Assembly: GCA_002698945.1 (NCBI GenBank)
Contig: NZZV01000145.1
Location: forward strand, 1 to 32,315
Length of the DNA stretch: 32,315 bases
From: Acidimicrobiaceae bacterium
GTDB taxonomy: Bacteria; Actinomycetota; Acidimicrobiia; Acidimicrobiales; Ilumatobacteraceae
Direction of reading: 5' to 3'
In this document: in pieces, positions 1 through 32,315 of the stretch
Position numbering within the stretch: the first letter of the stretch is position 1
How the letters are laid out: the number at the start of each line of letters is the position of its first letter
Notes under the pieces: generated by a model
Database searches by the model: none
Told to the model about the DNA's origin: nothing
Seen by the model: the letters and a program-made list of their open reading frames with translations, nothing else
Translations under genes and position numbers: made by a program

Positions 1-1
1 G

Positions 2-1156
2 GCCGGCTACGGCGACCACACGATCACCCGGATGGGATCTCCGCACGCGCGCGAGTTCTTGCGGGCGTTGACCTCGGCGAGCGGCGCCTACCTGACCTCG
101 ACCGAGGGTGCTTCGGGCTTCCGCGACCTCGGCTACGTCTTCCCGAACGAACGAGGCGCCAACTCGCACCCTCCGCACCCCGACCATCCCGGACACTTCA
201 CGTGTGCCGACTACAGCCAGGTCGGGTCGGCGGCACTGTCGGCCGACGCCGGCGGGCCGTACGAGTTGGCGGAGGGCGGCACCGCGAGTCTCGATGGAAC
301 CGGGTCGAGCGGGGTCGCCGGATTCGGGTGGGAGACGGCCCCGTTCGCGGTCGATGCGGCCACGTCGCCGACGCCGACGATCTCGGCGGCGGGTCTCGAC
401 GACTCGGTGGCCCAGGTGTCGGTCGAGGTCACCGACGGCAACGGGAGCTACGACACGGCAACCGCCGACGTCACCGTCGTCAACGTACCGCCGACCGTCA
501 CGGCATCGGCGCCGACCGTCGCGCTGGTGGGCGACGACGTCGGGCTCAGCGCCTCGTTCACCGATCCGGGAGTGCTCGACACCCACACCATGTCGATCGA
601 CTGGGGCGACGGCGACGATTGCGACCCATCACCCGATTCGGGCTGCACCTTGACGCAACTCGCCGACGGTGGGGAGGTCGGCGGCACCCATGCGTTCGCG
701 ACCGCAGGCACGTACGAGGTGACGGTGACGGTCACCGACGACGACGGCGGTGTCGGCGTCTCACCACCGATCGTCGTCGTCGTCAGCGCGGCCCCCGCTC
801 AGACGGTGGAGAGCTGGACGACGGTCGACCCATGGCCCGTCTCCGACCCGGTGCAGGTGGGAGGAACGTCGTACACGCGGGCGGACGCCATCGCGCTGTT
901 CGACGACGGCCGGAACAACGAGCAGAGCCCGTTCCTGTTCCGCGAACTGGTCGCCGCACTCCTGAACGGCGCCGCCGGAGCCGACACCTCGTGCGTGACG
1001 TCGGCCATCGCCGGCGCCGACGCCTGGCTGGTGGCGAATCCGCCCGGGAGTGGCGTGAAGAAGAACGCTGCTGCCTGGACCGACGACGGTCGGGCGCTGT
1101 ACGAGCAGCTCGCCGCCTACAACGCAGGCGGCTCGTGTGCGCCGCCCCCCGGTTGA
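2..1156 (+). CDS. PKD-domain surface/secreted protein, 5'-truncated by window edge
   Basis: The frame is already open at base 2, before the first ATG at 32, so this is the C-terminal part (about 384 residues) of a longer protein. A PKD-type beta-sandwich begins near the residues SADAGGPYELAEGGTASLDG, and a second one carries the typical WGDGD and THAFATAGTYEVTVTVTDDDG signatures. PKD domains are extracellular spacer or adhesion modules. The last 110 residues form a different, helix-rich, Cys-containing region (FRELVAALLNGAAG, a Cys, then ADAWL), which I tentatively compare with C-terminal modules seen on other actinobacterial surface proteins. The N-terminal function, possibly an enzyme, lies outside the window. 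No sorting signal is seen at the C-terminus. It converges with the citrate synthase gene 52 bp downstream. Confidence is high for a secreted PKD protein and low for a role. Confidence 0.85.
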   Translation, partial: AGYGDHTITRMGSPHAREFLRALTSASGAYLTSTEGASGFRDLGYVFPNERGANSHPPHPDHPGHFTCADYSQVGSAALSADAGGPYELAEGGTASLDGTGSSGVAGFGWETAPFAVDAATSPTPTISAAGLDDSVAQVSVEVTDGNGSYDTATADVTVVNVPPTVTASAPTVALVGDDVGLSASFTDPGVLDTHTMSIDWGDGDDCDPSPDSGCTLTQLADGGEVGGTHAFATAGTYEVTVTVTDDDGGVGVSPPIVVVVSAAPAQTVESWTTVDPWPVSDPVQVGGTSYTRADAIALFDDGRNNEQSPFLFRELVAALLNGAAGADTSCVTSAIAGADAWLVANPPGSGVKKNAAAWTDDGRALYEQLAAYNAGGSCAPPPG

Positions 1157-1167
1157 CCCCGACCACA

Positions 1168-1185
1168 CCCGACATGAACGTCGGG
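1168..1185. terminator. small stem-loop between convergent genes
   Basis: The arms CCCGAC (1168-1173) and GTCGGG (1180-1185) flank a 6-nt loop in the 52-bp gap between two convergent genes. There is no T-tract. It could end either transcript. The right arm also starts a short tandem GTCGGGAGC repeat (1180-1197). Confidence 0.3.
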
Positions 1186-1208
1186 AGCGTCGGGAGCGTC
1201 GGCGTGGC

Positions 1209-2348
1209 TCAGCGGAGCCTCGTCAAGCCACGGAACCGGACCGGACGTTCGGCGGCCTCCTCGTCGTAATGGGCGCCCCACCCCGCGATGCGGGCGACGG
1301 CGAACAGGGGTGCGGTGTGCGGGAGCCCGCCCGCGTGCAGCAAGGCACCGAGTGCGAGGTCGACATTGGGCAAGTGCGCCAGGCGCCGGCCCGCCTCCGC
1401 GACCACGCCGTCGACGGCGTCCGTCGTCGGGCCCGCGCCCGGGACGGCTCGGATCGCATCGAGCAACGGCGCGAACCGCGGATCACCGCGGCGGTAGACG
1501 GAGTGCCCGAAGCCCGGCAGCATCCGACCGGCGTCGAGGTAGGAGGCCACGGTGGCGGACGCTCCGTCTGACTCGGCCCGAGCGATCAACTCGGCGGTCT
1601 CCGCGCTCGCGCCGCTGTGGAGCGGCCCGCCGACCGCCGCCAGCCCGGCGCCGAGCGCCGAGAACGCCCGGGTGCGCACCGAGCAGGCCACCCGAACGGC
1701 CAGCGTGCTGGTGGCGAGTTCGTGGTCGGCGAGCAACACCAGTGCCCCGTCGATCGCCGCCACCAGTTCGGGTGCCGGACGTCGTACGTACGCCTTCGTG
1801 ACGCGGGCCGCCGTCGACCCGCCTCGCGGACCGCCGAGCACGGTCGGAGCGATCGACAGCAGCGCTCGAGCAGCGTCCGCCCCCGTCCCCACGCCGTCGT
1901 CGTGGGCCGCGAGTGCGACGGCTGACAGGGTGAGCGCGTCGACACCGCTCCCGTCGGCGGCACGGACGACGTCGACGCACCGTTCGAGCCCATCCCGGTC
2001 GACACGCCACGTCGGCTCCGCGTCGGGCAGCGCTCCGGTCCACAGCAGCTCCGCCACGCGCTCGAACGAGGTGGTTCGTGCGAGTTCGGCGACGTCGTGA
2101 CCTCGGTAGCGCAGCCTCGTGTCGTCGAGGAGCGTGATCGACGAGCCGATGCGCACGTCGATCGACGGTCGCTCGACCGGTGGTTTCGAACGGCCGCGGC
2201 CGGCGAGTTCCTCGATCTGGTCGCGCGGGTACAACGAGGTCCGTCCGTCGACGGCCGTCTGGCGGTCGATCAGGCCGCGGCTGACATACGCATACAACGT
2301 CGGTTTGCTGATCCCGAGCAACCGGGACGCCTCGTCCGATCCGATCAT
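1209..2348 (-). CDS. citrate synthase-family protein with N-terminal HTH DNA-binding domain
   Basis: This is a 379-aa protein with two parts. Residues 1-50 form a MerR/excisionase-type helix-turn-helix: SDEASRLLGISKPTLYAYVSRGLI, then a wing ending LYPRDQIEEL. Residues about 70-379 form a citrate synthase domain that condenses acetyl-CoA with oxaloacetate or a related 2-oxoacid. The expected catalytic residues are present: His244 (GGPLHSG), His282 (GFGHSVY) and Asp330 (NVDLALGA). The C-terminus is shorter and lacks the usual LIRPxAxYxGP tail. The start ATG at 2348 has GGAGGT 9 nt upstream. A GTG three codons earlier would abut that ribosome site, so it is less likely. It is divergent from a second citrate synthase across a 96-bp gap holding tandem palindromes. 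A role as an autoregulating enzyme or metabolite-sensing regulator is inference. Confidence 0.88.
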   Translation of the reverse strand: MIGSDEASRLLGISKPTLYAYVSRGLIDRQTAVDGRTSLYPRDQIEELAGRGRSKPPVERPSIDVRIGSSITLLDDTRLRYRGHDVAELARTTSFERVAELLWTGALPDAEPTWRVDRDGLERCVDVVRAADGSGVDALTLSAVALAAHDDGVGTGADAARALLSIAPTVLGGPRGGSTAARVTKAYVRRPAPELVAAIDGALVLLADHELATSTLAVRVACSVRTRAFSALGAGLAAVGGPLHSGASAETAELIARAESDGASATVASYLDAGRMLPGFGHSVYRRGDPRFAPLLDAIRAVPGAGPTTDAVDGVVAEAGRRLAHLPNVDLALGALLHAGGLPHTAPLFAVARIAGWGAHYDEEAAERPVRFRGLTRLR

Positions 2349-2388
2349 CGTCGTCACACCTCCATCGTCCCGCGGGTGATGGACCGCG

Positions 2389-2415
2389 TCAACGTTGATC
2401 GGATCAACGTTGATC
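2389..2415. promoter_or_regulatory. tandem palindromic operator candidate
   Basis: TCAACGTTGATC occurs twice as a direct repeat, at 2389-2400 and 2404-2415, with a 15-bp period. Each copy contains the perfect 10-bp palindrome TCAACGTTGA, and the second extends to a 14-bp palindrome (2402-2415). It lies in the divergent gap between the two citrate synthase genes, 30 bp before one start and 41 bp from the other. It is a natural binding site for the HTH-fused citrate synthase, though that assignment is inferred from position only. Confidence 0.6.
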
Positions 2416-2444
2416 AAGGACTGGAGGAGACGGAGACTCGGGGC

Positions 2445-3611
2445 ATGGACTTGATCGACGTACCAGCAGGACTCAACGGGGTCGCCGTGGCCGACACCAC
2501 GATCGGCACCGTCCTCGGCGACGAGGGCTTCTACCACTACCGCGAGTACGACGCCGCCGCGCTCGCTCGCGCCGCGACGTTCGAAGACGTCTGGCACCTG
2601 CTCGACCAGGGTCGCCTGCCCGACGATATGGAGCGCCGAGCGTTCAGCGCCGAACTCGCGACCCGACGTCGGCTGCCCGGCGACCTCGTCCCGCTGATCG
2701 ACGCCGTGGCGTCGATCGGGGGCGCGCCACTCGCCCGGCTCCGCTCGGTGCTGTCGGCGGCGTCCGGACCGCTCGGTCTCGCTCCGCTGCTCGACCTGTC
2801 GGAGTCGGACCGTCGCGATCAGGCGATCGCCGTCGCCGCCGTCGTTCCCGCGATCCTCGGCGCGCTCCACCGATCCGCGAGCGGACTCCCGATGGTCGAA
2901 CCCGACCCGTCACTCGGACACGCGGCGGCCTACCTGCATCAGGTGACCGGCACGAACCCCGAACCGGCGCACGCCCGAGCACTCGAGCAGTACCTGATCC
3001 TGACGATCGACCACGGCTTCAACGCGTCGACGTTCACCGGCCGAGTGGTCGCCTCGACGGGCGCCGACCTCGCCGACGTCGCGTGCGCTGCCATCGGCGC
3101 GCTCGCCGGTCCGCTGCACGGGGGAGCGCCCAGTCGTGCACTCGACGCACTCGACGCGATCGGCACGCCCGAGCGGGCCCCCGACTGGGTGCGGGGCGAG
3201 GTGGCGGCCGGGCGCCGCATCATGGGGTTCGGTCACGCCGTGTACCGGGCCCCCGACCCTCGATCGGCCCTGCTCCGCGAGGTGGCGGGTGAACTCGGCG
3301 GCGAGTTGGTCGAACGCGCCATCGCGATCGAGACCGAGGTCCTCACGACCCTTGCCGAGTTGAAGCCCGATCGCCCGTTGCCGAGCAATGTCGAGTTCTA
3401 CGCCGGCGTGATCATGGAGACGGTCGGCCTGCCCCGGGAGATGTTCACACCGACCTTCGCCGTCAGCCGGACCGTCGGATGGGTGACCCACGCCCTCGAG
3501 CAGGCGGCGAGCGGCAAGCTCATCCGTCCCGCCGCCCGCTACGTCGGACCCGCGCCACGGCGGGACGCGGCACAGGTCGGTCCGGTCCCCGCCACCGATC
3601 CCGTCCGGTGA
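2445..3611 (+). CDS. citrate synthase (second, divergent paralogue)
   Basis: This 388-aa enzyme is of normal citrate synthase size with no DNA-binding domain. It is expected to make citrate (or methylcitrate) from acetyl-CoA (or propionyl-CoA) and oxaloacetate in the cytosol. His225 (GPLHGGAP) and His264 (MGFGHAVYRAPDPR) match the two catalytic histidines. The position of the catalytic Asp is Glu317 (NVEFYAG). The C-terminus has the usual FTPTFAVSRTVGWVTHALEQ and LIRPAARYVGP segments that bind the carboxylates. ATG at 2445 is chosen because the protein homology begins there; GGAGGAG lies 15 nt upstream, a rather long spacing. The reading frame stays open further upstream, but that part runs through the operator repeats and the neighbouring gene and is not coding. 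Neighbouring pairs of citrate-synthase-like genes occur in other actinobacteria. Confidence 0.9.
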   Translation: MDLIDVPAGLNGVAVADTTIGTVLGDEGFYHYREYDAAALARAATFEDVWHLLDQGRLPDDMERRAFSAELATRRRLPGDLVPLIDAVASIGGAPLARLRSVLSAASGPLGLAPLLDLSESDRRDQAIAVAAVVPAILGALHRSASGLPMVEPDPSLGHAAAYLHQVTGTNPEPAHARALEQYLILTIDHGFNASTFTGRVVASTGADLADVACAAIGALAGPLHGGAPSRALDALDAIGTPERAPDWVRGEVAAGRRIMGFGHAVYRAPDPRSALLREVAGELGGELVERAIAIETEVLTTLAELKPDRPLPSNVEFYAGVIMETVGLPREMFTPTFAVSRTVGWVTHALEQAASGKLIRPAARYVGPAPRRDAAQVGPVPATDPVR

Positions 3612-3670
3612 GCTGACCCGAGAGCTTCGACCTCGGCGAATCGCCAGCGGGGAATCCCGGGTCGGCCGAT

Positions 3671-3676
3671 TAGCCT
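3671..3676 (+). promoter_or_regulatory. -10 box (TAGCCT) of the gatCAB operon, leaderless type
   Basis: TAGCCT fits the actinobacterial TANNNT -10 pattern and ends 8 nt before the GTG start of gatC. This places the expected transcription start at or next to the start codon. No Shine-Dalgarno sequence is present, which agrees with a leaderless transcript. Confidence 0.5.
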
Positions 3677-3684
3677 CGACAGGC

Positions 3685-3987
3685 GTGTCCGACCGCCTGA
3701 CCCCCGACGTCGTCGCCAAGGTGGCGCGGCTCGCGCGTCTCGACCTCACGCCCGATGAGCTCGACCGCGCGACCGACCAGTTGAGCGACATGCTCGATCA
3801 CTTCGCCGACATCGACAAGCTCGATCTGCGCGACGTCGAGCCGCTCAACTCGCCCTATCCGCTCGTCAATGTGCTCCGTGACGACGTCGAGCAGCCGACC
3901 CTCGATCGCGACGAAGTCTTGGCAGCGGCGCCGAAGAGCGAGGACGGCCGGTTCTGGGTACCGCCGATCCTCGGTGGTGACTCGTGA
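3685..3987 (+). CDS. gatC: Asp-tRNA(Asn)/Glu-tRNA(Gln) amidotransferase subunit C
   Basis: This 100-aa protein is the normal size for GatC. It is the small wrapping subunit that holds GatA and GatB together in the amidotransferase converting mischarged Glu-tRNA(Gln) and Asp-tRNA(Asn) to Gln-tRNA(Gln) and Asn-tRNA(Asn). Family features are visible: VAKVARLARLDLTPDEL at the N-terminus, a central DMLDHFADIDKLD helix, and the VEPLNSPYPLVNVLRDD and FWVPPIL segments near the end. It starts at GTG 3685 with no leader or ribosome site. Its stop overlaps the gatA start by four bases (GTGA), implying translational coupling in a gatC-gatA-gatB operon. Confidence 0.95.
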   Translation: MSDRLTPDVVAKVARLARLDLTPDELDRATDQLSDMLDHFADIDKLDLRDVEPLNSPYPLVNVLRDDVEQPTLDRDEVLAAAPKSEDGRFWVPPILGGDS

Positions 3988-5411
3988 GCGAGTATCCCAC
4001 CGCCCTGCAGATCGCGGAGGGCGTTCGTTCCGGCGATCTCAAGGCGGTCGACGTCGTCGAGCAGCACCTCACCACCATCGCCGACACCGACGGTGAGATC
4101 CACGCCTTCAACCACGTCATGGCCGACGAGGCACGCGAGCGCGCCGCCGCGGTCGACGCCACCGTCGCTGCAGGTGGCGACCCCGGCCCGATGGCGGGTG
4201 TACCGGTCGCCCTCAAGGACAACATGTGCACCCGCGGCGTGCCGACCACCTGCTCGTCGAAGATCCTCGCCGGGTGGCTCCCGCCGTACGACGCCACCGT
4301 CGTGCAGCGTCTCACCGCCGCCGGTGCCGTGTTCGTCGGCAAGACCAACCTCGACGAGTTCGCCATGGGTTCGTCGACCGAGAACTCGGCGTTCGGCCCG
4401 ACCCGTAACCCGCTCGACACCGAGCGCGTACCCGGCGGCTCGTCCGGCGGCTCGGCCGCCGCCGTCGCGGCCGGCTTCGCTCCCGTCTCGCTCGGTTCCG
4501 ACACCGGCGGCTCGATCCGCCAGCCGGCCGCGCTGTGCGGTGTCGTCGGGGTCAAGCCGACCTACGGCCGGGTGAGTCGCCTCGGTCTGATCGCGTTCGG
4601 CAGCAGCCTCGATCAGATCGGGCCGTTCACCCACACGGTGGCCGACGCTGCCCTCACGCTCGAGACCATCTGCGGGCACGATCCGGGTGACTCGACGTCG
4701 ATCCCCGAACCTGCTCCCGAGTTCTCGGCGGTGCTCGACCGCGGCGTCGACGGTCTCCGCATCGGTCGGATCACCGACCTGCCCGAGGGTGCCGACCCCG
4801 ACGTCGTCGCTCGCACCGACGAGGCGTTCGCCGCCCTCGAATCAGCCGGTGCGACGATCGTCGACGTCGAGGTGCCCGCCTTCACCTACGGACTGACGGC
4901 GTACTACCTGATCGCCCCCGCCGAGGCCTCGTCCAACCTCGCACGCTTCGACGGTGTCCGGTACGGCCTCCGGGTCGACGGCGCCGACGTCGAGGAGATG
5001 ATGCGCAACACCCGCACCGCCGGATTCGGCGACGAGGTCAAGCGCCGCATCCTGCTCGGCACCTACGCCCTGTCGGCCGGCTACTACGACGCGTACTACG
5101 GCAAGGCCCTCAAGATCCGCCGGTTGATGGCCGAGGACTTCGCCGCCGCGTACCAGCAGTGCGATGTCCTGCTCACCCCGTCGTCGCCGAGCGTCGCGTT
5201 CCCGTTCGGATCGAAGACCGACGATCCGTTCGCCATGTACCTGTGCGACACCTACACCATCCCGGCCAATCTGACCGGCGACCCGGCGATGAGCGTGCCG
5301 TTCGGTGACGGCGCCGACGATCTGCCCGTCGGCGTTCAGATCATCGCACCGTCGCTCGGTGAGTCGGTCATGTTGCAGGTCGCCGCCGAGCTCGAAAGGA
5401 GTGCGCCGTGA
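3984..5411 (+). CDS. gatA: Asp-tRNA(Asn)/Glu-tRNA(Gln) amidotransferase subunit A (amidase)
   Basis: This 475-aa protein is the glutaminase subunit, which releases ammonia from glutamine and channels it to GatB. It has the amidase-signature fold. The Ser-cisSer-Lys triad is visible as Lys78 (VALKDNM), Ser153 in PGGSSGGSAAA and Ser177 in GSDTGGSIRQPA, with spacing matching GatA. Near the C-terminus are DVLLTPSSPSVAFPFG and LPVGVQIIAP. The start is the GTG that overlaps the gatC stop, and the end overlaps the gatB start in the same GTGA arrangement. Length and motifs are complete. Confidence 0.97.
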   Translation: MSEYPTALQIAEGVRSGDLKAVDVVEQHLTTIADTDGEIHAFNHVMADEARERAAAVDATVAAGGDPGPMAGVPVALKDNMCTRGVPTTCSSKILAGWLPPYDATVVQRLTAAGAVFVGKTNLDEFAMGSSTENSAFGPTRNPLDTERVPGGSSGGSAAAVAAGFAPVSLGSDTGGSIRQPAALCGVVGVKPTYGRVSRLGLIAFGSSLDQIGPFTHTVADAALTLETICGHDPGDSTSIPEPAPEFSAVLDRGVDGLRIGRITDLPEGADPDVVARTDEAFAALESAGATIVDVEVPAFTYGLTAYYLIAPAEASSNLARFDGVRYGLRVDGADVEEMMRNTRTAGFGDEVKRRILLGTYALSAGYYDAYYGKALKIRRLMAEDFAAAYQQCDVLLTPSSPSVAFPFGSKTDDPFAMYLCDTYTIPANLTGDPAMSVPFGDGADDLPVGVQIIAPSLGESVMLQVAAELERSAP

Positions 5412-6874
5412 GCACCGACACCAACGTCACCAGCGAGACCAGCGCAGCACCGTGGGCCTTCGAGGGCTACGAGATGGTCGTCGGGCTCGAGGTCCACGTC
5501 GAACTGGCCACCCGGACCAAGCTGTTCTCGGGTTCGCCGAACCGGTTCGGTGACGAGCCGAACACGAACATCGATCCGGTCACCCTCGGTCTGCCCGGCG
5601 CGCTGCCGGTGCTCAACCGGCAGGCGGTCGAACTGGCGATGAAGATCGGGCTGGCACTCAACTGCACCGTGCAGCCCTGCACCTTCGCCCGCAAGAACTA
5701 CTTCTACCCCGACATGCCCAAGGCGTATCAGATCAGCCAGTACGAGGATCCGCTCAACGTGGACGGGTGGCTCGACCTGCCCGACGGCACCCGGATCGGC
5801 ATCGAACGCGCCCACATGGAGGAGGACGCCGGCAAGACGGTGCACGCGGGTGCGAGCGGCCGCGTCCACGGTGCCGAGCACTCGTTGATCGACCTCAACC
5901 GAGCCGGCGTCCCCTTGGTCGAGATCGTGTCGCGTCCCGACATGCGTTCGCCCGAGCAAGCCCGGCAGTACGTCTCCGAACTGCGAGCGATCCTGCTCGC
6001 CGTCGGCGCCTCCGACGCCAAGATGGAGGAGGGGTCGATGCGTGTCGACGCCAACGTGTCGGTTCGTCGTCCGGGCGGCGAACTCGGCACGCGCTGCGAG
6101 ATCAAGAACGTCAACTCGATCCGCTCGGTCGGCCGGGCCATCGAGTACGAGGCCAAACGACAGATCGTCCTGATCGAGGGCGGCGAAGCCGTCCGTCAGC
6201 AGACGCGACACTGGGACGAGGGCGACGGCAAGACGCACACGCTGCGCGACAAGGAGGACGCCGACGACTACCGGTACTTCCTCGAGCCCGATCTCGTCCC
6301 GCTGGTCCCGGAGCGTTCCTGGGTCGAGGCCGTGCGCTCGTCATTGCCCGTCCTCCCGTCGGCCCGGCGTGTCGCCCTCGCCGAGGCAGCCGGGTCGGCC
6401 CCCGACGACGAGTCGATCGTCACCATCGTCGATCGCGGACAGGACGCCTACGTGTTCGCCGTCGTGGATGCAGGCGGTGATGTCGGACGCGCCGTCGTGC
6501 ACGTGCAGCAGGCCTTCGCCGAGTTCGATGCCGCGCCCCCCGTTCCTGCTGGCGATCTCGCCGCGCTCACGACGCTGGAGACCGGTGGCCAGTTGACGGC
6601 GACCCAGGCGAAGACCGTGCTCGCCGTCTTGGTCGACCGCGGCGGTGGCGATCCGGCGGCGATCGCGGCCGAGCACGGCTTCGAAGCGATGGACACCTCG
6701 GAGCTCGAGGCGATGGTCGACGAGGCGATCGCCGCCCAACCCGACGCCTGGGAGAAGTTCCGCGCCGGGGAGGGCAAGGCGATGGGCGCCCTCGTCGGAC
6801 ACATCATGAAGGCGAGCAAGGGTCAGGCCGACGGCAAGCTCGTCAGCCAGATCCTGCAACAGCGCAAGGGCTGA
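5408..6874 (+). CDS. gatB: Asp-tRNA(Asn)/Glu-tRNA(Gln) amidotransferase subunit B
   Basis: This 488-aa protein is the kinase/transamidase subunit. It binds the mischarged tRNA, phosphorylates the side-chain carboxylate with ATP and replaces it with ammonia. Recognisable blocks are VVGLEVHVELATRTKLFSG at the N-terminus, NPVTLGLPG-like PVTLGLPGALPVLN, the FARKNYFYPDMPKAYQISQY motif, MEEGSMRVDANVSVR, and RCEIKNVNS followed by KTHTLRDKEDADDYRYF. The last 150 residues form the helical GatB/YqeY tail, which contacts the tRNA. The GTG start overlaps the gatA stop. It ends 12 bp from a convergent kinase gene. Confidence 0.97.
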   Translation: MSTDTNVTSETSAAPWAFEGYEMVVGLEVHVELATRTKLFSGSPNRFGDEPNTNIDPVTLGLPGALPVLNRQAVELAMKIGLALNCTVQPCTFARKNYFYPDMPKAYQISQYEDPLNVDGWLDLPDGTRIGIERAHMEEDAGKTVHAGASGRVHGAEHSLIDLNRAGVPLVEIVSRPDMRSPEQARQYVSELRAILLAVGASDAKMEEGSMRVDANVSVRRPGGELGTRCEIKNVNSIRSVGRAIEYEAKRQIVLIEGGEAVRQQTRHWDEGDGKTHTLRDKEDADDYRYFLEPDLVPLVPERSWVEAVRSSLPVLPSARRVALAEAAGSAPDDESIVTIVDRGQDAYVFAVVDAGGDVGRAVVHVQQAFAEFDAAPPVPAGDLAALTTLETGGQLTATQAKTVLAVLVDRGGGDPAAIAAEHGFEAMDTSELEAMVDEAIAAQPDAWEKFRAGEGKAMGALVGHIMKASKGQADGKLVSQILQQRKG

Positions 6875-6886
6875 CACGTCGGCTCG

Positions 6887-7795
6887 TCAGGCCGTGTCGA
6901 CAGCGTCGACGACGTCCACGCCGGCGTCTGCGAAGGCCGCCCGCACGAGTTCGAGGTGGTCGCCGTGGCGGGCGAGTCCGACGATCGACCCGGCGCCGCC
7001 CGGTGTGTTGACGGCGGCGCCGGCGGTGCGGCCGAGCTCGATCAGTCGGCGAGCGGTCGACGAGACCTCACTCACACGGAGCCGCGTCGCGAGCGTCCGA
7101 TGCATGGCGTCGGCGACCAGTCTCGTGTCACCGGCGAGGAGGCCTCGCCGCGCCCGGCCCGCCTGGACACGCCACTCCTCGACCGCGCCGACGACCTCGG
7201 GGTGATCGCCCTCGAAGCGGCGGCGGAGTGACCTCATCGTGGCGGCGATCGGCTCGGTGCTGTCGGAGGTCGACCAGGCCACGAAGAACGGAGCGTCGTC
7301 CGGGATCGGGATCGATTCGCGTCCGTCCGGTCCCAGCGCCAACGCCGTCGACTTCCCGATCGCCTGCACGAGCAGGACCGCCCGTCCCGTCTCGTCGCTC
7401 CCGCCGAGGACGTTCGATGTGATGGCGATCAGTTCGTCGGGGTCGACGGGGCGCGACTCGAACGCAGCCAGGGAACGCAGGGTCGCGATCACGAGTGCGC
7501 TGCCGGCGGCCAGCCCGACGCCGGCCGGGATGTTCGACGACAGCGACAGCTCGACCGGAGGGACCGATCCGAACCGTGCGCTGTAGGCGTCGGCGATGGC
7601 GTCGGCGAGCCCCGGAGGTGTGGCATCCGTCGGGCGGTGGCCGAACGATCCGCCCTCCGCTTCATGGACGGCAGCCATCGCCGTCAGATCGGGAATCGGG
7701 ATCGCGACCGCACCGCCACCGAACTCGTCGGACGGATTCCCCGCGATCGAGACCGCTGCGGCACATGTGCTGACGATCGATCGTCCGGTCGACAC
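6887..7795 (-). CDS. GHMP-family small-molecule kinase (glucuronokinase-like)
   Basis: This is a kinase of about 302 aa. The N-terminal strand plus loop (AAVSIAGNPSDEFGGGAVAI) is the substrate-binding start of the GHMP fold. SSNIPAGVGLAAGSALVIATL is the ATP-binding motif 2, though it reads AAGSA rather than the common GSSSA. GAAVNTPGGAGSIVGL is the C-terminal motif 3. The AGNPSD and SSNIP...GL pattern resembles glucuronokinase and related sugar-1-kinases; the substrate is not proven. GTG 7795 is chosen because GGTAGG lies about 9 nt upstream and the fold starts soon after. ATGs at 7870 and 7846 would place the N-terminus inside a repeat hairpin. It lies downstream of, and in line with, the ABC importer genes, so it may phosphorylate the imported sugar. 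Confidence 0.8.
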   Translation of the reverse strand: MSTGRSIVSTCAAAVSIAGNPSDEFGGGAVAIPIPDLTAMAAVHEAEGGSFGHRPTDATPPGLADAIADAYSARFGSVPPVELSLSSNIPAGVGLAAGSALVIATLRSLAAFESRPVDPDELIAITSNVLGGSDETGRAVLLVQAIGKSTALALGPDGRESIPIPDDAPFFVAWSTSDSTEPIAATMRSLRRRFEGDHPEVVGAVEEWRVQAGRARRGLLAGDTRLVADAMHRTLATRLRVSEVSSTARRLIELGRTAGAAVNTPGGAGSIVGLARHGDHLELVRAAFADAGVDVVDAVDTA

Positions 7796-7827
7796 CGGCC
7801 CATGCCTACCACCCTTTCCCGACCAAG

Positions 7828-7868
7828 GCGTGAACTTGTTGCGCATCCCGAGCGCAACGAGTTCACGC
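7828..7868. repeat. dispersed long hairpin, copy 1
   Basis: The arms at 7828-7844 and 7852-7868 are 17 nt each, pair with a single mismatch (a possible G-U in RNA) and enclose a 7-nt loop. The arms are nearly identical to those of the hairpin at 11384-11430. The element lies just after the stop of the binding-protein gene and before the kinase start, so it could also end or process that transcript. Confidence 0.8.
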
Positions 7869-7884
7869 ATTCGTCGGCGAGCGG

Positions 7885-9525
7885 TCAGCCGTTGAGGGCG
7901 ATGTACTGCTGGAGCAGGGCGTCGCTGGTCGCCGCTGCGTCTGTCAACGTCGACTCGATGTCGCCGCCGTTGAAGATGCTGGCGAGCGCCGCTGCGGTCT
8001 GGTCGCGAACCTGTCGGTGCGGGCCGATCTGCGGGCCGGCGTGGGCGAGATCGTCGGGACTGTTCGCCAGTTGGGTGTAGGCGACACGGAAACGGGGGTC
8101 GTCCGCGTACGTCGTCCTGAGCGGTTCGAGGTCGATCGCTTCGTCGACGATCGGCAGATAGCCGGTCTGCACCGCCCACTGCGATTGGACCTCCGGGGTG
8201 ATGAGGTAGGTCACGAAGTCCCACGTCGCGGCCGTGATCTCCGGATCCTTGCCGGCGACGACGAAGTTGGCGGCACCGCCGACGATCGCGGTCTGCTCCG
8301 GAGCGAGGCCGGGCAGCCCGCCGACGCCGACGTCGTTCGGTGTCAGTCCCTCGACCAGCCCGGAACCGAGCACGTTGATCACCGTGCCCAGACCGGCCGA
8401 GGTCCCGATCGTCATCGCCGCCGGATCGGCGGTGTCGGCCATCTTGAGGAAGTTGTCCGAGCCGCCGGCGTTGTCGCCGACGTTGACGGCGAGGCCGTCG
8501 TCGATCAGATCGCGGAGGAATGTGACGATCTCGACGCCGGTCTCCTGGTCGAACAGGACCTCGGTGGGCAACGACTCGCGACCGTTGCCGTTGTCGACGA
8601 ACAGCTCACCGGCGTTCGCGAACCACTGTTCGAGGAACCAGCCGCCGCCGGAGTCGATGCTCGTGTCGAGTGCGATGCCGTAGCTCGCGACACCCGAGTC
8701 GACGAGCTGCTGCGACATCGCGCGGAGTTCGTCGAACGTGGTGGGCGGTTGCTCGGGATCGAGACCGGCGGCTTCGAACATCTGCTTGTTGAAGTAGAGG
8801 ATCGGATTGGACACGTTGAACGGCATGGCCCAGTGCACCCCAGCCGACGAGTACGCCTGCACGGCCGACGGTTGGATGGGCGAGGTGTCGAATCCCGCAT
8901 CGCGGACACACACCTCGACGGGGATCACGGTGTCGGAGTCGATCGCCTGCTGGAACCCGTATTCGGGGAACATCACGAGATCGGGTCGTCCGTTGTCGCC
9001 CGATTGGTAGTACTTGTCGATCACCTCGAGGTAGCCGCCCTGATTCTGCAGTTCGACCACCACGCGATCCTGGCTCGCGTTGTACTGCTCGGTGATGGCC
9101 TGCAGCGCCTCTTCGTTCTCGGCGGTCATCCCGTGCCAGTAGGTGATCTGGACCGGGGCGTCTGCAGCGTCGACATCGTCGAGCGCGCCGGTCGGGCAGT
9201 CCGGATACCCGTCGAGCGGGATCTCGGTCGGTGCCGTGTCGGGCGCCGTCGTGGCACCTTCGTCGTCGCTCCCGCCGGCGTCGCCGTCGCCACCAGCTGC
9301 GCCGGGGTCCGTGGTCTCCGTGTCGTCCGGTGCGGTGGTGCTGCCCGTCTCGTCGCCAGTCTCGTCACCGGTGTCGTCGCCGGTCGCGATCTGGTCGGGT
9401 GGTTCGGTCGTGGTGACGTCGTCGGGGTCGTCCTGGCCAGCGGTGATCGCCGATTCACCGCTCCCGCACGCAGCGACGAACAGCGATGCCGCCATGAGCA
9501 GACTCGGCAGGGCGGCACGCTTCAT
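7885..9525 (-). CDS. ABC transporter substrate-binding lipoprotein (UgpB-like, carbohydrate/glycerol-phosphate type)
   Basis: This is a 546-aa extracytoplasmic solute-binding protein. It begins with a lipoprotein signal peptide (lipobox FVAAC, Cys20), followed by an unusually long low-complexity linker rich in Thr, Asp and Gly (residues about 24-115). The mature family-1 binding fold starts at VQITYWHGMTAENEEALQ. UgpB-like traits include ITYWHG, DLVMFPEYG, PFNVSNPILYFNKQMFEAAG and TGYLP near the C-terminus. The ligand is therefore probably a sugar or glycerol-3-phosphate derivative, but the sequence cannot settle it. ATG 9525 overlaps the stop of the upstream permease (ATGA), so translation is coupled. 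No ATPase gene is adjacent. Confidence 0.9.
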   Translation of the reverse strand: MKRAALPSLLMAASLFVAACGSGESAITAGQDDPDDVTTTEPPDQIATGDDTGDETGDETGSTTAPDDTETTDPGAAGGDGDAGGSDDEGATTAPDTAPTEIPLDGYPDCPTGALDDVDAADAPVQITYWHGMTAENEEALQAITEQYNASQDRVVVELQNQGGYLEVIDKYYQSGDNGRPDLVMFPEYGFQQAIDSDTVIPVEVCVRDAGFDTSPIQPSAVQAYSSAGVHWAMPFNVSNPILYFNKQMFEAAGLDPEQPPTTFDELRAMSQQLVDSGVASYGIALDTSIDSGGGWFLEQWFANAGELFVDNGNGRESLPTEVLFDQETGVEIVTFLRDLIDDGLAVNVGDNAGGSDNFLKMADTADPAAMTIGTSAGLGTVINVLGSGLVEGLTPNDVGVGGLPGLAPEQTAIVGGAANFVVAGKDPEITAATWDFVTYLITPEVQSQWAVQTGYLPIVDEAIDLEPLRTTYADDPRFRVAYTQLANSPDDLAHAGPQIGPHRQVRDQTAAALASIFNGGDIESTLTDAAATSDALLQQYIALNG

Positions 9526-10352
9526 CCTTTCACCGCCCCGGAGGTCAGGCCACGCACGAGCGACCGTTGGAACAACAGCAACGCGACGAAGATCGGGACG
9601 GCGGCGATGACGGTGCCCGCCATGAGTGCGTTCGGCTCGTCGATACTGCTGCGGCGCAGCAGGGTGAGGCCGCTCTGGACGGTGTTCATGGATTCCTCCG
9701 TGGTGATGAGGTTGGGCCACAGGTACTGATTCCAGCTCGACAAGAAGCTGAACAGTGCGAGTGCTCCGACGGTCGGCACGATGATCGGGAGCGCGACATA
9801 GCGCAGGAACGCCAGGTGTCCGGCACCGTCGATGCGAGCGGCGTCACGCAACTCGCCGGGCACGGCGAGCAACGCCTGGCGGATGAGGAAGGTGCCGAAC
9901 GCGGTGGCGAGGAACGGGACGGCCAGCCCTTGATAGGTGTTGAGCCAGTCGAGGCTGTCGACGGTGCGCCGATTGACGACGAGCGTTGCCTCGATCGGGA
10001 CCAGCAAGGTGGCGAGGAAGAGCGCGAACGCCAGATTGCGGCCGGGGAAGTCGAGCATCGCGAACGCGTACCCCGACAGCAGCGAGGTGACGACTTGCGC
10101 AACCGTCACCACGACGGCGACGACGAGCGAGTTGAACAGGTAGCGACCGAGATTGCCGTCGGACCAGGCGGTCATGATCGGTTCGAGTGTGAACGAATCG
10201 GGCAGCAGTGGATTCACGAGCACCTGATCGCCGGGCTTGAACGCCGCGACGAGGGTCGTGTAGATCGGGAACAGGGTCGCGAACGCGACGAACAGCAGCA
10301 AGCCGTACCGGCCCAGCAGCCGAATACCGGTGGGGCGTCGTTCAGCGGCCAT
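9522..10352 (-). CDS. ABC transporter permease (UgpE/MalG family)
   Basis: This 276-aa inner-membrane permease has about six transmembrane helices; the first is at residues 15-33 (YGLLLFVAFATLFPIYTTLV). The cytoplasmic EAA-type loop that docks to the ATPase reads ELRDAARIDGAGHLAFLRYVALPIIVP. The UgpE-like NPLLPDSFTLE segment follows the first helix. It pairs with the permease upstream to form the transmembrane channel of a sugar-type importer. ATG 10352 follows the previous stop by 17 bp. The frame is open further upstream, but only as a shadow of the neighbouring gene. Confidence 0.92.
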   Translation of the reverse strand: MAAERRPTGIRLLGRYGLLLFVAFATLFPIYTTLVAAFKPGDQVLVNPLLPDSFTLEPIMTAWSDGNLGRYLFNSLVVAVVVTVAQVVTSLLSGYAFAMLDFPGRNLAFALFLATLLVPIEATLVVNRRTVDSLDWLNTYQGLAVPFLATAFGTFLIRQALLAVPGELRDAARIDGAGHLAFLRYVALPIIVPTVGALALFSFLSSWNQYLWPNLITTEESMNTVQSGLTLLRRSSIDEPNALMAGTVIAAVPIFVALLLFQRSLVRGLTSGAVKG

Positions 10353-10369
10353 GACGGTCCGGAGGTTGC

Positions 10370-11290
10370 TCAGTCGCCATAGTGGACCCGTCGTCCGATC
10401 GACCACAGCTGCAGGAACGACAGACCGAGCAGTACGACGAACAGCAGGACCGCCGTCGTCGCCTGTAACCCCTGATCGGTCGCCATGATCGAGTTCCGCC
10501 CGTACGTGAGATAGGTGATCGTCGTCGTCGAATCGTCGGGACGCGGGCCGCCCTCGGTGAGCAGATCGATCTCGCCGTACGCCTGGAAGGCGCGGGTCGT
10601 GAGCACGATCAACACGAAGAGCAACGACGGTCCGAGCAGTGGCAGGGTGATCCTCCAGAAGCGTCCGGTTCCGGTGGCGCCATCGAGCGCCGCCGCCTCG
10701 TACAGATCGTCGGGGATGCTCTGCAGACCGGCGGTGATGATGATGAACGTGAAGCCGAGGTTGGCCCACACGCTCGACAGTCCGACCGACCACAGCGCCG
10801 TCCCGGGATCGTTGAGCAGGCCCGGTTGCTTGACCACCGGGAAGGCGTCGGCGATCCAACCGACGTTCGAGAGCACACCGACGCTCGGCTGGAGCAGGAA
10901 CAACCACATCAGACTCGCCACCGCGACCGAGGTCGCCACCGTCGACGAGAAGATGGCCCGGAACACGCCGACACCCGACAGGTGCTTGTGTGCGAGCACC
11001 GCCAGTCCGATCCCGAAGGCGAGTCCGAGCGGCACGGTGATCAGCGCGAATTCGGCCGTGACCAACAGCGCGTGTTGGAACTCGGTCGACCGGAACGTGT
11101 CGGAGTACTGATCCCAACCGGCGTCCACGCACCGGGTGCCGGTCGAGTTGCAGCGCTGCCGCCCCAGGAAGATCGCCTTCACGAGCGGATACACGATGAA
11201 GGCACCGAGGACGATCGCCGATGGTGCGAGCAACGCCAGTGCGGCCGGGAGCTGACGCCACCGACGGCGGTCGAAGGCCCGGCTCTCCAT
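10370..11290 (-). CDS. ABC transporter permease (UgpA/MalF family)
   Basis: This 306-aa inner-membrane permease is the first gene of the importer operon. The first transmembrane helix is at residues 15-37 (LPAALALLAPSAIVLGAFIV). The EAA loop LQSIPDDLYEAAALDGATGTGRFWRITLPLLGP is very like that of UgpA. Between helices 1 and 2 there is a periplasmic segment with two Cys. ATG 11290 has the -10-like box TACGCT ending 8 nt upstream and no Shine-Dalgarno sequence, so the operon transcript is probably leaderless. It is followed by the second permease, the binding protein and the GHMP kinase. Confidence 0.92.
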   Translation of the reverse strand: MESRAFDRRRWRQLPAALALLAPSAIVLGAFIVYPLVKAIFLGRQRCNSTGTRCVDAGWDQYSDTFRSTEFQHALLVTAEFALITVPLGLAFGIGLAVLAHKHLSGVGVFRAIFSSTVATSVAVASLMWLFLLQPSVGVLSNVGWIADAFPVVKQPGLLNDPGTALWSVGLSSVWANLGFTFIIITAGLQSIPDDLYEAAALDGATGTGRFWRITLPLLGPSLLFVLIVLTTRAFQAYGEIDLLTEGGPRPDDSTTTITYLTYGRNSIMATDQGLQATTAVLLFVVLLGLSFLQLWSIGRRVHYGD

Positions 11291-11298
11291 GTCGATGC

Positions 11299-11304
11299 AG
11301 CGTA
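11299..11304 (-). promoter_or_regulatory. -10 box (TACGCT) of ABC importer operon, leaderless type
   Basis: Read on the minus strand, TACGCT ends 8 nt before the ATG of the first permease. It matches TANNNT at the distance expected when transcription starts at the start codon. No convincing -35 was identified. Confidence 0.5.
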
Positions 11305-11383
11305 GGGCCGGATCGGACGTGGCCACCAGCACCGCCCCGAACTCTCGATGAACGGCACCTGAACCCTGTGCTGAACCCCGATC

Positions 11384-11430
11384 AATGCGTGAACTCGTTG
11401 CGCACGGGGTGCGCAACGAGTTCACGCATT
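11384..11430. repeat. dispersed long hairpin, copy 2
   Basis: A perfect 22-bp stem (11384-11405 with 11409-11430) has a GGG loop. The core arms match those of copy 1 at 7828-7868. This copy lies between two divergent genes, where a terminator is not needed. That points to a REP/MITE-like palindromic repeat rather than a simple terminator. Confidence 0.85.
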
Positions 11431-11460
11431 GGCCGGGAGGGATGGGGGTGGGGCGGCGGG

Positions 11461-11489
11461 AATCGGACGTCGTATCGTGGTGTCCGATT
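11461..11489. promoter_or_regulatory. inverted repeat around a -10-like box upstream of Ada-AlkA
   Basis: AATCGGAC (11461-11468) and GTCCGATT (11482-11489) form an 8-bp inverted repeat. The 13-bp spacer contains the -10-like TATCGT (11473-11478). The element lies about 40 bp before the ada-alkA start. Its placement suits an operator, possibly for the Ada module itself; this is inference. Confidence 0.4.
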
Positions 11490-11529
11490 TCCGCCTGACG
11501 TCGCTGGTCGGGCGGACGAAGATGGACCC

Positions 11530-12981
11530 ATGTTCGACGGCACCCTGCTCGACCCCGACCGCTGCTACCGGGCGTCGCAGAGTCGCGACGCCCGATTCGA
11601 CGGCTGGTTCTACGTCGCGGTGCGCACGACCGGGATCTACTGCCGACCGAGTTGTCCCGCCGTCACCCCCAAGCGTGCCAACGTCGAGTTCCATCGGACC
11701 GCTGCCGCGGCCCAGCAGCTCGGCTTCCGTGCGTGCAAGCGCTGTCGGCCCGACGCGGCACCCGGATCACCGGAGTGGAACGTGCGTGGCGATGTGGTCG
11801 CCCGGGCGATGCGCCTGATCGGCGACGGTGTCGTCGATCGTGACGGCGTCGCCGGACTTGCGTCCCGACTCGGGTACAGCGAACGTCATCTGAACCGGTT
11901 GCTCACCACCGAACTCGGCGCCGGACCACTCTCGCTGGCACGCGCACAACGAGCGCAATCCGCGCGCACGCTGATCGAAACGACCGATCTGTCGATGACC
12001 GACGTCGCCTTCGCCGCCGGATTCGGCAGCGTGCGCCAGTTCAACGACACCGTTCGTGAGGTCTACGCCACCTCGCCGACCGAACTGCGACGCCGACGCG
12101 GCCGCAGCACCGGGAGCGAGGCCAACACCGTCTCGGTCCGGCTCCCGGCCCGGGGCCCGATGGCAGCGGAACAACTCCTCACCTTCCTGGCGCTGCGGGC
12201 GATCCCCGGGGTCGAACACGTCGAGCGCGGCCGGTACAGCCGTACGCTCGCCCTGCCGCGTGGCCACGGTGTCGTCGACGTCGCCGTCGACCTGGACCTC
12301 GGTGGCGCCGCGGACGGCGTCCACGCCACGTTCCGGCTCGACGACTGGCGCGACCTGGCACCGGCAGTCGGTCGGATCCGGCGGCTGTTCGACCTCGACG
12401 CCGACCCGGTCGCGGTCGACGGTGCCCTGTCGGACGACCCGCACCTGGCACGGCTCGTCGCCGACCTGCCCGGGCTGCGGGTCGCCGGGTCGGTCGATCC
12501 GTACGAGACGCTCGTCCGAGCGATCCTCGGCCAGCAGGTGTCGGTCGCCGGTGCACGCACCGTCACTGGCCGGATCGTCGAGGCGGTCGCCGAACCGCTG
12601 TCGTTCACACATCCGCACCTGACCCACGTGTTCGCGTCGATGGATCGAATCGCCGCCGCTCCGACGTCAGCGTTCCCCATGCCGGCCCGCCGTATCGCCA
12701 CCCTGCAGGGAGTGGCCCGGGCCGTGGTCGGCGGCGACGTCGAACTCGATCCCGGCGCCGACCGTGAGACGATCGTCGACGAGCTGTGCCGTCACCCCGG
12801 CATCGGCCCGTGGACGGCGAAGTACGTCGTGATGCGCGGGCTCGGCGACCCCGACGTCTTCCTCGACACCGACCTCGGTGTGCGGCACGCGCTCGCCGCA
12901 CTCGACCTCGACCCGGCCGCTGCCGAACGCTGGCGGCCGTGGCGAACGTATGCGATGCACCATCTCTGGGCCATTCTGTGA
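11530..12981 (+). CDS. alkA: Ada-AlkA fusion: methyl-phosphotriester sensor/AraC regulator plus 3-methyladenine DNA glycosylase
   Basis: This 483-aa protein has three modules. Residues 1-75 are the Ada metal-binding domain; Cys38, Cys42, Cys69 and Cys72 fall at the same numbers as in E. coli Ada, and Cys38 is the methyl acceptor. Residues about 85-180 form an AraC-type HTH (LASRLGYSERHLNRLLTTELG, then DVAFAAGFGSVRQFN). The rest is an AlkA N-domain plus the HhH-GPD glycosylase: HPGIGPWTAKY is the hairpin, and Asp448 in FLDTDLG is the catalytic Asp. It senses methylated DNA backbone, activates repair genes and excises alkylated purines. Fusions of this kind beside ogt are known in actinobacteria, including mycobacteria. 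ATG 11530 fits the Ada numbering. ogt follows 11 bp downstream. Confidence 0.95.
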   Translation: MFDGTLLDPDRCYRASQSRDARFDGWFYVAVRTTGIYCRPSCPAVTPKRANVEFHRTAAAAQQLGFRACKRCRPDAAPGSPEWNVRGDVVARAMRLIGDGVVDRDGVAGLASRLGYSERHLNRLLTTELGAGPLSLARAQRAQSARTLIETTDLSMTDVAFAAGFGSVRQFNDTVREVYATSPTELRRRRGRSTGSEANTVSVRLPARGPMAAEQLLTFLALRAIPGVEHVERGRYSRTLALPRGHGVVDVAVDLDLGGAADGVHATFRLDDWRDLAPAVGRIRRLFDLDADPVAVDGALSDDPHLARLVADLPGLRVAGSVDPYETLVRAILGQQVSVAGARTVTGRIVEAVAEPLSFTHPHLTHVFASMDRIAAAPTSAFPMPARRIATLQGVARAVVGGDVELDPGADRETIVDELCRHPGIGPWTAKYVVMRGLGDPDVFLDTDLGVRHALAALDLDPAAAERWRPWRTYAMHHLWAIL

Positions 12982-12992
12982 AGGAGAACGAC

Positions 12993-13526
12993 ATGACCCA
13001 CTACGCCACCACCATGCTTTCGCCGATCGGAGAACTGACGATCGTCGCGAACGCCGAAGCGATCGTCGCGATCCGGTGGGACACCGAGTCGGATGATCGG
13101 CACCCCGATGCACGCAATCCGGTCGACGGGAATCTGGGGGAGGTCGAGATGCGCGACGACGCCACCACCCATCCGGTGCTCGCGGCGGCGGTCGAACAAC
13201 TGACCGAGTACTTCGACGGTGCCCGCACCGAGTTCGAGCTCCCGCTCGCACCGATCGGCACCGAGTTCCAACGTCAGGCTTGGCAGCAGCTCAGTCGGAT
13301 CCCGTACGGCGAGACGATCACCTACGGGGAACAGGCGATCCGACTGGGCGACCGCAACAAGATGCGCGCGGTCGGCGCCGCAAACGGCAAGAACCCGATC
13401 CCGATCGTCGTGCCGTGCCACCGGGTGGTCGGAGCCGACGGCAAGCTGACCGGATTCGCGGGTGGCCTCGACAACAAAGCCTGGCTGCTCGATCACGAGT
13501 TCCAGGTCCGCGCCGCCACGTCGTGA
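12993..13526 (+). CDS. ogt: methylated-DNA--[protein]-cysteine S-methyltransferase
   Basis: This 177-aa suicide repair protein moves a methyl group from O6-methylguanine to its own cysteine. The acceptor is Cys142 in IVVPCHRVVG. The preceding helix-turn-helix shows FQRQAWQQLSRIPYGETITYGEQA, and the Arg finger region is NKMRAVGAANGKNPI. The N-terminal domain (MTHYATTMLSPIGELTIVA) is complete. ATG 12993 has a strong AAGGAG ribosome site about 8 nt upstream, overlapping the end of ada-alkA, so the two form an operon. It converges with a peptidase gene only 4 bp away. Confidence 0.96.
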   Translation: MTHYATTMLSPIGELTIVANAEAIVAIRWDTESDDRHPDARNPVDGNLGEVEMRDDATTHPVLAAAVEQLTEYFDGARTEFELPLAPIGTEFQRQAWQQLSRIPYGETITYGEQAIRLGDRNKMRAVGAANGKNPIPIVVPCHRVVGADGKLTGFAGGLDNKAWLLDHEFQVRAATS

Positions 13527-13530
13527 CGAA

Positions 13531-15348
13531 TCAGCCGGTGAGTCGATCGATCAGGAAGTCGCCGACGCGGCCGAGGGCGTCGATCTCGTTCTCTCGCTTC
13601 GTGAAGCCGTGGCCCTCGTCCGGGTACACCACGTACTCGACATCGACGCCGCGGGCGCGGAGCGATTCGACGATCTGATCGCTCTCGGCCTGCACGACGC
13701 GGGGATCGTTGGCGCCCTGGATCACCAGCAACGGTGCCACGATCTGATCGGCGTAGGTCAGCGGTGAGCGTTGGGCGAGCATCAGGGCGTCGTCCTCCGC
13801 GTCGCCGACCCACGACCTCATCAGCGAACGCCACGTCGGTGGGACGGCGCGGACGAAGGTCTGCAGATTCGACGGTCCGACGATCGACACCGCGGCCGCC
13901 CACAGATCGGGGAGGCGCGACACGCACGACAGCGTGGCGAATCCGCCGAACGATCCGCCGAACACGGCGATCCGGTCGCCGTCGACCCAGTCGACGTCAC
14001 GGAGGTAGCGGTTCGCGTACTCGAAATCACCGAGCTCGGCGCCGCCCCAGTCGCGGTGGATGAGGGTCTGGTACTCACGCCCGTACCCGGTGGAACCGCG
14101 GACGTTCGGCGCCAACACCCCGATGCCGTTGGCGAGCAGATACTGATACAACCCGGCGTAGTTGTATTGGGGCCGTTCCTGCGCCTCCGGTCCGCCGTGG
14201 ATCGAGAGCACGACGGGAAACGGACCGTCGCCCGCCGGCCGATACAGCCATCCGGGGATCTGACGCCCGTCGTGGGTCGGGTACGTGACGAGTTCGGGTT
14301 CGATCGGATCGACCGCGAGCAACCCGGGCGGGCGACTGTCGGTGAGCGGCCGCAGCGGTTCGTCACCGACGAGATCGACGAGGGTGATCTCCGCAGGTCG
14401 CGTCGCCGAAGCGACGAGGGCCGCAGCGACCGATCCGTCGGGGGTCAAACCCATCGTCTGGATCACCGATGGAGGCAGATCACGTCGCGCCACCGTCCGG
14501 CCATCGGCGCCTCGACGATGCAGCACCGACATCCCGTTCTCGTTGACCGACCAGACCAGCACCGAGCCGTCCTCGCTGGTCGTGAACTCCTCGACGTCCC
14601 AGTCGATGTCGCTCGTCGGCCCGAACGGGGTCGATGTCGAGGTGGCGGGGTCGAGCACGACGACACTGCTGAACTCACCGCCGGCGTCGGTGATGACGTA
14701 GACGCCTGATCCGTCGGCGGTCCAACCGGCGGCCATGTTGCGGGCCTCGCCCTCGTGAGTGGTCAGGCACGTCAGGGCCAGATCGGCGGCTTCCAACTCG
14801 ACGACGAAGACATCGGAGTCGGTGTTCGATCGTGCCCCGGTGACGAGGAGACGACTGCCGTCGGGTGAGTACTCGACGGGGAACAGCATCAGGCCGGTCT
14901 CGGACACGACGCGGCGTCGCTCGTCGGTCTCGAGATCGTGGAGCACGATGTCCTGCACCATCGGGTCGCGGTCGTTGCCCGCGTAGACGAGCCAGCGGCC
15001 GTCGTCGCTGAACGGGTCGTCGCCGAGGTGATGCTGGCGGTCGTCGGCGGTGCTGACCCGCCGTGGTTCGCCACCGCCGGCGTCGATCACGTACACCTGG
15101 TGCTGTTCGTCGCCGCCCCGGTCGGCGGTGAACGCGAGGCGCGTCCCGTCGGGGGACCACGCCATCGAGCGAACCGCCCGATCGGTGAACTCGGTCAGTC
15201 GTCGTGCGTCGCCACCGTCGGGGAGCGAGACGAGCCACAGGTCGTAGTGGCCCGAGGTGTTGGCCGTGTAGGCGAGGGTGTGGCCGTCGGGTGAGACGGC
15301 GAGCGACGGCTGGAATCGCTGGACGGGTACGAAGTCATCGATCGGCAT
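13531..15348 (-). CDS. S9-family (prolyl oligopeptidase-type) serine peptidase
   Basis: This protein of about 605 aa has an N-terminal beta-propeller of WD40/PD40-like blades (repeated SPDGxxLAxT motifs, residues about 15-340) and a C-terminal alpha/beta hydrolase. The catalytic triad is Ser466 in FGGSFGGFA, Asp548 in GANDPRV and His580 in DEGHGF. The family cleaves short peptides or acylated N-terminal residues, and the propeller screens substrate size. No signal peptide is seen, so it is likely cytoplasmic. ATG 15348 is preferred because the propeller starts directly after it; ATGs at 15366 and 15396 are in frame and would add 6 or 16 residues without a clear ribosome site. The exact specificity cannot be read from the sequence. 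Confidence 0.92.
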   Translation of the reverse strand: MPIDDFVPVQRFQPSLAVSPDGHTLAYTANTSGHYDLWLVSLPDGGDARRLTEFTDRAVRSMAWSPDGTRLAFTADRGGDEQHQVYVIDAGGGEPRRVSTADDRQHHLGDDPFSDDGRWLVYAGNDRDPMVQDIVLHDLETDERRRVVSETGLMLFPVEYSPDGSRLLVTGARSNTDSDVFVVELEAADLALTCLTTHEGEARNMAAGWTADGSGVYVITDAGGEFSSVVVLDPATSTSTPFGPTSDIDWDVEEFTTSEDGSVLVWSVNENGMSVLHRRGADGRTVARRDLPPSVIQTMGLTPDGSVAAALVASATRPAEITLVDLVGDEPLRPLTDSRPPGLLAVDPIEPELVTYPTHDGRQIPGWLYRPAGDGPFPVVLSIHGGPEAQERPQYNYAGLYQYLLANGIGVLAPNVRGSTGYGREYQTLIHRDWGGAELGDFEYANRYLRDVDWVDGDRIAVFGGSFGGFATLSCVSRLPDLWAAAVSIVGPSNLQTFVRAVPPTWRSLMRSWVGDAEDDALMLAQRSPLTYADQIVAPLLVIQGANDPRVVQAESDQIVESLRARGVDVEYVVYPDEGHGFTKRENEIDALGRVGDFLIDRLTG

Positions 15349-15447
15349 CCCGCCATGGTGCACCATCGATGCGTCGCGCCGGTACGCGCGGCTCATCGCG
15401 GCGGGACGTCGGGCCGCGATCGGTGGCGGACCGAGTCGTCACGAGCG

Positions 15448-16632
15448 TCATGTACGCCAGGCTCGAAGTGCGTCGTTGAGGAAGGTGCCCGTGGGGTCGA
15501 CGGTGTCCCGCTGGGCCCACCAGGCGTCCCAACGCGGATGTGCCGCGGCCAGATCGTCGCCCGTGAACGAGTGCATCTTCCCCCAGTGCGGTCGGCCGCC
15601 GTACCGCCGGAAGACCCGTTCGCACGCGTCGAAGTAGGGGCGATCGTCGAACTCGATCAGCCGGTGCACCGAGATCGTCGCCGTCGAGCGTTCGTACGCT
15701 GGCGACAACCAGACGTCGTCCGCTGCGACCGTCCGGTACTCGATCGGCATGCGCACGTCGGTGAACTCGGTGGTGAGCAGTTCGCGGATCTCGTCGAGAC
15801 AGTCGAGCGACGACTCGTACGGCACGGCGAACTCCATCTCGGTGTGGAGGCGCGGCCGGTGGTTGGGGAGCACTTCGTAGTTCCAGGCGACTCGGCTCCC
15901 CTCGTCGCCGAGCGGGTAGCGGGCCGGTTCGTCGGTCACGTCGATCGTCTTGACGAAGGCCAGGTCGGACCGGGGCGACCAGAAGAACTCCGCGTGGCGA
16001 TGCGACCGGACGAGCCGGTCGATCTCCGGACGGAGTTCGTCGTAGGTCGTGGTGATCGACGACTCGGCGAGTCGGAATGCCGGGACCACGGCCAGTTCGA
16101 GCTCGACGACGACGCCGAACGCACCGAGTCCGAGTCGAGCCGCTCGCCAGAGTTCGGAGCGATCGTCCGGCGAGCATCGGATCAGTTGTCCGGTCGCATC
16201 GACGATCGTGAGCCCCCGGACGGCCGTCGAGAGGCTGCCGAGTGACCATCCGGTGCCGTGGGTGCCCGTCGCGGTGGCGCCGGCGATCGTCTGTCGGTCG
16301 ATGTCGCCCTGGTTGGCGAGCGCGACGCCGGCGTCGTGCAGCGGTCGTCCGAGTGCGGCGATCGTCGTGCCGCCGTACACGCGAGCGGTCGCACGGTCGA
16401 TTCCGTCGGACGTGTCGACGTCGATCAGTCCGGTGATGCCCGACACGTCGAGGATCACGTCATCGGTCGGCACCAGCGGGAAATGTGAGTGTCCCGCGCC
16501 GGCGACTCGCACACAGCGCCCCTGACCGGTCGCCTCCGCGACGATCGCGGCGACGTCGTCGACGCTGCGAGCGAAGCGAACCGTTGCACGCTCGCTTCGA
16601 GAGCGCCCTGACCAGTTCGACCACCCCGCCAC
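15448..16632 (-). CDS. FAD-linked oxidase, D-arabinono-1,4-lactone oxidase/alditol oxidase family
   Basis: This 394-aa flavoenzyme of the VAO family oxidises an aldonolactone or alditol. The N-terminal WSNWSG leads into the FAD domain. VAGAGHSHF contains His48, the position that carries covalent FAD in alditol oxidases and related enzymes. ATGTHGTG and [13 protein letters not shown] follow. The C-terminal ALO domain contains the conserved [12 protein letters not shown] motif. GTG 16632 fits the usual WxNWSG beginning. No signal peptide is visible. The substrate could be an arabinono- or gulonolactone, or a sugar alcohol. The next gene on this strand (the unknown protein) lies 37 bp upstream. 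Confidence 0.88.
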
Positions 16633-16669
16633 GAGCGGAGCGTACCGAACCCCGGCGGGCCGACCGGGG

Positions 16670-17263
16670 TCAGCGGCTGCGATCGCGCTCGGATTGCTCG
16701 CGGCGGGCGCGAGCTTCTTCCTGCTTCTGACGCTTGAGTTCCTTGCGCTTGGCCTTGATCGCCTCGCGCTCGGCGTCGTCGACCTTCGGCTTGCGGATCA
16801 TCGGCGAGATCGGCTTGTCCTCGGCGGCCGGGAGCTTGACGAGCTCGTCGTGCTTGAGCAGATCGCGGATGATCGACGAGGCGGGAGCCTCGCCGGCGAC
16901 CGTCGAGGCCAGCATGAGCCGGGTGGTGCCGAGCCCGTGTTGCTCGACGAGTCCGGGCAGCACTTCGCGGAGCTGATCGCTCGACGGGTAGTCGGCGTGA
17001 TCGCCGAGTTGTTCGATGCAATCGGCCAGGCAGGCGTCGGTGACGACGAGTGCGATGCTCTCCATCGTCCCGTCCATGCGCCCCTGCGTGACGGCCTCGC
17101 GCACAGCTGCGGCGTCGGCCTCGCCCTTGACCAGTTCGTCGAGCGCCGAGCGGTGTTCGTCGCCGAGTGCCTCGATCGCCGCGTTCAGCTCGTCGTCGGG
17201 CGTGTTCGCGAACGCACGGTCGACGAGGCCCAGTGCTTGAAGGCGGTTCTTGACCTGATTCAC
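16670..17263 (-). CDS. conserved hypothetical protein, charged C-terminal tail
   Basis: This protein of about 197 aa was not recognised. It starts at GTG 17263 (or GTG 17269, two codons earlier). The first 140 residues look helical and globular ([43 protein letters not shown]), with two nearby Cys in [11 protein letters not shown]. The last 45 residues are strongly basic and acidic ([33 protein letters not shown] in pieces), likely a single long helix or coiled coil. A much longer open frame continues upstream, but it is antisense to the ABC ATPase gene and is rejected. The gene is divergent from that ATPase and shares a gap of about 155 bp with it. Confidence 0.7.
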
Positions 17264-17341
17264 GGCCACGACGCTATCGGCGGCGTCCGGGACTTCGGTC
17301 CCGACCGACGGGAGGCGCTGGCACTGGTGCGGCGGTGCGGT

Positions 17342-17373
17342 TACGATCCTCGCAACACGCTTGGCAACACGCT
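17342..17373 (+). promoter_or_regulatory. -10-like box with tandem 10-bp repeats upstream of the ABC ATPase
   Basis: TACGAT (17342-17347) fits a -10. Just downstream, GCAACACGCT occurs twice (17352-17361 and 17364-17373) with a 12-bp period, overlying the expected transcription start. It could be an operator for control of the ATPase gene. No regulator gene is adjacent. Confidence 0.35.
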
Positions 17374-17419
17374 CGGAGACGGGCTCGCCGACATCACGCT
17401 TGATCCTGAGGGGAGCAAC

Positions 17420-18580
17420 ATGGCCACGGTCGTGCTGGACAACGTCAACAAGGTCTACGACAACGGCTTTCACGCCATTCACGACCTGAGCCTCGACATC
17501 CGCGACCAGGAGTTCCTGGTGTTGGTGGGTCCGTCGGGGTGTGGCAAGTCGACGGCGCTCCGAATGATCGCGGGCCTCGAGTCGATCACCGCCGGCGAGA
17601 TGATGATCGGCGAGAAGGTCGTGAACGACGTCGAACCCAAAGATCGTGACATCGCGATGGTGTTCCAGAACTATGCGCTGTACCCGCACATGTCGGTGTA
17701 CGACAACATCGGCTTCGCGCTCAAGCTGGCCAAGGTGCCGAAAGAGGAGATCGACCAGCGCGTGCGCAAGGCCGCCGAGATCCTGGAGTTGACGGCGAAC
17801 CTCGATCGCAAGCCGGGTCAGCTCTCCGGCGGTCAGCGTCAGCGGGTGGCGATGGGACGGGCGATCGTGCGTCAGCCGGCGGCGTTCCTGATGGACGAGC
17901 CGCTGTCGAACCTCGACGCGAAGTTGCGTGTGCAGATGCGTGCCGAGATCGCGTCGTTGCAGCGCGAACTGGGCGTAACGACGGTGTACGTCACCCACGA
18001 TCAGATCGAGGCGATGACGATGGGCGATCGTGTCGCGGTGCTCAAGGACGGGTACCTGCAGCAGGTCGACACCCCGCAGAATCTGTACGACCGACCGGCG
18101 AACGTGTTCGTGGCGGCGTTCATCGGTTCGCCGTCGATGAACCTGTTCGAGGCAACGGTGGCCGTCGAAGGCGACGGTGGCACGATCCGGTTGGGTTCGT
18201 TGACGCTGCCGCTCAGCCCGGTGTCGCTCGAGACGCGGCCGGCGTTGCGGAACTACGGCGGCAAGAAGGTCGTACTGGGGATCCGTCCGGAAGACTACGA
18301 AGACGCGGAGATGGACAAGGACGGGCATCCGACGATCCAGGCCAAGGTGACACTCTTGGAGGCGCTCGGTTCGGAGATCATGGTGCACTTCGAGATCGAT
18401 GCACCGAGGGTCGACTCGGGCGACCCGGATGCCGCCGACGAGGCATCGGCCGGTGCGAACGCCGTCGGTCGCTTCAACCCGCGGTCACGTGTGAAGCCCG
18501 GCGAGGCCGCGACGATCGCCGTGTCGAACGAGAATCTGCACTTCTTCGACTTCGACACCCGCGAAGCCATCTGGACCTGA
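17420..18580 (+). CDS. ABC transporter ATP-binding protein, MsiK/UgpC/MalK type
   Basis: This 386-aa ATPase powers sugar importers. The nucleotide-binding domain shows Walker [10 protein letters not shown] (about 37-45), Q-loop [11 protein letters not shown], signature LSGGQ (135-139), Walker [14 protein letters not shown] and H-loop His193 ([11 protein letters not shown]). The C-terminal 130 residues form the OB-type regulatory domain of this family ([12 protein letters not shown], then [10 protein letters not shown]), with an acidic Ala/Asp insertion near residues 330-350. ATG 17420 has GAGGGGAG upstream. In Streptomyces, MsiK is a shared ATPase for several sugar importers lacking their own. 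The importer at 7.9-11.3 kb has none, so this gene is a good candidate partner. Confidence 0.93.
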
Positions 18581-18593
18581 GCGCCCGCCCGGG

Positions 18594-18599
18594 TAGGGT
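18594..18599 (+). promoter_or_regulatory. -10 box (TAGGGT) of the M16 protease gene, leaderless type
   Basis: TAGGGT ends 6 nt before ATG 18606, in the 25-bp gap after the ATPase gene. It fits TANNNT with the start site at the ATG, so the protease may have its own leaderless transcript in addition to readthrough. Confidence 0.45.
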
Positions 18600-18605
18600 C
18601 GCCGG

Positions 18606-21600
18606 ATGCGCCGCGCCCTGAGCGTCGCTGTCGCGGCGAGCCTGCTACTCGCGGCGTGCAGCGGCGACGACACCAGCACTCCCGACGCGAGCGCCGACGA
18701 CACCGGTACCACCACGACCAATGGCACCATCGATGACGGTGGGTCGACAGAGGTCACGCGACCGGACGACACCGACGTCGATGATCCGGAGGTCACCTCT
18801 CCGACGACCACGGACGCGGCCACCGATGCGAGCGGTGAGCACGACGACGTCGAGCTGCCCGGGCTCCTCGACGACTCCGACGCCCCGATCCCCAATGACG
18901 ACGACGTCGTCACCGGGCTGCTCGACAACGGGATCCAGTACTACATCCGCGAGAACGACAACCCTGGGGCCAAGGCCGACCTCCGACTCGTGGTGCGGGC
19001 CGGGTCCGCCGACGAACTCGGGCCGACCACCGGTGTCGCCCACTTCGCCGAACACATGTTGTTCAACGGCACCGAGCAGTTCCCCGAGAACGAACTGATC
19101 GACGTCCTCCGCAGCTTCGGTGCATCGTTCGGTCCCGATGTCAACGCGTACACCTCCTACGACGAGACCGTGTACTCGTTGGTCGTCCCGAACGACGAGC
19201 AGACCGTCGAACTCGGCCTCACCGTGCTCGACGAGTGGCTGACGGCGACGACCTTCGACCCCGATCAGGTGGTCGCCGAACGCGGTGTCGTCCTCGACGA
19301 ATGGCGGGTGCGGACCCAGACCGCGAACGGTCGGCTCTTCGAGGTCGCGGCCGAGATGTACCTCGCCGGGACGCCCTACGAGGGTCGGGCGCCGATCGGT
19401 ACCTCCGATGCGATCACCGGCATGGAGGCCGACGTGCTCGTCGAGTACTACGACACCTGGTACCGGCCCGACAACGTCGCCGTCGTCGTCGTGGGTGACA
19501 TCGACGTCGACGACATGGAAGCCGACATCGAGCGGGTCTTCGGCGACGCCGAGTCCCGGTCCGACGGGCGCCGTGAGCGGGCCGACCGCCAGTTCGACAC
19601 CTTCGACGAGGCGGCGTATCGACTCCACCTCGACCCCGATCAGCGCACCGTCGACGTCGAGGTCACGTTGCCGCTGCCGCGGTTCGAGAGCGACGGCGAA
19701 GCGTCGGTTCGGGTCGATCTCATCGACGAGATGATCTCGTCGATCCTGGTCCGGCGTCTGGAGCGTGACGTGGCCGAAGGCACCGCACCGTTCGACGACA
19801 TCGCGCCCGGCAGCAACAGCATCGTGCCGCCGCTCGACGCCCCCGCCCTGTACGCCTTCACCGACGCCGATCGAGCGGCCGCGACGCTCACGACACTGCT
19901 CGACGAGTACGAGCGGACGTCTCGGTTCGGGTTCACCGACGCCGAACTCGTCGCCGCTCGTGACGACGTCGCGGCCTTCTTCCGTACCCGCTACGAGGGA
20001 CGCGAGAGCACACAGGATCGTGTCTACGCCGACGACTACGTCGAGCACTTCCTGCGGAATGCGCCGTACCCGTCGATCGACGACGAGTTCGAGATCGTCA
20101 CCCGCCTGCTCGACGATGTCACCGTCGACGCGCTCGACGCCCGCTTCGACGCCCGCTGGGCGAACGCCGAACCGCACGTGATCATCTCCGCGCCGGAGTC
20201 GGCAGCCGACGATCTGCCCACCGACGACGAGGTGTTCGCCGCGATCGAGTCGACCGGCACCCGACCGGTCGAACCCCGTGACGATCTCCGCGAACTGCCG
20301 GACGAACCGGTCGAGCGTCCCGATCCGGTCGAGCCGCTCTCGATCCAGCCGATGACCGACGACGGGTACGCCTTCTTCGATCCGATCGAACTGGTCTACC
20401 CGAACGGGGTGCGGGTGCGTCTCAACCCGAACGACATCGTCACCGGACAGATCTACCTGCAGGCGTCCAGCCCGGGTGGTTCGTCCCTCGTCGCCGACGA
20501 CGTGGTCGACTCGCTGTACGCGGCCGACATCGTCACGACGAGTGGAGTCGCCGGCTTCAACCAGGCCGAGCTCGACCAGATCCTGAGCGGCACCGACGTC
20601 GAGGTCGGCGCGTACATCGACCCGTACACCGAGAACTTCCTCGGTTCGGTCGCGACGAGCGACACCGAGACCATGTTCCAGCTGCTGCATCTCTACATGA
20701 CCGCGCCCCGGGTCGATCAGGTCGCGATCAATCAGCTGGTCGCCGCGGAACGGCCGGTGGTCGCCGATCCGAGCATCGACCCGGCGGCCGCCGAGAACGA
20801 CGCTCTGGTCGACACCCGGTACGACGACGAACCCCGATACACGGTGCTCCCGTCGGTGGATGCGTTCGACACCCTCGATGCGGCGGGCGTCGAGCGGGTG
20901 TGGAACGAACGCTACGGCGACGCCGGCGACTGGACGTTCGTCTTCAGCGGTGACTTCGACGTCGACGAGCTGGTCGAGTTGTCGTCCAGCTACCTGGGCA
21001 GCCTCCCGGGTACGAGCACGGTCGAGCAGCCGATCGACGTGTCGCCGCCCCCACCGGCCACGATCGCCGACGCCGACGTCGTTGCGGGCACCGGCGACAC
21101 CGCTTCGGTGTCGATGTTGTTCACCAGCGACGTCGACGGACTCGGTCCGGAGCTGACCGCCCACGCCGACGTGGTGTCGTCGCTCGTCACGGCACGCCTC
21201 ACCGACGTCCTGCGCGAGGAGTTCGGCGACACGTACTCGCCGTACGCGGTCAGCTACGCCACGACCGATCCCGAACCGGTCGTCGAGACCTACGTCAACG
21301 TGAGCGGTTCCCCCGATCGCATCGGCCAGATCGCCGATCTGGTCACCGGCGAACTCGACGATCTGGCGACCACCGGTCCGAGCGAGGGTGAGTTCGCGAA
21401 CGCGTTCGCGCAGGTGGAGGAGCAGTACAACTTCGTCGACAACGGTCAGTTCCTCGACGCGTTGATCAACGACGCGCTCGACCCCGACGGACAGCCGGTC
21501 ACCGACTACCTCGCCACGTTCTTCGCGCTCGCCGACGTGACACCGTCGAGCGTCCAGGCCTACGTCGGCGAGCACATGCCGACGACGGCGTTCGTCCGGG

Positions 21601-21623
21601 TCACCGTCACCCCGCGCGCCTGA
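18606..21623 (+). CDS. M16 family zinc metalloprotease (insulinase/pitrilysin type), lipoprotein
   Basis: This is a 1005-aa secreted lipoprotein. The signal peptide ends in the lipobox LLAAC (Cys18), followed by a Thr/Asp-rich linker to about residue 95. The first peptidase half has the inverted zinc motif HFAEH (His146, Glu149, His150) and the third ligand Glu225 in AERGVVLDEW, 75 residues later as expected. Two further M16-type halves follow; the last lacks the zinc motif, as is normal for the non-catalytic partner domain. Such enzymes degrade peptides held inside a clamshell chamber. Here it would act at the outer face of the cell membrane. It starts 25 bp after the ATPase gene and ends in a stem-loop shared with the convergent PhzF gene. 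Confidence 0.94.
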   Translation: MRRALSVAVAASLLLAACSGDDTSTPDASADDTGTTTTNGTIDDGGSTEVTRPDDTDVDDPEVTSPTTTDAATDASGEHDDVELPGLLDDSDAPIPNDDDVVTGLLDNGIQYYIRENDNPGAKADLRLVVRAGSADELGPTTGVAHFAEHMLFNGTEQFPENELIDVLRSFGASFGPDVNAYTSYDETVYSLVVPNDEQTVELGLTVLDEWLTATTFDPDQVVAERGVVLDEWRVRTQTANGRLFEVAAEMYLAGTPYEGRAPIGTSDAITGMEADVLVEYYDTWYRPDNVAVVVVGDIDVDDMEADIERVFGDAESRSDGRRERADRQFDTFDEAAYRLHLDPDQRTVDVEVTLPLPRFESDGEASVRVDLIDEMISSILVRRLERDVAEGTAPFDDIAPGSNSIVPPLDAPALYAFTDADRAAATLTTLLDEYERTSRFGFTDAELVAARDDVAAFFRTRYEGRESTQDRVYADDYVEHFLRNAPYPSIDDEFEIVTRLLDDVTVDALDARFDARWANAEPHVIISAPESAADDLPTDDEVFAAIESTGTRPVEPRDDLRELPDEPVERPDPVEPLSIQPMTDDGYAFFDPIELVYPNGVRVRLNPNDIVTGQIYLQASSPGGSSLVADDVVDSLYAADIVTTSGVAGFNQAELDQILSGTDVEVGAYIDPYTENFLGSVATSDTETMFQLLHLYMTAPRVDQVAINQLVAAERPVVADPSIDPAAAENDALVDTRYDDEPRYTVLPSVDAFDTLDAAGVERVWNERYGDAGDWTFVFSGDFDVDELVELSSSYLGSLPGTSTVEQPIDVSPPPPATIADADVVAGTGDTASVSMLFTSDVDGLGPELTAHADVVSSLVTARLTDVLREEFGDTYSPYAVSYATTDPEPVVETYVNVSGSPDRIGQIADLVTGELDDLATTGPSEGEFANAFAQVEEQYNFVDNGQFLDALINDALDPDGQPVTDYLATFFALADVTPSSVQAYVGEHMPTTAFVRVTVTPRA

Positions 21624-21644
21624 CCCGGGCCGGCTTCGGGTCAG
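21620..21644. terminator. bidirectional stem-loop between convergent genes
   Basis: CTGACCCG (21620-21627) pairs with CGGGTCAG (21637-21644) around a 9-nt loop. The left arm contains the stop codon of the M16 gene. There is no T-tract. Its place between convergent genes suggests a terminator for both. Confidence 0.5.
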
Positions 21645-21647
21645 GCG

Positions 21648-22475
21648 TCAGAGGGTCAGGGTGCCGGTGACGAGGCCGACGGTGTCGCCACCGACCCAGA
21701 TGTCGCCGGCGTCGTCACGTTCGAGATGGACGCGCCCGTCCCGACCGAGTGCGGTCCCCTGACGGGCCACGTACGAGCGCAATGACGGGTGGCGACCCAT
21801 GAGCCACATCGCGATCGCGGCGTTCAAACTGCCGGTGACCGGGTCCTCGAAGTGACTCCCTGATCCGGGGAAGAAGGCCCGCACCTCGACGTCATGATCG
21901 TCCGCGTCGGCTCGCCCGACGATGCCCAGCTTGACGTCGGGAAGCGCGCGGAAGTCGGGAACGATCGACCGGACGGTCGCCGCGTCGGCGACCTCGACCG
22001 CGATCCATCCCGGTCCGTTGTCCGCCCACGCCGCATCGATCACGTCGACGCCGATCGCCGCCTCGATCTCGGCGATCGCCGTCGCCTCCACCGTGCCCGA
22101 CCGCATCAGCGGTGGCGCCGCGAAGGCGAGACGGCTGCCGACCGAGCGGATCGCCACGAGGCCGACACCGCACTCCTGCACGACGGTTCCGGACGTTGCA
22201 GGGACTCCACCGTGATCGAGCCACGCCCGACACGAACCGATCGTCGGATGACCGGCGAACGGCAACTCGCCCGTCGTCGTGAAGATACGAACCCGGTAGT
22301 CGGCCGACGGGTCGGTCGGCGGCAGCAGGAACGTCGTCTCCGACAGATTCGTCCAGTTGGCGAACCGAGCCATGTCATCGTCGGTCAGACCGTCACCGTC
22401 GACGACGACGGCCAGCGGATTCCCGCGCATCGGCTCCGACGCGAACACGTCCAGTTGGGCAAAGCGTCGCTGCAT
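21648..22475 (-). CDS. PhzF-family isomerase/epimerase-like protein
   Basis: This 275-aa protein has the diaminopimelate-epimerase-like double hot-dog fold. The family opening is clear (FAQLDVFASEPMRGNPLAVVVD), and the catalytic Glu is Glu46 in WTNLSETTFLL, one residue from the number in PhzF itself. RIFTTTGELPFAGHPTIGS and FEDPVTGSLNAAIAMWL are the other conserved blocks. PhzF isomerises a phenazine precursor, but most family members have unknown substrates and no phenazine genes are nearby. ATG 22475 is preferred because GAGGA lies about 8 nt upstream; ATG 22484 would add three residues. A hypothetical gene on the same strand lies 50 bp upstream. Confidence 0.92.
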   Translation of the reverse strand: MQRRFAQLDVFASEPMRGNPLAVVVDGDGLTDDDMARFANWTNLSETTFLLPPTDPSADYRVRIFTTTGELPFAGHPTIGSCRAWLDHGGVPATSGTVVQECGVGLVAIRSVGSRLAFAAPPLMRSGTVEATAIAEIEAAIGVDVIDAAWADNGPGWIAVEVADAATVRSIVPDFRALPDVKLGIVGRADADDHDVEVRAFFPGSGSHFEDPVTGSLNAAIAMWLMGRHPSLRSYVARQGTALGRDGRVHLERDDAGDIWVGGDTVGLVTGTLTL

Positions 22476-22525
22476 GCTCCCCATCCTCGCGTCCCGGAGC
22501 GCCGGCGGCGGTCCCGCACATCTCG

Positions 22526-23038
22526 TCAGCGCATGTTCCGACTCGACACGTCGCGCTGGCTCACCTCGACCAGATCGCCGCCTCGCACCTCGTACGACAC
22601 GACGTGTTCGACGGAGTGGCCGCCGCTGCGCGCCCGTCCGGACACGACGTCGATCTCGGTCCCGTCGACGACGGGCACGAGCGCGACGGCCCTGAACCCG
22701 TCGTGCGTACCGGGCGACGACCGCTTGTCCTCACGCAGCAGCAGCCCCGAATCCCACACCCAGACGTCGTCCACGCTGATGAACCGGCACCGGTGACTGG
22801 TGCGCGACTTCGTGATGATGGCACCGGGGCAGACGATCACCTCGCCCTCGAGCCACGGCAGCACACCCAGCCCGTCGCGTCCGAAACCGATTTCGAACGC
22901 TCGGGCGATGATCGCCTCGTGATCGCCGCTCGTGATCGCCCGTTCGATCTGCACCTGGCGGACCGCTTCGGCCAGGTCGTGCAACTCCTGGCTCTCCATC
23001 GCACGGAGGCGTTCGATGATCTCGTCCGGGTTGTCCAC
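22526..23038 (-). CDS. hypothetical protein
   Basis: This protein of about 170 aa is not recognised. It starts at GTG 23038. The N-terminal third is helical and charged (NPDEIIERLRAMESQELHDLAEAVRQVQIERAI). The rest looks like a beta-rich domain (LPWLEGEVIVCPGAIITKSRTSHRCRF, then VWVWDSGLLLRED, then GFRAVALVPVVDG). Two Cys are present, and there is no signal peptide or membrane segment. It is divergent from the alcohol dehydrogenase gene. Codon use matches its neighbours, so a real gene is likely. Confidence 0.7.
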   Translation of the reverse strand: MDNPDEIIERLRAMESQELHDLAEAVRQVQIERAITSGDHEAIIARAFEIGFGRDGLGVLPWLEGEVIVCPGAIITKSRTSHRCRFISVDDVWVWDSGLLLREDKRSSPGTHDGFRAVALVPVVDGTEIDVVSGRARSGGHSVEHVVSYEVRGGDLVEVSQRDVSSRNMR

Positions 23039-23154
23039 GCCACCAGGATGGCGGCTAACGTCCGCCTCGCGGCGCTCGCGGCACGTTCTCGTACGACGCC
23101 GTTGCCGAACGCACATCCGAACCGATCAAACGAACCGATCATGGGGGTCCGAAG

Positions 23155-24279
23155 ATGAAGACACGCGCTGCCATCCTGCGTGAGCTGAACACACCGTGGA
23201 GCGTGGAGGAGATCGAACTCGATCCTCCCAAAGCCGGCGAAGTGCTGGTCAAGCTCGTCGCCTCGGGCATGTGCCATTCGGACGAGCACATCGTCACCGG
23301 TGACCTCGCCGGTGCCGCACCCGGCCCGCCCATGGTGGGCGGTCACGAGGGCGCTGGCATCGTGCAAGAGGTCGGCCCGGGCGTCGACTGGCTCGAGCCC
23401 GGCGATCACGTCGTGTTCGGGTTCGTGCCCGCCTGCGGGCGCTGCATCTCGTGCGTCGAAGGACACTCGAACATGTGCGACAACTCCGCCGCGTTCCCGA
23501 CCGGGATGCAGATCGGCGACGGCACGTCACGTCACCACACCGAAGACGGGCTCGATCTCGGCCTGATGTGTCTGCTCGGCACCTTCGCCGAGCACACGGT
23601 CGTACACGAGTCGAGCTGCGTCAAGATCGAGAAGGACTGGCCACTCGACAAGGCGTGCCTGCTCGGGTGCGGCGTCGTCACAGGATGGGGCTCGGCGGTG
23701 TACGCGGCCGACGTCCAGCCCGGCGACTATGTCGCCGTCGTCGGTGTCGGTGGCATCGGCGCCAACGCAGTCCAGGGCGCCAAGATGGCGGGAGCACGAG
23801 CGATCGCGGCGATCGATCCGGTCGAGTTCAAGCGCGAGAAGGCGCTCGAGTTCGGCGCGACCCACACCTACAGCTCGATCGAAGAAGCGATGGGCAAGCT
23901 CGACGAGTCGACCTGGGGCCGCGGCTTCGACAAGGTCATCATGACGATGGGCGTCGGCGACGGCGAGGCGCTCGGCCAGGCGTTCCACCTGGGCGGCAAG
24001 CGCGCGAAGATCGTCGTGACCAACATCCACCCGACCAGCGAGCAGTCGATCTCCGTCCCGGGGTCGTTCCTCACCCTGTTCGAGAAGCAGCTCATCGGTT
24101 CGCTGTTCGGTTCGGGCAACATCCGCAAGGACATCCCGCGGCTCATGGAGTTGTACACCCAGGGCCAGCTCAATCTCGACGACCTGGTCACGCGCACGTA
24201 CACCCTCGACGAGATCAACGACGGCTACGAGGCGATGCGCAACGGTGAGAACATCCGCGGCGTCATCGTCTTCGACTGA
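23155..24279 (+). CDS. NDMA-dependent (mycofactocin-linked) zinc alcohol dehydrogenase
   Basis: This 374-aa medium-chain dehydrogenase oxidises alcohols and probably holds NAD(H) tightly. Catalytic zinc ligands are Cys40 (GMCHSDEH), His64/Glu65 (GGHEGAG) and Cys172 (LLGCGVVTGWG). The structural zinc site is Cys94, Cys97, Cys100 and Cys108. The Rossmann motif is GVGGIG near 197-202. The RHHTEDGLDLGLMCLLGTFAEHTVV segment and overall pattern match the NDMA-dependent group. Members of that group cannot exchange NAD freely and use an artificial acceptor in vitro, with mycofactocin as the likely natural partner. ATG 23155 follows a GGGGGT-like ribosome site. A MoxR-type ATPase gene begins 22 bp downstream, probably in the same transcript. 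Confidence 0.93.
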   Translation: MKTRAAILRELNTPWSVEEIELDPPKAGEVLVKLVASGMCHSDEHIVTGDLAGAAPGPPMVGGHEGAGIVQEVGPGVDWLEPGDHVVFGFVPACGRCISCVEGHSNMCDNSAAFPTGMQIGDGTSRHHTEDGLDLGLMCLLGTFAEHTVVHESSCVKIEKDWPLDKACLLGCGVVTGWGSAVYAADVQPGDYVAVVGVGGIGANAVQGAKMAGARAIAAIDPVEFKREKALEFGATHTYSSIEEAMGKLDESTWGRGFDKVIMTMGVGDGEALGQAFHLGGKRAKIVVTNIHPTSEQSISVPGSFLTLFEKQLIGSLFGSGNIRKDIPRLMELYTQGQLNLDDLVTRTYTLDEINDGYEAMRNGENIRGVIVFD

Positions 24280-24301
24280 CGAGTCGCCCGGTCATCACGA
24301 C

Positions 24302-25219
24302 GTGCCGTCACATGAACTGATCGAGCACCTGGGTGCGTCGGTCGTCGGCCGGCGACGCGAGATCGAACTCGTCGTCGCCGCACTCGCCGCCGACCGGCAC
24401 ATCCTGCTCGAAGGTCCGCCCGGAACCGGGAAGTCGACGTTGCTGCGCGAGGTCGCTCGGGAGCTGGGCGTCGGCTTCGAGTTCGTCGAGGGCAACGCCG
24501 AACTCACCCCGGCCCGTCTGATCGGACACTTCGATCCGGCGCGTGTGCTCGCCGACGGTTACGACGCGGACGTCTTCGTCGACGGTCCACTGGCCCGGGC
24601 GCTGCGCGCCGGCTCGTTGCTGTACATCGAGGAACTCAATCGGGTGCCCGAGGAGACGCTGAACGTGCTCGTCACCGTGATGAGCGAGCGGGAGACCCAC
24701 GTGCCGCGGCTCGGTCGGGTCGCGGCAGCGGACGGCTTCCGCCTCGTCGCAGCCATGAACCCGTTCGACGCCGTCGGAACGGCACGCATCTCGTCCGCGA
24801 TCTATGACCGGATGTGTCGACTCGCCGTCGACTACCAGACCGCCGACGAGGAACGTTCGATCACGGCCCGCCGATCCGGCGACTCGACGATCGGCGATCG
24901 CGCCGTCGATCTCACGCGCCGCACCCGCGACCACGCTGACCTGCGCATGGGCTCGTCCGTGCGCGGAGCGATCGACCTGGTCGCGATGGCGACCACGCTG
25001 GCGGACGTCCGGGGTGTGGCGATCGACGATCCGACGGTGACGCTCGACGCCGCGCTCGTGGCGCTGTCGGGCCGGGTTCGGGTGCGTGAAGGTTCGGCTC
25101 GCACCGCCGAGGACATCGTGACCGAACTCTGGCGGGCCGTGTTCCAACCCCAGCCCGAACGGGCCCAGGGTGACGACGACGCGGGAAAAGCAACCGCCCC
25201 GACGGGGGCCCCGATCTAA
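24302..25219 (+). CDS. MoxR-family AAA+ ATPase
   Basis: This 305-aa AAA+ ATPase is of the MoxR/CbbQ type; such proteins act as chaperones that insert metals or activate partner enzymes together with a VWA protein. Walker A is EGPPGTGKST (about 37-46), Walker B is LLYIEELNRVPEETLN (about 107-121), sensor 1 is LVAAMNPFDAVGT, and the SSAIYDRM arginine-finger region follows. The C-terminal lid runs from DHADLRMGSSVRGAIDLV. GTG 24302 is chosen because the homology begins right after it; an upstream ATG at 24245 would overlap the dehydrogenase gene. It is followed by a VWA-domain gene, the usual partner. The cofactor or client is unknown, and the upstream zinc dehydrogenase is one possibility. Confidence 0.9.
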   Translation: MPSHELIEHLGASVVGRRREIELVVAALAADRHILLEGPPGTGKSTLLREVARELGVGFEFVEGNAELTPARLIGHFDPARVLADGYDADVFVDGPLARALRAGSLLYIEELNRVPEETLNVLVTVMSERETHVPRLGRVAAADGFRLVAAMNPFDAVGTARISSAIYDRMCRLAVDYQTADEERSITARRSGDSTIGDRAVDLTRRTRDHADLRMGSSVRGAIDLVAMATTLADVRGVAIDDPTVTLDAALVALSGRVRVREGSARTAEDIVTELWRAVFQPQPERAQGDDDAGKATAPTGAPI

Positions 25220-26157
25220 GCCCGCCGCCGGCGGCGACGGGTGCGGCCGCCGACGAACGGATCGACGAGGCACGGCGATCGACGACGACCCGACGTGAAC
25301 TGCTGTCGGACGACGTGTTCGACGCCATCAGCCCCGACGTCGGCGAGATCGACGAATCGGCGCTGGCCGAGCAGTTGGAAGCTGACCCCGACGCCACCTT
25401 GTCGACGTTGGCCCGCATGACCGGCGCCACCGACACCCGGTTGCGAGCCGAGGCCAAACGGCTCGCCGCTCGCCTCTTCATCGACCTCGCCCGAGCGACG
25501 CGGGCCGACGGTCGAGGGATCGGCCGGATCGCGAGCGTGGCATTCCGCCCGGACGGTGACATCGATCTCGACGCCAGCTCCGACGAACTGGTCGAGGCGC
25601 GGGCGGTCCGGCGGGCGGTGTCGCCCGAGGCGTTGCGCGTCCACGCCTGGACCGCCCCCACGACGGCGTGGTGCCTGCTCGTCGACCGGAGTGGCTCGAT
25701 GCACGGTGAGCCGATGGCGAGCGCCGCGATGGCGGCCGCCGTCGTGGCGGCACGCGCCGAACGCGACTACGCCGTGCTGTCGTTCGGACGCGACGTGGTC
25801 GCCTGCACGGCGATGTGGGAACACCACGACACCGACGACGTGATCGATCGGGTCTTGGCACTGCGCGGTCACGGGACGACCGACGTCGCCGGCGCGCTGA
25901 CGGCGGCGCGTGAGCAGCTGACGGCGTCGTCCGCGCAACGGCGGGTGGCGATCCTGTTGTCGGATTGTCGGGCGACCGAACCCGGTGACGTGATCGGTGC
26001 CGCCCGTGCCGTCGACGAGTTGGTGATCATCGCCCCGGAGGGCGACTCGGCCGAAGCCGCGACGTTGGCCGAGACGGTCGGCGCCCGCTGGACCACGGCG
26101 TCGGGCCCCACCAGCGTCGTCGCCGCCCTGAGTCGAGTCCTCGACCGCACGCCCTGA
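25170..26157 (+). CDS. VWA-domain (CoxE-like) partner of the MoxR ATPase; N-terminus disrupted or frameshifted
   Basis: The secure part is 25315-26157 (280 aa from GTG 25315). It is a helical N-region (AISPDVGEIDESALAEQLEADPD) followed by a von Willebrand A domain with the metal-ion motif DRSGS (LLVDRSGSMHGEPM) and later SDCRATEPGDV. Coding character clearly extends upstream in the same frame (DERIDEARRSTTTRRELLSDDVFD), yet no ATG, GTG or TTG exists there before a stop at 25171-25173. In the next frame a GTG at 25170 begins VTTTREKQPPRRGPRSKPAAGGDG, overlapping the MoxR gene end. A +1 shift near 25240-25248 would join the two. Whether this is a sequence error, a mutation, a programmed frameshift or a start at 25315 cannot be decided here. 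Confidence 0.75.
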
Positions 26158-26168
26158 CCCCTTCTGGT

Positions 26169-27464
26169 TCAGTTGCAGGTGAGGCCGCGGGGTGGGACGA
26201 CGCCGGAGACGATTTCTTCGGTCTCGACCGTCGGCACCGTCGTCGCGACGCCATCATCACCGTCATCGGGTTCGGTCGTCGTCGTGGTCGTCGTCGTCGT
26301 GGTGGTGGTGTCGGCGAGGGTGGTCGTCGTGCCGGCATCGTCGTCGACCTGTTCGGGAGCAGATGCCAGCAGCGCCTCGCCGCGGAACACCGCCAGGATC
26401 GCCTGCATGTTGTCGCCACCGATGCGCGGTCGCTCGACGCTCTGACCGGAGTACGTCTCGCTCGTCGACTCGATCCGATAGGTGGTGACCGTCGCCGGGT
26501 CGAGGCTGCGCAGCGTCGAGGCGAACTCGAGCATCCGGCGCGGCGTCAGCTCGGCATCGGTGACGATGTACTCGGCGTTGGTGTTGATCAGGGCGGTGGC
26601 GAGATCGGGTGAGTAGAGACCCTCGTTCACGACCTTGGCGATGACCCGTCGCAGGAAGTCCTGTTGGCGGGCGATGCGCCCGAAGTCGGAGGTGGGGTCT
26701 TGCACGAACTCGCCCGAGCCGAGCGGTTCCTCGTAGAAGTACGAGCGCGAGCGTGCGTATGCGAGCGCCATGTCGCCGTCGAGGTTGACGCAGCCGGTCG
26801 TGTCGACGACGAAGCCGCTCTTGCGGTCGTACGCCGGGGACTCGAACGGGATCTCCACGCCGCCCACCGCGTCGACGAGCCGCTTGAAGGCGCAGAAGTC
26901 GATCTGGATGTAGTGATCGACCGGCACCCCGAAGTTGCGTTGGATCGTGTCGATGAGCAGTGACGGGTCGTTGCGTCGATAGGCCTCGTTGATCCGCCCC
27001 TTGCGTCCGCTCGGCAGATCGACCAGCAGATCGCGAGGGAACGACAGCACGGCGAGCTGGTTGGCGACCGGATTGACGCGCCAGATCATGATCGTGTCGC
27101 TGCGCTCGCCGATGTCGGTGCGGTCGCCGATCGTCGCATCGGACTGATCGCTGCACGCACCGTTGTCGGCGCCGGTCACGAGGAAGTTGGCGGCGTCGGG
27201 CTCGACGAGCGGGATCGTCGTCGTCGTGGTCGTCTCGCCCGGTGCCAGCGTGGTGGTCGTGTCGCCCGGCATCACGACCGGTGTGTCGGACGCCGACGGC
27301 ACGAACGATTCGGCCGACTCGTCGAGAACGACGAGGTTGCGCTGTGACAGCACCCACTGGCCGGCGGCGATCGCCCCTGCCGTGGCGAAGCACGCGAACG
27401 CGACGACGAGCACGAAGGCGAACGTCAGGCGCTGTGGCCAGGTGCGTCGTGGCGACTCGGACAT
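26169..27464 (-). CDS. LytR-CpsA-Psr (LCP) family cell-wall glycopolymer ligase
   Basis: This 431-aa membrane-anchored enzyme transfers teichoic-acid-like or arabinogalactan-type polymers from lipid carriers to peptidoglycan. An N-terminal anchor helix spans about 12-35 (LTFAFVLVVAFACFATAGAI), followed by a Thr-rich spacer. The LCP domain shows ERSDTIMIWRVNP, VLSFPRDLLVDLPSGRKGRINEAY with the phosphate-binding Arg, DHYIQIDFCAFKRLVDAVGGVEI, and LDGDMALAYARSRSYF with FGRIARQQDFL. A second Thr-run linker (poly-Thr near residue 390) precedes an unusual C-terminal tail ending in TCN. ATG 27464 has the -10-like TACGCT 9 nt upstream. An L,D-transpeptidase gene lies 63 bp upstream on the same strand. 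Confidence 0.94.
   Translation of the reverse strand: MSESPRRTWPQRLTFAFVLVVAFACFATAGAIAAGQWVLSQRNLVVLDESAESFVPSASDTPVVMPGDTTTTLAPGETTTTTTIPLVEPDAANFLVTGADNGACSDQSDATIGDRTDIGERSDTIMIWRVNPVANQLAVLSFPRDLLVDLPSGRKGRINEAYRRNDPSLLIDTIQRNFGVPVDHYIQIDFCAFKRLVDAVGGVEIPFESPAYDRKSGFVVDTTGCVNLDGDMALAYARSRSYFYEEPLGSGEFVQDPTSDFGRIARQQDFLRRVIAKVVNEGLYSPDLATALINTNAEYIVTDAELTPRRMLEFASTLRSLDPATVTTYRIESTSETYSGQSVERPRIGGDNMQAILAVFRGEALLASAPEQVDDDAGTTTTLADTTTTTTTTTTTTEPDDGDDGVATTVPTVETEEIVSGVVPPRGLTCN
26270..26340. repeat. simple-sequence tract encoding poly-Thr linker of the LCP protein
   Basis: The plus strand is a run of GTC/GTG/GTT-like triplets, which read as ACC/ACG Thr codons on the minus strand. It encodes about 12 consecutive Thr and is prone to slippage in whole codons. 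Confidence 0.7.
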
Positions 27465-27473
27465 GGAGGCGTC

Positions 27474-27479
27474 AGCGTA
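27474..27479 (-). promoter_or_regulatory. -10 box (TACGCT) of the LCP gene, near-leaderless
   Basis: On the minus strand, TACGCT ends 9 nt before ATG 27464. This fits TANNNT with transcription starting within a few bases of the start codon. Confidence 0.45.
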
Positions 27480-27527
27480 TCGGCCGCTGATCGGCGCTCG
27501 CCCGCGGCGACGCCGGCGAACATTGGG

Positions 27528-28454
27528 CTACGGGAGGACGACGACCTTGGTGCCGACCGGGGCCCAGTTCCAGATGTACAGCGCGTCGGAGGTGCGCTGT
27601 CGGACACAGCCGGCCGACAGGGCGAGGCCCAGCTGGCTCTCCGACTGGAGCTTGTACCCGGTGTTGAGGTTGGTCGGGATCTCGTGGAAGCCGATGTTGT
27701 CGCCGCCCGGACCCTTGGTGAACCGCACCATGTACCGCCAGCAGATGTGCGGATTGTTGATGTTGCAGGTGTATCCGGAACGGGAGAACACGCTGTAGGT
27801 GCCGGGGGTCGGCTGGTTCCAGGTGGCGCGACCCGACACGAGGTGGGTCTTCGACACGGCGCCGTTCGATTCGACGGTCCACACGCGCATCGGCCACGAC
27901 TTGCGGTAGACGACCCGGCGACCGTCGCCCGAGTTGCCGGGGAGCGCCCACTCCGGCGGGAGCGTCGTCGTGGTCGTGGTGGGTGGTGGCGGCAAGGTCT
28001 CCGCGACCTGGCGGTCGGTGCCGCGCCGGGGTGCGGCGCCGACCGGGTTGGGCAGTTCGGCGACGAGGAGCGGGGGCTGCGTCGCCCGCTCGCTCTCTGC
28101 GAGACCCGCGGCGTCGGTCGTGGTCGTCGTGCTGGTCGTGGTCGAGCTGCTCGTCGTGGTCGTCGTGCTCGTCGGCGGGGCCGTGGTGGTGGTCGTGCTC
28201 GTCGTGGTCGTGGCCGCAACGGTGGTGCTGGGCTCGTCGCACTCGACCGTCGTGCTCGTCGTGCTCGTCGACTCGTCCACGACGCTCGTCTCGGGCGCCG
28301 AGGTGTCGGGCACGAGCGTGGTCGTCGTCGATTCGACGGGCGCGCACTCTCCATCCGGGGTGCTGTCGGCGCTCGCGCCGGCAGCCGTCACCCCGACGAA
28401 GACCGTCAATGCCGCCACAGAGATCGCGGCGGTGCGTCCCAACAACGACCGCAT
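27528..28454 (-). CDS. L,D-transpeptidase (YkuD domain), secreted
   Basis: This 308-aa exported enzyme forms 3-3 peptidoglycan cross-links or anchors proteins to the wall. The signal peptide spans residues 1-29 (RTAAISVAALTVFVGVTAAGASA). Residues about 40-190 are a long low-complexity linker with many Thr and Ser runs. The YkuD domain starts near RRVVYRKSWPMRVWTVE. The catalytic signature is complete: His257 (GFHEIP) and the ALSAGCVRQ block with Cys283. The extra Cys pair (SGYTCNINNPHICWRY) may form a disulphide outside the cell. ATG 28454 is preferred because it begins the signal peptide and has TAGCGT 8 nt before it; an upstream ATG would add 16 unlikely residues. It neighbours the LCP gene, another wall enzyme. 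Confidence 0.93.
   Translation of the reverse strand: MRSLLGRTAAISVAALTVFVGVTAAGASADSTPDGECAPVESTTTTLVPDTSAPETSVVDESTSTTSTTVECDEPSTTVAATTTTSTTTTTAPPTSTTTTTSSSTTTSTTTTTDAAGLAESERATQPPLLVAELPNPVGAAPRRGTDRQVAETLPPPPTTTTTTLPPEWALPGNSGDGRRVVYRKSWPMRVWTVESNGAVSKTHLVSGRATWNQPTPGTYSVFSRSGYTCNINNPHICWRYMVRFTKGPGGDNIGFHEIPTNLNTGYKLQSESQLGLALSAGCVRQRTSDALYIWNWAPVGTKVVVLP
28105..28225. repeat. simple-sequence tract encoding Thr/Ser-rich linker of the L,D-transpeptidase
   Basis: Runs of GTC/GTG triplets on the plus strand are Thr codons on the minus strand. They give repeated TTTT and TSTTTTT blocks between the signal peptide and the YkuD domain, a flexible cell-wall-spanning linker. Confidence 0.65.
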
Positions 28455-28462
28455 GGCGGGCC

Positions 28463-28468
28463 ACGCTA
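28463..28468 (-). promoter_or_regulatory. -10 box (TAGCGT) of the L,D-transpeptidase gene, leaderless type
   Basis: On the minus strand, TAGCGT ends 8 nt before ATG 28454. No ribosome site is present. The 116-bp gap after the valS stop gives room for this separate promoter. Confidence 0.5.
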
Positions 28469-28570
28469 CACCCGAGATCTCGCTCGGTGACAGCGCGACC
28501 ACCGGATTTCTGCGTGGGTGACGGCGTCGACGATGTCGTGGACGCTGCCGTCGTGGTGTCGTGGACGGAC

Positions 28571-31500
28571 TCAGCCGAGGTTCGCCAGCGCCTGTTCGGC
28601 GGCGGCCAGGTCGGCCTCGGCGGCGGCGAGCAGCGCCCGGGTGTCGGCGACGACCTCCGGTTTGGCGTTGGCGAGGAACCCCTCGTTCGAGAGCCGACCG
28701 GTGAAGCCGGCGATCTGCTTCGTCTTGCCGTCGATCACCTTCTGCAGCCGCGCCCGTTCGGCGTCGAGGTCGACATCGTCGACGAGGCCGGACAGGAGCA
28801 CCTCGCAGCCCTCGAACGCGATCGGGCTGACGACCTTGGGTCGTTCCGACTCGCTGTCGCGCACGGCGGCGACACCCGCGAGCACCTCGACGACACCGTC
28901 GACCGAGTCGATCAGATCGCGAACGACCGCCGGCGCGTGCAGGTCGATCAGCTTCTTGGGGGCGACGTTCTGGCTGCCTCGAATGGCGCGGATGCGGCCG
29001 ATGAGGTCGTCGGCGCGGCCGAATCGGGCGACGAGTTCGTCGTCGATCAGTTCGTCGGCAGCCACCGGCCAGGCGGCGCCGGCCAGCAGATCCGTCGACG
29101 GCAGGGTGAGCCCGGCGACGTCACCGGTCCGGGCGGCGGACACGTTCGGCCACAGCGCCTCGGTGACGAAGGGCATGACCGGGTGCATGAGCCGGAGCAC
29201 CGCGTCGAGCACGGCCCCGAGGATCGCCTGCTGCTCCGCGTCGTCGTCGATGGTCGGCTTGATCATCTCGAGATAGCGATCGCAGACGTCGTTCCAGACG
29301 AAGCCATAGAGGGTGTCGGCGAACGCGTTGAACTGGTACTGCTCGATCGCCCGATCGAGTCGGGCGATCGTCTGCGCCAGCCGGGCGACGATCCAGCGGT
29401 CGGCGAACGGGCGCGAGCCGATGTCGATGGCCGCAGCCGGGGCGAGCGATGGGTCGATGCGCTTGAGTGCGAACCGTGTGGCGTTCCAGACCTTGTTGGC
29501 GAAGTTGCGGCCGAGGTCGAACTTCGACGACGTGTTGCGGGCGAGGGGCATCTCGTCGGTCGGCTCGACCAGTCCGGCGGCGACGCCGTACGCCGAGACC
29601 ATCTGCTTGGTCGGGTCGCTCGGGGAGGTCTGGGTGGGCGCGGCGACACGGTGCCCGGCGGCGGTGGTGATGTACTCCGGCTCGAACGTCTGGCCCGAGA
29701 ACGGGTCGATCATGTCGACCGGCATGCGGACGTCCTGGGTGTCGGTCGTCATCTGGACCAGCGCGAAGCGCATCGCGTCGGCGCCGTGACTGTGGATGAT
29801 GTCGCGCGGGTCGACACCGTTGCCGAGGCTCTTCGACATCTTTTGACCGTGGCCGTCCTGCACCATCGCGTGGATGAACACGTCGTCGAACGGCAGTCGA
29901 CCGTCGAGGAAGTAGCGGTTGAACATGACCATCCGGCTGACCCAGAGGGTGATGATCTCGCGGGCGGTCGACAGCACCGACGTCGGATTGAACGAGTCGA
30001 GGAGGCCGATCGTCTCCGGGTAGTCCTCGGGCCACGGCCAGCCCATCGTCGACAGTGGCCACAAACCGGACGAGAACCAGGTGTCGAGCACGTCCGGATC
30101 TCGTTCGTACCCGGCCCGCTCGAGGTCGGCGACGAGTTCGTTCGCGGAGACCAGATGGTCCTCGCGATCGAGTCGGCGCAGTGTCGCGGCGGGCGGAACG
30201 CACACCGCTTCTTCGACCTCGGTCTCCGTGATCTTCCTGACGAGATGGCGGGCGCCCGCCTTCGTCCAGTTGCTCTCGACCAGGACCGCCTCGTCGACGG
30301 CGTGATCGGCGACCGCGGCCCGGACGTGGTCGGGCGCGGTGTCGAGCGCCACGACCTTCAGCCAGACCGGGATCTGGTGACCCCACCACAGCTGGCGGCT
30401 GATGCACCAGTCGCGGATGTTCTCGTGCCAGTGCAGGTACGTCTTCGCGTAGCGGTCGGGGTAGAAGCGCAGCTCCCCGTCGCCGGTTCGGTCGGACCGG
30501 TCGGTGACGCCGTCGGGCATCGACGGCACCTGGTCGACCACCTGGGCGCGAATGGCCGAGCCACGCAGCTGATCGTCGGTGACGGCGACGTACCACTGAT
30601 CGGACAGCCACGGCTCGATCGGCACGTGGCTGCGATACGAGTGACCCACCGAGTGGGTGTACTCGCGGACTTCGGCCAGCAGGTCGTGCGCGGTGAACCA
30701 GGTGACGATCGCTTCGCGTGCGTCCTCGCGCGACAGGCCGACGAACGGGCGGGCCTCGTCGGAGATGTCGTCCCAGCCGTACTGGTCGGAGATCGCGGCG
30801 TCCGGTCCCAGCACGTTGATGACGGGGAGGTCGTGTCGCAGACCGATCTCCCAGTCGTTGGTGTCGTGGGCCGGCGTGACCTTGAGGAAGCCCGACGCGT
30901 GCCTGGCCTTGGCGTCGTTCGACTCGGGATCGGCCATCACCACGTAGTCGTCGGCGATGATCGGGATCTCGCGCCCGACGATCGGAAGGATCACCGTCTT
31001 GCCGACGAGGTCGTCGGCGCGGGGATCGCGTGGGTTCACGGCGACGGCGGTGTCGCCGAGCATCGTCTCGGGTCGCGTGGTGGCGACGGTGACGTGGCCC
31101 GAACCGTCGGCCAGGGGATAGCGGAGATACCACATGTGGCCCTCCACCTCCTCCATCTCGACCTCGTCGTCCGACAGTGCGGTGCGGGTGACGGGGTCCC
31201 AGTTGACGAGCCGCTTGCCGCGATAGATGAGACCGTCGCCGAAGAGCTCGTAGAACGCGTGCTGCACCGCGGTGGCGCACATCTCGTCCATCGTGAACCG
31301 GGTGCGTGCGTTGTCGGTCGAGGCGCCCATGGCGGCGAGCTGCTCGAGGATCACGCGCTCGTACTCGTCCTTCCACTCCTGAGTGCGGGCGACGAACGCG
31401 TGGCGACCCATGTCGAGACGTTTGACGCCCTCGGCCAGGAGTCGCTTCTCGACGACGGTCTGGGTGGCGATGCCGGCATGGTCGGTGCCGGGCATCCAGA

Positions 31501-31741
31501 GCGTCTCGAAGCCGCGCATCCGGTGGTATCGGATGAGGACGTCCTGGAGCGTGTTGTTGAGGGCGTGGCCGAGGTGCAACGCCGCCGTCACGTTGGGCGG
31601 CGGGATGACGATCGAGTAGGTCGGTACGTGATCGGCGACCGGTTCGGCGTGGAAGACGTCGGACGCGGCCCACTTCTGCTTGACGGCGGGTTCGGCGTCG
31701 GCAGGAACGTAGGCCTTCGGCAGCTCGGAAAGTTCACTCAT
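28571..31741 (-). CDS. valS: valyl-tRNA synthetase
   Basis: This 1056-aa class I synthetase joins valine to tRNA(Val). The HIGH motif is HLGH (56-59) within PPPNVTAALHLGHALNNTLQDVL, and the second signature is KMSKS (634-638) in GHGQKMSKSLGNGVDP. The editing domain (TRPETMLGDTAVAVNPRDPR) is present, and the C-terminal coiled-coil arm (residues about 990-1056) is the valine-type tRNA-binding tail. An insert of some 60 residues separates QDVRMPV from FDLGRNFANKVWNATRF, where E. coli ValS has a short link; see findings. ATG 31741 is preceded by TACCCT (31755-31760) 13 nt upstream, giving a very short leader. The gene is complete. Confidence 0.97.
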   Translation of the reverse strand: MSELSELPKAYVPADAEPAVKQKWAASDVFHAEPVADHVPTYSIVIPPPNVTAALHLGHALNNTLQDVLIRYHRMRGFETLWMPGTDHAGIATQTVVEKRLLAEGVKRLDMGRHAFVARTQEWKDEYERVILEQLAAMGASTDNARTRFTMDEMCATAVQHAFYELFGDGLIYRGKRLVNWDPVTRTALSDDEVEMEEVEGHMWYLRYPLADGSGHVTVATTRPETMLGDTAVAVNPRDPRADDLVGKTVILPIVGREIPIIADDYVVMADPESNDAKARHASGFLKVTPAHDTNDWEIGLRHDLPVINVLGPDAAISDQYGWDDISDEARPFVGLSREDAREAIVTWFTAHDLLAEVREYTHSVGHSYRSHVPIEPWLSDQWYVAVTDDQLRGSAIRAQVVDQVPSMPDGVTDRSDRTGDGELRFYPDRYAKTYLHWHENIRDWCISRQLWWGHQIPVWLKVVALDTAPDHVRAAVADHAVDEAVLVESNWTKAGARHLVRKITETEVEEAVCVPPAATLRRLDREDHLVSANELVADLERAGYERDPDVLDTWFSSGLWPLSTMGWPWPEDYPETIGLLDSFNPTSVLSTAREIITLWVSRMVMFNRYFLDGRLPFDDVFIHAMVQDGHGQKMSKSLGNGVDPRDIIHSHGADAMRFALVQMTTDTQDVRMPVDMIDPFSGQTFEPEYITTAAGHRVAAPTQTSPSDPTKQMVSAYGVAAGLVEPTDEMPLARNTSSKFDLGRNFANKVWNATRFALKRIDPSLAPAAAIDIGSRPFADRWIVARLAQTIARLDRAIEQYQFNAFADTLYGFVWNDVCDRYLEMIKPTIDDDAEQQAILGAVLDAVLRLMHPVMPFVTEALWPNVSAARTGDVAGLTLPSTDLLAGAAWPVAADELIDDELVARFGRADDLIGRIRAIRGSQNVAPKKLIDLHAPAVVRDLIDSVDGVVEVLAGVAAVRDSESERPKVVSPIAFEGCEVLLSGLVDDVDLDAERARLQKVIDGKTKQIAGFTGRLSNEGFLANAKPEVVADTRALLAAAEADLAAAEQALANLG

Positions 31742-31891
31742 AGGGCGGCGCCCCAGGGTATCTGCCCCGTCTCGCTCCGAACCCAGGGGATCCGCGCCGT
31801 GGGTGTCGCCGGCAGCGCCGCCGGTCGACGTTCCTCGAGATCTCCGACTCGGGGCCCTGCCGGCCTCGGCATCGGGCGGGCTCCGGCGGCG

Positions 31892-32281
31892 TCAGGTCGC
31901 GGTCGACGACCGGTAGGTCACGACCTCGGCGATGTGGGCTGCCTTGCCATGGCCGGTGAACGTGACGATGTGGGCGAATCCGTCGCCGTCGACGTCACCC
32001 TCGACCGCCACCTGCTTCCCGTGGCTCAGGAGGTGTCGGATCGTGAGACGTGAGGCTCGCTCCTCGGCGGCACGTCGCAACGCCTCTCGCACGACCCCGA
32101 TGCCGACACGAGTCCGATGTCCCACGATCTCCCAGACGATCTCGTCGTCGAGTGCCGAGCAGGCGGCGTCGACGTCGCCGCGGACCACGTCGGTCAGCCA
32201 ATCGCGGACCTGGGCCTTTCGCGGAGCATTTCCGCAGTCGGCGTCGACGATCACGTCCAACTCACGATGTTGCACAACCAT
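31892..32281 (-). CDS. NTF2-like (SnoaL-type) protein
   Basis: This 129-aa protein is probably a cone-shaped NTF2-like fold. A helix (APRKAQVRDWLTDVVRGDVDAACSALDDEIVWEIVGH) is followed by a helix around VVREALRRAAEE and then curved strands ending HIVTFTGHGKAAHIAEVVTYR. This pattern matches the DUF4440/SnoaL-like group, which includes isomerases, hydrolases and non-enzymatic binders, so the function is unknown. ATG 32281 sits directly within a palindrome and has a -10-like TAACGT 8 nt upstream. This suggests a leaderless, repressor-controlled gene. Any regulator encoded upstream would lie beyond the window end. The gap to valS (31742-31891, 150 bp) shows nothing else. Confidence 0.82.
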   Translation of the reverse strand: MVVQHRELDVIVDADCGNAPRKAQVRDWLTDVVRGDVDAACSALDDEIVWEIVGHRTRVGIGVVREALRRAAEERASRLTIRHLLSHGKQVAVEGDVDGDGFAHIVTFTGHGKAAHIAEVVTYRSSTAT

Positions 32282-32289
32282 ACGGTTGT
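32274..32289. promoter_or_regulatory. operator-like palindrome over the start codon of the NTF2-like gene
   Basis: ACAACC (32274-32279) and GGTTGT (32284-32289) form a 6-bp inverted repeat with a 4-bp centre. The repeat covers the ATG at 32281-32279. It sits at the expected transcription start, so a bound dimeric repressor would block initiation. Confidence 0.5.
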
Positions 32290-32295
32290 ACGTTA
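32290..32295 (-). promoter_or_regulatory. -10 box (TAACGT) of the NTF2-like gene, leaderless type
   Basis: On the minus strand, TAACGT ends 8 nt before ATG 32281. It matches the TANNNT spacing seen at five other genes in the window and abuts the palindrome. Confidence 0.5.
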
Positions 32296-32315
32296 GCGGT
32301 CGTCGGCTCGGCGGA

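Follow-up and report, generated by a model that had tools for sequence, protein, structure and literature searches.

The TCA cycle is entered through citrate synthase and, to our knowledge, few regulators sense the substrates of this enzyme directly. In B. subtilis the gene of the LysR regulator CitR is divergent from citA. Promoters controlled by MerR proteins have a stretched spacer of 19-20 bp, with the operator located between the -35 and -10 boxes. The use of an entire enzyme fold as a sensor is exemplified by the MocR/GabR regulators, which combine a GntR-type HTH with an aminotransferase fold (PMC6917764), and citrate-responsive transcription by the LysR regulators CcpC and CcpE (PMC13288900, PMC11315280). 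Among the citrate synthases themselves, Caulobacter CitA is a moonlighting enzyme whose regulatory role does not depend on catalysis, and of the products of the adjacent Caulobacter genes citB and citC, only CitB is able to complement a gltA mutant of E. coli (PMC7083601). In S. coelicolor, the products of SCO5831 and SCO5832 (citA3/citA4) are regarded as putative citrate synthases, and MtrA binds the gap between them at TTGACTTAACTGTCCA (PMC12323332). A description of an HTH-citrate synthase regulator was not found in the open-licence papers searched.

Here we analyze a window of 32,315 nucleotides from an Acidimicrobiaceae bacterium (contig NZZV01000145.1), in which an HTH-citrate synthase fusion gene diverges from a plain citrate synthase gene. 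We consider it likely that the fusion is a transcription regulator with a citrate-synthase-fold sensor, which would bind ATCAAYRTTGAY palindromes over -35 boxes and shut off both genes. The closest kind of system is MocR/GabR, with which the fusion shares an HTH head, a flexible linker and (as proposed here) a whole enzyme-fold dimer as the sensor, with the active site kept; it differs in that the sensor has the PF00285 fold rather than that of a PLP enzyme (aminotransferase, PLP fold type I), the HTH is HTH_17/MerR-like rather than GntR, and the operator is not the same. The functionally nearest system is CitR-citA, where the regulator gene is likewise divergent from the gene of a CitA-type citrate synthase, an enzyme in which Glu takes the place of the catalytic Asp (2c6x); however, CitR is a LysR protein, whereas here it is the regulator itself that has the citrate synthase fold. 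The HTH resembles that of the MerR family (HTH_17, with MerR_1 just under its cut-off), but neither a MerR effector domain nor a coiled coil was found in the fusion, and the operator overlaps the -35 box of promoters with 17-18 bp spacers. CcpC and CcpE share with the fusion the control of transcription by citrate, which is proposed only for the latter and for which its ligand is putative, but their fold is unrelated. Caulobacter CitA is a further citrate synthase protein that acts in regulation, as proposed for the fusion, but an HTH is unreported for it and it acts on the cell cycle rather than on its own promoter (PMC7083601).

The gene pair and its products

The fusion gene most likely occupies positions 1209-2357 of the minus strand. 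The first-pass annotation had described its product as an HTH joined to a citrate synthase domain with the catalytic His/His/Asp intact, and Pfam profiles bear this out: HTH_17 matches residues 5-50 (2199-2336, minus strand, counting from ATG 2348) with 30.9 bits against a cut-off of 27, Citrate_synt (PF00285) matches residues 70-369 (1242-2141, minus strand) with 178 bits, and the three catalytic residues are present. The MerR models stay under their curated cut-offs (MerR_1 21.3 vs 21.6, MerR 20.3 vs 28.2). Residues Y19, Y21, S23 and R24 of the HTH are invariant in an alignment of 32 relatives. In the AlphaFold2 model (mean pLDDT 92.8) the only stretch with pLDDT <50 comprises residues 55-61 (2166-2186, minus strand), which form the flexible linker between the HTH and the citrate synthase domain. 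The translation start had been placed at ATG 2348, which is possible and leaves an intergenic gap of 96 bp to ATG 2445; however, the gene probably starts at GTG 2357, which gives a protein of 382 aa, since relatives begin at that codon and a putative -10 box lies 6 nt upstream of it.

The divergent gene (2445-3611, plus strand) encodes, as had also been claimed, a paralogue without an HTH, in which only Citrate_synt is matched (340 bits). Its best sequence match in the PDB is 2c6x, B. subtilis CitA, in which Glu likewise takes the place of the catalytic Asp. It is the plain paralogue and not the fusion that has an altered catalytic residue, with Glu replacing Asp in all 24 aligned plain enzymes. 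In the phylogenetic tree, the fusions and the plain enzymes form two separate groups with full support, and B. subtilis CitA and the Acidobacteriota partner group with the plain enzymes. Because of this placement, the match to 2c6x and the invariant Glu, we assign the plain partner to the CitA type of citrate synthase. The two proteins of the window share approximately 32% identity, and their origin by a recent duplication is ruled out by the two separate, fully supported groups.

Genes similar to gatC-gatA-gatB directly follow the plain citrate synthase (3685-6874 of the window), with no evident functional link. The genome encodes a fourth Citrate_synt protein of 265 aa (G000:C74, L009:1432-2226), which has its match to the profile confined to the C-terminal part and has the size of a citryl-CoA-lyase. 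Regarding a role in the methylcitrate cycle, the genome contains one PrpD/MmgE homologue, and nothing was found that ties PrpD/MmgE to the gene pair.

The putative sensor domain

According to Foldseek, the best PDB match of the fusion model is the methylcitrate synthase 3hwk (E 7e-16), and the predicted body of the fusion matches citrate and methylcitrate synthases, with TM-scores of mostly 0.64-0.78 against PDB citrate synthases. The seven active-site residues that were checked are invariant or nearly so among 32 fusions with identities down to approximately 30%. By equivalence to pig citrate synthase, the counterparts of His274, Arg329, Asp375, Arg401 and Arg421' are conserved in 32/32 fusions and that of His320 in 30/32. 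Such retention argues that the oxaloacetate/citrate pocket is under selection. Other positions have changed. The Asn of the NAST motif is replaced by Ala in 30 of the 32 fusions, the residues that follow the catalytic Asp are altered, Tyr being replaced by Ala and Ser/Ala by Leu, and the position of pig Arg324, which contacts CoA, retains Arg or Lys in 14/32 (including Arg in the fusion of the window) and has lost it in 18/32. These substitutions suggest that the synthase domain of the fusion serves to bind a ligand rather than as an ordinary catalytic domain, and it is plausible that the fusion senses oxaloacetate, acetyl-CoA or citrate.

The palindromes and their conservation

The gap between the two genes contains two exact copies of TCAACGTTGATC at 2389-2400 and 2404-2415, spaced by 15 bp, the second of which is centered on a 14-bp palindrome. 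As operator copies they were delimited at 2388-2399, reading ATCAACGTTGAC on the minus strand, and, with no strand assigned, at 2403-2414, where ATCAACGTTGAT is a full palindrome. The two repeats with the 10-bp palindrome TCAACGTTGA, reported earlier as lying 15 bp apart in the 96-bp gap, were both recovered as described. The consensus of the palindrome, ATCAAYRTTGAY, can also be written as ATCAAnnTTGAY, with the outward arm TTGAY. In the 4.36-Mb genome the 10-mer TCAACGTTGA has five sites, two of them in this gap, and the 12-mer ATCAAYRTTGAY has three, two in the gap and one within a coding frame. The 12-mer in reverse, used as a control pattern, has no site. A wider regulon in this genome was considered and rejected, as the three sites of TCAACGTTGA outside the gap fall within unrelated genes or at their ends.

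We scored the 250-bp upstream region of the fusion gene in 78 non-duplicate loci by the 12-position match to ATCAAYRTTGAY, with first-order shuffles as the control. The palindrome is exact in 59/78 loci and scores at least 11/12 in 70/78, a figure that is not to be read as a probability as the loci share ancestry, although identities extend down to approximately 30%; in the shuffled regions 11/12 is reached in 0.26% of cases and 12/12 never. Absence of the repeats from close relatives with the gene pair had been named beforehand as a refuting result, and these relatives retain two palindromes. The palindrome also accompanies the fusion gene in plasmid-borne loci of Proteobacteria and in Deinococcus; scores are at least 11/12 in seven of the eight plasmid loci and 10/12 in the remaining one. 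In the 250-bp scan the operator is missing at a few fusion loci (L037, L064, L083, L088 and L090), the first of which has also lost the divergent layout. A locus may have one, two or more copies, and the spacing of a second TTGA arm is variable, which makes the bound form uncertain.

The association is with the fusion. In six genomes with a CBS-citrate synthase orthologue (53-56% identity, CBS pair present) and no fusion at the threshold used, the best upstream score is 7-8/12, i.e. at chance level. In G004 the fusion (C91) and the plain citrate synthase (C52) are located on separate contigs, and the operator is found just upstream of each. An exact scan for the 12-mer in 25 genomes places most matches at the fusion gene, with those elsewhere lying mostly inside coding frames, and in twelve genomes (G006, G152, G089, G353, G389, G415, G464, G544, G354, G535, G164 and G246) it occurs solely beside the fusion gene. 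One apparent counter-example, a plain citrate synthase of G167 without the operator (L074), was discarded, as its contig ends just upstream of the start codon. The comparison shows that the palindrome is not due to chance but is a conserved predicted operator, linked to the fusion protein and not to its partner; this predicted operator would act as a local switch. The earlier suggestion that the paired palindrome is an operator for the fusion is supported by the 70/78 loci and by the way in which the site tracks the fusion.

Overlap with putative promoters

With the outward TTGAYN arm taken as the -35 box, we searched 58 loci for NANNNT at each spacing. In the direction of the partner gene it occurs at 17 bp in 42/58 loci and at 18 bp in 12/58 (54/58 together), compared with 0-9/58 at the 14 other spacings, and in the direction of the fusion the peak is again at 17 bp (17/58). 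In the window, the putative -35 box of the fusion promoter, TTGACG (2387-2392, minus strand), lies inside operator copy 1 and is followed after a 17-bp spacer by the putative -10 box GACGAT (2364-2369, minus strand), with GTG 2357 a further 6 nt away. For the citrate synthase promoter, the putative -35 box TTGATC (2410-2415, plus strand) lies inside operator copy 2, and the putative -10 box GAGACT (2433-2438, plus strand) follows after 17 bp, again 6 nt from the start codon (ATG 2445). Each palindrome, in the window and in near relatives with two of them, thus supplies the putative -35 box of one promoter, which would explain why the gap contains two. The short distance between the -10 box and the start codon suggests that the fusion mRNA is leaderless, and that of the plain citrate synthase probably is as well. 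The -10 hexamers are weak, a strict sigma-70 scan of the gap returned no promoter, and the putative boxes rest on the position-specific comparison.

A model of regulation and its alternatives

From these comparisons we infer the DNA binding, the sense of repression and the ligand of the proposed regulator. Dimers of the fusion would bind the ATCAAYRTTGAY palindromes, each of the two in the window covering the -35 box of one of the back-to-back promoters, and the bound protein would block RNA polymerase, so that both its own gene and that of the CitA-type citrate synthase would be shut off. Repression and autorepression are the likeliest sense because a protein over the -35 box should block RNA polymerase. 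A ligand in the retained active site, most likely oxaloacetate or citrate and possibly acetyl-CoA, could shift the open/closed state of the dimer and thereby loosen or tighten the binding to DNA. Joint control of both genes had been put forward in the first-pass annotation, and the position of the operator fits both; the overlap with the -35 boxes, the wider distribution and the differing partner enzymes were not part of that proposal.

It is possible, though in our opinion unlikely, that the same regulator and operator serve to activate the partner gene when the ligand is present, in the manner of class II activators or of MerR. The HTH is MerR-like and many MerR proteins activate, several weak -10 boxes would suit an activated promoter, and an activator could also bind over the -35 box. 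However, at 17-18 bp the spacer is not stretched as it is in MerR promoters (19-20 bp), the -35 hexamer is part of the palindrome, which is thus not placed between the hexamers, and repression is the better fit for autoregulation through this overlap.

We find it quite doubtful that the fusion is a working citrate or methylcitrate synthase with an incidental HTH and that the palindromes belong to another regulator, even though the catalytic His/His/Asp are retained, databases annotate such proteins as citrate synthases, and MtrA is reported to bind the SCO5831-SCO5832 gap in S. coelicolor (PMC12323332, in the sections cited). The operator tracks the fusion across phyla and partner genes and is lacking where there is no fusion, the NAST Asn is changed in 30/32 fusions and the CoA-contacting Arg/Lys is lost in 18/32, the MtrA site given in the cited sections is unlike this palindrome (PMC12323332), and CitC, of the adjacent citB-citC pair of Caulobacter, which may be an HTH form, fails to complement the E. 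coli gltA mutant (PMC7083601). Least probable is that hetero-oligomers of the two proteins carry the signal, with the enzyme titrating or gating the regulator: citrate synthases are dimers and the divergent pairing is conserved in most of the Acidimicrobiales loci sampled, but the two proteins are only about 32% identical and the fusion persists in genomes in which no plain partner passes the threshold (G128, G213, G178 and G164) or with non-homologous partners, so that the partner enzyme is not generally needed.

Distribution of the fusion and of the plain enzyme

Searches detected the fusion in 26/118 genomes of the order and in 26/200 genomes of the family, as well as in further families across the phylum. 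Within the order, most loci have as the divergent neighbor a plain citrate synthase approximately 47-83% identical to that of the window. One further genus with the pair and the operator is probably Streptomyces, and therefore the divergent pair SCO5831/SCO5832, also annotated as citrate synthases, is probably the same system, although the sections of the report cited here describe it just as enzymes and MtrA targets and leave the HTH and the operator unmentioned (PMC12323332). Caulobacter CitC may likewise be an HTH form.

More broadly, and with somewhat more reserve than for the locus itself, we think there is a good chance that these proteins represent a large unrecognized family of citrate-synthase-fold regulators with a near-invariant ATCAAnnTTGAY site in at least four phyla, whose controlled metabolic gene has been repeatedly swapped, and that some extra "citrate synthases" (one of SCO5831/SCO5832 and perhaps Caulobacter CitC) are regulators rather than enzymes. 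If this is true, many of the "second citrate synthases" annotated in Streptomyces, Burkholderiales, rhizobia and others are in fact transcription factors, and their single short operator lends itself to a ready regulon search and possibly to a genetic sensor for oxaloacetate or citrate. They would also illustrate clearly how an enzyme fold can become a regulator, with the binding site fixed as the targets changed.

In many genomes of the order the plain citrate synthase appears to carry an in-frame N-terminal CBS pair (L012, L013, L020, L024, L026, L028, L030, L032, L033, L068, L070-L073 and L075; Pfam-confirmed in L024, L071 and L075), with or without an HTH fusion next door, and this pair may place the enzyme under adenylate control. 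In the genus g107 (L050-L053, L082) the fusion and the operator are kept and a close plain citrate synthase was not found; a gatC-like frame lies near the fusion in L082, and gatC also adjoins the gene pair in the window.

Exchange of the divergent partner

The operator is kept with divergent neighbors of five kinds, namely citrate synthase (e.g. A. fabrum C58 and Niveispirillum), HMGL-like or homocitrate-synthase-like proteins (L081, L094, L107, Nonomuraea and Deinococcus), CoA-transferase III (Ewingella and Novosphingobium), DUF2332 (G004 and Pseudoroseomonas) and 2-hydroxyacid dehydrogenase (Comamonas and Cupriavidus). Since CoA-transferase III and DUF2332 are divergent partners elsewhere, their genes in G128 and G178, respectively, look like possible trans targets, in one genome each.

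The HMGL-like partners (homocitrate/isopropylmalate-synthase-like; L081:174-1475, L094:2622-3896, L107:2742-4052, L148:1864-2907 and L151:1703-2917) take the place of citrate synthase under the operator and could be Re-type citrate synthases. Genes of CoA-transferase family III are found under the operator at L112:1501, L152:1474-2856 and L038:3539-4912, divergent in Ewingella and Novosphingobium and unlinked in G128. Finally, the operator is found at genes for DUF2332, a domain of unknown function, in three unrelated genomes (L014:345-1433, L142:1559-2467 and L149:1848-2903), in one of them unlinked to the regulator, and the operator upstream of these genes offers a handle on the function of this domain.
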